From Streptomyces broussonetiae (GTDB lineage Bacteria; Actinomycetota; Actinomycetes; Streptomycetales; Streptomycetaceae), in NCBI RefSeq assembly GCF_009796285.1, contig NZ_CP047020.1:434001-498000 (forward strand): 64,000 bases of DNA, given 5' to 3'. Under the pieces are notes generated by a model that was given only the letters and a program-made list of their open reading frames with translations, searched no databases and was not told where the DNA came from. Numbering within the stretch: the stretch's first letter is position 1; each line of letters begins with the position of its first letter. Below are positions 1 to 64,000 of the stretch, in pieces. Made by a program: the position numbers and the translations under genes.

Positions 1-2
1 CG

Positions 3-221
3 GGATTCAGGAACGTGGTCACCGCCGATCCGACCACCATGGTCGTCCTGCTGTTCGTCGGAGGCGTGCTGGTCGGCTTCGGCACCCGGCTGGCCGGCGG
101 GTGCAGCTCCGGCCACGGACTCAGCGGCTGCGGCCGTCTGCGCCCGGTCAGCCTGGTTGCGACCGCCGTGTTCTTCGGCACCGCCGTCGCGGTGTCGTTC
201 CTGCTGTGGAAGGTGATCTGA
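3..221 (+). CDS. YeeE/YedE-type sulfur permease, first half (5' end outside window)
   Basis: The frame is open to the left edge, so only the C-terminal 72 or so codons are present. The visible part has a hydrophobic helix, then the family signature [16 protein letters not shown] with its conserved cysteine, then a last membrane helix. YeeE/YedE proteins import thiosulfate or related sulfur species through the inner membrane. The stop overlaps the start of the next gene (TGATG), so the two short proteins are probably translationally coupled halves of one permease. The GTG at 15 could be read as a start, but the family is longer, so it is more likely an internal valine. Confidence 0.8.
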
Positions 222-637
222 TGCGTACCCGGGGTGCGATTCTCGTGGCCAACATCCTCACCGGCCTCACTCTCGGCTACACCGTCTCCAACATCGGCTT
301 CGGCGACTACACCGAGCTGAACCGCATGTTCACCTTCCAGGACCTGCGCATGCTCCTGTCCTTCGCCGGCGCCGTCGTGATCATCGTCTGCGCATTCGCC
401 CTGCTGCGGGTCCCCCGCATCCCCGGGCGCATCCACGCCGGCGTGGTCCCCGGCGCAGTCCTGTTCGGTACCGGATGGGCGATCTCCGGCGGCTGCCCGG
501 CAATACCGATCGTCCAGGTCGCCGGCGGATACCTGCCCGCGCTGGTCACCATCCTCGGCGTCACCGTCGGTATCCGGCTGTGCCGCTGGGCCAACGCCCG
601 CTACTTCCACCTCGACCGCGGCTCCTGCGGACTGTAA
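221..637 (+). CDS. YeeE/YedE-type sulfur permease, second half
   Basis: This is a 138-residue integral membrane protein. It has a TM helix near residues 5-25, another near 45-65, then the second family signature GTGWAISGGCPAIPIVQ with its conserved cysteine and a further helix. It is the partner of the preceding gene: together they supply the two cysteine motifs found in single-chain YeeE proteins. The ATG at 221 overlaps the upstream stop, which fixes the start. The expected role is import of thiosulfate or sulfane sulfur. No metallo-beta-lactamase or rhodanese partner is visible downstream, so any such gene would lie left of the window. Confidence 0.8.
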   Translation: MRTRGAILVANILTGLTLGYTVSNIGFGDYTELNRMFTFQDLRMLLSFAGAVVIIVCAFALLRVPRIPGRIHAGVVPGAVLFGTGWAISGGCPAIPIVQVAGGYLPALVTILGVTVGIRLCRWANARYFHLDRGSCGL

Positions 638-871
638 CCAAGAACGCCCACCGACACGGCCCGCCACAGAAGCGGCCCTCCTTTGACGAGCGCGACCGCG
701 CACTCCCCGCAGCCGGACGCGGACTCGCGGAGTGGAGGCAGACGCGGGCCTGGCAGCCGGTCATTCGCAGTGGTCCGGCCGGGCCCGGGGACGGAGTGCC
801 ACGGAAGCTCGGGACGCCCCCGATGGGCCCCGGCACCTTCTACGCCGACCACCGTGACTCACAAGCCCACG

Positions 872-906
872 CAGGCACCACCCCGAGGTCAGCGGGGCGG
901 TGCCTG
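872..906 (-). terminator. Hairpin terminator after the cold-shock-like gene
   Basis: A 14-bp stem (872-885 with 893-906, one G-U type mismatch) closes a 7-nt loop. It lies about 20 bp beyond the stop of the minus-strand cold-shock-like gene. There is no clear T tract, as is common in actinobacteria. Confidence 0.6.
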
Positions 907-926
907 TCTCACGGTGCTGTCGGGCC

Positions 927-1124
927 TCAGGCCGTCTCGGCCTCGACCGCATGTCGTTCTTGTTCCTGGTCGAAGTGCAGCTCGACGGCGTCCCCCTTCT
1001 GCAACCCCAGGCCCTCGCTGGGATTCAGGAGGTCGCCGACGGTGAAGTCCAGCACGGGCCCACCTTCATCATCTCGGATCTTCCCCTGCATCCGGTCCCA
1101 CACCTGGATCCTTCCTCAAGGCAT
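927..1124 (-). pseudogene. Cold-shock-domain-like protein with TGA at codon 3
   Basis: A well-spaced AGGAG lies 8 nt before the ATG at 1124, but the frame reads ATG CCT TGA and then continues as about 62 sense codons to the stop at 927. The reading after the TGA (GRIQVWD, GGPVLDFTVGDLL, KGDAVELHFD) follows the beta-strand plan of small actinobacterial cold-shock-domain proteins. However, the RNP1 nucleic-acid-binding motif (KGFGFI in the CspA-like gene at 1742) is reduced to QGKI. Either codon 3 mutated from CGA or GGA and the gene is dead, or translation starts at the GTG at 1103 or the ATG at 1091, neither of which has a good ribosome site. It lies in the same direction as the 1252-1464 gene. 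Confidence 0.55.
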
Positions 1125-1251
1125 GACCGTGTCTCCTTCTCTCGAAGATGCCGACAGGCCCCGAGTCACGGGTCGGGGCGCACTGGCCAGCGAACCCGAA
1201 CCCACGTGCGACAAACGGGTGACACCCGGCGCCAGAGTCGCGGCGGAGCAC

Positions 1252-1464
1252 TCAGTGCTCCCACACCTCCGGACCGCCGCCATGCCACTCGATCAGCGGA
1301 TGCTCCATCACATCCACCTCATCCACGCCTTCCAACCCGGCGCGCTGAAGGAACACGCTCAGATCGTGCAGGCTGTACGCCCTACCGAGGAACTCGGCGT
1401 CGACACGGACCTGCCGGCCACCGCCCTCACCGGGCGGATCCACGATCACGCGACGCTCAGCCAT
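1252..1464 (-). CDS. Small conserved hypothetical protein (70 aa)
   Basis: This small soluble protein begins MAERRVIVDPPGEGG and ends IEWHGGGPEVWEH. The layout of a basic N-terminus, a central FLGRAYSLHDLSVFLQRAGL helix and an invariant-looking GGGPEVW tail matches a short protein family I associate with Streptomyces, but its function is unknown to me. It has no signal peptide, membrane helix or cysteine. It lies upstream of, and in the same direction as, the cold-shock-like gene and may share its transcript. Confidence 0.6.
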   Translation of the reverse strand: MAERRVIVDPPGEGGGRQVRVDAEFLGRAYSLHDLSVFLQRAGLEGVDEVDVMEHPLIEWHGGGPEVWEH

Positions 1465-1741
1465 AGCCTCAGTCTCACCCAGCGCCAGGTGAGGCGCGCT
1501 TGGGGGACGGCTGCCAGTGGCGGCCGGTCACCCCACGGAACGCGTTCGTCGTGGTGCTTTCCGGCCGAGTGCCACCAGCCGGTGTAGCGTCGTCATCAGC
1601 AGTCGTGGTTCCGAAGTTCCGTTCGCCCGTGATCGCCATCGCGGGCGTTTTTGCTGTTCAACGCCTCTCCGGACCAGGGCGATCACCTCCGGGGCCGCAC
1701 GGTGCGGGACCCGACACGAGTCCCCTCGAAGGAGACAGCAC

Positions 1742-1945
1742 ATGGCCAAGGGCACTGTGAAGTGGTTCAACGCGGAAAAGGGCTTCGGCTTCATCGAGCA
1801 GGAAGGCGGCGGCCCGGACGTCTTCGCCCACTACTCGAACATCGCCGCCCAGGGCTTCCGCGAGCTCCAGGAGGGCCAGAAGGTCGAGTTCGACATCACG
1901 CAGGGCCCGAAGGGCCCGCAGGCCGAGAACATCCGCCCCGCGTAA
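1742..1945 (+). CDS. CspA-family cold shock protein
   Basis: This 67-residue protein is the standard length for the family. It carries RNP1 (KGFGFI, residues about 16-21) and RNP2 (DVFAHYS, about 30-36) on the five-stranded OB fold, so it should bind single-stranded RNA and DNA and act as an RNA chaperone. The start ATG follows GAAGGAG at normal spacing. The roughly 150-base region upstream has no other gene and probably holds the promoter and a long 5' leader, usual for csp genes. It is followed directly by a strong hairpin terminator. Confidence 0.95.
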
Positions 1946-1954
1946 CGCCGAGCG

Positions 1955-1999
1955 CAAAGAGGCCCCAGCCGGGATACCCACCGGCTGGGGCTCTTTCGG
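1955..1999 (+). terminator. Hairpin terminator after csp
   Basis: An inverted repeat (AAAGAGGCCCCAGCCGG against CCGGCTGGGGCTCTTT, one bulged base) closes an 8-nt loop and starts about 10 bases after the csp stop codon. The ends are A- and T-rich, so it could work in both directions. Confidence 0.85.
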
Positions 2000-2475
2000 T
2001 TCTACCCGCCCCCGATGGTGGGAGGTTTCCGGTCCTCCGCTGTTGCGGACTCCTCAGGAAGAAGGACCGGATGGCGCGGCTTCGTCCGCGCGGCCGCCTG
2101 CTCCGAGGGTCCGCCGCGGGGCCGGGGACACCGCCCGGTGATTACCGAGAACACCCCAGGCCCTCAATCCGTCGAGGTCGGGGAGACGGACTGAGGGAAG
2201 AGAGGCAAGCAAGTCGGCCTGCGGGGCGCGGATGCCGTGCGCGGCCTCCGGGCCGACGCCAAGGATGCGGCGAGCGGTCACACCGGCATCGTACGGGCAC
2301 GGGGTTCTCCCCCTCGTCTCGGCCGGCGCGTCCTCAAGCGACTCGGATCAGCGGTTCACCGTGTCGTTGCCGCACCAGGGACCATGCAAGAGTGGTCGCC
2401 AGGGCGCGGACTCAGGCCACAAAGCCGATGTTGGTGACGTACTCGTACTGGCCCCACTCGGAGCCCAGGTCGACC
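2000..2475. other. Region without a supportable gene
   Basis: No frame here shows a recognisable protein. A minus-strand frame at 2054-2281 starts MTARRILGVGPEAAHGIRAP but has no recognisable continuation, so I do not call it. The region ends where the helicase relic becomes readable, so it may contain scrambled helicase 5' sequence. Confidence 0.4.
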
Positions 2476-4328
2476 ATATGGACGATCCGGACGGACCCTT
2501 CGGGGTGCGCTGCTGCACGCTCACATTGTCCGAGGCGATCGACTGGGGGATCTGCGCGCCGTACCAGGTGGTGTGCGTCGACATCACGGACACCCGGCTC
2601 CAGGCCGCGCAGTTGCTGGGCGAGGACGCGCGGTCGGACGAGGTGTGCGGGGCCCGGATCGCGGCTCTGCAGACGTCGCTGGTGAAGCCGGCGGCCGAGG
2701 AGGACTTCCGTAGGACGCTGGTCTTCCACCACCTGGTCAAGGAAGCCGAGGCTTTCGCGGCCAGCCCTCCCGGACGTCGCCGTGCAACTGCACGCAGGCG
2801 ACCCGCAGCTGTACCCGCCCGAGATCTGGGCGGACTGGCTGTGCGGTGACCATCCTGCGGTCCACCGGCGGCGCGTGCTGAGCGAGTTCGCCGGCGGCGA
2901 CACGGACGAGGCAAGGCGCTTTTTGGGGTCGGCGAAGGTCCTGGGCGAGGGTATCGACACCAAGAACTGCGACAGCGTGTACTTCGCCGACGTACGCGGG
3001 TCCATGCCCGACCTGGTCCAGGCCGTCGGCCGGGCGCTGCGGATCCAGCCTGGCGAGGGCAAGGTGGCCTCGCTGGTGGTGCCGATCCTGCTCGGGCCCG
3101 GGGAGAGTGCGGACAACGTGCTCACCAGCAAGGCCTACGGCGGCCTGGCGAAGCTCTTGGACGCCCTGCGGGCGCACGACACCCGCATCGTGGAGGCCTT
3201 GGCCGTGCCACAGGCGCCCAGCCGATCCAAAGGCGTCCAGAGCCGCAAGGGAGGCCAGGACGAAGAGCACGCCGAGAGCGAAGACGGCGTCTTCGTCTCG
3301 GTGCTGCTGAAATTCAGCACCCCGCGCGCCCCGTCCGCCCTCGCCGCGTTCATCAACCTGCGCGTCCTCAACCCCGAAAAGGAACACTGGCGGCGCGGCG
3401 TGGAGGCCTCCGGCGTCTACGCCCGCTAACACGGTGATCTGAAGGTCCCGTTCACCTTCCGCGTTCCCGATGGCCGGGAGCAGGAAGCCGAGGGCGGAGG
3501 GCGAGGAGGTTGTGCGTGAGGTGTGGCCGGCCTCGCTCGCCGGCTTCGCGCCGGGCAGTGGATCGCCGACGCCCGCCGGCACTACGCCCGCGAGCGCCTC
3601 GACGGCGAACGCGTCCAGCAACTCGAGCAGCTGGGCATGGTCTGGTCACACCGTGACGTCGCGTGGGAAGAAGGACTCACCGCGGCACGCGGGTGGGCCA
3701 CGGAGAACGGGCACCTTGTGGCGCCGTTGGACGCCGTCCACCGGGGCCACAAGGTCGGTATCTGGCTGAAGAACCAGCGCGCTGACGTCCGTGCCGGGAC
3801 GCTGTCGGCGGAGCGGCGCGAGCAGTTGGAGGACGTCGACCCGGCGTGGTGCCCGACCTGGCCCGTGGCGTGGCAGCGCATCTTCCACCTCGTCCGTCGG
3901 CACCTGGCCGGCGGCACACTGCCCACCGTGCCGGGCCAGGCCGTGGACCAGGGTGAAGACCTCAGACGGTGGGTGGGCCAGCAGCGGCTCGGTTTCGACA
4001 CGCTCAGCGTCGTCCAGCAGTGGATGTGCGAGCACGTCCTCGGGATCGAGCCCGCAGCCGAGGAGGAGAAGCCGAAGCCTCGCCGGGCGCATTCCGACCG
4101 GTGGGCGATGAACTACGACGCCGCCTGCCAGTACTACGAACGCGAGGACACCTCCACGTACCCAGGGGACACACCGAACGGATCGTCATCGGCGACGCCG
4201 ACGGCGGGGACCAGTAGGAGCGGCACCTGAAGCTGGGAGCGTGGATCGGCAACCAGCGCAGCAGGGCCGCGAACCTGTCACCGGAGCGGGTGGAACAGCT
4301 CTCCGCGATCGGCCTGCGCTGGGCCTAG
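2476..4328 (+). pseudogene. Decayed DEAD/DEAH helicase with helicase-associated repeats
   Basis: The relic keeps the C-terminal half of a large Streptomyces-type helicase. Near 2476-2775 it reads SEAIDWGICAPYQVVCVDITD; after a frameshift near 2770 it continues in another frame with helicase motifs V-VI (LGEGIDTKNCDSVYFADVRGS, then QAVGRALR). In-frame TAA follows at 3427. After a second shift near 3500-3530, helicase-associated repeats appear (LGQWIADARRHYARERLDG-like, VGIWLKNQR, LRRWVGQQR). A third shift near 4150 and a TAG at 4215 precede a last repeat (LKLGAWIGNQRSR) ending at 4328. The N-terminal Walker A and DEAD segments are absent. At least five lesions make a functional product very unlikely. 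Confidence 0.85.
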
Positions 4329-4602
4329 CCGAAGGAGCCGGAGAAGGGCCGCCAGTGGCGGCTCAGGTACATCTGGCACCGCCTCATGGACAACTCACGC
4401 AGTCCAGGCCGGAGTGCCAGGTGACCAAGAGGCCAACGACTCGTTGAACCGAACACTGCCACAGGCGACGCGGGCCGGGCCGAACGTCTCCCAACCCGGC
4501 CCGCGCCCACGGTGACCCCCGCGTTCGACAGCTTCTGCCGGCAACGGCCGAGGCGCGGTGTGAGGTTGAGCCCACCAAAAGCAGCTGGCAGGCTCACGTC
4601 CC

Positions 4603-5193
4603 GTGATCGATGCCTATGCGAAGAACTACCTGCACGACGACCTGCGTTGGATCCGCGAGGCGATGCTCTCCAAGCTCGACGGGCTCTCCGAATACGATAT
4701 TCGCCGCCCGCTGACCTCAACCGGGACCAACCTTCTCGGCCTGATCAAGCATCTGTCGTTCTGGGAGGCCAGGTACTTCGGCGAGGTCTTTGACCGGCCG
4801 TTCCCCGAGCCCCTGCCGCGGTGGGACGACGAGGCTGAGCGCGGCGCCGACATGTGGGTGACCGAGCACGAGAGCCGCGCGGAGATCGTCGACCGCTACC
4901 GGCGAGTGTGGGATCACGCCGACGCGACGATCGACGCCCTGGCCATCGACGCCCCCGGCCACGTGCCGTGGTGGCCACGCCCCGAGGTGAAGCTGTTCAA
5001 CATCCTGGTCCACGTCCTCACCGAGACCAGCCGGCACGCCGGTCACGCCGACATCCTGCGCGAGCACCTCGACGGCACGGTGGGAGTCGACGCGGCCAGC
5101 GCCGCCCAGCAGGAAGAGGACGACACGTTCTGGGACAACCGGCGCACAGAAATCGAGCGCGCTGCCAGGGCCGCGCGACCAGAACCCCACTGA
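4603..5193 (+). CDS. DinB-family (DUF664) protein
   Basis: This 196-residue four-helix-bundle protein belongs to the DinB/DUF664 superfamily, which includes metal-dependent thiol transferases of actinobacteria. Histidines suited to the family's metal site are visible in the LIKHLSFWEARYF segment and in RHAGHADILREHL near residue 150. The start is a GTG at 4603 giving VIDAYAKNYLHDDL. It is free-standing, with no partner genes, and is followed by an insertion sequence fragment. The true thiol cofactor and substrate cannot be deduced. Confidence 0.85.
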   Translation: MIDAYAKNYLHDDLRWIREAMLSKLDGLSEYDIRRPLTSTGTNLLGLIKHLSFWEARYFGEVFDRPFPEPLPRWDDEAERGADMWVTEHESRAEIVDRYRRVWDHADATIDALAIDAPGHVPWWPRPEVKLFNILVHVLTETSRHAGHADILREHLDGTVGVDAASAAQQEEDDTFWDNRRTEIERAARAARPEPH

Positions 5194-5299
5194 TCAAGTC
5201 GAAGCACGACAGCGGTCCCCGCAGGCGAGGCCAGCTTCCAGCGATCGTGTCCCGCCGCATTGGCCCCGCTTGGCCGGGTGTGCTCTTCGCACCCCGCCG

Positions 5300-5956
5300 T
5301 CCTCACTCAGCGACCCGGACTTCGACACCAAGCTGGATCGGATCGAGTACGCGCTGACCCACCGGCCTGAGCGGACCTTCGCCTTCGACGAGTTCGGCCC
5401 GCTCGGTATCCGCCCGGCCTCCGGCTCGTGCTGGGCCGAGCGGGGCAGGCCCGACCGGTTGCCGGCGACTTACCACCGCACCCACGGCACCACGTACTTC
5501 CATGGTTGCTACTCGGTCGGCGACGACACCCTGTGGGGTGTCGACCGACGCCGCAAGGGCATCGGCTCCAGCTGGGCTGCGCTGAAGTCGATCCGCGCCG
5601 CACGTCCGGACGGTGCCCCGATCCACGTGATCCTGGACAACCTGTCAGCCCACAAGGGCGCCAGGATTCGCCGCTGGGCAGCTGAGAACAAGGTCAAGCC
5701 GTGCTTCACGCCGACGAACGCGTCTTGGGCGAACCCCATCGAGGCGCACTCAGGACCGGCGCGGCAGTTCACCCTCGCCAACTCCAACCATCCCAACCAC
5801 ACTGTTCAGACACGGGAGTTGCACCGCTATCTGCGCTGGCGCAACCAGAATGCGCGGCACCCCGCCGTCCTGGCTGCCCAGCGGCGCGAACGCGCCCGCG
5901 TCCGCAGCGAGAAAGGCATCCGGTGGGGCGGCCGACCACTGGCCATCCCGGCTTGA
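5300..5956 (+). pseudogene. IS630-family transposase, N-terminally truncated
   Basis: The visible frame has the DDE catalytic half: FAFDEFGPLG (first Asp), HVILDNLSAHKG (second Asp) and ASWANPIEAH (Glu), then a C-terminal helix region ending GGRPLAIPA. The N-terminal helix-turn-helix domain of about 120 residues is missing, and no inverted repeat flanks it. It differs from the intact IS630 copy at 6790-8211 and is probably an older insertion. Confidence 0.85.
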
Positions 5957-5981
5957 CCCCGCCCATTGCGGGATGCGCCCG

Positions 5982-6677
5982 TTACGAACCGAGGTCGGCG
6001 CGAACGAGACGGAATGCGGCCGCCGGGTCCGTGGCGCGCGTGACCGTTCGGCCCACGACGACATGGGAGGCTCCGGCAGCAATGGCAGCACGCGGCGTCC
6101 CGGAGCGGGCATGCTCGCACGATGATTCACCGGGCAGTGCAACTCCCGGCGTGACGATCAGGCCGTCGGCACCCAGCGCGCTCCGCAAGGCTGCCACGTC
6201 CTGCGGTGAGGCGATCAGACCGTGGCAGCCGACCCTGGCCGCCAACTGAGCCAACCGGCGCACCTGCTCCTGCGTCGAAGCACCGACGCCGATGTCGGCA
6301 AGATCCCCGTCGGTCATGCTGGTGACCACGGTCAAGGCAAGCACGCGCAGGTCAGGGAAGTCGCGGGCGGCATCGACGGCGGCAGTCATGATGCCCACAC
6401 CGCCCATGCTGTGCACGGTCACCATGGAGACACCGAGAGTTCCTGCGGCACGGACCGCACCAGCAACCGAGTTGGGGATCTCGAAGAGCTTAAGGTCCAG
6501 GAAGACCTCCTTGCCCTGCGCAACGAGATGCTTGATGAAGTCCGGGCCAACCGCGGTGAGCAGTTCCAGGCCGACCTTGTAGAAACGGCACTCGTCCCCC
6601 AGCCGCTCGACGATGTCGTCAGCGGCTGCACGGTTGTCACAATCCAAGGCGACGATGATCTGGCTGGTGGGCTCCAC
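5982..6677 (-). CDS. pyrF: Orotidine 5'-phosphate decarboxylase, short (group I) type
   Basis: OMP decarboxylase makes UMP, the last step of pyrimidine synthesis. The 231-residue TIM-barrel frame has IIVALDCD at the first strand, FLDLKLFEIPNSV at the catalytic strand and GLIVTPGVA plus VVGRTVT at the phosphate-binding loops. The catalytic signature is normally D-x-K-x-x-D; here it reads D-L-K-L-F-E, so the second Asp, which comes from the partner subunit, is Glu. A GTG at 6677 (VEPTSQIIVALD) is chosen because it begins at the first barrel strand. Streptomyces usually carry a longer, different PyrF type, so this looks like an extra acquired copy. An IS630 copy lies about 110 bp upstream and may have cut off its promoter. 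Confidence 0.8.
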   Translation of the reverse strand: MEPTSQIIVALDCDNRAAADDIVERLGDECRFYKVGLELLTAVGPDFIKHLVAQGKEVFLDLKLFEIPNSVAGAVRAAGTLGVSMVTVHSMGGVGIMTAAVDAARDFPDLRVLALTVVTSMTDGDLADIGVGASTQEQVRRLAQLAARVGCHGLIASPQDVAALRSALGADGLIVTPGVALPGESSCEHARSGTPRAAIAAGASHVVVGRTVTRATDPAAAFRLVRADLGS

Positions 6678-6789
6678 GACGTCATTGTGCCGCCGCCTCA
6701 ACCGCTGCCCATCACCAGGGCCTCCCATCAGACCGGCCATCCACAGCTGGCACGCCTGCGCACCCCGGTGATCGTTTCCGGTCACAGAA

Positions 6790-8211
6790 CTAGTGTGATG
6801 CGCCAGAAATCCTGAGGGTTAGTTCTGCTCTGTTTTCTGGCCGGTGGTTCCGACCTTGGCGAGGTAGTCGGCGAGGGATTTGAGGATCTCGTCGGCGGTC
6901 TTGGTCCAGGTGAAGGGTCGCGGGTTCTCGTTCCAGGTGTTGATCCATGCGGTGATGTCGTCTTCCATTGCCTTCACGGAGGTGTGGACGCCGCGGCGGA
7001 TGAGTTTGTCGGTGAGCAGGCCGAACCACCGTTCCACCTGGTTCATCCAGGAGGATCCGGTGGGGGTGAAGTGGACGTGGAAGCGGGGGTGTTTGCCGAG
7101 CCACGTCCTGATCTCGGCGGTGTTGTGGGTGGCGTAGTTGTCACAGACGAGGTGCACGTCGAGCCCGGCGGGCACCGCTTTGTCGATCCGGGTCAGGAAC
7201 TTCTTGAACTCGATCGCCCGGTGGCGGCGGTGCAGTGCCGATATGACAGTGCCGTCGGCGATGTTGAAGGCGGCGAACAGGCTGGTGATGCCGTGCCGCA
7301 GATAGTCGTGGGTACGCCGTTCGGGCATGCCCGGCATCATCGGCAGCACCGGCTGGGACCGGTCCAGCGCCTGGATCTGGGACTTCTCGTCCACACAGAG
7401 CACGACCGCCTTCTCGGGCGGGTGGTGGTACAGGCCGACAACGTCGACGACCTTGGCGACGAACTGCGGATCGGTGGACAGCTTGAAGGAGTCCTGCAGA
7501 TGGGGCTTGAGATCGAACCGCTTCCAGATCCGCCCGATCGAAGACTTCGACAGGCCGGTGCGCTGGGCCATCGAGGCCCGTGACCATTGCGTGTCCTGGC
7601 CCGGGACCGACTCCAGGGTGGCCACGACGACCTCCTCGACCTGGTCGAGGAGGATCGAAGGCGGCCGGCCCGAGCGCGGCTCGTCATGCAGACCATCGAG
7701 GCGTTTTGCGATGAACCGGGCCCGCCAGCGGTCCACGGTCGACCTGTCGATACCGAGGTCGGCAGCGGCCTGCTGGTTCGTCCCGCCCTCCGCGCAGCGC
7801 AGCACGATCTTAGCTCGCAACGCGAGGAACTGGGCGGTCTTCGCCTGCCGTGCCCACTGCGTCAACTGCCTACGCTCAGCATCGTCGAGGACCAGGTCGG
7901 CCTTCGGCCGGCCAATCCAGCCGGCGTCCTGAAGACCCGCCATCCGCTCCGCGGCGAAAGCCCGACGCCACTTGCCCACCGTCTTGGCCTGGACACCGAC
8001 GATCCGTGCAACACCCGCGTTTGACATCCCGTCAGCGCACGCCAGGATGATGCGAGCCTTCTCAGCTGAGCGCCGGTGCGGCAATTGCGTCCGGCGCACT
8101 AACTCGACGCGCTCGGCCTCGGACAGCGTGATCTCCACAGCAGAAGGCCCGGGATGCGACATGACAACAGGGTAGTAGCTAATCCTCAGGATTTCTGGCG
8201 CATCACACTAG
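6790..8211 (-). mobile_element. IS630-family insertion sequence, apparently complete
   Basis: The element is about 1.42 kb. Its 33-bp terminal inverted repeats (6790-6822 and 8179-8211, one mismatch) enclose a single transposase gene. Both outer ends read CTAG, consistent with the TA target preference of IS630 elements. Its right end directly touches the IS701 element. Confidence 0.92.
6819..8162 (-). CDS. IS630-family transposase
   Basis: This 447-residue protein has paired N-terminal helix-turn-helix domains (residues about 30-75 and 105-150, with [19 protein letters not shown]) and a DDE domain. Catalytic residues are visible in [20 protein letters not shown] and [12 protein letters not shown], giving a DDE triad. 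The reading frame is intact from terminus to terminus, so the element may still be mobile. It cuts and joins the 33-bp element ends. Confidence 0.95.
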
Positions 8212-8347
8212 TACTCCAGCAGCACTTTGACGTTTTCCCTTTTCAGGGGCGGTTTGGGTGAGTGTAGTGGGCTGGTTGGCGGCCTGTGTTCTCTTTCCCG
8301 GGCCGCCCCTCGATCGTGTGCAGGCGCCGCTGATAGTGGCAGCGGCG
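8212..8347. repeat. Left terminal inverted repeat of the IS701 element
   Basis: These 136 bp match the reverse complement of 9644-9779 at 135 positions; the single difference is T against G in the CCTTTTC/CCTGTTC stretch. This is far longer than the few tens of base pairs typical of IS ends. Confidence 0.95.
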
Positions 8348-8385
8348 AGCGACGGCTTGGCGTCGTCTGCGCCAATGTGACCATC

Positions 8386-9627
8386 TCAGTGCGCGTGCGC
8401 TGATGAGGGGCTGGTGAGCGGTGATGGGTGAGTGGCCAGTTGCCAGGAGCCGCCGAACTTCTGCCACGGTGAGGGGCGCGAGGCAGGAACCGTTTCTGCT
8501 GCCCCTTTTGCCGCGGCGTCGGCGGCCATCACGGCGAGGAAAGCATGCGCCAGCATGGCCAGGGTGATGTGTCGCATCCAGCCTGTGTAGCGGCGGACTT
8601 CGTACTGGTCGAGGCCGCATTCGTTCTTCGCGGCCTGGAAGGCTTCCTCGATGGCCCAGCGCACCCCGGCGACGCGGACCAGGTGCTCGACCGTGGTGCC
8701 CAGCGGGGCGTAGGCGAGGTAGTAGGCGATCTCCTCGGGTTTGTTGATGCTGCGGCGTGCCAGTGCCCACCGCTGGTGGGTGGGCATCTCGGTGTCGAAG
8801 TCTTCGATGGACGCGATCTGCAGGGCGGCCCAGTGGTAGACGCGCGGGCCCTTCACGCCGTCACCGCACGAACGTCGCTCCCACGCCTCGTTGGGTGCCT
8901 GGGAGAAGAGGTGATCGATGCGTCCGAAGCGCGGCACCTGCTGGGACTTGGGGACCGCGAGCACATATCCCAGGCCGGTCTCCTCCAGCATGCGGCGCAG
9001 CCGACACTCCTGGCCGTAGGCCGAGTCCGCGGTCACCCAGGCGATCGGCAGCGGCGAGGCGATCGCCCGCAGCACCATGGCCTTGGCCAGGTCAGGCTTG
9101 GTGGCGAAGGCCCGCTCGTCAGGAATGTGGGCGGCGCGGCAGCGGTCGCGGTCGTCAGTCCAGGACTTGGGCAGATACAACTCCCGGTCCACCAGGGCGC
9201 GTCCGCGCGTGGTGGCGTAGGCGGCGAACACGCCGATCTGGCAGTTCTCGGTGCGGCCGGCGGTGCCGGAGTACTGGCGCTGCACGCCGGCCGAGGTAGT
9301 GCCTTTCTTGAGGAAGCCGGTGTCGTCGAGGATGAGAGTCCCGTCGGGCTCTCCGAGCCGTTCGGCCACGTAGTGCTGCAGGTCGTCGCGGAGTTCATCG
9401 GCGTCCCAGCGGGCGCCGTTGAGGAGCCGCTGGAGGCGGTCGGGTGTGCGGTGACCGGCGTATTCGGCCAGCTGCCAGCCGTTCTTGCGGCCGACCGGGC
9501 CCAGCAGTCCACGGATGTAGTCACGCATCCTGCGACGCGGCTCGACACGCCTGAAGCGGTGGCCGGTACGCAGGAAGAGTTCCTCGAGCTCGTCGTTCCA
9601 GATCTCAACTGCACGCTCGTCGATCAC
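8386..9627 (-). CDS. IS701-family transposase
   Basis: This 413-residue transposase has the IS701/IS4-superfamily layout: an N-terminal segment ([22 protein letters not shown]), then [12 protein letters not shown] (first Asp), [11 protein letters not shown] (second Asp) and a C-terminal [23 protein letters not shown] (Glu). The ATG at 9627 is only 17 bp inside the right inverted repeat, so the promoter must lie in that repeat. The frame is uninterrupted. A long opposite-strand frame covers the same bases but is a codon-bias shadow. Confidence 0.95.
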
Positions 9628-9643
9628 GCCGGGAGGCTGCCCG

Positions 9644-9779
9644 CGCCGCTGCCACTATCAGCGGCGCCTGCACACGATCGAGGGGCGGCCCGGGAAAGAG
9701 AACACAGGCCGCCAACCAGCCCACTACACTCACCCAAACCGCCCCTGAACAGGGAAAACGTCAAAGTGCTGCTGGAGTA
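9644..9779. repeat. Right terminal inverted repeat of the IS701 element
   Basis: This is the near-perfect inverted copy of 8212-8347 and directly precedes the transposase start, so it is expected to contain the transposase promoter. A transcript crossing the whole element could fold the two copies into a 136-bp hairpin. Confidence 0.95.
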
Positions 9780-9792
9780 CTAGCCGATCAAT

Positions 9793-10350
9793 TCACAGTT
9801 CGCTGATCGGGTGCAGTTGGGCGAACTCATCGGCGAGCACGCCCATCATGACGAGATCATGATGCCGGCCGGCGGCGAACACGTGATCGCGCAGGCGGCC
9901 TTCCTCGGTGAATCCGAGCCGCTGATGGAGTGTCAGCGACGCTTCGTTGTGGGCGAAGATCCGCGCCTGGCACCGGTGACAGCGCCGCTCGGCGAACATG
10001 AAGCGCAGCAGCAGCACGACGGCTTCAACCGCGTAGCCCTTGCGCCGGTGGTCAGTACCGATCGTCACTCCGTACTCGAACCAGCCGGCACGACTGTCAG
10101 CAACATGCGAGCCGACCGCACCGACTATCGTGCCCGTCTCGACGGCCTCGATCGCCAACTGGAAGCAGTCACCATCGGATGTGGCAGCGGCTTGCTCCCT
10201 CGCCCAGGCGCGGTAGCCCTCGGCGGAACGAGGCGGCTGCAGCAGGTCTCCCAGCCCCTCCTCGTCCGCGGCGAAGCGCATGAACGCCGTCCAGTCGTCG
10301 GGCTCGATACCGCGCAGGCGTACCCGCTTACCGGTCCAGAACGATGTCAT
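9793..10350 (-). CDS. GNAT-family N-acetyltransferase (RimJ/RimL-like)
   Basis: The 185-residue protein begins with the RimJ-like pattern VRLRGIEPDDW. It has the acetyl-CoA-binding turn around GTDHRRKGYAVEAV (R/Q-x-x-G-x-G/A) and a C-terminal NEASLTLHQRLGFTEEG segment typical of acyltransferases acting on protein N-termini or small amines. The substrate is unknown. It lies directly next to the IS701 element, with no partner genes. Confidence 0.88.
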   Translation of the reverse strand: MTSFWTGKRVRLRGIEPDDWTAFMRFAADEEGLGDLLQPPRSAEGYRAWAREQAAATSDGDCFQLAIEAVETGTIVGAVGSHVADSRAGWFEYGVTIGTDHRRKGYAVEAVVLLLRFMFAERRCHRCQARIFAHNEASLTLHQRLGFTEEGRLRDHVFAAGRHHDLVMMGVLADEFAQLHPISEL

Positions 10351-10469
10351 CCCCTATTCGATCACGCCGTCGCTCGCGAGCTCCAGGCCCTGCTACCCCT
10401 GAAACAGCCCGTGCCCCGGAACCAAAGCTTTCCGGCCTGAGACGTCCAGGCCATGCACGCCACCGGGGG

Positions 10470-10518
10470 TTTGGCCTCCGCCTCGCCGTGCTGAAAGCAC
10501 GGCGAGGCGGAGGCCAAA
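10470..10518. terminator. Perfect 22-bp hairpin
   Basis: TTTGGCCTCCGCCTCGCCGT and two further bases (10470-10491) pair perfectly with 10497-10518 around the 5-nt loop TGAAA. There is no T tract. It lies 120 bp upstream of the acetyltransferase start, so it cannot end that gene; it probably ended a lost neighbour or blocks read-through. Confidence 0.55.
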
Positions 10519-10778
10519 GCGGTCAGGGGGTGGTCCTGAAGGGGATAGGACACCCAGTGAACCTATCGGTCAAGGTCCTGTCGCCAAGTGGAGCGTCCAA
10601 GCGGACGCTGATCTTCTCACCAGCGTTGTGGCGACAGGTGGCCTCGTCGCCACGTCCTCCCCACAGAGGCCACGTCCGTTTCAATAACAGCGTCACGGTG
10701 TGAGTGGATTCACGGGCTTCGACACGAGGGCGGTTCTCGCACGAACCCCAGCTCTCGACCGCCCTGATCGTACGACCG
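10519..10778. other. Gene-free stretch with nested inverted repeats
   Basis: CCTGTCGCCA (10577-10586) and TGGCGACAGG (10629-10638) form an inverted repeat. Inside it AGCGTCC and GGACGCT form a small hairpin around AAGC. This may be the end of a lost insertion sequence. No protein is recognisable in any frame. Confidence 0.4.
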
Positions 10779-11148
10779 TTATCGCCCACGACGACGCTTC
10801 CCCCCTCGCGAGCTGTCCACCACCGAGGTGTCTTCACTGTGCGAACGCTCCAAAGGGTCTGCTGCAGGTTCGGGTGAGGTTGACCTGCCCCACAGTTTGG
10901 GTTCCAGCTGCGGTGGCCAACTGGCCGCGTGGATGGTGTCTTGTGCGGAGAGTAGTTCGTACTCGATGGGGGTGCGGTAGCCCAGTGCTGAATGTCGTCT
11001 CTGGCGGTTGTAGAAGATCTCGATGAACTCGAAGATCGCGTTGGCCAGTTCGACCCGGGCCTTCCAGCGCTTGCGGTTGAGCAGCTCGATCTGCATCGAG
11101 GACCAGAACGACTCCATCATCGCGTTGACCAGGCCGTCCCAACGGTGC
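10779..11148 (-). pseudogene. IS3-family transposase (OrfB) C-terminal fragment
   Basis: The frame reads MMESFWSSMQIELLNRKRW, then FIEIFYNRQRRHSALGYRTP, which is the C-terminal end of an IS3-type DDE integrase domain including the catalytic Glu (MMESF). The first two Asp motifs and OrfA are missing. Upstream (11121-11160) the sequence runs into unrelated DNA. After about residue 60 the frame reads into low-complexity sequence. It is a dead remnant. Confidence 0.85.
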
Positions 11149-11242
11149 CGAACGACGGCAGCAGGCCTGCGATGCCGAAGGGACCGCCCAGGCGAGACGC
11201 ATGTGCGTGTGCCACGCCGCGCCCCCGCGATCCGTGTGCGGC

Positions 11243-11809
11243 TCAGGGCGTCCGGAGCGTCGCCAGATAGGTGGACACCAGTGTGCGGGCCCAGTCGGCG
11301 GAGGCGGGCTCGGGGGTGAAAATGGCGCGATAGTAGAGCGGGCCGAGGAGGAAGTCCGCCGCGGTCTCCACGTCGAGTGCCGTCCCCCCGCGGTCCTGTT
11401 CACGCCGGATGATCGCGCCGAGCTGGCGGTGGCGGTCCTCGACGCAGGCGCAGCCGCCTGCCGGGCCGGAGCCGATCGTCGCGCGCATGAGGGCAAGCGT
11501 GTCCGGGTCGGCGACGTCGGTGGCCACTTCGGCGAGCCAGCGCTGGAGGTCGCCGACGAGGGAGCCGGAGTCGGGGACGACCAGGTCGTCGGTGAAGCGG
11601 CTGGTGGCGACGTCGTTGAGTAGCTGGGCGGTGGACCCCCAGCGCCGGTACAGGGTGGTGGGGTGCACGCCGGCGCGCGCGGCCACGGCGGGCAGGGTCA
11701 GTGTCTCCGCTTCCTCCTCGGCGAGGAGTTCTGCGACGGCGCGATGGACGGCCGCCCGCACCTTCGCGGAGCGGCCGCCGGGACGTACCTGGGTCAATGA
11801 GTCAGCCAT
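11243..11809 (-). CDS. TetR/AcrR-family transcriptional regulator
   Basis: This 188-residue repressor has an N-terminal helix-turn-helix at about residues 18-60 (LTLPAVAARAGVHPTTLYRRWGS) and a C-terminal helical ligand domain. It is divergent from the MFS exporter at 11887, with a 77-bp gap holding an inverted repeat. By analogy with TetR/exporter pairs it should repress the exporter until a drug or metabolite binds. The start ATG at 11809 gives MADSLTQVRPGGRSAKVRAA. Confidence 0.93.
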   Translation of the reverse strand: MADSLTQVRPGGRSAKVRAAVHRAVAELLAEEEAETLTLPAVAARAGVHPTTLYRRWGSTAQLLNDVATSRFTDDLVVPDSGSLVGDLQRWLAEVATDVADPDTLALMRATIGSGPAGGCACVEDRHRQLGAIIRREQDRGGTALDVETAADFLLGPLYYRAIFTPEPASADWARTLVSTYLATLRTP

Positions 11810-11825
11810 GGGGAAATTATCGCAC

Positions 11826-11865
11826 CGATCGTTGCGTTAGTGGTAGCGTCCTAAACGCATCGATC
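11826..11865. promoter_or_regulatory. Putative TetR operator between regulator and exporter
   Basis: CGATCGTTGCGTTAG (11826-11840) and CTAAACGCATCGATC (11851-11865) form an imperfect inverted repeat with a 10-bp centre. It lies midway between the divergent genes, where a TetR dimer would block both promoters. Confidence 0.6.
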
Positions 11866-11886
11866 ACTGCTTTTTGGAGTCGCGTC

Positions 11887-13170
11887 GTGTCCGGTCCCGC
11901 CCCGTCCCAGCTCCAGCCCTCCCTGCCGCCCACCGACCGGATGGCGCCACCAGAGGAGAGGCGACGACGGCTGAGCCGTCCCGTCGCCTTCGCCTCCCTC
12001 GCGGTCGTCTTCGTGCTGTTCATGGCCGCCTCCAGCGCGCCCTCCCCGCTCTATGTCGTCTACCAGCAGGAATGGCACTTCTCCGCCACCACCCTCACCA
12101 CGGTCTTCGCCGTCTACGTGCTCGGCATGATCGGGGCGCTGCTCATCCTCGGCGCCCTCTCCGACCACCTCGGCCGCCGTCCGGTCCTGCTCTCCGCGAT
12201 CGCCCTCGAAGCGGTCTCGATGGTCCTGTTCCTCACCGCGGGCAACGTCGGCCTGCTGCTGACGGCACGCTTCATCCAGGGCATCGCGACCGGGGCCGCC
12301 ATGACCACGCTCGGCGCCGCACTGTCCGACCTCAATCCCGCGCACGCCCCGCACCGGGCTGGCCTCGTCACGGGCACCGCGCCCACCTTGGGACTCGGAC
12401 TGGGTTCGCTCGGATGCGGGCTCCTCATCGAGTACGGGCCGCACCCCACCCGCCTCGTCTACGTGCTGCTGCTCCTCGCCCTCGTGGTGGCCGGCGCCCT
12501 CCTGTCGGCCCTGCCCGAGACCTCGCTGCGCCGCCCGGGCGCCGCCCGCTCGCTCCAGCCCCGCCTGCGGGTCGCCCCCCACCTGCGGGCCGACCTGCTG
12601 AGCCTGGTCCCGATCCTCATCGCGAGCTGGGCGCTCGGCGGCCTCTACCTCTCGCTCGGCCCGTCCGTCGCCGTCGGCCTGTTCGGTCTCTCCAGCCACG
12701 TCGTCGGCGGACTCGTGGTCACCCTGCTCACCGGCCCAGCCTTCCTCACCGCCCTCGCCCTGCGCGGCTGGCCCGTCGGACGGACCCTCGCCGTCAGCGC
12801 GACCCTGCTCCTCGTCGGCACGGCCGTCGCCCTGACCGGTGTGGAGGAGCACTCCCTGACCGCGGCCGCCCTCGGAACCGCGATCGCGGGCGTCGGCTTC
12901 GGCGGCTCCGCCCTCGCCAGCTTCGGCACCCTGGCCCGGATAGCCCGCCCCGCCGAACGCAGCGAGCTGCTCTCCGTCGCCTTCGTCATCTCCTACCTGG
13001 CCTTCAGCATCCCGGCCGTGATCGCCGGCATCGCCGCCACACACGCCGGCCTGCAGGACACGTTCGTCACCTACGCGGCGACGGTCGCCGCCCTCTGCGC
13101 CCTCGCCCTGCTCGCCCAGCACCTGCGCGCGACCCGCACCCCCGCCACCGGAGGCGTCCCCCAGGTGTGA
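11887..13170 (+). CDS. MFS transporter
   Basis: This 427-residue major facilitator superfamily permease has about 12 hydrophobic helices. The conserved loop 2-3 motif is visible as GALSDHLGRRPVLL near residue 100, and TM4 carries LLLTARFIQGIATGAAM. A GTG at 11887 is chosen because GGAG lies 7 nt upstream. The pairing with a divergent TetR gene points to drug or metabolite efflux. The substrate is unknown. Confidence 0.9.
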   Translation: MSGPAPSQLQPSLPPTDRMAPPEERRRRLSRPVAFASLAVVFVLFMAASSAPSPLYVVYQQEWHFSATTLTTVFAVYVLGMIGALLILGALSDHLGRRPVLLSAIALEAVSMVLFLTAGNVGLLLTARFIQGIATGAAMTTLGAALSDLNPAHAPHRAGLVTGTAPTLGLGLGSLGCGLLIEYGPHPTRLVYVLLLLALVVAGALLSALPETSLRRPGAARSLQPRLRVAPHLRADLLSLVPILIASWALGGLYLSLGPSVAVGLFGLSSHVVGGLVVTLLTGPAFLTALALRGWPVGRTLAVSATLLLVGTAVALTGVEEHSLTAAALGTAIAGVGFGGSALASFGTLARIARPAERSELLSVAFVISYLAFSIPAVIAGIAATHAGLQDTFVTYAATVAALCALALLAQHLRATRTPATGGVPQV

Positions 13171-13223
13171 GGAACCGCCCGGGAACCGGTCGCCGCGGCC
13201 CGCTCGAGGCCGCGGCGACCGCG

Positions 13224-13958
13224 GTGCGTCGGACGTTCGGACGTTCGGACCAGACGGTGGTGGTGATCGGCGGCAGCGCGGGCATCTGACTCGAAACAGC
13301 CCGCCAGGTGCGCGCTGACGGGGGCCAGGTGGTTCTGGTCGGCCGCGACTCCGAAAAGCTGGAGCGAGCTGCGCGTGAGATCGAGCCTGTCGGCACCGCG
13401 GCGTTCGATGCCACCGACACCGGTCGCCTCAAGCAGTTCTTCCACGATCTGCCCGGACCGATCGACCACGTGATGGTCACAGGCGGCGGCCCCACTTACG
13501 TGCCCTTGGCGGAGATGGACCTAGCCGCCGCCTGCGGCGACTTCGGCCGGCGTCTCGCGTTGACGCTCGGGGTCGCCCTCTGTGGCCGTGACAAGGTCCG
13601 CCCCGGAGGCACGCTCTTGTTCATGGGCGGCACCGGTGCTCGGCGTCCCGGTGTCGGCCTGGCCATCGCGTCCGCCCTCACCGCGGCTTCGCCCGCTCTG
13701 ATCGTCAACCTGGCGCTAGAACTGGCGCCCATCCGCGTGAACCTCATCGCTGCCGGATTCGTCGACACCCCTCTGTCGGCCTCGCTCCTGGGCGATCGGC
13801 TTGAAGCCCGGCGCCAGCAGCTGCGCGCCACACTGCCCATCCGACGGGTCGTCGGCCCGGCCGACGTCGCCGCACTGGCCGTGCACATCATGTGCAACGA
13901 CGCGCTCACCGGCGCGACGTACGACATCGATGGCGGCCAGCAGCTCATCTCTCCCTGA
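13224..13958 (+). pseudogene. SDR-family oxidoreductase with nonsense codon in the cofactor motif
   Basis: The frame from GTG 13224 reads TVVVIGGSAGI, then TGA (13287-13289), then LETARQVRADGGQVVLVGRD and on to a normal end DIDGGQQLISP at 13958. The family motif G-x-x-x-G-I-G has lost its last Gly to the stop (GGA to TGA). The downstream part keeps the short-chain dehydrogenase fold (VTGGGP, APIRVNLIAAGFVDTPL) but shows no Y-x-x-x-K pair, and I believe this holds for its subfamily. A restart at the ATG-less codons near 13308 would lack the NAD(P)-binding loop, so the gene is probably inactive. Confidence 0.75.
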
Positions 13959-14009
13959 GGGGGCGCTTGAAGTACGTGGATTGCCCTTGATAACCCAGTA
14001 AGCTCCTCG

Positions 14010-14245
14010 CCAGGTGGGGGTGGTCCCGTCCGTTATGCGCCTGGTGAAGTTGTCGACCGAAGCGACATGGATCACCGATTCGGAGCTGACGGTGCGGGTC
14101 TCGCAGTCGCGGGCCCGACGGCGGTACATCATGAACCAACCGAAACCTCGCTCGACCACCCAACGCCTTTTCACGGCGTGAAACGCACAAGTATCCGGGT
14201 TTCTGTTGACGACTTCGACGTCGTTTGACCACCGAGGTCCTGGCA
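14010..14245 (-). pseudogene. IS5-family transposase C-terminal fragment
   Basis: The segment reads VKRRWVVERGFGWFMMYRRRARDCET and ends near RITDGTTPTWR, matching the last 75 or so residues of IS5-type transposases, whose catalytic Glu lies in the VVERxFGW motif. The rest of the element and its inverted repeats are missing. It lies directly beside the SDR relic. Confidence 0.75.
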
Positions 14246-14268
14246 GTAGTTGTCCCGGCCCTGCGGTC

Positions 14269-14364
14269 GGCAAGATCACTTTGTCCCTCGTCGGCGTCGA
14301 ACTGACGGTCACCGCACCCAAGTCCCAGGCCGCTAAGCCGCGCCATATCGAGATCAAGGGCTGA
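14269..14364 (+). pseudogene. Possible Hsp20 C-terminal scrap
   Basis: A plus-strand frame of 31 codons reads GKITLSLVGVELTVTAPKSQ and then AAKPRHIEIKG before a stop. The ELTVTAPK beta-strand plus an I-x-I/V-type tail resembles the end of small heat shock proteins. The N-terminal 110 residues are absent. The match is short, so this is only a suggestion. Confidence 0.3.
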
Positions 14365-14436
14365 ATCCGGAAGAGGCGCTTGTGGTCCCCGGTCCGTGGG
14401 GCGGGGCGCTGTGCGACGCCCCGCCTCGCGTCGGCG

Positions 14437-15262
14437 TCAACGCGGACGCTGCGGGCGGCGTCCTGGGGGTGAGGTGGGCTCGGGCCGGGGGGGGGGCGGC
14501 GGGTGAAGGGGGCAGCTTTGCACCGTGCCCCGTGAAACCGTCACGGGCTCTTCGTAGTGCTGGATCTGTATCGGCTCTCCCTCGGTCAGGGTGTACGAGG
14601 CTTGCCCGCCCGTGATCTCAACCCGCAGGCATCGCTGCCTCACGTGTACCGAGAACGCGAGGCGACTGAGTTTTCCGGGCAGTCTGGGGGCGAAGTGCAG
14701 GGTGTCGGCGCGCCACCGCACGCCGCCGAAGCCGCATACCAGGGCGATCCAGCTGCCGGCCAGGGAGGCGATGTGCAGGCCGTACCTGGTGTTGTTCTCC
14801 ACGTCCGCCAGGTCCATCAACGCAGCCTCGCCCAGGTAGTCGTAGGCGAGTCGCAGGTAGCCGGCCTCGACGGCCAGGGCTGCCTGGGCACAGGCGGAGA
14901 GCGAGGAATCCCGAACGGTCAACGGCTCGTAGTAGGCGAAGTTGCGTGCCTTCTGTTCCTGGTCGACGGCGTCGCTGAAGATGTACATCGCCAGGATCAG
15001 GTCCGCTTGCTTGATGACCTGTTGGCTGTAGAGGGCGAAGTAGGGGAAGTGCTGCATCAGCGGATAGCCGTCGGGATCGGTGTCCGCGAAGTTCCAGGGC
15101 CGACGACTGGTGAAGCCCCGGGACTGCTCGTGGACGCCCAGTTCGCTGTTGTACGGCAGGGTCATCGCGTCCGCGGCTTTCCGCCATGCCGCGGTCTCCG
15201 TCTCGTCGACTCCGAGAGCGGCGGCCTGCCGGACAGCGCGGTCGAGACGGGACGATGTGGCG
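14437..15262 (-). pseudogene. Glycoside hydrolase family 65 (maltose/trehalose phosphorylase-type) C-terminal fragment
   Basis: The fragment reads AVRQAAALGVDETETAAWRK, then LPYNSELGVHEQ, then the helical and jelly-roll tail with NNTRYGLHIASLAGSW and GGVRWRADTLHFAPRLPG. These are hallmarks of GH65 phosphorylases, which split disaccharides with phosphate. About the first 500 residues, including the catalytic Glu, are missing. The 5' edge near 15262 is fused out of frame to truncated gpsA. The 3' end runs into a poly-proline tail crossing a run of ten G residues (plus strand near 14487), which may mark another frameshift. Confidence 0.85.
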
Positions 15263-16196
15263 CCTGGAGGCCGGCCCTCGGCTGCTCACTGATGATGGGA
15301 ACGTCCACACCGCATTTCTGTGCAATCTCGTACGCCGCCCGGGAGGCGCGAACGCCTTCCATCACCATGCGTGATCCCTGCGTCACCTCGTCGACGGTCC
15401 TGCCCTGCGCGATCCGCACCCCCAGACTCCGGTTGCGGCTGAGCGGGCTGATGCTGGTCGCTATGGCATCGCCGAGGCCGGTCAAGCCGGCGAAGGTGGC
15501 CGGCCTGCCGCCCTGGGCGACTCCCAGGCGGGTCATCTCGGAGACTCCACGGCTGATCACCAGGGCGCGGGTGTTGTCCCCGGTTCCCAGGCCGTCCGCC
15601 ATGCCTGCGGCGATCGCAATGACGTTCTTGACCGCTCCGCCAACGTCCACACCGATCACGTCAGTGGCCGTGTACACGCGGAAACGCCTGGTCCGCAGCA
15701 AGCTCTGCAGACGCTGCGCCACGGAGAGATCAGGCATCGCGACGACGGCCGCGGCGGCCAGCCCCTCGACAACCTCCTTGGCCAGGGTCGGCCCGGACAG
15801 GACGCCCGCCGGGTGACCGGGAAGCTCCTCCTGGATCACCTCGGTCATCCGCTTGTCGGTGTCTTCCTCGAAACCCTTGGCGACACTCACCACCGGGATC
15901 CAGGGACGGATATGCAGCGCCAGCTCGGCGAGGACCTGCCGGAACGCGTGCGTCGGCACAGCCATGACAATCACGTCCGCCTGCTCGGCGGCATCCGGCA
16001 GCGACGATGTCGCCCGCAAATCCGGATGCAACGGCTGCTCCGGCAGGTAGTCCGGGTTCTCATGCGCCGCAGTAATGCGCTCGGCCAGTTCCGGCTTGCG
16101 CGCCCACAACAGGACCGGGCCGTTGCGGGCAGCCAGCGAAGCGATCGTGGCTCCCCACGACCCCGCGCAGACGACCGTCAACCGCGGCGTGCGCAT
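15162..16196 (-). pseudogene. gpsA: NAD(P)-dependent glycerol-3-phosphate dehydrogenase, C-terminally truncated
   Basis: The N-terminal part is well preserved: a Rossmann loop (AGSWGATIA), AVPTHAFRQVL, the VSVAKGFEED segment, LSGPTLAKEVVEG and the catalytic-domain KNVIAIAAGMADGL, then GDAIATSISPLSRNR. GpsA makes sn-glycerol 3-phosphate for phospholipids. After CGVDVPIISE (about 15291) the sequence leaves the family and reads out-of-frame GH65 DNA to 15162, so the last 20-25 native residues are lost. The catalytic core is intact, so weak activity cannot be excluded. A housekeeping copy is expected elsewhere. Confidence 0.8.
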
Positions 16197-16422
16197 GTTG
16201 TCAGGCTAAGTGGGTACCAGACCAGGCTCAAACGGAGCCCGTTCAGGGTGAAGGGAGGTTGTCACCACGGCGGCAGAAGGCAACGAACCTCGGCTGCTCG
16301 CCCGAAATGCCCCGCACCAATGCGGGTGAAAGACTGAAAAAACGGTAGAAGCCCGTATGGGTCGAACCCCCCTTATCACTTCCAGTAACTGCAATCACCA
16401 CCTCCTGGGCGGGAGATTCTTC

Positions 16423-18834
16423 ATGCACGCCGAGCCCAACGACGGCACCGCACTCGGCGCGGACTCCGCCGCTGTCGCAACGCTGAGCGACAGCGAGTTG
16501 ACCGAACTGGAAGCCCAGTGGCGCGCTGCGAACTACCTCACGGTCGGGCAGATCTACCTCATGGCCAACCCGCTGCTGCGCGAGCCATTGCGCCCCGAGC
16601 ACGTCAAACCCCGGCTACTCGGGCACTGGGGCACCTCGCCGGCGCTGAACCTCGTCTACACGCACCTCAACCGGGTGATCAAGGCGCGCGACCTGGACGC
16701 CATCTGCATCTGGGGCCCCGGCCACGGAGGGCCTGCCGTGCTGGCCGGCTCCTGGCTGGACGGGAGCTACACCCAGACCTATCCGGACATCACCCGCGAC
16801 GAGGCGGGCATGGTTCGGCTGTTCCGCCAGTTCTCCTTCCCCGGCGGCGTCCCGAGCCACGTCGCTCCCGAGACGCCCGGCTCCATCCACGAAGGCGGGG
16901 AGCTCGGCTACTCCCTCTCCCACGCCTACGGCGCCGCCCTGGACAACCCCGACCTGCTGGTCACCTGTGTGATCGGCGACGGCGAGGCGGAGACCGGCCC
17001 TTTGGCCGCCTCCTGGCACTCCAACAAGTTCCTCGACCCGGTCCACGACGGTGCGGTCCTGCCGATCCTGCAGCTCAACGGATACAAGATCGCCAACCCG
17101 ACGGTACTCGCCCGCCTCCCCGAGCAGGAGCTGGACGAGCTGCTGCGCGGATACGGGCACCATCCCCTCCACGTCACCGGCAGCGACCCGCACGCGGTCC
17201 ACCGGGCGATGGCCCACACCATGGACCGGGCACTCGACATGATCGCTGCCATCCAGCGCTCCGCCCGCGAGGAACACGCCATCGACCGGCCCCGCTGGCC
17301 GATGATCGTGCTGCGCACACCTAAGGGCTGGACAGGCCCACGCGAGGTGGACGGCGTCCCGGTGGAGGGCACGTGGCGGGCCCACCAAGTCCCGCTGGCC
17401 GAAGTGCGCGACAACCCCGGGCATCTGCGGCAGCTGGAAGGCTGGATGCGTTCCTACCGCCCCGAGGAACTGTTCGACGAGCACGGCCGCCCCCGGGAAC
17501 AGGTGCTCGCCTGCCTGCCGCAGGGCGAGCGCCGCCTGGGCGCCAACCCCCATGCCAACGGCGGACTGTTCACCCGTGAACTGCCGGTCCCACCGCTGGA
17601 GAAGTACGCCGTCGAGGTCGACAAGCCCGGCACCAACCTCCACGAACCCACCCGTGTCCTCGGGGACCTGCTGGAGCAGGTCATGGAAGACACCGCCGAA
17701 CGCCGCGACTTCCGGATCGTCGGCCCGGACGAGACCGCCTCCAACCGGCTGCAGGCCGTGTACAAGGCCACGGGCAAGGCATGGGAGGCCGAGGTACTGC
17801 CCACCGACGAGCACCTGGTACGCGGCGGACGGGTGATGGAGATCCTCTCCGAACACACCTGCCAGGGCTGGTCGGAGGGCTACCTGCTGACCGGCCGCCA
17901 CGCCCTGTTCTCCTGCTACGAAGCCTTCATCCACATCGTCGACTCCATGGTGAACCAGCACATCAAATGGCTGCGCACCACCCGCCGCCTGCCCTGGCGG
18001 GCCCCCATCCCTTCGTTGAACTACCTTCTCACCTCGCACGTCTGGCGCCAGGACCACAACGGCTTCTCCCACCAGGATCCCGGCTTCGTCGACCACGTCC
18101 TCAACAAGAGCCCCGAGGCGGTACGGGTCTACATGCCGCCCGACACCAACACGCTGCTGGCCACCGCCGACCACGTGCTGCGCAGCCGGGACTACGTCAA
18201 CGTCGTGGTCGCCGGCAAGCAGCCGTGCTTCGACTGGCTCACGCTGGACGAGGCCCTGGGACACTGTGCGCGCGGAGCGGGAATCTGGGACTGGGCCGGC
18301 ACGGAGGACGGCACCCGGGAGCCGGACGTGGTACTGGCCTGCGCCGGGGACGTGCCCACCCAGGAAGCGCTGGCCGCCGCCGACCTGCTGCGCCGCCACC
18401 TGCCCGACCTGGCGGTGCGCGTGGTCAACGTCGTCGACATCGCCCGCCTCCTGCCCGCCGAGGAACACCCGCACGGGATGCCCGACAGCGAGTACGACGC
18501 GCTGTTCACCCGCGACAAGCCCGTCATCTTCGCCTACCACGGCTACCCCTGGCTGATCCACCGCCTCGCCTATCGCCGCGCCGGCCACCCGCACCTGCAC
18601 GTGCGCGGCTATAAGGAGGAGGGCACCACCACGACGCCCTTCGACATGGTGGTCCGCAACGACCTGGACCGCTACCGCCTGGTCATGGACGTCATCGACC
18701 GTGTCCCCGGCCTCGCCGTACGCGCTGCCGCCGTCCGCCAGGAGATGGCCGACACTCGCACCCGCCACCACTCCTGGATCCGCGAGCACGGGGTCGACCT
18801 GCCGGAGGTCGCCGACTGGACATGGCCGCACTGA
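16423..18834 (+). CDS. xfp: Xylulose 5-phosphate/fructose 6-phosphate phosphoketolase
   Basis: This thiamine-diphosphate enzyme splits xylulose 5-phosphate (or fructose 6-phosphate) with phosphate into acetyl phosphate and a triose (or erythrose) phosphate. The 803-residue frame has normal family length. It has [16 protein letters not shown] near residue 85, the cofactor-binding [19 protein letters not shown] near 190, NGYKIANPT, and the C-terminal [16 protein letters not shown] 16423 (MHAEPNDG) is preferred to the ORF's first ATG because GGGAG lies upstream. It is the only intact member of its neighbourhood: the phosphate acetyltransferase that normally follows is broken, so acetyl phosphate must be handled by enzymes encoded elsewhere. 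Confidence 0.97.
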
Positions 18835-18925
18835 CCCCGCCCCTTCCTGCGGGGGCGACGAGGAGTACGACGATGAGGCTCACCGAACCGCTGAACCGGC
18901 CCACAACGCAGAGCGGGGCAGGCAC

Positions 18926-20800
18926 GTGACCCGCAGCCTGTACATGACGGGCATCGGTCGCGGGGACGGCCGACAGGTCGTCGACCTGGGCATCATGGAG
19001 CTGCTGACCCGCCACGTGGACCGGGTGGGCGTCTACCGTCCGCTGGCGCATGAGGGTCCGGACCTCATGTTCGTACTGGTTCTCGGGAGGGACTACCACG
19101 ACACCCAGCTGCCTGCGGAGTTGACGCTCAACGCCACACTGGCGAACGAGTTCGGCGCCTACGTGCTCATCGTGGTCGGGGGCCTGCGCCAAACTGCCGA
19201 GACGGCGGTCGACGAGGTCCACAACGCGCACCTGGCACTCACCGCTCAGGGCTGCGACGTCGTCGCCCCGATCGCCAACCGCGTCCCTCCCGACGCCGCC
19301 ACGAAGGTCGCCACGCAGCTGAATGGGCGGCTGCCCGTGCCCGTCTACGTGCTCCCCGAGGACACCGTGCTCGCCGCCCACGGTGGCAGAAGTGGTCCAG
19401 ACGCTCGGCGGCGACGTGCTGCTCGGTGACGGCGCCGGGCTCGCTCGCGACGTACTCGACTTCGTCTTCGGCGGCGCGATGCTGACCACCTTTCTGCCCG
19501 CCCTGACCCCCGGCTGCCTGGTGGTCACCCCTGGCGACCAGGCCGACCTCATCGTGGGAGCGCTGGCCGCGCACTCGGTCGGCTTGCGCGGGGTGGCCGC
19601 GGTCAGCTTGCCTTCCAGGGCGAACAGCTCGGCGGCAGTCGGGAAGGAGCCGCCCGGCACCGAGATCACTGGTGTGCCGGGCGGCCGAGACCGCGATCGG
19701 CCTGTTCGAGACGCACGTCGACACCCGCGAACTCACCGGCCGCCTGGCAGTGGCCCGCAGCACCAGGGTCACCCCGATGATGTTCGAGCACGAACTGCTC
19801 GAACGGGCCCGCTCCGACCGGCGCCATGTCGTCCAGCCCGAAGGTACCGAAGAACGCATCCTGCGCGCCGACGAGGTACTGCTCCACCGCAACGTCTGCG
19901 ATCTGACGCTCCTGGGCGAGGAGAGCTCGGTCCGCAGACGGGTTGCCGACCTCGGCGTGGGCCTCGGCCTGGACGACGACGATCCCGCAGCGGGCGTACA
20001 CAAAGGGGGCGCCCTGTGCCGGATCGTCGACCCACAGACCTCGCCGCTGCGAGAGAACTTCGCCGAGGTCTACGCCGCGCTCCGCGCCCACAAGGGCATG
20101 ACGGTCGAGCTGGCCCACGACGTGGTCGTGGAGGGCTCGTACTTCGGCACGCCAATGGTGCACGAGGGCCTCGCCGACTGCATGGTCTCGGGGGCGGCGC
20201 ACTCCACAGCGGCGACCATCCGGCCGGCATTCGAAGTGATCAAGACGGCGCCGGGTGTCTCCTTCGTCTCCTCGGTCTTCTTCATGTGCCTGCCGGACCA
20301 GGTGCTGGTGTATGGCGACTGCGCGGTCAACCCCGACCCGGACGCGGAACAGCTGGCCGACATCGCCGTCCAGTCGGCGCGGACCGCTGCACAGTTCCAC
20401 GTCGAACCACGAGTGGCGATGCTCTCCTACTCCACCGGGACCTCGGGGCAGGGTGCGGATGTCGACAAGGTGCGCGCCGCGACCGAGATCGTCCGCGAGC
20501 GCCGCCCCGACCTGCCGGTGGAGGGCCCGATCCAGTACGACGCGGCGGTGGACGCCGTGGTCGCGGCGGCGAAGCTACCCGGATCGAAGGTCGCAGGCCG
20601 CGCCACCGTGCTGGTCTTCCCGGACCTCAACACCGGCAACAACACCTACAAGGCCGTCCAGCGCTCGGCCGGTGCGATCGCCGTCGGACCGGTCCTGCAG
20701 GGTCTGCGCAAGCCGGTCAACGACCTGTCGCGCGGCGCCCTCGTCCAGGACATCGTCAACACTGTCGCCATCACCGCGATCCAGGCACAGGGCGGCGCCC
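18926..20800 (+). pseudogene. pta: Phosphate acetyltransferase relic with internal deletion, frameshift and microinversion
   Basis: The start VTRSLYMTGIGRGDGRQVVD and the C-terminal catalytic domain (MMFEHELLERARSDRRHVV through NTVAITAIQAQ) are clearly Pta, which interconverts acetyl phosphate and acetyl-CoA. The lesions are: an in-frame loss of roughly 55 residues after AHEGPDLMF; a one-base deletion near 19379 (LAAPTVAEVVQTLGG is split between frames); loss of about 35 residues after ALAAHSVG; an 87-bp inverted segment at 19583-19669; and loss of the native stop by fusion to a patatin relic near 20800. The PTA_PTB domain alone (frame from 19672) is open for about 370 codons. The gene follows xfp in the usual order. 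Confidence 0.85.
19583..19669 (-). other. Inverted 87-bp segment inside pta
   Basis: Read on the minus strand, these 29 codons give VISVPGGSFPTAAELFALEG and then KLTAATPRK, the sequence that Pta proteins have just before AETAIGLFE, which resumes on the plus strand at 19682. The coding piece has therefore been flipped in place. A 12-bp inverted repeat (GCCGCCCGGCAC at 19650-19661 and GTGCCGGGCGGC at 19674-19685) overlaps the right breakpoint. Confidence 0.8.
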
Positions 20801-21454
20801 CGGCTCGGCACCTCCGCGGGAGCCATCGTGGGTTCGATGCCGGCGATCGGGTGGCGCCCAGTTGATCTGCGCAACCATCAGCGCGGCATCGCGGTGGCAT
20901 CCGGTCCCGCGAGCGGGGTCCTTGTGGACTACGACACCTGGGTGGGTGACGCGCGGCCGCACGTTCCCAAGCCGGGGATCGGGTCGCTGAAACTGCTCGG
21001 GGATCTGGCCAGGCATCCACACCAGCTGCCGTTCACCATGCTGCTCGCCGCTTGCGTACCACCCGGCCGGGCAGCCTGGACAGTGTCCGCGAGCTGATCC
21101 GTCGGCTCGACACAGTCGATCACTGGCCCGAAAACCCCGCTCTGCGCGTGGTCGCGGCGGACCTCGACAGCGGTACCCGCGTGGTGTTCGGGGCACCGGG
21201 TGGCGCCTCCCACCGACCTCGCCTCGGCGGTCACGGCCTCCTGTGCCATCCCCGCGTGGTTTACTCCCGTACAGATCAATGGTCACCGATTCGTGGATGG
21301 CTGTGCCTGGTCGGACACCAATCTCGACCTGCTGGCCGGCGAGGGTCTCGATGAGGTGATCGTGCCGGCGCCGACCTGCTCCAGTGGGACGGACCCCCGG
21401 CGCGGCCTTCCCGCCAGGGTGGAGCGGCGCCTGCGCGGGATCGCGACCCAGTGA
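20801..21454 (+). pseudogene. Patatin-like phospholipase relic
   Basis: Three frames together give a patatin-like lipase. LGTSAGAIVGSM carries the G-x-S-x-G nucleophile, followed in that frame to about 21060. After a shift comes LRVVAADLDSGTRVVFGAPGG, and after another, FVDGCAWSDTNLDLLAGEG, whose DG is the catalytic Asp motif. The N-terminal G-rich oxyanion loop is missing because the gene is fused to the pta relic, and the 3' end is fused to the Sua5 relic. It is inactive. Confidence 0.8.
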
Positions 21455-22372
21455 CATCGAGAAGGCGGCCGGTGTGCTGCGTGCCGGCGGCCTGGTGGCT
21501 TTCCCGACCGAAACCGTCTACCGGCTGGGCGCCAACGCCGAGGACCTCGCCGCCGTCTCGCGCATCTTCCAGGTCAAGGAGCGCCCGCCCTCGCACCCGC
21601 TGATCGTCCACATCGGCGGCGCGGGTCATCTGGACGACTGGGTCCAGGACGTGCCCGCGACGGCGCGCCTGCTGGCCCAGCACTTCTGGCCGGGGCCGCT
21701 CACGCTGGTTCTGCGGCGCGGGCGCCGGGTGCCCCTGGAAGCCACGGGTGGCCTGGAGACGGTGGCCGTGCGTGTGCCCGACCACCCCGTTGCCCTCGCG
21801 GTGCTTTCGGCCTTCGGCGGCGGTGTCACGGTCCCGTCCGCCAATCGCTTCGGCTCGGGGATGCCGTCGACTTCGTCCTGGACGGCGGTCCCTGCGGGGT
21901 CGGCGTCGAGTCGACCATCATCGACGTCATGGTCGAGACCCCGGCCATCCTCCGGCCCGGCGGAGTGACCCGCGAGGACCTCGAAGCGGTGCTGGGGCAT
22001 CCGATCGAGGTCCCGTCCACGAGCCATGTCCGGGTGCCGGGTCAGCACCCGTCGCACTACGCGCCGTCTGCTCGGGTCGTCCTGGTCGAGCCGGAGAAGG
22101 TCGTCGACGAGGCGCGGCTCGCGCAGGAGCAGGGGCACCAGGTCGGCGTCCTTCTTCCCCCATCCCCCGCCGACACCCCGGTGAAGGCGCACGCCGTGGT
22201 GGATGTCCCAGCGTTTTTGGCCGGCTACGCGCGCGAGCTGTACGGGTTCCTGCGCGAACTCGACCACCGGGGGTGCGACCTCATCGTCGCCTCCTTGCCG
22301 GTGGAGGAGGGGCTGGGACTGGCGATCGCCAACCGGCTGCGCCGTGCCGCGGGGCCCCGTCCCACCACGTGA
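21447..22372 (+). pseudogene. Sua5/YrdC threonylcarbamoyl-AMP synthase relic
   Basis: The first part reads SDIEKAAGVLRAGGLVAFPT, then ETVYRLGANA, where the family has GLGANA, and continues to VTVPSANRFG near 21855. There a deletion of roughly 15 codons plus a frameshift joins it to DAVDFVLDGGPCGVGVESTI (frame of 21860) and a normal Sua5 C-terminal domain ending AANRLRR-like AIANRLRRAAGPRPTT at 22372. The enzyme makes threonylcarbamoyl-AMP for tRNA t6A, an essential function, so a working copy must exist elsewhere. The start is lost in the patatin fusion. Confidence 0.8.
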
Positions 22373-22384
22373 CCAGCACCAACG

Positions 22385-22837
22385 GTGGACATCTCGCGTC
22401 ACCGGACGCGATTGTTCTGCTCCTCTGTGCACAATGCACTCGTGCAGCTGCTGCCCATTCCTTGCCCCGCCCACCTCATTCCGGACGCCACCGGCACCGA
22501 CGCCTTCCACGACGTGTACCGGACGGCCATGGCGCAGCAGGCTGTGTTCGTCGCCATCGAATCCGAAAGGCGGCAGCGGTGGACCGTGAAGGCGGACACG
22601 CTCACTGTCGGCTCCGGCCACGCTGTCGACGATGCCGTGAACGATGCGGTCCGGGCCGCGATCACCTGCCTGGTCGAAAACCGTGAGATCGACCTGGACG
22701 CCTATGCCGGACCGATCTACTTCATGATGCACGGCGTGCGGAGCGAAGACCGGGCCCGCGAACTGGCGGCTGCACTCCATGCCGCCCTATACGGAGACCT
22801 GGGGCCCCTGACCCGCGCTGTGCCTCCCCTCTCCTGA
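22385..22837 (+). CDS. Hypothetical protein
   Basis: This soluble protein of up to 150 residues has no family I recognise. The central part (VKADTLTVGSGHAVDDAVND, then FMMHGVRSEDRARELAAALH) has good codon bias. The start is uncertain: ATG 22385, GTG 22427 and GTG 22442 are all possible and none has a convincing ribosome site. It lies 12 bp after the Sua5 relic and converges with the carbonic anhydrase gene. Confidence 0.5.
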   Translation: MDISRHRTRLFCSSVHNALVQLLPIPCPAHLIPDATGTDAFHDVYRTAMAQQAVFVAIESERRQRWTVKADTLTVGSGHAVDDAVNDAVRAAITCLVENREIDLDAYAGPIYFMMHGVRSEDRARELAAALHAALYGDLGPLTRAVPPLS

Positions 22838-22881
22838 CGGCCGACCGCGGCAGATCACGCTGAGGGGTCGCGCCGCGGTGG

Positions 22882-23523
22882 TCAGGACGCGGTGGGCACC
22901 GCCGCGTCGAGGCCGCGGGAGGCGACGAGTTGGGCACTGCCGTCGGCCAGGCGGTAGCGCAGGCCCACCACGGCGGTCTGGCCGGCGGCGACCTTGCGGG
23001 CGAGGACCCGGGAGCGGTCCAGCAGAAGGTCGGCGGTGTGCCTTATGTGCTCGGCGAGGATCTCTTCCGGCTCCACCCGTCCGGCGGCCCGGGCGGCCAG
23101 CACGCTGGGGGTCACCCGCTCGACGACGTCCCGGACGTACCCGGCCGGCGACACGCCGTTCTCCAGCGCGGCGCACGCGGCGCCGACCGCGCCGCACGAG
23201 TCGTGCCCGAGGACTACGACCAGCGGGCAGCCCAGCACGTCCACGCCGAACTCGATGCTGCCCAGCACCTCCGGGCCCATGACGTGGCCGGCAGTGCGCA
23301 CCACGAACAGGTCGCCCAGACCTCGGTCGAAGATGATCTCGGCGGCCAGCCGGGAGTCGGAACACCCGAACAGCACGGCGAAGGGCTGCTGGGACGGTGC
23401 GGTCTCGGCGCGGCGGGTGGCGTCCTGGTTCGGGTGCTCGGGGGTGCCGGCCACGAAGCGCTGGTTACCGGCCAGCAGCAGCTCGAAGGCGTCGCGGGGC
23501 ATCGGGTTCTGGATCTCGCTCAT
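22882..23523 (-). CDS. Beta-class carbonic anhydrase
   Basis: The enzyme interconverts CO2 and bicarbonate. The 213-residue frame is normal length for the class. It shows all zinc-site residues: Cys54 with the Asp56-Arg58 dyad in FGCSDSR, and His107 and Cys110 in GHDSCGAV. The start ATG 23523 reads MSEIQNPMPRDAFELLLAGN. It has no signal peptide, so it acts in the cytoplasm. It stands alone. Confidence 0.95.
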   Translation of the reverse strand: MSEIQNPMPRDAFELLLAGNQRFVAGTPEHPNQDATRRAETAPSQQPFAVLFGCSDSRLAAEIIFDRGLGDLFVVRTAGHVMGPEVLGSIEFGVDVLGCPLVVVLGHDSCGAVGAACAALENGVSPAGYVRDVVERVTPSVLAARAAGRVEPEEILAEHIRHTADLLLDRSRVLARKVAAGQTAVVGLRYRLADGSAQLVASRGLDAAVPTAS

Positions 23524-23750
23524 GTCGGCAGCCTACGAGCGGGCACCAGCAGTCGCACCGCCTGGTCCCCGCCGGAGCTCACCAGGTCGGCCACACCGAC
23601 GGCCTTGTCATCACTCCCAGGCGCCGGGCGAGGGCGGCCTCGGCGCGGAACCGTAGCGCGCGACGGTGCTGCCCCGCCCTGTGTGGCCACCGGTCCAGGA
23701 ACCGTCCGTCCGTCGTCCACATCCGCACAACGAGCCAGGCGCCGCCCGCG

Positions 23751-23800
23751 CTGTCGGCCGAACGAGGGCGGACCGCTGTCGGCCGAACGAGGGCGGACCG
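23751..23800. repeat. 25-bp perfect tandem duplication
   Basis: The unit CTGTCGGCCGAACGAGGGCG plus GACCG occurs at 23751-23775 and again at 23776-23800 without any difference. It lies in non-coding DNA between the carbonic anhydrase gene and the recombinase relic. Confidence 0.9.
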
Positions 23801-23939
23801 CCCGGGATCACTCGCCGTCCCCGCCGTTGCGGGCCTGTGCCAGCAGCGCTGCCACGACGCCGTCTGTCCCGTCATCGGTCTGTGCAACGAGCGTGTCCGG
23901 GTGTGAGTAGTTCGCGTACAGGAAATCCCGGTGAGGACG

Positions 23940-24364
23940 ATCTTGCTGGGGATCGCCCACCTCGTAGGGGCTTCGAGCTGCCGGGGTACGGCGCCGGCGC
24001 GTAGTTCCCGCAGGTCGGGGATGTGGTTGTAGAGGGTGCCGGGTGGGACGCCGAGGAGCTTGGCGATCGAGGTGATGGAGCGGCCGGGGTCGGGCAGAAG
24101 GGCGCGGGCGGCGCGGATGACTTCCTCGGTGGCGACGCTGGGGCGTCCGCCGGTGCGGGCGCGGGCGGCGGCCAGGCCCTCGTTGGTGCCGATGACGATG
24201 AGTTCACGGATGAACTCCGCGAGGGCGGCGAAGACGTGGAAGCCGAGTCGACCGCCGGGGGTGGTGGTGTCGACGTTCTCGTGCAGTGAGGTGAAGCCGA
24301 TTCCTCGGTCGCGCAGTTCGGCGACCATGTTGATAAGGTCCTGGAGGCTGTGGCACGGACAGTC
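23940..24364 (-). pseudogene. Serine recombinase (resolvase) fragment
   Basis: The segment reads SLQDLINMVAELRDRGIGFT, then FHVFAALAEFIRELIVIGTN and a helix-turn-helix near ITSIAKLLGVPPGTLYNHIP. These are the second half of a resolvase catalytic domain, the E helix and the DNA-binding domain. The N-terminal 65 residues with the catalytic Ser are missing: the upstream side stops exactly at the end of the epoxide hydrolase gene at 24363. It is a dead remnant of a Tn3-like or similar element. The frame continues to 23579 without recognisable content. Confidence 0.85.
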
Positions 24365-25484
24365 AGCGGAACAGGCGGAAGAACCCGCGCACCTGCTTGA
24401 CCAGCGACTCCGGCTGCTCCAGCGCGGCGAAGTGGCCACCATGCGGTAGCTCCTCGAACCAGCGCAGGTCGGTGAACCGCAGCTCGGCCTCCCGCCTCGA
24501 CGGGCGGGTTATGTCGCGCGGGTAGACCGACAGCCCGGATGGCGCGGTCACCTCGTCCCGGAAGTTGGCGAAGCTCTCCCAGTACAGGCGCGCCGACGAC
24601 GTGGCCGACGCGGTGAACCAATAGACCGAGATCTCGTCGAGGATCGTCTGCCGCGACAACGCGTCCTCGGGATGGCCGTCGTTGTCCGTCCACGCCCAGA
24701 ACTTCTCGGCGATCCAGGCGGCCTGCCCCGCCGGGGAGTCGGTGAGGCCGTAGCCGAGCGTCTGCGGCCGGGTCGCCTGGATCGCCGAGTACCCCCGGCC
24801 GGTGCGCTGCATCTCCTTCTCGGCCTCGAGATTCGCCAGCTCCGCGGGCGTCGGGTCGTCGAACGTGCCCGCCGCCACGGATCCCAGGTTCAGGTGCACG
24901 CCGGCGACCCGCTCGGGCGCCACCTCGCCCAGCACCGCGGACACCGCCGAACCCCAGTCACCACCCTGCGCGCCGTACCGTTCGTAACCCAGCGAGACCA
25001 TCAACGTGTCCCAGGCGCGCGCGGTGCGAGTGATGCCCCACCCGGTCGTCGACGGCTTGTCACTCCAGCCGTACCCGGGCAACGACGGCGCGACCACGTG
25101 GAACGCGTCCGCCGGGTCACCGCCGTGCGCGCGCGGGTCGGTCAGCGGGCCGAGGACCTCCAGGAACTCGAGCACCGAACCCGGCCACCCGTGCGTGAGC
25201 ACGAGCGGGAACGCGTCCGTCTCCGGCGAGCGGACGTGCAGGAAGTGGATGCCCAGCCCGTCGATCGTGTCGCGGTACTGCGGGAACACGTTCAGCCGCT
25301 CGGCGAACCCGAAGTCGTAGTCCTCGGCCCAGCTGCGGCAAAGCTCCTGGGCATACGCCAGCGGCAAACCCTGTGACCAGTCGTCCACCGGCTCGCCCTC
25401 GGGCCACCGTGTCCGGCGCAATCGTTCACGCAGGTCCGCGATCTCGGCTTCGGTGATGCTGACCTCGAATGGCTCGGCGGCCAT
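24363..25484 (-). CDS. Epoxide hydrolase (EHN-domain, alpha/beta fold)
   Basis: The 373-residue protein has the N-terminal epoxide-hydrolase domain (residues 5-110, RRTRWPEGEPVDDWSQGLPL) and an alpha/beta-hydrolase core. Visible are the oxyanion motif HGWPGS (98-103), the nucleophile Asp176 in GGDWGS and the catalytic His in HGGHFAALEQP near the C-terminus. It opens epoxides to diols with water. The ATG at 25484 follows GGAG. It is 52 bp downstream of the MFS gene on the same strand, so the two may form a detoxification operon controlled by the divergent CGNR protein. Confidence 0.93.
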   Translation of the reverse strand: MAAEPFEVSITEAEIADLRERLRRTRWPEGEPVDDWSQGLPLAYAQELCRSWAEDYDFGFAERLNVFPQYRDTIDGLGIHFLHVRSPETDAFPLVLTHGWPGSVLEFLEVLGPLTDPRAHGGDPADAFHVVAPSLPGYGWSDKPSTTGWGITRTARAWDTLMVSLGYERYGAQGGDWGSAVSAVLGEVAPERVAGVHLNLGSVAAGTFDDPTPAELANLEAEKEMQRTGRGYSAIQATRPQTLGYGLTDSPAGQAAWIAEKFWAWTDNDGHPEDALSRQTILDEISVYWFTASATSSARLYWESFANFRDEVTAPSGLSVYPRDITRPSRREAELRFTDLRWFEELPHGGHFAALEQPESLVKQVRGFFRLFR

Positions 25485-25536
25485 GGCAAGGCTCCTTACT
25501 GGTCAAGGCGTTATCGGATCAGATGCAGGTGGACCG

Positions 25537-26982
25537 TCATCGCGCGCTCCCACGCGTGGCGTCGGGTTCGCGGCGGCGGTCGGCGGTAGGGCGCCGGGTC
25601 AGGCCGAGGACGAGTCCGGCCAGTGGGAGTGCCGCGAGCACGGCGAGGGCCACCGGCACCGGCACGATGCCGGACAGACCCGCGACAGCGGCCGGTCCGA
25701 CGCCGCCACCCAAGGCGTTCATGAAGTTGAGCAGGCCCTGTGCGGTGTCGCGGTCGTCCGCGGCGACCAGGTCCGGCGCGAGGCTCACCAGTACGGCTTG
25801 GGTGCCGGCGAACCCGCACACGGTCAACGCCGTGCCGACGACAATCGGGATCGCCCCGGGGAAGATCGCGACCACGAGCACACCGACGACGGTGAGTGCC
25901 GCAAGCCCGGCCGACACCTGCCAGCCGGTGAACTGATCGGTCAAGGTGCCGACCAGCCGCCCGGCCAGCACCGAGCAGGCGGCGGCCGGGACCAGGAGCA
26001 CGCCGGCTTCCAGGGGGCCACCACCCGTGGCCTGCTCGATCAGGGACGGGGCGCGGAACAGCACCCCGTAATAGCCGGCGAAGACGGTCCCGCCGATGAG
26101 CCCGGCCGCCAGGAAGCCGCGGGATGCGATCACCCGCCGAGGCACGAACCCGTCGGGCGTGCTTCGCACGCGCCACCACAGTCCCACGGCGGCGAGCGCC
26201 CCGGCGGCAGCCACGACGAGCGTGACCGGAGCGGGCAGGCCGACCGAGTGTGCCTGCAGCAACGTGATCAAGGAGCCAGCGAGTACCGAAAGCACGGCCG
26301 CGCCGACGATATCGAGTCGCCCGGTCGAGCCGTTTCGCTCGCCGCTACCGCTCCGCGTCAGCGCGCGCCTACTCGGCAATGCGGCCAGCAGGAGGGGCGG
26401 CGCGAGGACCGGGATCGCGAGCACGGCACGCCACCCGAGCCATGCGGTCACCGCCCCGCCCAACAGTGTCCCGCACCCCGACGCCGTCGCGCCGGCGGCC
26501 GCGATGATTCCCAGGGCGCGGATCCGTTGCCGCCCGGGAAGGGCGGTGGCCGCGGCAAAGACGGCGATCACGGTCGCGCCCGCCCCGGCGCCGCCGATCA
26601 GTCGGCCGACGATCACGACGGACAGTGTCGGCCCGGCTCCGGCGAGCACGGAGCCCGCGGCGAGCGTCACGACCCCGGCGACGAGGACCTGGAAGGGGCT
26701 CCAGCGGACCAGCAGCCGACCCGCGACCGGCATCGCGAGCGCGGAGGTCAGCGACCACGCGGCGAGAATCCATGCGGTGGCCCCGAACGGCACCGCGAGT
26801 GCGCGGCCGATGGCCGGCAGGGCCACCGACGGCGCTCCCAGTGCCACGTACATCGGCAGCACCAGCATCCCCAAAGCCAGCCCCAGCCGACGCCCGTCCG
26901 GGGCGTCGGCTCGCTCCGGTGACGGGGCTCCTCCGGACGGGATCGTCTGCGGCGTCGCCCCCTGCCGAATATGCTGTGACAT
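25537..26982 (-). CDS. MFS transporter (DHA2-like)
   Basis: This 481-residue permease has about 14 hydrophobic segments beginning with RLGLALGMLVLPMYVALGAP; motif C-like glycine and proline helices follow near residue 150 (AAGATASGCGTLLGGA). Such proteins export drugs and solvents by proton antiport. The gene is divergent from the CGNR regulator at 27034 with only 51 bp between, and is followed by epoxide hydrolase. This context suggests export of, or tolerance to, an epoxide or a related toxin. Confidence 0.9.
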   Translation of the reverse strand: MSQHIRQGATPQTIPSGGAPSPERADAPDGRRLGLALGMLVLPMYVALGAPSVALPAIGRALAVPFGATAWILAAWSLTSALAMPVAGRLLVRWSPFQVLVAGVVTLAAGSVLAGAGPTLSVVIVGRLIGGAGAGATVIAVFAAATALPGRQRIRALGIIAAAGATASGCGTLLGGAVTAWLGWRAVLAIPVLAPPLLLAALPSRRALTRSGSGERNGSTGRLDIVGAAVLSVLAGSLITLLQAHSVGLPAPVTLVVAAAGALAAVGLWWRVRSTPDGFVPRRVIASRGFLAAGLIGGTVFAGYYGVLFRAPSLIEQATGGGPLEAGVLLVPAAACSVLAGRLVGTLTDQFTGWQVSAGLAALTVVGVLVVAIFPGAIPIVVGTALTVCGFAGTQAVLVSLAPDLVAADDRDTAQGLLNFMNALGGGVGPAAVAGLSGIVPVPVALAVLAALPLAGLVLGLTRRPTADRRREPDATRGSAR

Positions 26983-27033
26983 GCTAAAGCTCCTTTGCGT
27001 GTAACATTATGGGGCAGTGAGGAGACACGTCAA

Positions 27034-27618
27034 ATGCGGGATGCGTATTACAGCCCATTGGTGGTCCAGACGGCCGTCGACCTGGCCAACACCTTGAGGC
27101 CGATCAAGGGAGAAGACGCGCTCGAGACCGTGGAGCAGCTCCGGGACTTCCTCGACGACCATCCCGCGGCTGAGCCTCCGAGTTCGGCCGCGAGCCAAAG
27201 GACCGGTCCGCGGCATCTCACCCGCGCCGACCTGGCGGAAGTCCGCGCGTTGCGCGAGACGGTGCGTGAGGTGCTCGAACGGGCCCACGCGGACGCGGTC
27301 GAAGCTGCGGCTCTGATCAACGACGGTCTGCGTCGCAGCCGCGCCACCCCGGTACTGCGCCACGAGGACGACCGTTGGTGGACCGAGGTGACCTCCGACA
27401 CCGACCGCTGCTCGGCGCACCTTGCCGCGACTACGCTCAGCGCACTGGCCTCCGTGATCGCCACGCTCGGTCCGGCTCGTCTCGGCGTATGTGCCGGGCC
27501 GACCTGCCGGGCCACTTTCGTGGACCTCTCGCGCAACGGCTCGAAGCAGTACTGCACCCGAACCTGCTCACACCGGGCCAGCGTCGCGGCCTACCGGAGC
27601 CGGCGCAGCCCGCGTTGA
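27034..27618 (+). CDS. ABATE/CGNR zinc-finger regulator
   Basis: This 194-residue protein has an N-terminal ABATE-type domain (VVQTAVDLANTLRP onward) and a C-terminal zinc finger with cysteines in CAGPTC and QYCTRTC. The family signature CGNR is CSHR here; the basic ASVAAYRSRR tail is kept. ATG 27034 is chosen because GAGGAGAC lies 8 bases upstream. It is divergent from an MFS exporter, so it probably regulates that gene; CGNR proteins are thought to be ligand-sensing transcription factors. Confidence 0.85.
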   Translation: MRDAYYSPLVVQTAVDLANTLRPIKGEDALETVEQLRDFLDDHPAAEPPSSAASQRTGPRHLTRADLAEVRALRETVREVLERAHADAVEAAALINDGLRRSRATPVLRHEDDRWWTEVTSDTDRCSAHLAATTLSALASVIATLGPARLGVCAGPTCRATFVDLSRNGSKQYCTRTCSHRASVAAYRSRRSPR

Positions 27619-27649
27619 GCGCCGGCACCTGACCCTGCCAGGCCGGCTC

Positions 27650-27866
27650 CGGGGTTTCGTCCGAGCCCGCCTTCGGCGAACTTGTTCGGGCCTCCGGGGG
27701 CGTTCCTCGCGATGCAATCTGCATCGCAGCGAAAGCCGCAAGGCAGGCCCGAGACCGCAAGATCTCCGTTCCGATCGTCCAGGACGCAGCGCGAGCCTGG
27801 TATCAGTCCGACAAGGCGCGTGCTCTCCGCGCGTATCCCGAGCCGGACCGACTGACGTCCGGGTGA
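27650..27866 (+). pseudogene. Fragment of an AAA-type ATPase-like protein
   Basis: A frame reads LVRASGGVPRDAICIAAKAA, then KISVPIVQDAARAWYQSDKA and stops at 27864. The SGGVPRD motif followed by a helix-rich winged segment resembles the lid region of Orc/Cdc6- or STAND-like ATPases. The ATP-binding part is not present upstream. The stop overlaps the GTG of the next small frame. Confidence 0.4.
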
Positions 27867-28054
27867 TCGACTACGGTGCCTACGTCGATCTGCTCCACAC
27901 CAACTACGCTCCCCAAGGTCTCCTGCCCTTCAAAAGCGACGACAGCGAGGAGCAACACATCAGGCTCGACGTTTCGGTCCAGGACCTTCGCGCGATTCGA
28001 CGAGCAATTCTCGACCTCGACGTCCAAGCAACGGCAGATCTCAAGCAAGGTTGA
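27863..28054 (+). CDS. Small hypothetical protein (63 aa)
   Basis: The GTG at 27863 overlaps the upstream TGA (GTGA), a common coupling pattern. The product VIDYGAYVDLLHTNYAPQGL plus a charged C-terminal half looks soluble and has normal codon bias. I do not recognise it. A hairpin terminator lies 120 bp downstream. Confidence 0.4.
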   Translation: MIDYGAYVDLLHTNYAPQGLLPFKSDDSEEQHIRLDVSVQDLRAIRRAILDLDVQATADLKQG

Positions 28055-28172
28055 GCCGAGCCATAGGGGCTGGTGCCGGAAGCAGGCCCCGGGGCACCCA
28101 TGCAACACAGCAGGACTTGAAACGGAATCCGGGTGGTCCAAGCCTCGGGGCCGGGATGACGTGCACACCGTG

Positions 28173-28203
28173 GGCCGTGCGGGCAGCGGATGCCCGCACG
28201 GCC
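28173..28203 (+). terminator. Hairpin terminator
   Basis: GGCCGTGCGGGC (28173-28184) pairs perfectly with GCCCGCACGGCC (28192-28203) around a 7-nt loop. It lies 119 bp after the small gene ending at 28054. The rest of 28204-28511 shows no gene. Confidence 0.65.
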
Positions 28204-28511
28204 GCAGCCCCTACCCAACGGCATGGTCCTTCCAGGGGAGTTGAAGGCGGGCCTCGACTGGGATAGTGGTCGCTCGGGAAGCCGCCCTCCGGGCCCGGTA
28301 CCGGTGGCCCACGCCTCTTCACCGTCCCGGCTGCCGCTCCTCACCCTGTCGGCAAACGATGGCACCCTTGCCGACCGGCAGGCGACGCGTCCAATGAACC
28401 CGTGAAATCCGGGGGTTGGCGGCGGCTCGAATCCAATCAGATCCGATGACGATTGTTGACAGGGTTTGACGACAGATGGGGTCCATTCCTCCGTACGGAA
28501 GGGGCCCTTCG

Positions 28512-29312
28512 GTGGCGAACCTGGTCTACAAGCGGGTCTCGACCGACCAGCAGTCGACCACCCGGCAGAACCTCGTCCTGGCCGAGGCCGGGATCGAGGA
28601 CCCGGTCGTCTTCGAGGAGGAACGGGGGCACTCCAGCCGCCTCCACCCCCTCCAACGGCGGAAGTTCGGCGAGCTGCTGGCGTACGCGCGGCCGGGCGAC
28701 ACCGTGCACATCTCCGAGATGTTCCGCCTCGTACGCGGCACCGGCCACATCCTCGACGTGCTCGACGTCCTCCACCACGACCAGCTGGCGCTGCGCATCC
28801 ACGACGGCGCGTTCTCCGCGATGGACCTCGCCGCCCGCCACCCGCGCACCGGCGAGCTGCTGTCCACCGTGAAGTTCATGGTGCAGACCCTCGCCGCCGG
28901 CGAACTCCAGCGCGAACTCACCTACGACGGACTGCGCGCCGCCGAGGCCAAGGGCAGCAAGGGCGGGCGCCGCCCCGCCGTCCCGGCCGACAGACTCGAA
29001 GACGTGCGCGCCGCGTACCTGGAGGGCCGCTCGATCGCAGCCCTCGCCCGTGACCACGGCGTCAGCCGCGGCGCGATCCGCACGGCCGTCGCCGACCTCC
29101 TGCCCGAGCACACCGCCATCGAGGAGGGCGCCCCCGCTCCGGAGCTGCCGGTCACCCTCGACATGCCGGGCAAGGTCGCCGACTTCCTCCGCACGTCCGG
29201 CCTGGAGGCCGCCGAGCGGGCCGGGCTCGACCAAGGGGTGACCGTACGGCGCGGCCAGGGCTACACCCTGCGCGTCACCGCCGTCCCCGCCGTACACCGC
29301 CGACTCATCCGC
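28512..29312 (+). CDS. Serine recombinase (Tn3-type resolvase), 3' end fused to other DNA
   Basis: From GTG 28512 the protein reads VANLVYKRVSTDQQSTTRQN, with the catalytic Ser in YKRVST, then GTGHILDVLDVLHHDQLALR and a helix-turn-helix near IAALARDHGVSRGAIRTAV. Resolvases cut and rejoin DNA at a res site to resolve transposition cointegrates. The catalytic and DNA-binding domains are complete. The native stop is lost: after RRLIRS (about 29312) the frame runs through an antisense transposase piece and continues to 29903. The protein may still be functional with an extra tail. Confidence 0.8.
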
Positions 29313-29762
29313 AGCGTCGTAGGCACGGACCTGGTTGGCGATGAGCGACCCGACGACGCAGAGGATGTCCGGCCAGTGCGTGGCGTTCCGCTTGAGGTTC
29401 ACCTTGCTGCAGGCGACGGCCTGAAGCGGCCCGTACCCGGCGGCCGGCGCTTGGCCGTCGGGCAGGTCGGCCCGCCAGAACCTCTGGTCCTGAAGATCGC
29501 GGAAGCGCGGGGCGAGGCGGAAGCCCAGCATCTTGTACAGGCCGAAGGCCATGTCCGAGTACGAGGCGTTGTCGGTCGCCACCATCTCCGGCTTCACCCC
29601 GCCGTCCAGGTTCAGCAGCGTGTCCAGCGTGTAGAGGCTGTCGCGCGGGGTGCCGCGCACGACCATCGCGCCGATCCCCGCGACCTGGTCATTGACAGCG
29701 TTGAGCCAGGTCACGCCGCGTTTGTAGCCGTAGCGAAGGGGGCGTGCTCACCGCACGGTCTC
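29313..29762 (-). pseudogene. Tn3-family transposase (TnpA) fragment
   Basis: The minus-strand frame reads TWLNAVNDQVAGIGAMVVRG, then LLNLDGGVKPEMVATDNASY, and ends near SLIANQVRAYD. This is the DDE core of Tn3 transposases, including DNASY with a catalytic Asp. The N-terminal 700 residues and the last 150, including the catalytic Glu, are missing. It abuts the resolvase 3' end, so both probably come from one collapsed Tn3-like transposon. Confidence 0.85.
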
Positions 29763-30171
29763 GGGCTCGGCACGCGGGCCGGGGACTCGCTTTCGGCTTC
29801 GCCGCCAACTGTCCGCGGCGCTGCGCGCCATCGTCGACTGCCTCACCTTGCACGGCGCGGTCATCCAGAGCGGCACCGAGTCCTACCACCTCGCCGACAC
29901 TAAGGTCCAGGCCCGGCAGGCTGTCGCCGGCTGGCCGGCGGCCTGGGGACTCATGGCCATGACGTGGCCGGGGCCATCCGAACCGGTGGTTCGCCAGGCG
30001 TAGGTGGGCCCGGCCCGCGCCGGGGATGGAGATGGCGCGGATCGGGCCGCAGAGACACGGTGCACGCGTGGTCTCGGCCGCTCAACGTGCATGACCGGGC
30101 CGAGGACACGGGCAGCGGCAATCCGACGACCCGCCTTCAGGACGGGCGGCGTGGCGCGGCGGTCTGCGTGT
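29763..30171 (+). other. Gene-poor stretch with a possible IstB remnant
   Basis: A plus-strand frame near 29827-29920 reads AIVDCLTLHGAVIQSGTESY and then HLADTKVQ, resembling the C-terminal end of IS21 helper ATPase IstB. Nothing else is recognisable, and 29990-30171 appears to be intergenic. Confidence 0.35.
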
Positions 30172-30987
30172 TCAGCCGATGGCTTCGCTCACCGGGGGAA
30201 GGTATCCGTGGCGCTGTCCGGTGGCGGTCGGGTGGTAGGACTCCCAGTCGTTCTTGATGCGCAGGATCCACTCGTTGGCGAGGCCGCCGGGATTGCAGAC
30301 TTCGTGTCCGCGGAACGCGCCGCGTACGTCGGCGAAGTGGAAGCCTGCCGCGTGCGCCTGGCGTTCGATCACCGCGTCGGCGTCGTCGGCCATCTTGTTC
30401 ATGCGCTCCCGGCGCGGCTTGGTGGCGGCCAGGCAGACGGTGGTGGCGTCGAACAGGTGTGGGTAGTCCGCTACGACCACGCGGGCGTGGGGGGCGTGGG
30501 CCCTGATGTCCCGGTAGGTGTCGGCGAGCCGCTGGGGCAGTTCGTGGTGGATGACCGACTCGGAGTGGTCGAGTGCCGCGTCGCACTTCTCGGCGTTGAC
30601 GGGCTGGAGGATGCAGCCGAGGATCACGCCCTCGAAGTCGGCGTCGTTGCCGCCGATGGTGATCGTGACGAGCGTGGTGTCGCGGTCGAGCGCGGCCACC
30701 TGCTCTGCGCGCACGTCGCCGGTGACGGCTCCGCCGCACGCGGCGTAGTGGAACGACTCGGGGTGGTGTTCGCGTGCCCACAGCGCGGGATAGGAGTTGG
30801 GGCTGCGGCGGCAGTAGTTGGACATGTCGTTGTCGCCGGCACCGGAACCGGAGGAGAACGAGTCGCCGAGCGCGACATAGTGCACGGATGAACGGGGCGC
30901 GGCGGAGGACGGCTCGATGGCGGCGGTGGAGGTGAGAGCGGTAGCCGCGATGAGCGCGGCCAGAGCGGCGAGGGGCTTGTGACGCAA
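30172..30987 (-). CDS. Secreted SGNH/GDSL hydrolase
   Basis: This 271-residue protein has a Sec signal peptide (LRHKPLAALAALIAATALTS, cleavage after about AAPRSS). It shows the GDSL block I ALGDSFSSGSG with the nucleophile Ser, block III IGGNDADF and a C-terminal YHPTATGQ with the catalytic His. Such enzymes are extracellular lipases or esterases. The start is TTG 30987 with AAGGGAG upstream; the longer in-frame ATG would bury the signal peptide. It stands alone. Confidence 0.9.
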   Translation of the reverse strand: MRHKPLAALAALIAATALTSTAAIEPSSAAPRSSVHYVALGDSFSSGSGAGDNDMSNYCRRSPNSYPALWAREHHPESFHYAACGGAVTGDVRAEQVAALDRDTTLVTITIGGNDADFEGVILGCILQPVNAEKCDAALDHSESVIHHELPQRLADTYRDIRAHAPHARVVVADYPHLFDATTVCLAATKPRRERMNKMADDADAVIERQAHAAGFHFADVRGAFRGHEVCNPGGLANEWILRIKNDWESYHPTATGQRHGYLPPVSEAIG

Positions 30988-31477
30988 CGGGTGCTCCCTT
31001 GGGCGTTGCCACGACACGCGAACGCGTATCGTGTTTGATCCGATACGGATCGTAAGGATCGTGGTGGGCGTCTTATAGGGCGTATTCGCCCGGCGCACGA
31101 AGTACGCGCTACCGCCACTGGGCTTTCACGCGCCCCTGAAGCAAGCGGTGTTCGACAACAGCGTCCGATGTGCAGCACTGCTCGGCGTGGCGCAGTGGTA
31201 ATCACGGTTCGGAGCGCAGAGACCGCTGGAGTGATGGTGGTGCACCGCGGGACTCCCGCCCCGCGGATGCTTGAGCAGGTCGGCGCTATTGCGTCCCTTC
31301 CTCAGGTCGGGTTGGGGAAGTGCCAGGTGGCGGCAGAACCGACCCAACCGCGTAGCGCCCTGCCGACCACCCGTTCGGAGGTCGCTGCCGGGCGCGAGCG
31401 GGCCGGGTCGGGTTTGTCTGGTTTGGTAACCGGCCGGCGCGCAAGAGCCCGGTCTGGCCCTTATGCGAGGAGAAACC

Positions 31478-31783
31478 GTGTCCCAGAGCATCAAGCAGTA
31501 CAAGGACGCGCACACCGTCATCTACGGCAGCACCAGCCTGGACCGTCACGTCACCGAGGAGCAGGCCGGCCACGCGGCCGCCTGGGAGGCCACCCAGAAG
31601 CTGAAGAAGTCCGGACAGCCGACCGACACCCAGAGCCTGGCCCACACTCTGGAGGCGCTGGCCCGCCAGCAGGCCGACCGGCTCGTGGTCGACTTCGGCC
31701 TGGACCACCTGGACGATGAGGAGGTCAAGCGCCACGCGGTGGCCGCAGCCGCGCGTATCGCCCCCGAGTTCGCCACCGCCTGA
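31478..31783 (+). CDS. Conserved hypothetical protein (101 aa)
   Basis: A GTG start follows GAGGAGAAACC, giving VSQSIKQYKDAHTVIYGSTS. The product is a soluble, helix-rich, histidine-containing protein with no domain I recognise. Its codon use and strong ribosome site suggest a real, expressed gene. It is followed within 12 bp by a strong hairpin terminator, so it is monocistronic. Confidence 0.7.
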   Translation: MSQSIKQYKDAHTVIYGSTSLDRHVTEEQAGHAAAWEATQKLKKSGQPTDTQSLAHTLEALARQQADRLVVDFGLDHLDDEEVKRHAVAAAARIAPEFATA

Positions 31784-31794
31784 CCGCGACGGCC

Positions 31795-31823
31795 CGCGCG
31801 CCGCCGGGTGCCGGCGGCGCGCG
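31795..31823 (+). terminator. Hairpin terminator
   Basis: CGCGCGCCGCCGG (31795-31807) pairs perfectly with CCGGCGGCGCGCG (31811-31823) around a 3-nt loop, 12 bp after the stop of the 101-aa gene. Confidence 0.8.
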
Positions 31824-31829
31824 CGGCTC

Positions 31830-32421
31830 CCGCCACCTTCGCCCCCTTCGGCTCTGTCTCGGCCGAAGGGGGCACCGTCGACCATGGGGCCTGGCCCTCT
31901 CGCGCAGGGCCAGAGGAGCCACCGGCCGGCAGCCTGATCAGCCAAGCAGTGTTGACCGAGGATGAAGCATCGGGGTGTGACCGTCATGGGCGGCCGCCTA
32001 CACGGCGAAACGTTATGCGGGGATTCAGCCGGACGATGGTCCCCCGCGTGTCCGGGCACGCCAGTCACCCCGATGGCGCCCACCGCCCTCACTGCCCCTG
32101 GCGACATTGAGCCGCGACGAACCGCTGACAGGCCCCGACCAGGTCCAAGAACTCCAGCGCGTGGTTGATCCGCCGCACGTCAGGCTCGAACGGGCCTACC
32201 GAGCCGGTGAGTTGCTGCTCGTCCGCCTCACGTAGCAGGCCGTGCCTGCTCGACTTGGACGTGGTTGACCTGATGCCGAGCCGTGTTGTCGGTCATGGCC
32301 TTGAAGGCGACCGAGGGGCGTCGCAGAAGGTCGGTCGCCACCTGGGCCGCGACCTGCTGGTCAACGACCAGGTCGCGCACGGCCTCGATCTACCACGGGC
32401 CGGGCCCCGAGGACGAGATCA
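31830..32421. other. Region without an intact gene
   Basis: One minus-strand stretch near 32100-32230 reads VGPFEPDVRRINHALEFLDL and then VGACQRFVAA, which looks like protein, but it has no start and no family I can name. The rest shows no recognisable coding or RNA feature. Confidence 0.35.
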
Positions 32422-32630
32422 TCAGAGGTCCAAGGATGGGTTCTTACAGGTGGTGTAGGTCCGGGTCACGCCCGGCGCGGTGGGGCTGGTCAGTGCGAAC
32501 GGGGCGGTGCGCGGTCCGACGAGCGGCCGACAGGACGGTCTGCGCGGCGCCCGCGCAGGTGTTGTGGCCGCTCGGGCAGTCCGGATGCGCCGGGGTGGTG
32601 TCGGTCAGGGATTCGTCCAGGCCTCGGGGT
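32422..32630 (-). pseudogene. PAP2/vanadium haloperoxidase C-terminal fragment
   Basis: The frame reads TPAHPDCPSGHNTCAGAAQT; after a shift it continues APFALTSPTAPGVTRTYTT to a stop at 32422. The P-S-G-H motif is the catalytic vanadate/phosphate site of this superfamily. Only about 65 residues remain. Its upstream edge overlaps the 3' end of the Rrf2 gene, which marks the left border of the sulfur island. Confidence 0.65.
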
Positions 32631-33063
32631 CCTCCGCGAGGCTCATAACCTCGTCGGGCAGCTTGGCCGCGGCCACGTGGGCCAGGGTGACCTCGCCGAG
32701 GATCTTGCGGACGTTGGCGCGTACAGCGATCCACAGCGGCAGCAGCGACTCCGCGGGACCGCAGTAGGAGAGCTCGGGTGGGCGCACTCCCCGCACCGAG
32801 ACCAGGGGGCCGTCCGCGACGCGGATGACGTCTGCGATGGCGATCGACTCCGCCGGGCGGGCGAGCCGGTAGCCGCCCTTGCCGCCCCGCTGACTGACCA
32901 CAAGACCGCCCCGGCGCAGGTCGCCGAGGATGCCCTCAAGGAATTTGTGCGGAATGCCCTGCGCCGCGGCGATCGCCTCGGCCTTGAGCGAGGCCCCGCT
33001 TCCTGCTGCGGCCAGCTCCAGTGCCGCCCGCACCGCATAATCCGCCCGCGCCGAGATACGCAT
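32605..33063 (-). CDS. Rrf2-family transcriptional regulator
   Basis: This 152-residue winged-helix regulator starts MRISARADYAVRAALELAAA and has the recognition helix near IPHKFLEGILGDLRRGGLV and the wing SQRGGKGGYRLA. It has only one cysteine (LSYCGPAE) where iron-sulfur Rrf2 proteins have three, so it resembles the cluster-free CymR type that controls cysteine metabolism. It is the last gene behind the DszC-like gene (55-bp gap), inside an organosulfur cluster, so sulfur-responsive control is a reasonable inference. The upstream ATG at 33078 is an alternative start. Confidence 0.88.
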   Translation of the reverse strand: MRISARADYAVRAALELAAAGSGASLKAEAIAAAQGIPHKFLEGILGDLRRGGLVVSQRGGKGGYRLARPAESIAIADVIRVADGPLVSVRGVRPPELSYCGPAESLLPLWIAVRANVRKILGEVTLAHVAAAKLPDEVMSLAEDPEAWTNP

Positions 33064-33118
33064 GCCGAGATTATCCATCAGTGTCGTATCGGCCCCCCTG
33101 CACGGGTCGCCCTCCCGG

Positions 33119-34342
33119 TCAGGCGGGAAGGGCGAAGGGTGGGTGCGCGCCGTTGAGGAAGTAGTCGCCCACCTCGCGCAGTCTGTGGGCGACCGGCTCG
33201 CGCAGGGTGTGTGTCCGGGCATTGCGCCAGAAGCGGTCGAAGCCGTGCCGCGCGGAGGCGGCGTCGGCGCCCATGACGTCCAGGGCACGGGTGGTGATCT
33301 CCTGCGCGGCCCGGGAGGCGGCGGACTCGGCCACGCTCGCGAGGACGGCGATCTCCGCGCACTCCTCGTCGTCGAGATCCTCGCCCTGTACGAGGCCGCG
33401 CACCAGGGCATCCACCGCCTGCTCGGCCAGGGCGGACGCGGCACGTGCGACGACGGTGAGCTCGCCGTACACGGTCAGCGCGTACGGACCTTGCGACGGG
33501 CTGTCCGGCCAGGGCTGAGGCGAGAAGGGCTGCCAGGGGGACCTCATGCCCCTTCCGCACTCGCGAACCTCGGCCAGCAGGCCCTCTGCCACGCCAAGAC
33601 AGAACTGGACGGAGACCAGACGCGCGGTCGGCGCGGCCAGAGAGGCGAAGGGTGACAGGACGCTCTCGTCCGGCGAGAGGGAGCCGAGCACATCGTCGGC
33701 CGCGACCCGCACGGAATTGAACTCCACGCCGCCACCGGCCGCCAGCCGCTGGCCGAAGGCGTCCCCGCTGCTGCCGCTCACGACGCCCGAGCGGGCGGGG
33801 TCGACCAGGACGGCGCACGGCTCACCGGTGCCGTACTTGGCGGCTCGAACCACCAGCCGGTCGGCGATCCCGACTCCGGTGGCATACCTCTGGTAGCCGT
33901 TGAGGAGATAGCCGCCCGACGTGGGGGTCAGGATGAGTGGTGGTTCATGTGAGGCGATACCGCCTCCCCAGAACCACTGGCCCGCCGTCGACTCCCCCTC
34001 GATGCGGGCGGCACGGGTGCGGTCGGCGAAGAACCGGGCGCTGCAGGACAGGAAGTAGTGGTTGCCCAGCAGATGGCCGATGGCCCCGTCGGCCGCGGCG
34101 ACGGTCCGGATGACCGCGTAGGCCGTGCGCCAGTCCCCGCCGCCGCCCCCGAGTTCGGCCGGGGCCGGCAGTGTCAGCAGTCCCGATTCACGCAACCGCG
34201 CCACCTCGTCGAGCGGTGCCTTGCCGGCCTGTTCGCGCTCGACGGCGTCCGTGGCCAGGTCGTCGGCCAACTCACGGGCTATGTGCAGCCAGTCGACCTG
34301 CCCGGCTCCCGCGTCGGTAGCCTCACCCGCCGTCACCGTCAT
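33119..34342 (-). CDS. DszC/SfnB-like flavin-dependent monooxygenase (acyl-CoA dehydrogenase fold)
   Basis: The 407-residue protein has the acyl-CoA dehydrogenase fold as used by DszC-type flavin monooxygenases, which oxidise thioethers or sulfones with FMNH2. Visible are LPAPAELGGGGGDWRTAYAV, GNHYFLSCSARFF in place of the usual dehydrogenase segment, and the C-terminal FWRNARTHTLREPVAHRL, typical of DszC/SfnB proteins. The catalytic Glu of true acyl-CoA dehydrogenases is not evident. A promoter-like TTGACC and an inverted repeat at 34527-34560 lie upstream. The sulfur substrate is unknown. Confidence 0.88.
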   Translation of the reverse strand: MTVTAGEATDAGAGQVDWLHIARELADDLATDAVEREQAGKAPLDEVARLRESGLLTLPAPAELGGGGGDWRTAYAVIRTVAAADGAIGHLLGNHYFLSCSARFFADRTRAARIEGESTAGQWFWGGGIASHEPPLILTPTSGGYLLNGYQRYATGVGIADRLVVRAAKYGTGEPCAVLVDPARSGVVSGSSGDAFGQRLAAGGGVEFNSVRVAADDVLGSLSPDESVLSPFASLAAPTARLVSVQFCLGVAEGLLAEVRECGRGMRSPWQPFSPQPWPDSPSQGPYALTVYGELTVVARAASALAEQAVDALVRGLVQGEDLDDEECAEIAVLASVAESAASRAAQEITTRALDVMGADAASARHGFDRFWRNARTHTLREPVAHRLREVGDYFLNGAHPPFALPA

Positions 34343-34526
34343 GCCCTCACCCGCTTCATCTGACTGCGACTGCGACCGTCGCTACAGCTCAGTGCTGTGG
34401 TCATGGCGTCTTCCTTCAGGGGACCGAGGACGACGCGGTGCCCGGCGAGGCGGCGTGGGAGTACAGCGGTGCGCAGTGACGCGTCGGCTTCCTCATCCTC
34501 ACTCTCCTCTTCGACCACGGTCAACA

Positions 34527-34560
34527 CTTTCCTAGTAATTCGATAGGAAAACTAGGAAAG
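34527..34560. promoter_or_regulatory. Inverted repeat upstream of the DszC-like gene
   Basis: CTTTCCTAGT (34527-34536) and ACTAGGAAAG (34551-34560) form a perfect 10-bp inverted repeat with a 14-bp AT-rich centre. On the minus strand, TTGACC (34519-34524), 18 bp and GAGGAT (34495-34500) follow directly, a plausible promoter. The position suits an operator, perhaps for the nearby Rrf2 protein. Confidence 0.55.
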
Positions 34561-34599
34561 CCCGGGGTCTTCCGGCTGATTCGCGCTCCCGGATGGCGA

Positions 34600-34811
34600 G
34601 TTCGCGATGGCGGGCGGCCGGCTGGTCGGCCCTGACCCGGGGGCTGCCGACCGCGCCGTGGAGGCGTTCGCGGAGCGTGGCGCCGCCGGACGGAGCCGGG
34701 ATCCTGCCGCGGCTGCGCCGGGACGACGAGGTCGAGGAAGTCGGCGAAGGTGCCGAGGGTGGCGGCGTAGGCGAATTGAAGCCCTCGAACCTCGGCGTCG
34801 TCGGCGATCAC
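34600..34811 (-). pseudogene. C-terminal relic of an NtaA/SnaA/DszA-type monooxygenase
   Basis: After the SsuD stop the minus strand reads VRGLQFAYAATLGTFADFLD and LVVP, then, after a frameshift near 34720, IPAPSGGATLRERLHGAVGS and a trailing QPAARHREL. These are the last two motifs (FxDxVVPxL, TLRExL) of the flavin monooxygenase family represented intact at 41923 and 59410. About 370 residues are missing. It shows that another monooxygenase once lay between SsuD and the DszC-like gene. Confidence 0.65.
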
Positions 34812-34819
34812 CTAGGTCA

Positions 34820-35977
34820 TCACGCGGTCCCGGCACCGGCGAAGGGGACCTGGGCGGCGGGGCCCACCTGCTGCCCGTACGGGTGCCTCCACAGACCCTG
34901 CGCCTGAAGCTTCGGCAGCACGCCCTCGCCGAACCAGTACGCCTCCTCCAGATGCGGATACCCGGAGAAGATGAACTCCTCGATGCCCAGGGCCGCGTAC
35001 TCCTTGATCCGCTCGGCGACCTCCTCGTGGCTGCCGACCAGAGCCGTGCCCGCGCCGCCGCGCACCAGGCCGATGCCCGCCCACAGGTTGGGGTGGATCT
35101 CCAGCCCGTCCCCGCTCCCGCCCCCGTGCAGGGCCAGCATCCGCTGCTGGCCCTCCGACTCGCTGCGGGCAAGCCCGGCCTGGACCTGCCGCACGGTCGC
35201 CGCGTCGAAGCCCGCCAGCAGCCGCTCCGCCTCGGCCCAGGCCTGCTCGGAGGTATCGCGGGTGATGACGTGCAGCCGGATGCCGAAGCGGACGCTGCGA
35301 CCCTCCTGCGCGGCGAGCCCTCTGATCCAGGCGATCTTCTCGGCGACCTGGGCCGGCGGCTCGCCCCAGGTGAGGTAGACGTCGACATGCCTGGCGGCGA
35401 CCTCTCCCGCGATGGGCGAGGAGCCCCCGAAGTACACCTCGGGAACGGGGTCGGGCAGCCGGGCGAGCCTGGCGTCCTCGACCCGGAGGTGCTCGCCGTG
35501 CAGATCGACGGTCTTGCCCTGCCACAGCCCCCGGACGATTTCCAGGAATTCGCCGGTACGGCGATACCGCGCGTCCTTGTCCAGGAAGTCGCCGTAGGCC
35601 CGCTGTTCGTGGCTCTCGCCGCCGGTTACGACGTTGAGCAGGAGCCGTCCGCCGGTCTGCCGCTGGAATGTGGAGGCCATCTGGGCCGCGAGCGTCGGCG
35701 AGACGAAGCCGGGGCGGAAGGCGACGAGGAACTTCAGGCGCTCGGTGTTCTGGCTGACCATGGCGGTGGTCAGCCAAGCGTCCTCGCACCACGCGCCGGT
35801 CGGCGTGAGCGCGCCGACGAAACCCAGGTCTTCGGCGGCGCGGGCGATCTGGCTCAGGTAGGCGACCGTCGGCGGCCGGTCCCGCCCGGACTCCGTGGCG
35901 GGGGTGCCGTGGCCGCCGCCGACGACGTGGCGGCTGTCGCCGTTGGTGGGCAGGAACCAGTGGAAGGTGAGGGACAC
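34820..35977 (-). CDS. ssuD: FMNH2-dependent alkanesulfonate monooxygenase
   Basis: SsuD splits alkanesulfonates into aldehyde and sulfite using FMNH2 and O2. The 385-residue TIM-barrel protein starts MSLTFHWFLPTNGDSR. It has the conserved Cys64 in GAWCEDAW, the NVVTGGESHEQRAYGDFLDK active-site loop and FGGSSPIAGEVAARHVD. The C-terminal FIFSGYPHLEEAYWFGEGVLP is typical of SsuD. It lies 33 bp downstream of the SfnB-type gene in one apparent transcript with the FMN reductase and SfnG. Confidence 0.95.
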   Translation of the reverse strand: MSLTFHWFLPTNGDSRHVVGGGHGTPATESGRDRPPTVAYLSQIARAAEDLGFVGALTPTGAWCEDAWLTTAMVSQNTERLKFLVAFRPGFVSPTLAAQMASTFQRQTGGRLLLNVVTGGESHEQRAYGDFLDKDARYRRTGEFLEIVRGLWQGKTVDLHGEHLRVEDARLARLPDPVPEVYFGGSSPIAGEVAARHVDVYLTWGEPPAQVAEKIAWIRGLAAQEGRSVRFGIRLHVITRDTSEQAWAEAERLLAGFDAATVRQVQAGLARSESEGQQRMLALHGGGSGDGLEIHPNLWAGIGLVRGGAGTALVGSHEEVAERIKEYAALGIEEFIFSGYPHLEEAYWFGEGVLPKLQAQGLWRHPYGQQVGPAAQVPFAGAGTA

Positions 35978-36010
35978 GTGGGGGCTCCGATCGGATTTCG
36001 TCAGCGTTCG

Positions 36011-37207
36011 TCAGAGGAGGCCGTGGCGGGGCGGCCTGGTGCCGCCCAGCACGTAGCGGCCGATGTGCTGGACCTTCCAGCGGGCCGGGTCGTGCAGGGT
36101 GTGGGTGCGCGCGTCGCGCCAATGGCGGTGCAGGCCCAGGGAGTCGAGCGCCGAGCGGGTGCCGGAGACCTCGAACAGGGCGCTGGCGACCTCCACGGCG
36201 GCCTCGGCCGCCGTCACTTTCGCGGTGGCCACCGCGATCGAGGCTTCGGCGGCCGAGTCGTCAGTCAAATCGGCGCGGGCGTCGTCTACCGCGCGGGCGG
36301 CCTCGCGGAGCAACGCTTGGGCAGCCCGTTGTCTGATCGCCAGTTCGCCGAACCGCTGGATCAGCAGCGGATCCTCCGCGGCGGTCGCGTGCCCTTCGGC
36401 AGCGCTCTCGAACCAGGGGCGACTCTTCGTACGGACGAACTCCACCGCCTCGGCCAGCGCCCCGGAGGCGATCCCGGCATCGATGGCCGCGTGCAGCAAC
36501 TGAGCTACCGCACCGTGGAGTTGGGGTCCCTGGAAGGTGAGATGGTGGGGCACCACGCGGTCGGCGGGCACGGGCACCGACTCCAGGCGGACGGTGCCGC
36601 TGGCGGTGGTGCGCTGTCCCATGCCGTCCCAGTCGTCCACGACCGTGAGGCCGGGCGCGTCGCGCGGTACGTACGCCACCTGCAGGGTGTCGTCCTCGGT
36701 GCGGGCGAGGACGGGGATCCAGTGGGCGAACAGCGCGCCCGTGGAGTAGTGCTTGACGCCGTCCAGGACGTACGACCCGTCCGGGAGCCGGGCGAGGCGG
36801 GTGCGGATGTCCTGGACGTGTTGGGTGCCCGCCTCGGACTGGGCGTTGCCGAACCGCCCGCCCGCCAGGACCTCGCCGAAGAAGAACTCCCGCTGCTCGT
36901 CGGTTCCCTGCCGGCGCAGCACGCCCACGTACACGAAGTGGCTCTGCGGGATCTGGGCCAGGCTGGCGTCGGCGGCGGCCAGCAGTCGGAAGATCTCGGC
37001 GAGCGTGTCCGCACGGATGTCCGCGCCGCCGAACCGGGCGGGCACGGTCACGGCGAGCAGCCCGGAGGCGGACAGCCGCTCCAGCTCCGCGTGCGGGAGC
37101 CTGCGCCGCGCGTCCCGCTCGGCGGCCCCCTTGCGGAAGTCCCCGGCCAGCTCCGCGGCCACGGCCAGGGCCTCGGCGTCGTCCGCGATGACGTGCGCGG
37201 CGCTCAT
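36011..37207 (-). CDS. SfnB-type sulfur-acquisition oxidoreductase (acyl-CoA dehydrogenase fold)
   Basis: The 398-residue protein matches the SfnB family. It has LAVTVPARFGGADIRADTLA, IPQSHFVYVGVLRRQGTDEQ, FGNAQSEAGTQHVQDIRTRL and the C-terminal LGLHRHWRDARTHTLHDPAR. SfnB-type flavoproteins are encoded with SfnG and are needed for growth on sulfones and related compounds; the exact reaction is not settled. The ATG at 37207 overlaps the FMN reductase stop by 4 bp (ATGA), so the two are coupled. Confidence 0.9.
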   Translation of the reverse strand: MSAAHVIADDAEALAVAAELAGDFRKGAAERDARRRLPHAELERLSASGLLAVTVPARFGGADIRADTLAEIFRLLAAADASLAQIPQSHFVYVGVLRRQGTDEQREFFFGEVLAGGRFGNAQSEAGTQHVQDIRTRLARLPDGSYVLDGVKHYSTGALFAHWIPVLARTEDDTLQVAYVPRDAPGLTVVDDWDGMGQRTTASGTVRLESVPVPADRVVPHHLTFQGPQLHGAVAQLLHAAIDAGIASGALAEAVEFVRTKSRPWFESAAEGHATAAEDPLLIQRFGELAIRQRAAQALLREAARAVDDARADLTDDSAAEASIAVATAKVTAAEAAVEVASALFEVSGTRSALDSLGLHRHWRDARTHTLHDPARWKVQHIGRYVLGGTRPPRHGLL

Positions 37208-37761
37208 CCGGCGGCCGCCAGCAGCGTCGTCCGGCCGCCCAGCGCGGCCGAGAACTGGTCCGTGACCTGCGCCAGCGCCTCGGCCGATCCCGGCGCGACG
37301 GTCAGCCTGCCGTCCTCGCCCACCGTGATGTCCTTGTCAAGCGTGAACCAGCCCGGCGTGATGTGCGCGGGGCCCATGGAGGCCAGCACCGGGCGCAGGG
37401 CGTAGTCGATGGCCAGGACGTGGGCGGTGGTGCCGCCGGTGGCCAGCGGCAGGACCGTCTTGCCCGCCAGGGCGTACTGCGGCAGCAGGTCGAGCAGGGA
37501 CTTCAGCAGCCCGGAGTAGGCGGCCTTGTAGACGGGGGTACCGATCACCACCCCGTCCGCCTGCTCGAACAGGGCGGCGGCCCGGACGATCGCCGGGTGA
37601 CCGAAGTCGGCCCCGAGCAGCGCCTCGGCAGGCAGGGTACGAACGTCCAGCGCGATCACCTCGTGTCCCTGCGCGATGAGCCGCTCGTCCAGGTGGCGCA
37701 GCAGCCGAGCGGTGCGGGAGGTGGCGGAGGGGCTTCCGGAGATGGACAGGATGGTGGCCAT
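37204..37761 (-). CDS. NAD(P)H-dependent FMN reductase (SsuE/MsuE type)
   Basis: This 185-residue flavodoxin-fold enzyme provides FMNH2 to the monooxygenases. MATILSISGSPSATSRTARL holds the FMN phosphate loop, and VVIGTPVYKAAYSGLLKSLL and LPLATGGTTAHVLAIDYALR are the family signatures of SsuE/MsuE. ATG 37761 is chosen with GGAGG-like AAAGGTCCTCCC context upstream; the longer frame to 38049 lies in the next gene. It is the only FMN reductase visible among about nine flavin monooxygenases in the island. Confidence 0.95.
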   Translation of the reverse strand: MATILSISGSPSATSRTARLLRHLDERLIAQGHEVIALDVRTLPAEALLGADFGHPAIVRAAALFEQADGVVIGTPVYKAAYSGLLKSLLDLLPQYALAGKTVLPLATGGTTAHVLAIDYALRPVLASMGPAHITPGWFTLDKDITVGEDGRLTVAPGSAEALAQVTDQFSAALGGRTTLLAAAG

Positions 37762-37829
37762 GGGAGGACCTTTCGGTTCGTCGTTTCGTGTGCGGGCCGC
37801 GGTCAGGCGTGGGCGGCGGCGGGCTCGGA

Positions 37830-38939
37830 CTAGGCTTCCTGTGCCTCCAGTTCGCGTACCAGGGGCAGCACCCTCCTGCCGAAGTACTCGACCTCCTCCA
37901 GGTAGTGCAGGAAGCCGAGGAGGAAGAGGTCGACGCCGAGCCGCTTGTAGGCGACGATCCGCTCGGCGATCTGCTCGGGGGTGCCGATCAGACCCGTGCG
38001 GAAGCCGTCGTTGTACTGGACGAGGTCCTCGAACGTGGAGTCCTGCCACATGCCCTTGCCGTCGCCGGTGGACGGACCGGCCTGCTGGACGGCGTCGCGG
38101 AAGCCGTGCACGGCCTGGGTGTCGGCCTTGGCGACGATCTCGCGGAGAGTCTCACGGGCCTCGGCCTCGGTGTCGCGAGCGATGAGGAAGCCGTTGAGGC
38201 CGAACTTCGGCGGGGTACGGCCCGCTTGGGCGGCGGAGGCACGGACGTCCTGGATCTGCTCGGTGACGCCGTCGAAGTCCTTGCCGTTGGAGAAGTACCA
38301 GTCGGAGACGCGGCCGGCCATGGCGCGGGCGGCGCTGGAGTTGCCGCCCTGGAAGATCTCCGGGTGCGGGCGCTCGGGGGTGTTCAGCGGCTTGGGCTTG
38401 AGGGAGAAGTCGCGCAACCGGTAGAAGTCACCGGCGAGTTCGGCGTGGTCCTCGGTCCAGATCTTCCGCAGAGCGCGGATGAACTCCTCGGAGCGCCGGT
38501 AGCGTTCGTCGTGCTCCAGCCAGGGCTCGCCAAGAGCGGTGAACTCGCCCTTGAACCAGCCACTGACCACGTTGACGGCGAAGCGGCCGTGCGACAAGTG
38601 GTCGGCGGTGGCGCCGAGCTTGGCGAGGACGCCCGGGTGCCACAGGCCGGGATGCACGGCGGCGATGACCTTGAGCCGCTGGGTGGCGAGCAGCAGGGCC
38701 AGACTGAAAGTGGTCGACTCGTGCTGGTACTCGGCACCGTAGCTGGCCATGTAGCGGACCTGGCTGAGCGCGTAGTCGAAGCCGTTGTTCTCGGCGAGGA
38801 CGGCGAGTTCGCGGTTGTAGTCGTAGCCCCAGTCGGTGCGCTGCTCGACGGTGCTGGTGACGAGGCCGCCACTGACGTTCGGCACCCAGTAGGCGAAGCG
38901 GACGGGATCGGATCCGGGGTATGCGGAGGATGCGGGCAC
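37830..38939 (-). CDS. sfnG: Dimethylsulfone monooxygenase
   Basis: SfnG oxidises dimethylsulfone with FMNH2 to methanesulfinate, feeding sulfonate assimilation. The 369-residue frame has the SfnG hallmark blocks FAYWVPNVSGGLVTSTVEQR, DYALSQVRYMASYGAEYQHE, AVHPGLWHPGVLAKLGATAD and VVSGWFKGEFTALGEPWLEH. GTG 38939 is chosen because AGGAG lies 5 bases upstream. It is the first structural gene after a leader peptide ORF and heads the FMN reductase-SfnB-SsuD genes. Confidence 0.95.
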   Translation of the reverse strand: MPASSAYPGSDPVRFAYWVPNVSGGLVTSTVEQRTDWGYDYNRELAVLAENNGFDYALSQVRYMASYGAEYQHESTTFSLALLLATQRLKVIAAVHPGLWHPGVLAKLGATADHLSHGRFAVNVVSGWFKGEFTALGEPWLEHDERYRRSEEFIRALRKIWTEDHAELAGDFYRLRDFSLKPKPLNTPERPHPEIFQGGNSSAARAMAGRVSDWYFSNGKDFDGVTEQIQDVRASAAQAGRTPPKFGLNGFLIARDTEAEARETLREIVAKADTQAVHGFRDAVQQAGPSTGDGKGMWQDSTFEDLVQYNDGFRTGLIGTPEQIAERIVAYKRLGVDLFLLGFLHYLEEVEYFGRRVLPLVRELEAQEA

Positions 38940-39114
38940 GGGGACTCCTGGCAGGAGAATGCTGCGCGGGCAGGACGAATGAGTTCCGCGGAATTCAGGC
39001 ACGCTGGAGCGGGGTCTCCGGGAAAGCCGTCGTCACGAAGGAAATGGGCCGGGACCGGAATTCATGGAAGGAAGTCACAGACGGAGCGGGTGAGAGGATT
39101 TCCCTCGGGTGCGC

Positions 39115-39195
39115 TCAGACCCGACAGCGACAGAAGGCGCTGGAAACACGCGCAAGGTCGACGTGGCGTCGCCGCGTGAGGTCCTGTCGCTTCAT
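39115..39195 (-). CDS. Cysteine-containing sulfur leader peptide (26 aa), probably leaderless
   Basis: The ORF reads MKRQDLTRRRHVDLARVSSA then FCRCRV. It belongs to the RRHVDL-xR-xxSA-xC leader peptides found ahead of actinobacterial sulfur genes. It precedes sfnG by 175 bp. The ATG lies 7 nt from the -10 box, so the mRNA should start at or next to the start codon. It probably senses cysteine supply by ribosome stalling at the Cys codons near its end. Confidence 0.85.
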   Translation of the reverse strand: MKRQDLTRRRHVDLARVSSAFCRCRV

Positions 39196-39202
39196 GCCAC
39201 CG

Positions 39203-39232
39203 ATCGAACCAGGAAGGAGTCTGGCCGGTCAA
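39203..39232 (-). promoter_or_regulatory. Promoter for the sfnG transcript
   Basis: On the minus strand TTGACC (39227-39232) and TTCGAT (39203-39208) are spaced by 18 bp. The predicted transcript start coincides with the A of the leader ATG at 39195. Confidence 0.6.
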
Positions 39233-39332
39233 GAATGCCCGGATGTGATTCCACATGGTGAGAGTCGGTATTCACGAGGTTGTGACAGGGATTCCCTTGA
39301 ACCCGGTCCCGGGAGGGCGCAGTCTCCTGTAC

Positions 39333-40259
39333 GTGCGTATCGAACAGCTCGAATACATCGCTGCCGTCACACGGCTCGGTTCGCTGCGGCGCGCCGCCGA
39401 GGAACTGCACCTGTCCCAGCCAGCGCTCAGCGAGACCGTACGCAATCTGGAGCGCGAGCTCGGCGTGGACCTGCTGGAGCGCAAGCGGTCCGGCGCGAAG
39501 ATCAGCGACGAGGGACGCGAGCTGCTGCCGCACATCATGAGCGTGCTGGACGCGGTCGACCGGCTGCGCGGCGCTGCCGGCGACCAGCACCGCATCAGCC
39601 GCATGGTCCGGCTCGGGACGGTGAACACAGCCACCGTCCCGCTGGTCATCCCGACCGTGCGCGAGTTCCGGGCCTCGCACCCGGTCACCCAGGTGGAGTT
39701 GGTCGGCGCGCAGCAGGCCGACATCCACCGCGGGCTGTTGGAGGGCGCATTCGACCTGGGACTGGTGAACTACCTCCGGGGCGACGACATGCCGCCCGGC
39801 TTCGAGACGACGGAGTTGCTCTGCGGCCGGCCGGTGGTGTGCGTGCGTCCGGACAGTCCGCTGGCGGCCATGGATGCGGTGGACGCGGACAGTCTCCTGG
39901 CCGAGCCGCTGGTCGTGATGCGGTCCGGCTATGTGATGCACCGTTTCGTGCACCGGCTGCTGCGCGGCCGGACTCCGTCCTTCTCGTACTCCACCGACGG
40001 CGCGGAGATGGGCAAACTGATGGTGGCCGAGGGGCTGGGGGCCACAGTGCTGCCGGACTTCAGCGTCGTCGGCGACCCGCTGGAACGACGGGGCGCGATC
40101 GCTGTGCGGCCGCTCGCGGGGGATGCGACCGACGTACTGCTGGTACTGCAGCGCCGCCATTCCGGCTCCGTTCCGCGGGCGGTCCGCGACCTGCACGAAC
40201 TCTTCGTGCGCAACGCTCAGGCGTACGGCGCTTCTTCGCGACGGCTGACGGAGGGGTGA
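39333..40259 (+). CDS. LysR-family transcriptional regulator
   Basis: This 308-residue regulator has an N-terminal helix-turn-helix (residues 1-60, VRIEQLEYIAAVTRLGSLRR, then LHLSQPALSETVRNLERELG) and a periplasmic-binding-fold effector domain. GTG 39333 is the start that puts the helix-turn-helix at residue 1; a longer frame begins at 39255. It is divergent from the sfnG operon, so it probably controls it, as LysR-type Cbl/CysB proteins do for sulfur genes; the effector is unknown. Confidence 0.9.
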   Translation: MRIEQLEYIAAVTRLGSLRRAAEELHLSQPALSETVRNLERELGVDLLERKRSGAKISDEGRELLPHIMSVLDAVDRLRGAAGDQHRISRMVRLGTVNTATVPLVIPTVREFRASHPVTQVELVGAQQADIHRGLLEGAFDLGLVNYLRGDDMPPGFETTELLCGRPVVCVRPDSPLAAMDAVDADSLLAEPLVVMRSGYVMHRFVHRLLRGRTPSFSYSTDGAEMGKLMVAEGLGATVLPDFSVVGDPLERRGAIAVRPLAGDATDVLLVLQRRHSGSVPRAVRDLHELFVRNAQAYGASSRRLTEG

Positions 40260-40263
40260 TCCT

Positions 40264-40405
40264 GTGCTCATCGTCATGGGTGGCCTGCCCGGCACCGGCA
40301 AGACCACGCTCGCCCGTCTGCTGGCGGCCCGGATCGGTGCGGTGCATCTGCGGGTCGACACCATCGAGCAGGCGATCGTCCGTTCCGGGCTGGCACAGCA
40401 CCCCG
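40264..40405 (+). pseudogene. ATP-binding kinase-like protein, N-terminal fragment
   Basis: The frame reads VLIVMGGLPGTGKTTLARLL with a Walker A motif, then RVDTIEQAIVRSGLAQHP, and then leaves the family at about 40405. The DT..E..R pattern is that of small AAA-type nucleotide kinases, such as chloramphenicol phosphotransferase-like proteins. The remaining 110 or so residues are replaced by antisense monooxygenase DNA. Confidence 0.75.
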
Positions 40406-40842
40406 AAGGAGAAGCGGGGCGGGATCAACAGGCCGTTCGGGGTGCGGCCGTCGACGACCGGGGTCGCCGTCGGCAACGGTGCGGCCGGCTGTTCCGGCGG
40501 GCGGCCGCCCGAGCGGCCCAGGCCCAGGTCGAAGCGGCCCGGGTGCAGCGCGTCGAGCAGGCCGAACTCCTCCACGGTGGACAGCGCCGTGCGGTGCCCG
40601 AGCTGCACGGCCCCGGAACCGAGCCGGATGGTGGAGGTGGCGGATGCGGTCAGGGCCAGGACGACTGCGGGGGACGTGCCGGCCACGCCCGGATTGAGGT
40701 GGTGCTCGGCGAACCAGTAGCGGGCATATCCTAAGCGCTCGACCTGCTGTGCGAGGTCGATGGAGTTGCGCAGGGCATCGGCCGCTGTCGAGCCGGAGGG
40801 GATCGGGACCAGGTCCAGAACACCGAGGGCAATATCAGACAT
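40405..40842 (-). pseudogene. Luciferase-like (LLM class) monooxygenase, N-terminal fragment
   Basis: The frame reads MSDIALGVLDLVPIPSGSTA, then RLGYARYWFAEHHLNPGVAG and HPGRFDLGLGRSGG and stops matching after GLLIPPRFSF. It is the first 145 or so residues of a luciferase-like flavin oxidoreductase. Its ATG overlaps the stop of the upstream LLM gene by 8 bp, so it was the fourth gene of that operon. The missing part was removed by the same event that truncated the kinase fragment. Confidence 0.8.
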
Positions 40843-41926
40843 GGACGGACTCCTGGGTGAGCGGTGGGGCCGGAAGCACGGGGCCCCACACGAACGGCGG
40901 GTCCGGGATCTCGCGGCGCAGCACGGGGGCGACCTTGGACTGGAACAGCTCGAGGGAGGCGCGGTGCTGGGACTCCGTCAGCCCGCTCGCGTCCGCGTGC
41001 AGGTGCACCACCGTGTGGCCGAACTGCTCGTGGTAGCGGTGCACCTTGTCGATGACCTGTTGCGGGCTGCCGATCAGAGCGGAGCTGCGCTCGACGAAGT
41101 CCTCCAGGGTCTCGAAGACGACCGGCAGTCCGGCCTTCTTGAAGAACGCCAGATTGGACTCGAAGACCGGCCGGTACGCTGCCAGCGCTTCCTGGGAGGT
41201 GGGCGCGACGTGGACGCCCGCCGTGCCCGCGCCGATGGCGATCTTCGCCGGGTCGTGGCCGTAGTGCTCCCAGCGTTCGCGGTAGTGGCGGATCAACTCG
41301 GCGTACGGCTCGATGGGGTGGGTGACGTTCGCCGAGAAGAGCGGGTCGCCGTAGCGGGCGGCCAGGTCGACCGACTCCTTGCTGGTCGCGCTGCCGTGCC
41401 AGACCCGGACCGGCCGCTGATACGGCCGCGGCCACACCTCGGCGTCCGTCAGCGGGGGACGGAAGCGGGTGTCGGCGGTGACCTTGTCCTGGCGCCAGAT
41501 CTTCCGGAAGACCTCGTAACTCTCGGCGTTGCGGTCCCACTGGTCCTCGGGCGTGACGTGGAACAGGTCGCGCTGGGCGGCGCCGTTGCCCTTGCCGATG
41601 ATCAGGTCGAGGCGCCCGTTGGACAGGTGGTCGAGGGTGGCGTAGTCCTCGTATGCCCGGACCGGGTCCAGCAGGCTGAGCGTCGTGACGGCCGTGAACA
41701 GGCGGATGCGCTTCGTCAGGGCGGCCACATGGCTGAGTACGACGGTCGGTGAGGAGGAGATGAACGGCCGTTCGTGGCGCTCCCCCACGCCGAAGCCGTC
41801 GAAGCCCAGCTCCTCGGCGAGCAGCGCGTTGTCGAGGACCTCGCGGAAGCGGTCGTGGGTCGGCTTCTGTACCCCGGTGATGGGATCCGGACGGTGCACG
41901 ATGAGTGTGATGGCGAGGAATTTCAC
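40835..41926 (-). CDS. LLM-class flavin-dependent oxidoreductase
   Basis: This 363-residue luciferase-like TIM-barrel enzyme starts MKFLAITLIVHRPDPITGVQ and has LGFDGFGVGERHERPFISSS and HLSNGRLDLIIGKGNGAAQR. Such enzymes use FMNH2 and O2, in this context probably to oxidise an organosulfur compound. The start overlaps the upstream gene stop (41923-41926). The pattern of NtaA-type gene followed by an LLM gene recurs on the plus strand at 59410-61825, though the two third genes differ in type. Confidence 0.88.
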   Translation of the reverse strand: MKFLAITLIVHRPDPITGVQKPTHDRFREVLDNALLAEELGFDGFGVGERHERPFISSSPTVVLSHVAALTKRIRLFTAVTTLSLLDPVRAYEDYATLDHLSNGRLDLIIGKGNGAAQRDLFHVTPEDQWDRNAESYEVFRKIWRQDKVTADTRFRPPLTDAEVWPRPYQRPVRVWHGSATSKESVDLAARYGDPLFSANVTHPIEPYAELIRHYRERWEHYGHDPAKIAIGAGTAGVHVAPTSQEALAAYRPVFESNLAFFKKAGLPVVFETLEDFVERSSALIGSPQQVIDKVHRYHEQFGHTVVHLHADASGLTESQHRASLELFQSKVAPVLRREIPDPPFVWGPVLPAPPLTQESVHV

Positions 41927-43338
41927 GACACCACCCGCTCCTCGTCCCGCAGATCGTCCATGGGGGTCCCCCCGCTCGAGCGAAGCCGAGAGTGGGGAAG
42001 GGCGAGGCCGAGGTGGTGGCGGAGGGTCGGGCCCTCGTAGTCGGTGCGGAAGACGCCCTGTTCCTGAAGGAGCGGTACGACCTTGTCGGCGAAGACGTCG
42101 AGGCCGGTCGGGGTGATGTGCGGGACGAGGATGAAGCCGTCACTCGCGTCCGCCTGGACGTACTCGTTGATGGTGCGGGCGACGGTCGCCGGGGAGCCGA
42201 TGAAGTTCTGGCGGTTGCCCGTCTCGATGACCAGGTCGCGGATCGACCAGTTGTTGGCCGCGGCCAGCTCACGCCACTCGCGGGCGGTGGCCAGCGGGTC
42301 GCGGTACATGCGGACCTGGGCCCGACCCTTGGAGATGTGGTCGGCGCTGACGTCCGGGTCGATGTCGGGCAGCGGGCCCTCGGGGTCGTAGGAGGACAGG
42401 TCCCGGTTCCAGACGAACTCCAGGTGCTTGAGCGCGGTGGCCCCGCTGACCTGCTGGCGGCGCACCTCCTTGGCCAGTTCCCCGGCCTCTTCGTCGGTGT
42501 CGGCGAGGACGAAGCTCGCGGCGGGCAGGATGAGCAGTTCGTCGTGGCGGCGGCCGTACTTGGCGAGGCGGTTCTTGACGTCCGTGTAGAAGGCCTGGCC
42601 GCCCTCCAGGGTTGCGTGGCGGCTGAAGATGGCGTCGGCGGAGGAGGCGGCGAACTCGCGGCCCTCCTCGGAGTCACCGGCCTGGAAGATAACCGGGCGG
42701 CCCTGCGGTGAGCGCGGGACGTTGAACTGGCCGTGGATGTCGAAGTGCTGCCCGCTGTGGACGAAGGATCCGGCCTTCGCGTCCCTCAGGAAGACACCCG
42801 TGGCCGGGTCGGCGAGGATCTCGTCGCCGTGCCAGGAGTCGAAGAGCTCGTTCGCGGTGGCCAGGAACTCCTTGGCGCGGGAGTAGCGCTCCTCCTGGGG
42901 CAGGAAGCCGCCGCGGCGGAAGTTCTCGCCGGTGAAGGCGTCCCAGGAGGTGACCACGTTCCAGGCGGAGCGGCCGCCGGAGAGATGGTCAAGGCTGGCG
43001 AACTGGCGGGCCACCTCGTACGGCTCGTTGAAGGTGGAGTTGATGGTGCCGGTCAGGCCGAGGTGTTCGGTGACGGCGGCAAGCGCGGCGAGGACGGTGA
43101 AGGTGTCGGGGCGGCCGACCACGTCCAGGTCGTAGATCTTGCCGCCCTGTTCGCGCAGCCTGAGGCCCTCGGCGAGGAACAGGAAGTCGAACTTGGCGCG
43201 TTCGGCGGTGCGCGCGAAGTGGGCGAAGGAGCTGAACTCGATGTGGCTGCCGGCCTTGGGATCGCTCCACACGGTGGTGTTGTTGACGCCCGGGAAGTGC
43301 GCGGCCAGATGGATCTGCTTCAGCGGCTTGCTGGTCAT
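41923..43338 (-). CDS. NtaA/SnaA/DszA-family flavin monooxygenase
   Basis: This 471-residue enzyme belongs to the family of nitrilotriacetate and dibenzothiophene-sulfone monooxygenases. Motifs are AAHFPGVNNTTVWSDPKAGS near the N-terminus, FLAEGLRLREQGGKIYDLDV, SAWNVVTSWDAFTGENFRRG, VIFQAGDSEEGREFAA and ITPTGLDVFADKVVPLLQEQ. It probably cleaves a C-S bond in a sulfone or sulfonate. The last 20 residues (LPHSRLRSSGGTPMDD) are encoded by a dispersed 40-bp repeat, which has replaced the normal C-terminus. Confidence 0.92.
   Translation of the reverse strand: MTSKPLKQIHLAAHFPGVNNTTVWSDPKAGSHIEFSSFAHFARTAERAKFDFLFLAEGLRLREQGGKIYDLDVVGRPDTFTVLAALAAVTEHLGLTGTINSTFNEPYEVARQFASLDHLSGGRSAWNVVTSWDAFTGENFRRGGFLPQEERYSRAKEFLATANELFDSWHGDEILADPATGVFLRDAKAGSFVHSGQHFDIHGQFNVPRSPQGRPVIFQAGDSEEGREFAASSADAIFSRHATLEGGQAFYTDVKNRLAKYGRRHDELLILPAASFVLADTDEEAGELAKEVRRQQVSGATALKHLEFVWNRDLSSYDPEGPLPDIDPDVSADHISKGRAQVRMYRDPLATAREWRELAAANNWSIRDLVIETGNRQNFIGSPATVARTINEYVQADASDGFILVPHITPTGLDVFADKVVPLLQEQGVFRTDYEGPTLRHHLGLALPHSRLRSSGGTPMDDLRDEERVVS
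41960..42000. repeat. Dispersed 40-bp palindromic repeat, copy 1
   Basis: TGGGGGTCCCCCCGCTCGAG followed by CGAAGCCGAGAGTGGGGAAG. The copy at 44369-44411 shares the same order of palindromic blocks. I recall such GGGGGTCCCCCC..TCGAGCGAAG elements as common in Streptomyces genomes. Here it codes for the C-terminal tail of the NtaA-type protein. Confidence 0.75.
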
Positions 43339-43359
43339 GTCAGTGCGGGTCCTTTTGGC

Positions 43360-44610
43360 TCAGGCGGTCGCTGCGGCGTAGCGGTTGGCGGGGCGGGGCA
43401 GGCCCAGCAGGCCGCGGAGGGTGTCGGCTTCGTAGGCGGCGCGGAAGGCGCCCCGGCGCTGGAGTTCGGGGACGAGGCCCCGGGTGATGGCCGGCAGGTC
43501 GTGTCCGGCGACGGCGGGCCGCAGCCGGAAGCCGCTCAGCCCCTCCGCCGCCAGCTCCTGGAGCACATCGGCGAGTTGGGCGGGCGTTCCGGTGAAGATC
43601 CGGGCGTCGCTGGTGTACGGCTCTCCCGCGAGCGCATCGAGGCGTGCGCGCCGGTCCTCCGCAGCGGCCTGGTCGTCGTCCAGGAAGACCACCAAGTCGC
43701 CAAAGACATACGGGAGTTCGCCTGTGCGTCCGGCCGCCTCCTGCTCGGCACGGATCTCGGCGACGATCGCGCGGGCCTGCTCGGCGTCGTGCGGGGTGAC
43801 GTAGCCGACGTCCGCCTGGCGGGCCACGAGCCGGTACGGGACGGTCTGGTGGGCGAGGGCGGTGACCAGCGGCTGGCCCTGCGGCGGGCGCGGGGTGATG
43901 GACGGGCCCTTGACGCTGAAGAACCGGCCCTCGAAGTCGATGTAGTGCAGCTTGTCCCGGTCGACGAAGCGGCCGGTGGCCACGTCCCGGATCTCGGCGT
44001 CGTCCTCCCAGCTGTCCCACAGCCGCCGCACGACCTCGACGTAGTCGGCGGCCTCGTCGAACAGATCGGTGAGACGCTCCTGCCCGGCCGGGGTCCGCAG
44101 TTCGTCCAGGTTGATCGGCGGGAAGGTACGGCGGCCGAAGTGGTAGGCCTCGTGCGGGCGGGCGCTGATCTGGACGCGCAGGCCGGCCCGGCCGTTGCTG
44201 ACGTAGTCGAGGGTGGCGATCGCCTTGGAGATGTGGAACGGCTCCGTGTGGGTGGCGATCACGGTCGGCACCAGGCCGATGTGCCGGGTGAGCGGCGCGA
44301 CGCGGGAGGCGGTCAGGACGGCGTCGAGTCGGCCGCGGACCTGGTCGGTGCGGCCGTCCAACTCGCCGATGGGGGTCCCCCCGGTCGAGCGAAGTCGAGA
44401 CTGGGGGAGGGAGGACTGCAGGCCCAGGCCGTCCTCGAAGGTGACGAAGTCGAGCAGGCCGCGTTCGGCCTCGGCGACCAGGTCGGCCCAGTAGCCGGCG
44501 GTGAACAGCTCCCGGGGACGGGCGACCTGCTCGCGCCAGGAGGCGGGGTGCCAGCCGGTGCCCTCAAGGGCGACGGCAAGGTGCAGAGGAAAAGCGGGAG
44601 TTGAGGACAC
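43360..44610 (-). CDS. LLM-class flavin-dependent monooxygenase (NtaA-related)
   Basis: This 416-residue enzyme starts at GTG 44610 (VSSTPAFPLHLAVALEGTGW) with AGGAAGG upstream. It has VATLDY-type ATLDYVSNGRAGLRVQISAR, WDSWEDDAEIRDVAT and HYIDFEGRFFSVKGPSITPR. It is closely similar to the protein at 58307-59413, and both precede an NtaA-type gene behind a leader peptide. A 40-bp dispersed repeat inserts SSLPQSRLRSTGGTP into the protein near residue 75, a stretch the paralogue lacks. The protein probably forms part of a desulfurising pair. Confidence 0.88.
   Translation of the reverse strand: MSSTPAFPLHLAVALEGTGWHPASWREQVARPRELFTAGYWADLVAEAERGLLDFVTFEDGLGLQSSLPQSRLRSTGGTPIGELDGRTDQVRGRLDAVLTASRVAPLTRHIGLVPTVIATHTEPFHISKAIATLDYVSNGRAGLRVQISARPHEAYHFGRRTFPPINLDELRTPAGQERLTDLFDEAADYVEVVRRLWDSWEDDAEIRDVATGRFVDRDKLHYIDFEGRFFSVKGPSITPRPPQGQPLVTALAHQTVPYRLVARQADVGYVTPHDAEQARAIVAEIRAEQEAAGRTGELPYVFGDLVVFLDDDQAAAEDRRARLDALAGEPYTSDARIFTGTPAQLADVLQELAAEGLSGFRLRPAVAGHDLPAITRGLVPELQRRGAFRAAYEADTLRGLLGLPRPANRYAAATA
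44369..44411. repeat. Dispersed 40-bp palindromic repeat, copy 2
   Basis: TGGGGGTCCCCCCGGTCGAG followed by CGAAGTCGAGACTGGGGGAG. It lies inside, and in frame with, the 43360-44610 gene, and shares most bases with the copy at 41960-42000. Confidence 0.75.
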
Positions 44611-44686
44611 GAGGTGCCTTCCTGGAGGTCCGTACGAGATCGCCGGCCCGCGGGAGTCGGGGCGCACGGCGGCTGGGGAAACGGGG

Positions 44687-44773
44687 TCAGGAGCTACAGA
44701 GGGAGCCGGCCACGCGCTGCAGGTCGATGTGGGGCCGGGAGTGGAGGCGCACGGCACGGAGTACACGTGTCAC
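44687..44773 (-). CDS. Cysteine-containing sulfur leader peptide (28 aa)
   Basis: GTG 44773 follows GGAGG at 8-nt spacing. The peptide ends HSRPHIDLQRVAGSLCSS, matching the RxHIDL-xRV-xxSL-C pattern. It lies 77 bp ahead of the LLM gene at 44610. Unlike the sfnG leader it has its own ribosome site. Confidence 0.8.
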   Translation of the reverse strand: MTRVLRAVRLHSRPHIDLQRVAGSLCSS

Positions 44774-44833
44774 GTGTCGCACCTCCGTCCGAGTGGGGCA
44801 AGCACTCACCGTCGACTAAGGACAACGGCACTG

Positions 44834-45559
44834 CTATGCCGTTTCTTCCAGCGCGGCGGCCCCGGTGTGCCGGACGAGCGAGAAGGCGGTACGGCGGCGC
44901 AGCGTGAACCCGATCGACTCGTACAGCCGGATCGCGTTCGCGTTGGTGGCCGCGGCGTGCAGGAAGGGGCGTTCGCCGCGCTCCTTGATCCCGGCGGCAA
45001 CCGCGCGGACCAGCCGGGTGGCCAGGCCCCGGCCGCGGTGCGCGGGGTCGGTGCACACGGCACTGATCTCCGTCCAGCCGGGCGGGTGCAGTCGCTCGCC
45101 GGCCAGGGCGATCAGCCGGCCCTGGTGACGGATGCCGAGGTAGGTGCCCAGTTCGACGGTGCGGGGCAGATAGGGGCCCGGCTCGGTGCGGGCGACCAGG
45201 TCCAGGATCTCGGGCACATCGTCGGTCCCGAGCCGTACGGCCTCGGGGTCGGGCTCCGCGCGCAGTGCGGTGTCCACGAGCTGGACGCCGTGCCCCGTGC
45301 GCACGACCTCCCAGCCCTCCGCCGCCTCGGTCACGCCCCGCACCGCGGCGGTGCCGCCGGGGCCGACGAGCGCGGCAAGGTCGCCCCAGGCGCGCGGGTC
45401 GTCCTCGTCGGAGACGGCGTAGAAGGGAGCCACGTCCTGGTGATAGCGGGCGGCGTGGCCGATTCGTTCGGCGAAGTGGGCGTGGGGGCCGGTGAGCGCG
45501 GCCCAGGCGGGGTTGTCCAGGATGTGCGAGGAGCTGGTGTCGAGGGTGGTGACGGACAT
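44834..45559 (-). CDS. GNAT-family N-acetyltransferase
   Basis: The 241-residue protein has an N-terminal extension and a C-terminal GNAT domain with the acetyl-CoA motif CTDPAHRGRGLATRLVRAVA and the FLHAAATNANAIRLYESIGF segment. It is 90 bp downstream of the SBP gene of an amino-acid-type importer and on the same strand, so it may acetylate an imported sulfur amino acid, but this is only inferred from position. ATG 45559 is preferred because the longer frame overlaps the SBP gene. Confidence 0.85.
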   Translation of the reverse strand: MSVTTLDTSSSHILDNPAWAALTGPHAHFAERIGHAARYHQDVAPFYAVSDEDDPRAWGDLAALVGPGGTAAVRGVTEAAEGWEVVRTGHGVQLVDTALRAEPDPEAVRLGTDDVPEILDLVARTEPGPYLPRTVELGTYLGIRHQGRLIALAGERLHPPGWTEISAVCTDPAHRGRGLATRLVRAVAAGIKERGERPFLHAAATNANAIRLYESIGFTLRRRTAFSLVRHTGAAALEETA

Positions 45560-45648
45560 GGTGTGGTGGTCTCCGGGGTGCGGCTCGGGGTGTCCGGCGC
45601 GCGGGGATTCCACCGTGGGGCAGTGGCGGAATCCCCGGCACGCGGTGG

Positions 45649-46674
45649 TCAGGAGTTGTCGAGCGGCAGGCCCGGCGGGTTGACCTCGGACTTGGCGACG
45701 GCCTCGTTGGAGAGGTCGTACGCCTTGAGCCACTCGGCGTACTGACCGTTCTTGATCAGGTAGTTGATGGCGTCGGCGAGCGGCTTGGCGAGTCCGCTGT
45801 CCTTCTTCGCCGTTGCCGCGATCAGGCCCTGCAGGTTCGCGCCCGCGCCGGAGTAGGTGCCCGCGGTGCGGGTGGCGTTGGGCGTGTTGGCCACCTGACG
45901 GTTGTGGTACGCGAAACCGGGGTTGGGGCCGAAGGAGGCGTCTACCTTGCCGCTGTTCAGGGCCAGGTAGGTGCTGGTGCTGTCCTGGAAGTACTTGACG
46001 GTGAGCTTCTTGCCCTCCTTGGCCAGCTTGTCCTTCCACTCCAGGAGGATCTTCTCCTGGTTGGTTCCGGAGGCGACGGCGATCGTCTTGCCGGCGAGGT
46101 TCTCGTAGTTGCCGTCGAAGTTCCAGGCGCTCTTCTTCGGCACGATGAAGGCGAGGTTGTCCTGCCGGTAGGAGGCGAACTCGTACTTCTTCTTGCGCTC
46201 CTCGGTGTCGGTGACGTTGGCGAAGGCCACGTCGACCTTGCCGCTGTCGATGCCGACGAACAGGTTCTCCCACGTGGAGTTCTTCACCTCGGGCTTGAGA
46301 CCGAACACCGCGGCGACCAGGCGGCCGAGGTCGGGCTCGGAGCCGGTGAGGGTCTTCTGGTCGTTGCCGACGTACGCCAGCGGCGGGAACCCGGTGGGCA
46401 GGGCACCGATGCCGATCTCCAGCTTGCCGCTCTTCTTGACGGCGGCGGGCAGTTCGGCGCTGATGGACTTGACCTCGGAGACCTTGATGGTGGTCTGGGT
46501 GGCGGCGCCGTTGGAGACCCGTCCGATGACGACCTCGCCGGACTTGGCGCTGTCGGTGGTGGTGGCCGCGTCACTGTTGCCACCGCAGGCGGCGAGCCCG
46601 GTGGCCAGGGAGGCGACGGCGGTCGCCGCGGTGATGCCGCGTATCAGGCTGCGTCGGGTGAACTGGGTGGGCAT
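45649..46674 (-). CDS. Amino-acid-type ABC transporter substrate-binding lipoprotein
   Basis: The 341-residue protein has a twin-arginine-like N-terminus (FTRRSLIRGITAATAVASLA) and a lipobox with Cys30 (GLAAC). The family 3 binding fold follows, with IGIGALPTGFPPLAYVGNDQ and DVAFANVTDTEERKKKYEFA. It is encoded with a permease and an ATPase of the polar amino acid uptake family. The SAM-IV riboswitch in the upstream leader points to a sulfur amino acid or precursor such as cystine or methionine as substrate. Confidence 0.92.
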   Translation of the reverse strand: MPTQFTRRSLIRGITAATAVASLATGLAACGGNSDAATTTDSAKSGEVVIGRVSNGAATQTTIKVSEVKSISAELPAAVKKSGKLEIGIGALPTGFPPLAYVGNDQKTLTGSEPDLGRLVAAVFGLKPEVKNSTWENLFVGIDSGKVDVAFANVTDTEERKKKYEFASYRQDNLAFIVPKKSAWNFDGNYENLAGKTIAVASGTNQEKILLEWKDKLAKEGKKLTVKYFQDSTSTYLALNSGKVDASFGPNPGFAYHNRQVANTPNATRTAGTYSGAGANLQGLIAATAKKDSGLAKPLADAINYLIKNGQYAEWLKAYDLSNEAVAKSEVNPPGLPLDNS

Positions 46675-46738
46675 GGCCGTTCCTTGTCGCTGAAGGTGAT
46701 GAGGGTGGCGTGGGGGGAGGTCTGGGGGGTGCGGAGGG

Positions 46739-47536
46739 TCAGAGGACCTTGCTGAGGAAGTCCCTGGTCCGCTCGTGCCGCGGTTTGTCGAGGACCTCGG
46801 AGGGCGGGCCCTGCTCGACGATCTTGCCGCCGTCGATGAAGACGACCCGGTCGGCTATCTCACGGGCGAAGCCGATCTCGTGGGTGACGATGACGAGGGT
46901 GGTGCCGCTGGTCGCCAGGTCCTTGATGACGGCGAGGACTTCGCCGACCAGTTCAGGGTCCAGGGCGGAGGTGGGCTCGTCGAAGAGGATGACTCCGGGG
47001 CGCAGGGCGAGGGCTCGGGCGATGGCGACGCGCTGCTGCTGGCCGCCGGAGAGCTGGCGCGGGTAGGCGGCGGTCTTGTCGGCGAGGCCGACCCGGACGA
47101 GCAACTCTCGGGCCAGTTCCCGAGCTTCGGGCTTGGTGAGCTTCCCGGTCGCGACCGGGGCCGCGGCCACGTTGTCCAGCACGGTCAGGTGCGGGAAGAG
47201 GTTGAAGTTCTGGAAGACGAAGCCGATCCGGCCGCGCTGGGTGAGGATGGCTCGCTCGCTCAGCTCCTTCAACCGCTCGCCCTGGCGCTTCACGCCGATC
47301 AGCTCGCCGTTGATACTGACGTAGCCGATCTCGGGCTTCTCCAGGTGGTTGATGACCCGCAGCAGGGTGGACTTGCCGGAGCCGGAGGGGCCCAGGATGA
47401 CGGTGACCTCGCCGGGGCGGACGGTCAGGTCGACGCCGTCCAGCACCCGGTGGGTGCCGTACCACTTGTGCACGTCGTGCACCTCGACGGTGGCGGCCTC
47501 GACGTCCGCCAGGGCTTCGAGCGTGTCGGCGGTCAT
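46739..47536 (-). CDS. Amino-acid-type ABC transporter ATPase
   Basis: This 265-residue ATPase has Walker A GPSGSGKS, the Q-loop FVFQNFNLFPHLT, signature LSGGQQQRVAIARAL, Walker B VILFDEPTSALDPE and the H-loop VTHE. It powers the importer with the neighbouring permease and lipoprotein. Its ATG overlaps the permease stop by 4 bp (47533-47536). Confidence 0.96.
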   Translation of the reverse strand: MTADTLEALADVEAATVEVHDVHKWYGTHRVLDGVDLTVRPGEVTVILGPSGSGKSTLLRVINHLEKPEIGYVSINGELIGVKRQGERLKELSERAILTQRGRIGFVFQNFNLFPHLTVLDNVAAAPVATGKLTKPEARELARELLVRVGLADKTAAYPRQLSGGQQQRVAIARALALRPGVILFDEPTSALDPELVGEVLAVIKDLATSGTTLVIVTHEIGFAREIADRVVFIDGGKIVEQGPPSEVLDKPRHERTRDFLSKVL

Positions 47537-48513
47537 ACGGCGGCCTCCCGGCGGATACGGGCCCGCAGGTCGGTCAGACCGGTGCGGAGCTTCTGCAGCG
47601 GCGTCGGCGGCAGGCTGCGGGTGGCACCGCGGGCGTAGTACCGCTCGACGTAGAACTGGACGACGGAGACGACGCTGGTCAGGATCAGGTACCAGACGGT
47701 GACGACCAGCAGCAGCGGCACGATGTCGCCTGGGTAGGTGGAGCCCATGGTCTGCGCGGAGCCGAACAGGTCGAGCAGGGAGACGTAGAAGACCAGCGAG
47801 GTGCCCTTGATCAGGCCGATGAGCTGGTTGACGTAGTTCGGGATGATCGAGCGCAGCGCCTGCGGGAAGACGATCCTGCGGAACTGGTAGCCCTTGGGCA
47901 GGCCGAGCGCCGCGGCCGCCTCGTGCTGCCCCTGGTCGACGGAGAGGATCCCGCCGCGGACCACCTCGGCAGCGTAGGCGGCCTCGTTGAGGCTGAGGCC
48001 GATGACGGCGACGACCATGTCGGTGGCGAGTCTCGACTCGTCGAAGGAGAAGAAGGCCGGGCCGAAGGGGATGCCGACGCTCAACGTCATGTACAGGGCG
48101 CTGAAGTTGTAGAGGAAGATCAGCACCACGATGAGCGGGATGGAACGCAGCGCCCATACGTAGGTCCAGCTGACCGCGCGCAACACCGGGCTCTTCGACA
48201 GCCGGGCCAGGGCGAGCAGAATGCCGCCGATCAGGCCCAGCACCGCGCTGTAGGCGGTGACTTGGAGGGTGATCAGCAGGCCGTCGAGGATGGTGGGGCG
48301 CAGGAACCAGTAGCTCCAGCGGTCCCACTGGTAGAAGGGGTTGGTGACCAGTCCGTGCACGAACTGGGCGACGAGGACCAGCACGACCGCGGTGACGATC
48401 CAGCGACCTGGCCGCCGCAGCGGAAGAACACGCTGGGCGGTGAGGGCTTTTGCCGGTTCGTCGGTGGTCGGCGCCTCGGCGAGGGTGACGGTGGCACCAG
48501 GGGGTTCACTCAT
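47533..48513 (-). CDS. Amino-acid-type ABC transporter permease
   Basis: The 326-residue inner-membrane protein has about six helices and the coupling EAA loop GQHEAAAALGLPKGYQFRRI. The N-terminal 45 residues are cytoplasmic. ATG 48513 (MSEPPGATVTLAEAP) is used rather than the longer frame because the upstream part is proline-rich shadow. It is the first gene after the riboswitch and leader peptide region. Confidence 0.95.
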   Translation of the reverse strand: MSEPPGATVTLAEAPTTDEPAKALTAQRVLPLRRPGRWIVTAVVLVLVAQFVHGLVTNPFYQWDRWSYWFLRPTILDGLLITLQVTAYSAVLGLIGGILLALARLSKSPVLRAVSWTYVWALRSIPLIVVLIFLYNFSALYMTLSVGIPFGPAFFSFDESRLATDMVVAVIGLSLNEAAYAAEVVRGGILSVDQGQHEAAAALGLPKGYQFRRIVFPQALRSIIPNYVNQLIGLIKGTSLVFYVSLLDLFGSAQTMGSTYPGDIVPLLLVVTVWYLILTSVVSVVQFYVERYYARGATRSLPPTPLQKLRTGLTDLRARIRREAAV

Positions 48514-48658
48514 GGTGGGCTCCGGCTGGGTGGGAACACCCCGGAAGCACGGCGGCATGCGGCGGCGCACACGACGGCGAGGTACCGGGGGCGGAGGAGG
48601 GCAACGGCACACCGCGGGCGCGGTGCTCGTCAGGAAGTGCGGGGGCTGCGGGGAGGGG

Positions 48659-48751
48659 TCAGCCCCGACAGCGGGCGCGGCCCGGTGCGGTACACAGTGC
48701 GCTGTTCACGCGGAGCAGATCGACGGCACGGTCGGCGACGAGCAGGTTCAC
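48659..48751 (-). CDS. Cysteine-containing sulfur leader peptide (30 aa)
   Basis: From GTG 48751 the peptide reads VNLLVADRAVDLLRVNSALC then TAPGRARCRG. R-AVDL-LRV-NSAL-C fits the leader pattern, though the usual His is Ala. It lies 146 bp ahead of the permease gene and about 115 bp after the SAM-IV riboswitch in the same transcript. No strong ribosome site is visible; an in-frame ATG near 48820 is an alternative start. Confidence 0.65.
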   Translation of the reverse strand: MNLLVADRAVDLLRVNSALCTAPGRARCRG

Positions 48752-48864
48752 GTACGGCCGTACGCAGCCCTGCGGGCGGCGCGTCGCCGTCCTGGGAGCT
48801 GCGTACATGGCGTCACCGTCACTGTTCCGGCCCTGTGGGCCTCGCGCTTACCGAAACGTCATCC

Positions 48865-48950
48865 GGTCCGGTCGTCACCTGGGGCACCCCACCGCGGCGC
48901 GAGGGTTGCCGGTCAGCAAGCCAGGGCTTGTCGCTGACGCTCATGACCGT
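48865..48950 (-). ncRNA. SAM-IV riboswitch
   Basis: The minus strand reads GGTCATGAGCGTCAGCGACA, then AGCCCTGGCTTGCTGACCGG and CAACCCTCGC, then GGTGGGGTGCCCCAGGTGAC. GTCAGC pairs with GCTGAC (P2). CCTGG in the P2 loop can pair with CCAGG after P3 (pseudoknot), and GGTC pairs with GACC (P1). The ACCGGCAACCC core is the conserved SAM-binding part. SAM-IV riboswitches turn down sulfur genes when S-adenosylmethionine is high. It begins about 13 bp after a strong promoter and precedes an ABC importer. Confidence 0.85.
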
Positions 48951-48960
48951 TCTGAGCCGT

Positions 48961-48990
48961 AATTAAGACAACGGCCCGAACATATGTCAA
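48961..48990 (-). promoter_or_regulatory. Promoter of the SAM-IV-controlled importer
   Basis: TTGACA (minus strand, 48985-48990), 18 bp, then TTAATT (48961-48966). The predicted transcript start lies just before the riboswitch. Confidence 0.7.
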
Positions 48991-49379
48991 CGGCGGTCCA
49001 CCAGATGGAACGGCCAGGGGGCGGCGTAGGCCGTCCAGTCCAGGATACGGATGGCCGCTCCGGCGTCCTCCAGGTCCTGACAGCAGGCGCGGTGGCGGCG
49101 TTCGATGCCGTCGAGGTCGAGGTGGCCGCCGAGGGCCGGGTGAACGGCCAGGCGGCGGCCGTGGACCCACAGCGCGGGATGGTCGGCGACGCGCTGGACG
49201 GCGGCGGCCTCCAGGTGGTCGCGGTGGACGGTGTCGAGCTGGACCAGGTCGACCCACAACTCGACATCGACGGCGGAGCGCAGGGCACAGGTTTCCCATT
49301 GCAACCGTCGGGAGGCGACGGTCTCCTGCGATGGAACTCGTACCGATGCCCTCGGCCGGGTCGGGGCGCCCGAGGGCAT
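48987..49379 (-). CDS. Hypothetical protein
   Basis: The frame gives up to 130 residues; a shorter start near LQWETCALRSAVDVELWVDL is likely. It has acidic and histidine-rich parts (HRDHLEAAAVQRVADHPALW) and no recognised domain. The stop codon overlaps the -35 box of the importer promoter, which is unusual for an expressed gene, so it may be a decayed or spurious frame. Confidence 0.4.
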   Translation of the reverse strand: MPSGAPTRPRASVRVPSQETVASRRLQWETCALRSAVDVELWVDLVQLDTVHRDHLEAAAVQRVADHPALWVHGRRLAVHPALGGHLDLDGIERRHRACCQDLEDAGAAIRILDWTAYAAPWPFHLVDRR

Positions 49380-49657
49380 CCCGTGGTGCGCGGTGTATCC
49401 GGCGTCGGACGAGTCGGCGTGGGTGACGTGCCGACGAGCAGCGTGCTCACTGCTGAAGGCTCACACAAAAGGGCCCCGCAGGCTCTCGCCCGCGAGGACC
49501 CTTCGCGCCGCCGAAACCATAAGATTTACACCTGCGACCTTTGCCATTTTTGCGGAGCTTCTGAGTGGCGTGCGACAAGTCAACCTTCGAGGTCGGTGTC
49601 CAGCGTCCTCGGCCGAGTAAGGAGTCCGGGTGTTGAACCTGCGCCGGCTCAGGCCGG

Positions 49658-49989
49658 TCAGTCCGGATACTCCGGTCCGACCGCGGTGCGGGCACCGAGC
49701 GTCCTTCCCCTGCCCCAGCCGAGTTCACGCCGGATCCGCCGAGCAGACCGGATTCCTCGAGCTGTGTCACATCAAGGAAGCGCGAGCCCGGAGCGACCGC
49801 GGTCACCAGCGGGGCGACGAGGAGCGCGTCGGTCGGGCAGTACGCCTCGCACTGGAAGCAGGTCTGGCAGCTGTCCTGTCGCGCGATCACCGGAGCGCCG
49901 TCGGCGCCGCGGTCGAAGACGCGCGTCGGGCACACCTCGATGCACCGGTCGCAGGCGATGCAGCGGTCCGGCTCGACGATCTCGATCAT
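49658..49989 (-). pseudogene. Di-cluster 4Fe-4S ferredoxin with C-terminal frameshift
   Basis: The protein starts MIEIVEPDRCIACDRCIEVC and has a second cluster motif CQTCFQCEAYCP, so both 4Fe-4S sites are intact. Near 49735 the frame shifts: DVTQLEESGLLGG should continue RRELGWGRGRTLGAR and end at 49658, but the actual frame runs on to 49447 with unrelated sequence. The core could still fold. Its ATG overlaps the stop of the flavoprotein remnant, so the two were coupled. The pairing recalls adenylylsulfate-reductase-like or fumarate-reductase-like flavoprotein/ferredoxin pairs. Confidence 0.7.
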
Positions 49990-50240
49990 GCGGCTCGGCC
50001 TCCGACCGTGACCAGCGCCCGCGACGCCGGCTCGGGACTGCTCCAGACCTGGTCGAGCCCACCGGTGAGCAGCCGGTAGTGCTGGACCGGGTCCTGCGTC
50101 GGCCGGTCGGCCCGCTTGTGCATACCGCGCGATTCGGTGCGCTGCAGTGCCGCGTGGTACATCCAACGTCCGTGGGCCACCATCGCGGCCGCTTCCCTGA
50201 CCCGGAAGAGCTCCTCGCCACTCGCCCCCAGCCCTTCGCG
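49986..50240 (-). pseudogene. Fumarate reductase/succinate dehydrogenase-type flavoprotein, C-terminal fragment
   Basis: The frame reads MVAHGRWMYHAALQRTESRG then MHKRADRPTQDPVQHYRLLT, typical of the C-terminal part of FAD-dependent fumarate reductase/AprA-like subunits (R-TESRGxHxRxD-P). The FAD-binding and catalytic domains are lost. Upstream, near 50236, the sequence runs out of frame into the NtaA-type relic, so a deletion joined the two genes. Confidence 0.7.
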
Positions 50241-51410
50241 GGTCGCGGACCACGTCCCATTCGAACCACGCGATGATCGTGTCCGCGACCTGCTCAGGCG
50301 TGCCGACGAACTCGAAGTGGCCGCGTCCGCCGCCGAGCCGGGAGATGATCTGCCGGACCGTCAGCTTTTCGCGCACCGCGAGCTCGATGATCAGGTCGGA
50401 CCGGCTCTGCGAGCCTTCCAGTTTCGGCCTGGCGAGGATGAACTCAGGCAGGGGCTCGTCGAGTTCGAAGACCGACGGCTCGGTCTCGAACACGGCGGCC
50501 AGCTGGCGCAGCCCATACTCCGGGACGCGCAGCTCGTCGAACTGCTGCGCAAGCGCCCGAGCCTTCTCCTCGGTCGACCCGATGTACGGGACGATGCCCG
50601 GCAGGACGACGACTCCGTCCGGATCGCGCCCGGCGGCCCTGGTCCGTGCCTTGATGTCGGCGTAGAAGGCCGCCGCGCGTTCGTACGTCGTGTGGGCGGT
50701 GAAGATCGCCTCGGCGTGGCGGGCCGCGAAGTCCTTTCCGTCTTCGGAGGAGCCGGCCTGGACGAGCAGCGGGTAACCCTGCGGCGGACGCTCGACGTTG
50801 AGCGGGCCGGCCACCTTGAAGTACGGGCCCTGATGGCCGAGCCGGTGCAGCCGCTCGGGGACGGCGTAGCGTCCGGTGGACTTGTCCGCGACGACCGCCT
50901 CGGACTCCCAGCTGTCCCACAGCGCTTTGGCGACCTTCAGGAACTAGTCGGCGCGGGCGTAGCGTTCGGCGTGACTGGGGCGGTCGTCGAGATCGAAGTC
51001 GGCCGCCTCGTCCGCCCCTGCCGAGGTGACGATGTTCCAGCCGGCGCGGCCGCCGCTGACGTGGTTGACGGACGCGAGCCGGCGGGCGAGGTTGTACGGC
51101 TCGTTGTACGTCGACGACACGGTCGCGATGAGCCCGATCCTGCTGTCGCCTGAGACAGCGCGGTCAGCGGCGTCAGCGGTTCGAGCCGGCCCGGGGGCCG
51201 GAACTCGCCGGTGCCGATGAGGGCCGGGCCGTCGGCGAGGAACAGCGAGTCGAACTTGGCGCTCTCGGCCAGCTGCGCCAGCTCGATCCAGTGCCGCAGG
51301 TCGAAGTCCGCCCGGGGGTTGCTGTGCGGGAGCCGCCACGCCGCCTCGTGATGGCCCGCTTCCATCAGGAAGGCGTTGAGGTGAAGCCTCCGCCGTCGTC
51401 CCCCGCTCAT
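50241..51410 (-). pseudogene. NtaA-type monooxygenase relic
   Basis: The frames read MSGGRRRRLHLNAFLMEAGH and FDSLFLADGP; after a shift near 51165 IATVSSTYNEPYNLARRLAS and GGRAGWNIVTSAGADEAADF; then RAD, a TAG (50944-50946, expected GAG) and FLKVAKALWDSWES, and then PLLVQAGSSEDGKDFAARHA to GTPEQVADTIIAWFE. The last 60-80 residues are replaced by the flavoprotein remnant. The start overlaps the SBP stop (51407-51410). With a frameshift, a nonsense codon and a missing end it is inactive. Confidence 0.85.
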
Positions 51411-52465
51411 GAGGTGACCTTCAGCTTGGAGCTGTCGTAACCGTCCGGGAGGAGGTTGTCGGTGATCGACTTGACGTCGACCTTCTCGGTGATCTGGCCC
51501 GCCTCCAGGAAGGCGTCGGCGAGCTTCTGCTCCAGCTCGATGTCCGACTGCTCCACCGGGGTCACCCGGTTCGAGTAGGCGGCCAGGGATGCCTTGGCGT
51601 CGGCCAGCGGGATGCCCTGCTCCTTCGAGAGCGCCTGCGCGTATGTGTCGGGGTTCTTGACGGCCCAGGCAAACTCCCGCGAGAGCCTCCTCAGGACGTC
51701 CGTGAGAGCAGCACGCTTGGTCTTGTCCTTGAGCGAGGTGTCACTTGCGACGTAGTAGCTGCTCGTCTGGTCGATGGGCGGGAGCCCCTTCACCAGGATC
51801 CGCGCGCCGTTCCTGACCGCGATCGCGGACTGCGGGTTCCAGATCGACCAGGCGTCCACCTTGCCGGTGCTGAACGCCGTGGCGCCCGCCGCCGGGTCGA
51901 GGAAGGTCAGCTTCACGTCCTTGAGGGTGAGGCCGACGCTCTTCAGCGCGTTCAGGGCCAGGCCGTGGGCCGAACTGCCCTGGGGAACAGCGATCTTCTT
52001 GCCCTTGAGGTCGGCGGCCGTCTTCAGCTTCGAGCCCTTAGGCACGATGATGTTCTCCACCGCCTGGTCGGGTGTGAGGGAGCGGTTGACGGCGACGATC
52101 TTGAATCCGTATTCCTTCGCGGCACCGGTGATCGGCGGTACGTCGCCCACGCTGCCGAGGTCGATGTCGCCCGAGGCGGCGGCCTGCACGAGGGGCGGGC
52201 CGTAGGTGAAGCGGGCGAACTTCACCTTGTAGGGCGCGTTGTCGAACACGCCGGTGATCTTTGCCAGCTCCTGGCTGCCGTCACCGCCGTTGTCGCCGAT
52301 GGTGAAGGTGTACTTGCTCCACTCGGGGTGCTTGGCGTCGCTCGCGTCGGCGGCGTTGCTCAGCGGCGCGGCCGTGTCCGACGAGGACGATCCGCAGGCG
52401 ACGAGGGTGCTCGCCAGGGCGAGCGAGCCGACGGCGCCGATGAGTCTGCTGGTTCTCTTACGCAT
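51407..52465 (-). CDS. Aliphatic sulfonate/taurine-type ABC transporter substrate-binding lipoprotein
   Basis: The 352-residue lipoprotein has a signal peptide MRKRTSRLIGAVGSLALAST and lipobox Cys24 (LVAC). The SsuA/TauA-type fold follows with YTFTIGDNGGDGSQELAKIT, LGSVGDVPPITGAAKEYGFK and GSSAHGLALNALKSVGLTLK. It binds sulfonates outside the cell. It lies 47 bp downstream of the matching ATPase gene. Confidence 0.92.
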   Translation of the reverse strand: MRKRTSRLIGAVGSLALASTLVACGSSSSDTAAPLSNAADASDAKHPEWSKYTFTIGDNGGDGSQELAKITGVFDNAPYKVKFARFTYGPPLVQAAASGDIDLGSVGDVPPITGAAKEYGFKIVAVNRSLTPDQAVENIIVPKGSKLKTAADLKGKKIAVPQGSSAHGLALNALKSVGLTLKDVKLTFLDPAAGATAFSTGKVDAWSIWNPQSAIAVRNGARILVKGLPPIDQTSSYYVASDTSLKDKTKRAALTDVLRRLSREFAWAVKNPDTYAQALSKEQGIPLADAKASLAAYSNRVTPVEQSDIELEQKLADAFLEAGQITEKVDVKSITDNLLPDGYDSSKLKVTS

Positions 52466-52511
52466 GGGATGTGGTGTGCTTTCTGTGCTGAGTGAGGGTT
52501 ATGGGGGAAGG

Positions 52512-53243
52512 TCAGTGCTGGCCGGCGAGTCCGAGGTCGTCCAGCAGTCGGGCGCGCAGTTCCTCGCGTGCGACGCTCGCTTCGCGGTCCGCGGCGGAGA
52601 GGTGCACCTCGTGCGAGGTGCCGATGCGGCCGTTGCTCATGACGACGATGCGGTCCGCCAGGGCGATCGCCTCGTCGACGTCGTGGGTGACGAGCAGCAT
52701 GGCCGCGTGGTGCTTGGTCCGCAGGGCCCGTACAAGGTCGTGCATGCGCAGCCGTGTGATGGCGTCGAGGGCCGCGAACGGCTCGTCAAGCAGCACGAGT
52801 TCGGGCTCCGAGACCAGTGCCCGCGCGAGCGACACCCGCTGGGCCTCGCCGCCGGAGAGCTCCTTGGGCCACGCTTTCTCACGGCCCGAGAGTCCGACCT
52901 CGGCGAGCACGTCGAGGGCCCGCTGTTCCGCGTCGGGTCCGTGCAGACCGAGCGTGACGTTGCGCAGGACCCGCTGCCACGGCAGCAGCCGGTCGGCCTG
53001 GAAGACGATCGCACGCCGCGCCGGGACCTCGACCCGCCCGCCGTCGGGCCGGTCGAGGCCGGCGAGTAGACGCAGAAGGGTGCTCTTGCCGCAGCCCGAG
53101 GGGCCCAGCAGGATCACCAACTCCTCGTCGGCGATGGTGAGGTCGAGGTGGTCGAGCACCACCCGGTCACCGAACCGACGGACCACCTGCTCGATGAAGA
53201 CCCCTGTCCACCGACCGGGCTCGGTCGCGATCGTGCTGCTCAT
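52512..53243 (-). CDS. ssuB: Sulfonate-type ABC transporter ATPase
   Basis: This 243-residue ATPase of the nitrate/sulfonate/taurine family has Walker A GPSGCGKST, RAIVFQADRLLPWQRVLRNV, signature ELSGGEAQRVSLARALV and LVLLDEPFAALD. It powers sulfonate import with the neighbouring permease and lipoprotein. The start overlaps the permease stop by 4 bp. Confidence 0.93.
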   Translation of the reverse strand: MSSTIATEPGRWTGVFIEQVVRRFGDRVVLDHLDLTIADEELVILLGPSGCGKSTLLRLLAGLDRPDGGRVEVPARRAIVFQADRLLPWQRVLRNVTLGLHGPDAEQRALDVLAEVGLSGREKAWPKELSGGEAQRVSLARALVSEPELVLLDEPFAALDAITRLRMHDLVRALRTKHHAAMLLVTHDVDEAIALADRIVVMSNGRIGTSHEVHLSAADREASVAREELRARLLDDLGLAGQH

Positions 53244-54133
53244 GACGCCTCATAACTGGGTCGCCACCGCAGCAGCACCCGCTCGAGAACCCGGACGAAC
53301 TGGTCGGCGAGCAGACCGAGGAACGAGTAGATCACCAGCCCCACGAAGACCTGGTTGGTCTGCAGATAGGTCTGCCCCTGAGTGATGAGGAAGCCAAGTC
53401 CCTTGTCGGCGTTGACGGTTTCGGCGGCGACGAGGCCCAGGACGCTGTACGCGAGAGAGAACCGCAGGCCGACCAGGAACCCCGGCAGGGCTCCCGGCAC
53501 CAGCACGCGCGTCACCAGGCGCCAGGTGCCCGCGCCCGTCGTCCGCGCCATCTCGATCAGACGCTGGTCGACGCCACGGATCGCGGCGAACAGGTTGAGA
53601 TACATCGGGACACCGGCTCCGAAGGAGATCAGCAGTACCTTCGTGAGCTCGTCGATGCCGAACCACACGATCATCAGCGGCAGCACCGCGAGGAGCGGGA
53701 TGGTGTTGAGCACCTGCACGAGGCCGTTGAACAGGTACTCACCGCTGCGCAGCAGCCCACCGAGCACTCCGGTGACGAGGCCGACCGTCAGCCCGATCGC
53801 AAGACCGATGCCGGCCCGCTGCAGCGAGATGGCCAGGTCCGGCCCAAGGACGCCTTGCTGCCACAGGTCGGCGGCGGACTTCACGATCGAGGTCGGCGCC
53901 GGAGCGTAGGTCTTCGACACCACTCCGGCCCGGGCGAGTACCTCCCAGGCCAGGAGGATCACGACCGGAGTCGTATAGACCCCGAGGGGCCAGCGAAGGC
54001 GCTCGCGTAGTGTGCTGAGCGGCGTCCGGCGGTGGGCGTCGCGCGGCAGGAACACCTCGCGTTCCCGCGCGCTCGCCGTCTCGGCGTCGGAGCTTTTGGT
54101 GACGCCAGGCGCCTTGAGGCTGAACTCCGTCAT
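53240..54133 (-). CDS. ssuC: Sulfonate-type ABC transporter permease
   Basis: The 297-residue inner-membrane protein has about six helices and the family coupling loop RLIEMARTTGAGTWRLVTRV. The N-terminal 45 residues are charged and cytoplasmic. ATG 54133 overlaps the TauD stop by 4 bp; the longer frame to 54847 lies inside tauD. It belongs to the nitrate/sulfonate/taurine permease family. Confidence 0.93.
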   Translation of the reverse strand: MTEFSLKAPGVTKSSDAETASAREREVFLPRDAHRRTPLSTLRERLRWPLGVYTTPVVILLAWEVLARAGVVSKTYAPAPTSIVKSAADLWQQGVLGPDLAISLQRAGIGLAIGLTVGLVTGVLGGLLRSGEYLFNGLVQVLNTIPLLAVLPLMIVWFGIDELTKVLLISFGAGVPMYLNLFAAIRGVDQRLIEMARTTGAGTWRLVTRVLVPGALPGFLVGLRFSLAYSVLGLVAAETVNADKGLGFLITQGQTYLQTNQVFVGLVIYSFLGLLADQFVRVLERVLLRWRPSYEAS

Positions 54134-55026
54134 GCGGCCACCGCCAGTACGCTGCTGTAGTGCGAGGCATCGCCGACGAGCTGCTCGCTGCGGCGGCCGT
54201 CGACACCGGCCGGCACCTCGCCGGCGACCGTCACCCGGTTGAGGCGGCGCGGGTGGTCGTCGTAGTTGTCCACCCCGTAGTGCTGGGTGATCCGGTTGTC
54301 GAAGATCAGCAGCTGGTTCGGTGACCAGGTCCAGCGCAGGATGTTCTCCGGACGCGTCACGTACGACTGGAGGAGGCGCAGCAGATCGGCCGACTCGCCG
54401 CTCGACAGGCCGACGATCCGCTTGGCGAACCCGCCGATGAACAGCCCGCGTTCGCCCGTCAGCGGATGCACCCGCACGACGGGGTGCTCCGCCTCGTACG
54501 GCGTCGACACGAAGATGCGGTCGTACTCCTGCCGTTGTGCCGACGTGGCCGAAGGTCGGGCGTAGTCGTACTGGTTGGTGTGCACGACGCGCAGCGTGTC
54601 CGCGAGGGCGCGCAGCGGTTCGGGCAGGTCGCGGTAGGCCGCGGCGGCGTTGGCGATAAGCGTCTCGCCGCCGTACGGCGTGGTCACGATCGACCGGAGC
54701 GTGGTGAGCTGAGGCGGGTTGGCCACGAAGGTGACGTCCGTGTGCCACTCGTTGGCCTTGGACGTCTCGCTGTCGACGGCGAGCACGTTCGTCGTGCCGT
54801 CGGCGGCCGGCACGTTGGGGTGGGCGGTGGTGAGTTCGCCGAACCACCGGGCCACGCGCTCCTGGCCGGCGTTGTCGAGGTTGACGTCATCGAAGACGAT
54901 CGCCTTGTGCTCGTTGAGGGAGTCACGGAGCGCCGTGACCGTCGAGAGATCGGGGGTCGCCGTGAGGTCGACGCCCTCAACGACCGCGCCGATGCGGCCG
55001 GTGAGCTTACGGATGGACACAGGCAT
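54130..55026 (-). CDS. TauD/TfdA-type Fe(II)/2-oxoglutarate dioxygenase
   Basis: This 298-residue dioxygenase uses Fe(II), O2 and 2-oxoglutarate. The iron triad is His95 and Asp97 (EWHTDVTF) and His249 (ITQHYGV), with Arg260 in DDHPRR near the 2-oxoglutarate site. TauD-type enzymes release sulfite from taurine or other sulfonates and some act on sulfate esters; the exact substrate is not clear. It is the first structural gene of the operon with the SsuABC-type importer, about 330 bp after a leader peptide. ATG 55026 follows GGAG. Confidence 0.9.
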   Translation of the reverse strand: MPVSIRKLTGRIGAVVEGVDLTATPDLSTVTALRDSLNEHKAIVFDDVNLDNAGQERVARWFGELTTAHPNVPAADGTTNVLAVDSETSKANEWHTDVTFVANPPQLTTLRSIVTTPYGGETLIANAAAAYRDLPEPLRALADTLRVVHTNQYDYARPSATSAQRQEYDRIFVSTPYEAEHPVVRVHPLTGERGLFIGGFAKRIVGLSSGESADLLRLLQSYVTRPENILRWTWSPNQLLIFDNRITQHYGVDNYDDHPRRLNRVTVAGEVPAGVDGRRSEQLVGDASHYSSVLAVAA

Positions 55027-55081
55027 GAGGGAGTCCTTCTCGGGAGGAAGTGGGCGCACAGCCGAGAGCTGGGTGCTCCGT

Positions 55082-55112
<31 letters not shown>

Positions 55113-55359
55113 TGAGTGAACGGCCGACTCGCGAGCCGATCGACGGGAGATCGGGCAGTCGGTGCGATGGCGACGCAGGGCAGACCGAACCTCAGCCTGT
55201 GCGGAGCGCGCGGAAGAGGTGAGGCCGGAGGAGCAGTCACTCAGGAGGCGGACACCGCGATCCCTCAGGACGGCGCTGCATTACGGGCGGTTTCGGACCG
55301 CCTCCGCACGACGCGCACCGTCGGTGCGCACCGGTTGCCGCCGGGGACCACTTACCGGG

Positions 55360-55437
55360 TCAGCGACAACAAAACGCGCTGGAGACGTGCGCCAGATCGA
55401 TGGGGCGCCGCCGAGTGAGTTCCACGCGCGGGTTCAT
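55360..55437 (-). CDS. Cysteine-containing sulfur leader peptide (25 aa), probably leaderless
   Basis: The ORF reads MNPRVELTRRRPIDLAHVSS then AFCCR. The RRRPIDLAHVSSAF core closely matches the sfnG leader, and it ends with adjacent Cys codons. It lies 333 bp ahead of tauD in the same direction. The predicted -10 box is 8 nt from the ATG, so the transcript may begin at the start codon. Confidence 0.85.
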   Translation of the reverse strand: MNPRVELTRRRPIDLAHVSSAFCCR

Positions 55438-55445
55438 GGCACGGG

Positions 55446-55475
55446 AGTTCAGCAGAGGTCCACCACGTTGGTCAA
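55446..55475 (-). promoter_or_regulatory. Promoter of the tauD transcript
   Basis: Minus strand TTGACC (55470-55475), 18 bp, TGAACT (55446-55451). It has the same -35 box and spacing as the sfnG promoter. Confidence 0.55.
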
Positions 55476-55638
55476 TAACTTTCCGGACAGGTCTTGCACA
55501 GCGGACACGGGACCGGCGTGAACGCTGCGGGCAGCCGTACTTGCCTTTGACGCGCGCGTCAGGGGCTAACGTCTGCGCGCCCGCACCGGCCGTTCGTCCC
55601 GCTCGGCCCGCTTCGCTTCTCCCGAACAGGAGCCCCCC

Positions 55639-56679
55639 ATGGCCACTACCCTGCCGTCCGCCACCCGCGAGATCCGGCTTGTCACTGCCCCTGAGGGGCT
55701 GCCCGGCCCCGAGCATTTCGCCGTCGTCTCGCAGCCACTGCCCACGCCCGGCCCCGGTCAAGTCCTCGTCCACAACCGGTACTTCCTTGTGTTCCCCGGG
55801 CTGCGCACCCTGATCGGAGGCGCACTCGAGGGAGTACCGCTGCCGCCGGTCAACGCCGGTGACGTGCTTTTCGGCCCCGCTGTCGGCGAGGTCGTCGGCG
55901 CGGGCCGGGGCAGTCCGCTGCAGCCGGGAGACACCGTCACGCACCTGCTCGGGTGGCGCGAGCACGCGCTGGTGGCCGCAGGCGACTGCACCCCGGTCGG
56001 CGATGTGCTGCCGGACCCGGTCGCCCACCTGTCGTCGGGGTCGGCCGCCTACGGTGCGCTCACCCGGCTCGCCGACGTCCGTCCCGGCGACACGGTCCTG
56101 GTCACGGGGGCGGCGGGCGCGGTGGGGACCCTGGCCGGTCCGGTCGCCAGGCTGCTGGGCGCCGGGAAGGTCATCGGCAGTACCCGCTCCCCGGCCAAGG
56201 CCGAGCGGCTACGCACCGAACTGGGCTACGACTCGGTGGTGGTGTCCGGTGACCAATCCCCCACGCTCGTCCGGCAGTTGGGCACTGCGGCACCCCAAGG
56301 CATCGACGTCCTGGTGGACACCGTGGGCGGCGAGCAGCTGACAGCAGCGCTCACAGCGGCGCGCCGCGGCGCCCGCTTCGCGCTCGTCGGCGCGCTGTCC
56401 GGCCAACTGTCACCGCACCGGGACGGTGACAGCGCTCCGGCGGAGATCGACACCTTCCGCGTCATCAACCAGGGGATCACGCTGCGCGGTTACAGCGGCA
56501 TCGACCATCCCGAGGTGGCGGAGGAGTGGGCCAAGCGGTTCGGTGGCTGGTTGCGCTCCGGTGAGATCTCCTTTCCGCATGTACGGATCCCGGGCATCGA
56601 ACGGGCCCCTCAGGCGTTGCAGGAACTGTTCGAAGGGCGGCACTTCGGCACCGTCGTCGTGGAGCTGCCGGCCCAGTGA
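55639..56679 (+). CDS. MDR-family NADP-dependent oxidoreductase
   Basis: The 346-residue protein has the medium-chain dehydrogenase/reductase layout. It has a catalytic domain with LPTPGPGQVLVHNRYFLVFP, the nucleotide-binding VLVTGAAGAVGTLAGPVARL, and DVLVDTVGGEQLTAALTAAR. Zinc ligands are absent, as in prostaglandin/leukotriene reductase-like (CurA-type) enzymes that reduce double bonds with NADPH. It is followed 22 bp later by a MerR gene, a common pairing for redox-responsive reductases. Confidence 0.88.
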   Translation: MATTLPSATREIRLVTAPEGLPGPEHFAVVSQPLPTPGPGQVLVHNRYFLVFPGLRTLIGGALEGVPLPPVNAGDVLFGPAVGEVVGAGRGSPLQPGDTVTHLLGWREHALVAAGDCTPVGDVLPDPVAHLSSGSAAYGALTRLADVRPGDTVLVTGAAGAVGTLAGPVARLLGAGKVIGSTRSPAKAERLRTELGYDSVVVSGDQSPTLVRQLGTAAPQGIDVLVDTVGGEQLTAALTAARRGARFALVGALSGQLSPHRDGDSAPAEIDTFRVINQGITLRGYSGIDHPEVAEEWAKRFGGWLRSGEISFPHVRIPGIERAPQALQELFEGRHFGTVVVELPAQ

Positions 56680-56701
56680 CACGGACCGAGGCGAGGTCGG
56701 G

Positions 56702-57070
56702 ATGCGAATCGGAGACGCGGCGGCAGCGGCCGGGACCACCCCACGGGCCCTGCGGTTCTACGAGGAGCGCGGCCTGCTGCCCCCACCGCAGCGTACGGCC
56801 ACCGGCCAACGCCGGTACGGGCCGGACGAGGTGGCCCACGTCCGCACCATCCGCGAACTGCTCGGCCTCGGCCTCACCGTCGAGGACCTGCGCGGCATCG
56901 CCGACCGGATCCCCCTCCTGGCCGGGGACCCACAACCGCGCTGCACGAACACCGACTCGGCCTCCCCCGGCTCCCACGTGATCGCACACCGGCTCGCGGC
57001 CATCGACGCCGAAATCGACCGTCTGACCCGCCTGCGCACCCTCTTGGCGCAGCGGACGGGCCGGACCTGA
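56702..57070 (+). CDS. MerR-family transcriptional regulator
   Basis: This 122-residue regulator has the MerR winged helix (MRIGDAAAAAGTTPRALRFY, EERGLLPPPQRTATGQRRYG) and a C-terminal coiled coil (LAAIDAEIDRLTRLRTLLAQ). It has a single Cys (PRCTN) and no metal-binding loop, so it is more like SoxR/drug-type regulators without an iron-sulfur cluster. It is in the same direction as the oxidoreductase and probably controls it. Confidence 0.88.
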   Translation: MRIGDAAAAAGTTPRALRFYEERGLLPPPQRTATGQRRYGPDEVAHVRTIRELLGLGLTVEDLRGIADRIPLLAGDPQPRCTNTDSASPGSHVIAHRLAAIDAEIDRLTRLRTLLAQRTGRT

Positions 57071-57164
57071 TCCTCCGCACGAGGCAGGCGTAGGCAGCAA
57101 GGGCGGCGGCTCACGCTCCGCGTACCTCGCCGCCGCTGCCGTCGAGCGTGAACCTGGCAGTGGA

Positions 57165-57330
57165 AGGACGAGGAGTCCTTCGCGGACAAGACCGGGCATC
57201 CTTCCTACTGGACGTCGCGCGAGGCCGAGGACATCCGAGAGGAGGGGCGTCGGGTGGCCCGGCTGGCGGAAACCGGTGTCTTCCCGTTCGACGGAACCTG
57301 GTGCAACTTCACCCCACCACCCTCCTGGCC
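57165..57330 (+). pseudogene. DUF402-type protein, C-terminal fragment
   Basis: A plus-strand frame reads WKDEESFADKTGHPSYWTSR then EAEDIREEGRRVARLAETGV and FPFDGTWCNFTP. This matches the end of DUF402/FomD-like phosphohydrolases (WKDEDEFxxA...EAxxIRxEGxxV...PFDGTW). No start or earlier part is present. The following 57335-57515 region shows nothing recognisable. Confidence 0.6.
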
Positions 57331-57519
57331 ACTTCCGGCACTGCCTCCCCGGCCCGTCACCCCCCTGTGTGCCCGGCCTCCCCGGGGTGGTGGGGCCGAA
57401 CACCAGTCGCCGCTCTGCCCGGTTTCCAGGGGATAGCCGGTCGCCGGCCGCTGTTCCGGCGGCACGTCTCTCACATGCACGCCCGTCGGCAGTGCGGCCC
57501 GCCACACCGGCGTGAGGCG

Positions 57520-57748
57520 AGTTGAGGTTCTCGATCTCCAGCCGCTGTTCCTCCGGCAGCGCGAAGAAGTGGCGTGCCGCGCTCAGCACCTCCTCCCGCA
57601 GTGCTGCGGGGACGCCGTGCCCGGTGACGTAGAAGAAGCCCACCTCATGTGCGGCGGAGCGGAGTTCGGCGAGGAAGGCGTCGCGGTCGGCGTCCGGGGC
57701 GTGGAAGCGAGAGATGTCGATGACAGGCAGCGCTGTGGACTGCGCCAT
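57520..57748 (-). pseudogene. Isopenicillin-N-synthase-type dioxygenase, N-terminal fragment
   Basis: The frame starts MAQSTALPVIDISRFHAPDA and continues LAELRSAAHEVGFFYVTGHG and VLSAARHFFALPEEQRLEIE, then loses similarity after NLNSPH. This is the N-terminal 75 residues of a 2-oxoglutarate-type oxygenase. The iron-binding H-x-D...H is in the missing part. GGAAAC context precedes the ATG, so it may still be transcribed. Confidence 0.8.
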
Positions 57749-58045
57749 GGGGGTTTCCTTCACGGCAGGGCGGACGCGTGCACCTCACAACTGCGCCCGG
57801 AGAGCGGCCGTCTGAGGGCAAGAGGAAACTGCAGGCAGAGAGAAGAAGAGCTTGATCGCGAGCCGTCGAACGGCGATCAGCAACAGACCTGGTCGAACTG
57901 ATCGGCGCGGCGGCTCACCCAGAACGGGTCGAGCAGCACCGTGTGCGCCGGGCCAGTGGTCTTCATGGCCGGATCAAAGCACAACGGGAAAGATGCGTCC
58001 ACCACGCGTCCCAGCGGATGAGATGCCCCTCCGCCATGGTGGACC

Positions 58046-58076
58046 TTGACACTCACAGGGGCGGGCGACGTACGTT
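58046..58076 (+). promoter_or_regulatory. Promoter ahead of the plus-strand monooxygenase operon
   Basis: TTGACA (58046-58051), 19 bp, TACGTT (58071-58076), ending 33 bp before the leader peptide ATG. Confidence 0.6.
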
Positions 58077-58109
58077 GAACGGGAAAGTTCCTGACAGGTG
58101 GAGGCTTTG

Positions 58110-58226
58110 ATGCACGTACTGGGCGCGGCACCGCGCGGTGCGTGCACCGGTGCGCGGCTCGTCACCCGGCGGCATGTCGACTACTGCCGTACCTCCTCCG
58201 CCGTCTGTCCTTCCGTACACGCCTGA
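58110..58226 (+). CDS. Cysteine-containing sulfur leader peptide (38 aa)
   Basis: ATG 58110 follows GGAGG. The C-terminal half reads LVTRRHVDYCRTSSAVCPSV and then HA, matching the RRHVD-xxR-xSSAV-C leader pattern, with an extra Cys before Arg. It lies 80 bp ahead of the LLM monooxygenase gene. Confidence 0.85.
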   Translation: MHVLGAAPRGACTGARLVTRRHVDYCRTSSAVCPSVHA

Positions 58227-58306
58227 CCCCTGCCGGCCGTCCCGCCGGCTGTCTCGTCGTGGCCCTGTGGCCGCGAGTTTCTCGTGTTTCCCGGAAGGAA
58301 CTCCCA

Positions 58307-59413
58307 TTGTCCGGCCCTGCCCTGCACCTCGCCGTCGAGATCGACGGCGACGGCGCCCACCCCGCGGCCTGGCGCCGCGCCGCCCACTCCCCCGATCATC
58401 TGCTCACACCGCGCCGCGTGGCCCAGGTCGCCGCCATCGCCGAGAACGCCGGGTTCACGCTGATCACCCTGGACGACGGCGTGCTGCCGCCCGGCGCCTC
58501 ACCGGATGCGGTGGGCCGTATCGGCGCGGTGGAGCGGGCAGCCTTCATCGCGGCGTCCACGAGCACCATCGGGATCGCGCCCGTCGTCCCGGTCACGTAT
58601 GCCGAACCCTTCCATGTCTCCGGCCAGCTGGCGTCCCTGGACCACATCTCCGCCGGTCGCGCCGGGTGGGTGGTGACGGAGGAGGAGCGTCCCGAGGCGG
58701 CGCGTGCCTGGGGGCGGCAGCTGATCGCCGACGCCGCCGCACGGGCCCGGGAGTCCCGTGACGGCGTGGAGGTGGCCCGCGCCCTGTGGGACTCGTGGGA
58801 GGACGACGCGGTCATCCGGTCCGTGGCCACCAGCCGCTACCTCGACCGCGAGCGGCTGCACTACATCGACTTCACGGGCGAGGCGTATGCCGTCAAGGGC
58901 CCGGCGATCGTGCCGCGCCCGCCCCAGGGGCAGCTTGTCGTCCTGGGCAGGCCGGACCGGGTTCCCGCCGCACATCTCGACGTCGCTCTCGTCGAAGGGC
59001 GCGAACTCGCGGAAGTCGCCACGGCCGCTGCTGCCGCCGGTACGCCCCGCGTCTTCGCCGAGGTCGACGTGGCGCTGGACACCCCGCAGGCCACGGCCGC
59101 CGAGCGCGTCGCCGACCTGGAACGGCACGCGTCGTGGAGGGGCCGGAGGTGGCTGCGTCACGTCGGCTCGGCGGACCAATTGGTCTCACTGCTGGCTGAG
59201 TTGAGCCGTCACGTCGACGGCGTACGGCTGCACCCGCTGGTGCTGGACGAGGACCTGCCCGTCCTCTCCCGCCTCGTCCTGCCGGCCCTGTCCGAGCGAC
59301 GCCTCGTCGCCCGCCCGCTGCCCGGCACGTCCCTGCGCTCGACCCTGGGTCTGGAGCGCCCCGCCAATCGCTTCGCAGCCGCGGCCGTGGCCGCCCAGGA
59401 GGATGCCCGATGA
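58307..59413 (+). CDS. LLM-class flavin-dependent monooxygenase (NtaA-related)
   Basis: This 368-residue enzyme starts at TTG 58307 (LSGPALHLAVEIDGDG) with GGAAGGA upstream. It shares WDSWEDDAVIRSVATSR and HYIDFTGEAYAVKGPAIVPR with the 43360-44610 protein, so the two are paralogues. It lacks the repeat-derived insert of that protein. The stop overlaps the next ATG (ATGA), coupling it to the NtaA-type partner. The substrate is probably an organosulfur compound. Confidence 0.85.
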   Translation: MSGPALHLAVEIDGDGAHPAAWRRAAHSPDHLLTPRRVAQVAAIAENAGFTLITLDDGVLPPGASPDAVGRIGAVERAAFIAASTSTIGIAPVVPVTYAEPFHVSGQLASLDHISAGRAGWVVTEEERPEAARAWGRQLIADAAARARESRDGVEVARALWDSWEDDAVIRSVATSRYLDRERLHYIDFTGEAYAVKGPAIVPRPPQGQLVVLGRPDRVPAAHLDVALVEGRELAEVATAAAAAGTPRVFAEVDVALDTPQATAAERVADLERHASWRGRRWLRHVGSADQLVSLLAELSRHVDGVRLHPLVLDEDLPVLSRLVLPALSERRLVARPLPGTSLRSTLGLERPANRFAAAAVAAQEDAR

Positions 59414-60810
59414 CCCGCACCGACCCCCTCGACGTCCCCCGGCCACACGCCCAGCTGCACTTCGGAGTGTTCTTCCAGGGCGTCAACCACTGGACCATCT
59501 GGTCCGCCCCCGACAGCGGCTCCCAGATCGACCCCGCCTCCTTCCGCCGGGTCGCCCAGACCGCCGAACGGGGCCTGTTCGACGCGTTCTTCCTCGGCGA
59601 GGGGCTGCGGCTGCGCGAGGTCGACGGCAGAATCCATGACCTCGACGTGGCCGGACGGCCGGACGCCATCACCCAGCTCGCGGCGCTGGCCGCGGTCACC
59701 CGCCGGATCGGCCTGGTCTCCACCTCCAACTCCACCTTCAACGAACCCGCCGATCTGGCCCGCCGCCTCTCCGGACTCGACCTGCTCTCCGAGGGCCGCG
59801 CCGGCTGGAACGTGGTGACCACCGACAACGCCTGGACCGGCGCGAACTTCCGCCGCGGCGGCTACCTCGACCACGCCGACCGCTATCGGCGCGCCGAGGA
59901 GTTCCTCACCGTGGCCCGCGCGTTGTGGGACGGCTGGGGGGACGGAGCAATCGCCGACTCCGCGGGTGCACGGGAATGGTCGGTGCCCGGTGCCGTACGC
60001 CGAGTACGGCACCGCGGACCGCAGTTCGACGTCGACCTCGCCCCGACCCTGCCGCGCAGCGCCCAGGGCCACCCGGTGATCTTCCAGGCCGGTGACTCCG
60101 GCGAGGGACGCGACTTCGCCGCCCGCAACGCCGACGTCATCTTCTCCGCGCACGGCAATGACTTCGACGACGCACTCGCCTTCGCCGAGGACATCCGCAC
60201 CCGCCTGCGCGGCGTCGGCCGACCCGACGACGACCTGCGGATCCTGCCCGGCACCGAGATCATCATCGGCGCCACCGAGGAGGAGGCCCAGGAGAAGAAG
60301 CGCTGGATCCGGCTCCAGCAGGTCACACCCGCCACGGCGCTGGGGATCGCCGGACTGCTGTGGGGCATCGACCTGTCCGACCGCGACGCCGACGGCCCGC
60401 TGCCCAAGGAAGATCCGGTCGTCACCGAGAACGACGGCTCCTTCGGCGCCCGACGCATCACCGACCCGCGCACGGTGATGGCCGAATGGCGGGCGAAGGC
60501 GGAGGCGCACGGCTGGTCGCTGCGCGAGACCGTCATCGCGCTCGGCCCGCAGCGCGGGCACGTCGGCACCCCGTCCGGCCTGGCCGACAAGTTCGCCCAC
60601 TTCGTGCGGCACGGCGCGATCGACGGCTTCAACATCACGCCCTACCTCATCCCCGACGGCCTCGACGACATCGTCGACCTGCTCGTCCCGGAACTGCAGG
60701 AACGCGGGATCTACCGCACCGAGTACACCGGCACCACCCTGCGCGAGCACCTCGGCCTGCGCGCACCCCTCATCCACAGGTCCGCACCGGACCGACGACA
60801 GGCGGGCTGA
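59410..60810 (+). CDS. NtaA/SnaA/DszA-family flavin monooxygenase
   Basis: The 466-residue enzyme has FGVFFQGVNHWTIWSAPDSG, FFLGEGLRLREVDGRIHDLD, GWNVVTTDNAWTGANFRRGG, VIFQAGDSGEGRDFAARNAD and LIPDGLDDIVDLLVPELQER. It is a full-length relative of the 41923-43338 enzyme and probably oxidises a sulfone, sulfonate or similar compound with FMNH2. It is coupled to the LLM gene upstream. Confidence 0.93.
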   Translation: MTRTDPLDVPRPHAQLHFGVFFQGVNHWTIWSAPDSGSQIDPASFRRVAQTAERGLFDAFFLGEGLRLREVDGRIHDLDVAGRPDAITQLAALAAVTRRIGLVSTSNSTFNEPADLARRLSGLDLLSEGRAGWNVVTTDNAWTGANFRRGGYLDHADRYRRAEEFLTVARALWDGWGDGAIADSAGAREWSVPGAVRRVRHRGPQFDVDLAPTLPRSAQGHPVIFQAGDSGEGRDFAARNADVIFSAHGNDFDDALAFAEDIRTRLRGVGRPDDDLRILPGTEIIIGATEEEAQEKKRWIRLQQVTPATALGIAGLLWGIDLSDRDADGPLPKEDPVVTENDGSFGARRITDPRTVMAEWRAKAEAHGWSLRETVIALGPQRGHVGTPSGLADKFAHFVRHGAIDGFNITPYLIPDGLDDIVDLLVPELQERGIYRTEYTGTTLREHLGLRAPLIHRSAPDRRQAG

Positions 60811-60901
60811 GCCCCCGAGCCGGCCCTTGTACACATGACTGACAAGAAGCTGTCACACGCCGACCGGAATGCGGGTTCGGCCGACGCCCGTTCTGACTGA
60901 C

Positions 60902-61825
60902 ATGACTGTTGGAGTAGCGCTCAACGCGTCCGACGCGCCGAACCAGGTCGACGCCACCGTCCAACTGGCCAAGGAAGCCGCGGAGTTCGGTGTCACGTCG
61001 GCCTGGTTCGGGCAGACCTTCGGCGCGGACTCACCCCAGCTCGCGGGGATCGTCGGGCGCGAGGTGCCCGGACTGCAGGTCGGCACCTCCGCTATCCCCG
61101 TCTTCGGCCGGCACCCGCTGCTCGTCTCCAGCCAGGCCCAGACCGCCCAGGCCGCGACCCACGGCCGCTACCACCTCGGTCTGGCTCTGGGCACGAAACT
61201 GCTGACGGAGACGGGCTTCGGCCTGCCTTTCGAACGGCCCATCGCCCGGCTGCGCGAATTCCTCACCGCCCTGCGGCAGTTGACCAAGACCGGTACGGCC
61301 GACTTTCACGGCGAGCTGCTCACCGCCACCACACCGATCCCGGCGCGGGTACCAGGTGCCGAGAACGGCGTCCCCCTACTCGTCGCCGCGATGGGGCCGC
61401 AGGCTCTGCGGGCCAGCGGCGAGCTTGCCGACGGCATCCTGCCCTATCTGGCAGGACCGCGCGCCCTGGCCGACCACATCGTGCCCGCCCTGAACGCCGC
61501 GGCCGAGGCCGCAGGCCGCCCCGCGCCCAGGATCGTGGCCCTGGTGCCCGGCGTGGTCACGGACGATGTCGATGCGGTGCGGGCCAAGGCCGCCGAGAAC
61601 CTCGCCTTCTACGAACAGATCCCGTCCTACGCGCGAGTCATCGAACTCTCCGGCGGCCGGCGGGCCGCCGACCTGGCCGTGATCGGCGACGAGAAGACGG
61701 TCGAGGCCGAGGTACGCCGTTACCGCGACGCCGGCGCCACCGAGGTCGTGTTCTCGGGCACCGAGATCGCGGGAGAAGGCGATCGCCGACGCACCTGGCG
61801 ACTCCTCGGCGAACTGGCCGGCTGA
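60902..61825 (+). CDS. LLM-class oxidoreductase, F420-dependent type
   Basis: The 307-residue luciferase-like protein starts MTVGVALNASDAPNQVDATV and has VTSAWFGQTFGADSPQLAGI and LPFERPIARLREFLTALRQL. It resembles the actinobacterial LLM family predicted to use coenzyme F420 rather than FMN. It is 91 bp downstream of the NtaA-type gene. The upstream GTG/ATG options at 60869 are less likely because ATG 60902 begins the first barrel strand. Confidence 0.85.
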   Translation: MTVGVALNASDAPNQVDATVQLAKEAAEFGVTSAWFGQTFGADSPQLAGIVGREVPGLQVGTSAIPVFGRHPLLVSSQAQTAQAATHGRYHLGLALGTKLLTETGFGLPFERPIARLREFLTALRQLTKTGTADFHGELLTATTPIPARVPGAENGVPLLVAAMGPQALRASGELADGILPYLAGPRALADHIVPALNAAAEAAGRPAPRIVALVPGVVTDDVDAVRAKAAENLAFYEQIPSYARVIELSGGRRAADLAVIGDEKTVEAEVRRYRDAGATEVVFSGTEIAGEGDRRRTWRLLGELAG

Positions 61826-61900
61826 GTACACCCGTCCGCTCGACAACCCCCTGTATCCCCTGCCCGAAGGCCCCCCCCCCCGGCACAAAGGAGATTCCCC

Positions 61901-62725
61901 ATGACCACCGAGGCCGCCACCACGGACCTCCACGCCTTCACCGAGACCTGGCTGGAGTGGTACCGAGCCCAGGAGGCCCGGCTCGCCGCCCCGCACGGGT
62001 TCCTGGCGATCACCGGCCTGCACTGGCTCGACGACCGACCCCAGCGCTTCCCGGACGCGCCCGGCGCGTGGCGCACCGGCCCCGAAGGCGTCGTCGTAGA
62101 CCTCGACGACGCCGAGGAATTGGTCGTCGACGGGGCGCCGGTGCGCGGCGAGCACCGCTTCGGCGTGCTTCCCGAGCGCGGCGGCGTCGACGCCCTCTGG
62201 GGAGACGCCGTCATCGAGGTCGCCAGGCGCGGCGGCCAGGACATCGTGCGCCCCCGGCACCCGGACGCGCCGCTGCGCACGGCTTTCACCGGAACGCCCG
62301 CCTACGCCCCCGACCCGCGCTGGGCCGTGACGGGCCGCTACATCCCCTTCGACACTCCGCGGCCGACCACCGTGGGCGCCGCGGTCGAGGGCCTTGAGCA
62401 TGTCTACGACGCCCCGGGCAGAGTCGAGTTCGAACTCGACGGGCGCCCGCTGTCGCTGACCGCGTTCCCCGGCCACGGTGCGGGACGGCTGATGGTGCTG
62501 TTCACCGACGAGACCTCCGGGGTCACCACCTACGCCGCCAACCGGGCCCTGGCCCTCGATCCGCCCGCCGCCGACGGTACGGTCGCCCTGGACTTCAACC
62601 GTGCCACCAACCTGCCGTGCGCCTACACGGACCTGGCCACCTGCCCGCTGCCCCCAGTCGAGAACCGGCTGCCGGTGGCGATCGAAGCCGGTCAGAAGAT
62701 CCCCCGCGAGCGCGGCGGCTCCTGA
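61901..62725 (+). CDS. DUF1684 protein
   Basis: This 274-residue soluble protein has the DUF1684 core: WLEWYRAQEARLAAPHGFLA, TGLHWLDDRPQRFPDAPGAW, then LDFNRATNLPCAYTDLATCP, LPPVENRLPVAIEAGQK. Its ending N-R-x-x-N-P/L-x-C-A-Y with two Cys is typical. The biochemical role is unknown. It has a good AAAGGAG ribosome site and sits at the end of a monooxygenase operon, so a part in organosulfur breakdown is possible but untested. A run of 11 C residues lies just upstream. Confidence 0.88.
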   Translation: MTTEAATTDLHAFTETWLEWYRAQEARLAAPHGFLAITGLHWLDDRPQRFPDAPGAWRTGPEGVVVDLDDAEELVVDGAPVRGEHRFGVLPERGGVDALWGDAVIEVARRGGQDIVRPRHPDAPLRTAFTGTPAYAPDPRWAVTGRYIPFDTPRPTTVGAAVEGLEHVYDAPGRVEFELDGRPLSLTAFPGHGAGRLMVLFTDETSGVTTYAANRALALDPPAADGTVALDFNRATNLPCAYTDLATCPLPPVENRLPVAIEAGQKIPRERGGS

Positions 62726-62776
62726 GCTGGACGCACTCTCGCCCCGACTCCCCATACAAGGCGTCCTTTTGCGCCA

Positions 62777-62806
62777 TTGACGTACGACAAGACCGCTCCG
62801 TACGAT
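62777..62806 (+). promoter_or_regulatory. Promoter of the second SAM-IV transcript
   Basis: TTGACG (62777-62782), 18 bp, TACGAT (62801-62806). The expected transcript start is at about 62813, where the riboswitch begins. Confidence 0.75.
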
Positions 62807-62811
62807 CACGA

Positions 62812-62905
62812 ACGGCATTGAGTGTCAGCGTCAAGCCCTGGCTCGCTGACCGGCAACCCTCCCACGCGGTGGGGTGCTCCAGGTGAAAGCCCGGCGGGAT
62901 CACCG
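62812..62905 (+). ncRNA. SAM-IV riboswitch
   Basis: GTCAGCG (P2 5' side) pairs with CGCTGAC, enclosing a loop with CCTGG that can pair with CCAGG downstream (pseudoknot). CCCAC and GTGGG form P3, and the conserved core ACCGGCAACCC is present. GGC and GCC close P1. Its sequence is nearly the same as the copy at 48865-48950. High SAM should reduce expression of the following genes. Confidence 0.85.
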
Positions 62906-62961
62906 ATGATGTCCGCAAGCGCGTGGCCCCGTGACCGGGGCCGGATATGTGGAGGACCGAT

Positions 62962-63078
62962 ATGCGGCACGGTGGTGACCTCAGCGCCCGCTTCACCGGC
63001 GCCACCGTGTTCTCCCGGCTCTCGCGCCGGCGTCACATCGACCTCAAGCGCTCGACCAGCTGTCTCTGTCAGGCCTGA
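62962..63078 (+). CDS. Cysteine-containing sulfur leader peptide (38 aa)
   Basis: ATG 62962 follows GGAGG at 6-nt spacing. The end of the peptide is FSRLSRRRHIDLKRSTSCLC and then QA, with two Cys codons close together, matching the other leaders. It lies about 55 bp after the SAM-IV riboswitch and 214 bp before the transporter gene. AGGCC and GGCCT around the stop could form a small hairpin. Confidence 0.85.
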   Translation: MRHGGDLSARFTGATVFSRLSRRRHIDLKRSTSCLCQA

Positions 63079-63292
63079 CGGGCCTTCCCGCCGCTGGTCG
63101 CAGTACGGCATCTGTCGTCGCACCCGCCTGCGCCTGATCTCCGTCTGTCTTTGATCCCCCCTTTTCGCTCTGCTCCCCGTCTGCACAGCGCTCCCTCGGC
63201 ACCGGCGTCGCGCCGGCCGGGGCCGCACGCCCACGCACGGCCGTGCCCTGCACCACACCCGTGCCTGGTGACACGAGTAGGAGAAGCCCTCC

Positions 63293-64000
63293 GTGACTGC
63301 ACTTTCCGATGTCAGAACCTCCCGGTGGGCGGCACTGACCGCCCTTGTGACCACCAGTGTTCTGCTGACCGCCTGCGGCTCCGGCGGCGGCGGTTCCGGC
63401 AGCGGCGCCGGGCAGCCCAAGTCCGGCGGCACCCTGACCTTCGCGGTGGGTTCGGACGCCGGCTGCGTGGATCCGCAGCAGGTCGCCAGCAACGAGACCA
63501 TCTACTCGGTGCGCCAGATCGTGGACTCCCTGACGGACCAGGACCCGAAGACCGGCAAGATCGTGCCGTGGCTGGCGAAGAGCTGGAAGGTCAGTTCCGA
63601 CGCCACGACGTTCACGTTCCATCTGAGGTCGGGTGTCACCTTCAGCGACGGCTCGAAGCTGACCGCGCAGGTCGTCAAGGACAACTTCGACGCGGTGCCT
63701 AAGCTCGGCGCCCTGGGGACGCTCGCCGAGGGCTACCTGAGCGGCGTCAAGAGCACCACGGCGGTCGACCCGCTCACCGTCAAGGTGACCTTCAGCCAGC
63801 CCAACGCCCAGTTTCTGCAGGCGACTTCGACCCACTCGCTGGGGATCGAGTCGTCGGCGAGCGTGAAGGAGACCCCGCAGCAGAAGTGCAGCGACGGGGT
63901 GATCGGATCCGGGCCCTTCGTGCTGAAGCAGTACGTGCAGAACCAGTCGATCACCCTGACCAAGCGCACGGGATACACGTGGGGTTCCTCGCGGTGGAGC
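63293..64000 (+). CDS. ABC transporter substrate-binding lipoprotein, peptide/nickel family (3' end outside window)
   Basis: GTG 63293 follows GTAGGAGAAG. The product has a signal peptide and lipobox with Cys28 (VLLTAC), then the family 5 binding fold: GGTLTFAVGSDAGCVDPQQV, FTFHLRSGVTFSDGSKLTAQ and PFVLKQYVQ. This family binds oligopeptides, nickel or glutathione-like molecules. Control by a SAM-IV riboswitch and a Cys leader suggests a sulfur-containing peptide or conjugate. The frame is open to the end of the window at residue 236 of about 530. Confidence 0.92.
   Translation, partial: MTALSDVRTSRWAALTALVTTSVLLTACGSGGGGSGSGAGQPKSGGTLTFAVGSDAGCVDPQQVASNETIYSVRQIVDSLTDQDPKTGKIVPWLAKSWKVSSDATTFTFHLRSGVTFSDGSKLTAQVVKDNFDAVPKLGALGTLAEGYLSGVKSTTAVDPLTVKVTFSQPNAQFLQATSTHSLGIESSASVKETPQQKCSDGVIGSGPFVLKQYVQNQSITLTKRTGYTWGSSRWS

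Follow-up and report, generated by a model that had tools for sequence, protein, structure and literature searches.

A SAM-IV riboswitch and a cysteine leader ORF in series before sulfur-related genes of Streptomyces: a candidate two-input gate

Riboswitches and leader-peptide attenuators are usually viewed as separate solutions. A locus of Streptomyces broussonetiae, in which one of each stands in a single predicted transcript before the operon of a predicted sulfur-compound transporter, raises the question of whether the two sensors act side by side or through each other. The window analysed here is the whole 64,000-nucleotide stretch of contig NZ_CP047020.1 (assembly GCF_009796285.1, positions 434,001 to 498,000, forward strand), and coordinates refer to it unless stated otherwise. 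The initial annotation of this DNA had proposed an AND-type switch reading methionine and cysteine status separately, an interpretation that is partly supported by the sequence comparisons below. With modest confidence, we lean towards the reading that the aptamer and the cysteine leader together form a two-input gate, in which the operon would be on only if SAM and cysteine are in short supply at the same time. The locus at the end of the window, called unit 1, has the following features.

62777..62806, plus strand: promoter-like site, TTGACG - 18 nt - TACGAT (sigma-70-like scan)
62814..62927, plus strand: SAM-IV aptamer (RF00634, cmscan, 91.7 bits)
62925..62942, plus strand: hairpin GGCCCC/GGGGCC in the interval between aptamer and leader (RNAalifold, 40 sequences)
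62951..62955, plus strand: Shine-Dalgarno (SD) sequence GGAGG of the leader ORF (from the sequence)
62962..63078, plus strand: leader ORF of 38 codons, MRHGGDLSARFTGATVFSRLSRRRHIDLKRSTSCLCQA, with ATG at 62962 and stop at 63076-63078 (NF042934)
63293..64000, plus strand: SBP_bac_5 transporter binding protein, first gene of the operon, starting with GTG and running past the window (Pfam)

The promoter, aptamer, short cysteine leader ORF and ABC transporter that had been claimed for this locus were each recovered. The promoter-like site is the only sigma-70-like match in 62600-63400 (50 shuffles gave a mean of 0.0), is well conserved across aligned orthologues, and places the predicted start on the aptamer's first bases (about 62812-62814). 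As to a transcription start between riboswitch and leader ORF, which had been named as a point against their belonging together, the sequence scan found no promoter-like site there, the sole one lying upstream. The gathering score of RF00634 is 38; a cmscan of the whole window gave two gathering-level matches, each SAM-IV and each spanning the full model (positions 1-116). The Rfam scan of the unit 1 leader returned this single match and no second aptamer, so that the leader is not a tandem riboswitch. The leader ORF matches the “putative leader peptide” family NF042934 at 29.3 bits, over the cut-off of 27, and its C-terminal end is RRRHIDLKRSTSCLCQA, followed by the stop. Its two Cys codons, TGT at 63061-63063 and TGT at 63067-63069, are separated by one codon; they lie close to the stop and sulfur genes follow downstream, as is characteristic of the NF042934 leader peptides. 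The ORF begins 34 nt behind the aptamer, about 150 nt beyond the predicted 5′ end of the transcript, and the transporter gene begins 365 nt from the aptamer. The binding protein is 539 aa long and is followed by a permease, an ABC ATPase and a luciferase-like monooxygenase. P1 of unit 1 and its class reads GGCAU...AGCC versus the usual GGUCA...GACC, with one mismatch adjoining the pocket, and this variant counts against the gate reading.

A second unit, absent from the initial annotation (48948-48659, minus strand), has the same design as unit 1 on the opposite strand and precedes an amino-acid-type ABC transporter.

48961..48990, minus strand: promoter-like site, TTGACA - 18 nt - TTAATT (by eye)
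48839..48948, minus strand: SAM-IV aptamer with canonical P1 (RF00634, 98.5 bits)
48659..48808, minus strand: leader ORF of 49 codons, ATG at 48808, ending in VADRAVDLLRVNSALCTAPGRARCRG before the stop (leader HMM, 17.9 bits)
47533..48513, minus strand: BPD_transp_1 permease, first gene behind the unit (Pfam)
46739..47536, minus strand: ABC transporter ATPase behind the unit
45649..46674, minus strand: SBP_bac_3 binding protein behind the unit (Pfam)

The HMM that scored this leader is a profile from 12 leaders free of SAM-IV. The ORF contains VADRAVDLLRVNSALC, and NF042934 gave it 20.4 and 18.3 bits in two runs, both below the cut-off of 27. That both units of the window share one design supports the gate reading. 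Stretches resembling NF042934 occur at six places in the window, three over the cut-off and three under it. Four more Cys leader motifs are found in the window without a gathering-level SAM-IV, at 39130-39180 (minus), 44696-44752 (minus), 55369-55419 (minus) and 58155-58208 (plus). Near both units lie more luciferase-like monooxygenases, a TauD dioxygenase and an NMT1-type transporter, and the region looks like an organosulfur scavenging island. Among the matches listed for the same genome there is one further SAM-IV beyond the window, at 2970224-2970340.

Relatives of the unit 1 binding protein were collected as the best 80 of 90 matches, which gave 79 loci, the closest named relatives among them being Streptomyces. 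The unit 1 leader class comprised 44 sequences including the window. Of the 43 leader-bearing loci besides the window, 42 were scanned with Rfam and one (L151) was assigned by pattern alone. The aptamer and the leader, which the annotation had placed in series in one predicted transcript, were kept together in 40 of the 42 scanned Streptomyces loci in this set of the best 80 of 90 matches, SAM-IV being barely over the cut-off in two of the 40 (L118 and L121). The other two, L127 and L131, retain leader and transporter and have no SAM-IV, and are counted against the gate reading. In L131 (2500-2570), a natural aptamer loss, the leader is separated from the gene before it by only about 50 nt, and both promoter and aptamer are missing. 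Two further loci, from Trujillonella (L138) and Blastococcus (L139), have the aptamer and a leader of a different type. By pattern, the remaining 34 loci of the best 80 of 90 matches have the leader alone in seven cases and neither element in 27.

The linkage was then viewed from the side of the aptamer. RF00634 was searched in 101 Streptomyces genomes, drawn evenly from a larger group, and was present in 98 of them under stricter filters. The 40 lowest of the matches listed served as candidate accessory copies. L069 and L073 among them were counted as housekeeping because they carry the housekeeping micro-ORF described below, which left 38 accessory copies, the two of the window included. The 330 nt behind each aptamer were scored with the leader HMM built from 12 leaders without an adjacent SAM-IV. 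With a threshold of 13 bits, this HMM detected a leader at 34 of these 38 accessory copies among the matches listed and at none of the 36 housekeeping copies examined (top score 1.7). The four accessory copies without one (L079, L081, L082 and L085) each lie close before another reading frame. The HMM was also positive at six of 40 sites from other actinobacterial genera, in five families; these sites were hand-picked for spread among the matches listed and are thus not a random sample. At a threshold of 8 bits or more, the accessory stretches gave 0 of 38 antisense and 0 of 760 shuffled matches, and all sites together gave 0 of 114 antisense and 3 of 2280 shuffled matches. With 14.6 bits, the best shuffle outscored the weakest of the 34 leaders (13.2) and drew level with the weakest of those from other genera (14.6). 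The 34 leaders fall into classes A (14), B (8), C (2) and D (9) with one other, counts that reflect the by-eye reassignment of one class A leader; with so few classes, the 34 leaders do not amount to as many independent events. The pairing of aptamer and leader is confirmed as general and beyond chance.

The genes behind the tandem units that were tested were identified by Pfam as BPD_transp_1 in class A, SBP_bac_5 in classes B and C, and GST_C_2 in class D. Other tandem units precede luciferase-like monooxygenases (L062, L201), a cysteine dioxygenase (L179), an SBP_bac_3 protein (L207) and an FMN reductase (L211), and the gene behind the housekeeping SAM-IV is a class-V aminotransferase. Back-to-back SAM-IV pairs on opposite strands, about 100-130 nt apart, were seen at L067 (G040 8784920-8785304) and in a second genome (G138 C16:1956-2291).

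The position of the leader bears on what the aptamer controls. Across the 40 tandem sites, the distance between aptamer end and leader start is 14-43 nt with a median of 34, the starts having been picked by the author from scored SD/start candidates. Of the 34 non-tandem sites of other genera, 33 have their first SD-led start at 9-84 nt behind the aptamer, also with a median of 34; the distance is less than 20 nt at 11 sites, and a few of these first ORFs are short themselves. Short SD-led ORFs follow SAM-IV at three other-genus sites (L177, L180 and L198), reading MSCQRMPRR-stop, MTCRMPF-stop and a 57-codon ORF starting MCRCW. In the tandem units, the first ORF to follow the aptamer is short and conserved, as in the case of a riboswitch-controlled upstream ORF (uORF). 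The leader ORF is the nearest target of the aptamer by position, because it lies 34 nt away versus 365 nt for the transporter; therefore the two sensors are probably coupled, not read separately.

The opposite arrangement would be two independent switches in series, in which SAM-IV ends or spares transcription alone and the cysteine leader acts on what passes. The outcome would likewise be on only if both were low, with the riboswitch not controlling leader translation. Leaders found without SAM-IV and SAM-IV found without leaders agree with such independence, and so do the hairpin that lies between aptamer and leader in 40 aligned orthologues, with two of its six pairs changed on both sides, and the premature transcripts that the accessible part of a report describes at the S. 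clavuligerus SAM-IV before a class-V aminotransferase. However, neither a terminator-like site nor an intrinsic terminator was found in 62600-63400, the sequence behind the aptamer, hairpin included, is not more stable than shuffles in classes A to D, and the leader starts where the first ORF begins behind other SAM-IV copies. We regard the independent series as rather unlikely. Stability behind the aptamer exceeded that of shuffles in the housekeeping class alone (mean z -2.05, 30 loci).

Two structural proposals were tried and rejected. The first was sequestration of the ribosome-binding site (RBS) of the transporter gene, folded in 37 of 44 orthologues, seven having no SD by pattern. SD partners UUCUCC in the leader and CUCC behind the SD recurred; the SD pairing had a mean of 0.81 versus 0.83 in shuffles, with 21 of 40 above, and was dropped as evidence because it did not exceed shuffles. 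The second, suggested by RNAalifold, paired the 5′ strand of P1 with the start of the leader; compared with shuffles, it gained less than 1 kcal/mol in class A, class D and the other class, and did worse in classes B and C. In the unit 1 class, GCAU of P1 (62814-62818) is complementary to AUGC at the leader start (62962-62965); the proposed pairing covers the start codon, which is conserved regardless. No strong SD of the AGGAGG type is present in class A leaders. As RBS occlusion was not found in the folding tests, Rho-linked control is about as likely.

The leader ORF is conserved as coding sequence. Pairwise codon differences within the motif of 43 sequences were 68% synonymous versus 25% for random single changes, a comparison that is descriptive because the sequences are related; L128 was excluded because its motif is one codon shorter. 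All 44 orthologous leaders from the best 80 of 90 matches carry H, I, D, L and R unchanged. In the same 44, the final Cys codon is always TGT, and the penultimate Cys position is TGT in 23, TGC in 19 and Ser in two. UGU is rare in these genomes: TGT makes up 8 of 58 Cys codons in own genes and 0 of 120 Cys codons in the binding proteins of 40 orthologous loci. The final Cys codon of the 40 tandem leaders is TGT in 32, TGC in three and absent in five; the script had given 29, three and seven with one unparsed, and L005, L066 and L080 were corrected by eye. By eye, the conserved Cys is also TGT in 11 of 12 leaders without SAM-IV from the same genome, so that the rare UGU encodes the conserved Cys of these leaders nearly always, riboswitch present or not. 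By analogy with classical attenuators, so rare a codon as UGU may sharpen the read-out of Cys-tRNA charging here.

The Cys codons are not universal. Five of the 34 Streptomyces leaders (L067 on the minus strand, L086, L088, L090 and L092) have no Cys and end in SSAY before the stop, reading MPRNGLTRRLHIDLLRVSSAY or close variants with the motif intact, and four further leaders of the same class have Cys elsewhere; in this class, the tested member L087 precedes a GST_C_2-domain gene. These Cys-free and Cys-shifted leaders count against the gate reading and against a simple cysteine reading. They suit the idea that RRxHIDLxRxxS is a nascent-chain or RNA element in which Cys is incidental and the codons do not sense cysteine, for they keep the motif (MPRNGLTRRLHIDLLRVSSAY scores 31.8 bits with NF042934), and the 40 tandem leaders share an invariant D and L together with an almost invariant R and S. 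An incidental Cys is nevertheless hard to square with the TGT counts given above for the 44 orthologues and the 40 tandem leaders, and the peptides resemble mycobacterial Cys-rich leader families, although they score below the cut-offs of those families. We therefore consider this explanation quite improbable. We give even less credence to the notion that the riboswitch regulates a small-protein gene whose peptide acts in trans, the ORF sensing nothing. Conserved small ORFs under riboswitch control, with unclear roles, are known in M. tuberculosis from the accessible parts of the papers cited below; against this, the N-terminal half of the leaders varies in sequence and length with the motif end retained, and different leader classes precede different sulfur-related genes.

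The two-input gate towards which we lean would work as follows. Binding of SAM to the aptamer would block initiation at the leader ORF, a sign chosen by analogy, as most SAM switches turn down their own gene; SAM would thus lower leader translation. An untranslated leader would leave the operon off, via a default structure or Rho. At low SAM, translation of the leader would proceed, and if Cys-tRNA were plentiful the ribosome would reach the stop and the operon would again be off. A ribosome held at the Cys codons would be the sole state that lets the operon proceed. Effects of stalled versus absent ribosomes have reportedly been described at mycobacterial Cys leaders; those assumed here would be borrowed from such leaders and from the riboswitch-uORF pairs of M. 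tuberculosis. The linkage counts, the synonymous leader changes, the TGT bias, the position of the leader start and the sulfur-type genes downstream all support the gate, and the M. tuberculosis cases and the premature ends at the S. clavuligerus SAM-IV, as far as the accessible texts describe them, may lend it support by analogy.

In 36 of 36 housekeeping SAM-IV loci examined (L006 and 35 more), the aptamer is followed after 13-63 nt by a micro-ORF reading M-x-(K/Q)-R-M-(R/C)-stop, mostly MSKRMR; the S. broussonetiae copy is found near 2970224, beyond the window. Part of its conservation is seen in the nucleotides themselves, and the element may therefore be an RNA motif. As a tentative and rather doubtful extension, the SAM-IV of Streptomyces might be a licence for ribosome sensors, permitting initiation at a Cys leader ahead of accessory sulfur-scavenging operons or at the conserved Met micro-ORF M-x-K/Q-R-M-R ahead of the housekeeping gene; RNA sensing and ribosome sensing would thus be linked in one AND gate, assembled repeatedly in actinobacteria.

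Both components of the pair are known, and the comparisons with published systems that follow hold for the accessible parts of the sources. SAM-IV copies of other genera stand mostly straight before a coding gene, whereas here a leader ORF intervenes; both aptamers otherwise match RF00634 over its full length and above its gathering score, unit 1 with a variant and unit 2 with a canonical P1. With the actinobacterial Cys leaders (NF042934; Ms4527A, Ms5788A; PMC1262725), the units share a short ORF, Cys codons near the stop, sulfur genes next to it and the lack of a clear terminator. The tested mycobacterial leader ORFs are leaderless, in contrast to the unit 1 ORF, which has an SD and sits behind the aptamer, preceded in turn by the promoter-like site. 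Scores of the unit 1 leader against Ms4527A and Ms5788A were 23.1 and 14 bits, below the curated cut-off of 45. The mechanism of the mycobacterial Cys leaders has been termed translation attenuation (PMC13236596), and Rho-linked control has been proposed for Cys leaders (Seliverstov 2005; PMC1262725). The annotation of S. lividans gives SAM-IV and leader peptides as separate entries.

The B12 (PMC11260477) and Mbox (PMC12810186) riboswitches of M. tuberculosis have in common with the units a small translated ORF that lies either behind the aptamer or inside it; control is translational in both and involves Rho in Mbox. Unlike the proposed cysteine leader, these uORFs are not described as amino-acid sensors, and the accessible text of the two papers makes no mention of SAM-IV or cysteine. 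Tandem riboswitches (PMC9481103) likewise place two inputs on one leader, although the second sensor here would be a translating ribosome, and two inputs also meet on the leader of a SAM-I riboswitch that additionally reads initiator tRNA (PMC7270179). Leader peptides, uORFs and attenuators are not mentioned in the accessible text of PMC9481103, nor leader peptides or uORFs in that of a second paper on contiguous or tandem riboswitches. A literature search, mostly at title level and with few subscription papers, did not find the pair of SAM-IV and Cys leader reported.

Natural variants of the arrangement exist in which Cys is lost, the aptamer is lost or the leader is absent. If the gate reading is true, Streptomyces would possess an AND gate for sulfur status built from RNA and the ribosome alone. 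It would guard organosulfur scavenging genes, which are wasteful when methionine or cysteine is available, and it would provide a clear function for a riboswitch-controlled uORF, a matter left open in the Mbox case of M. tuberculosis.
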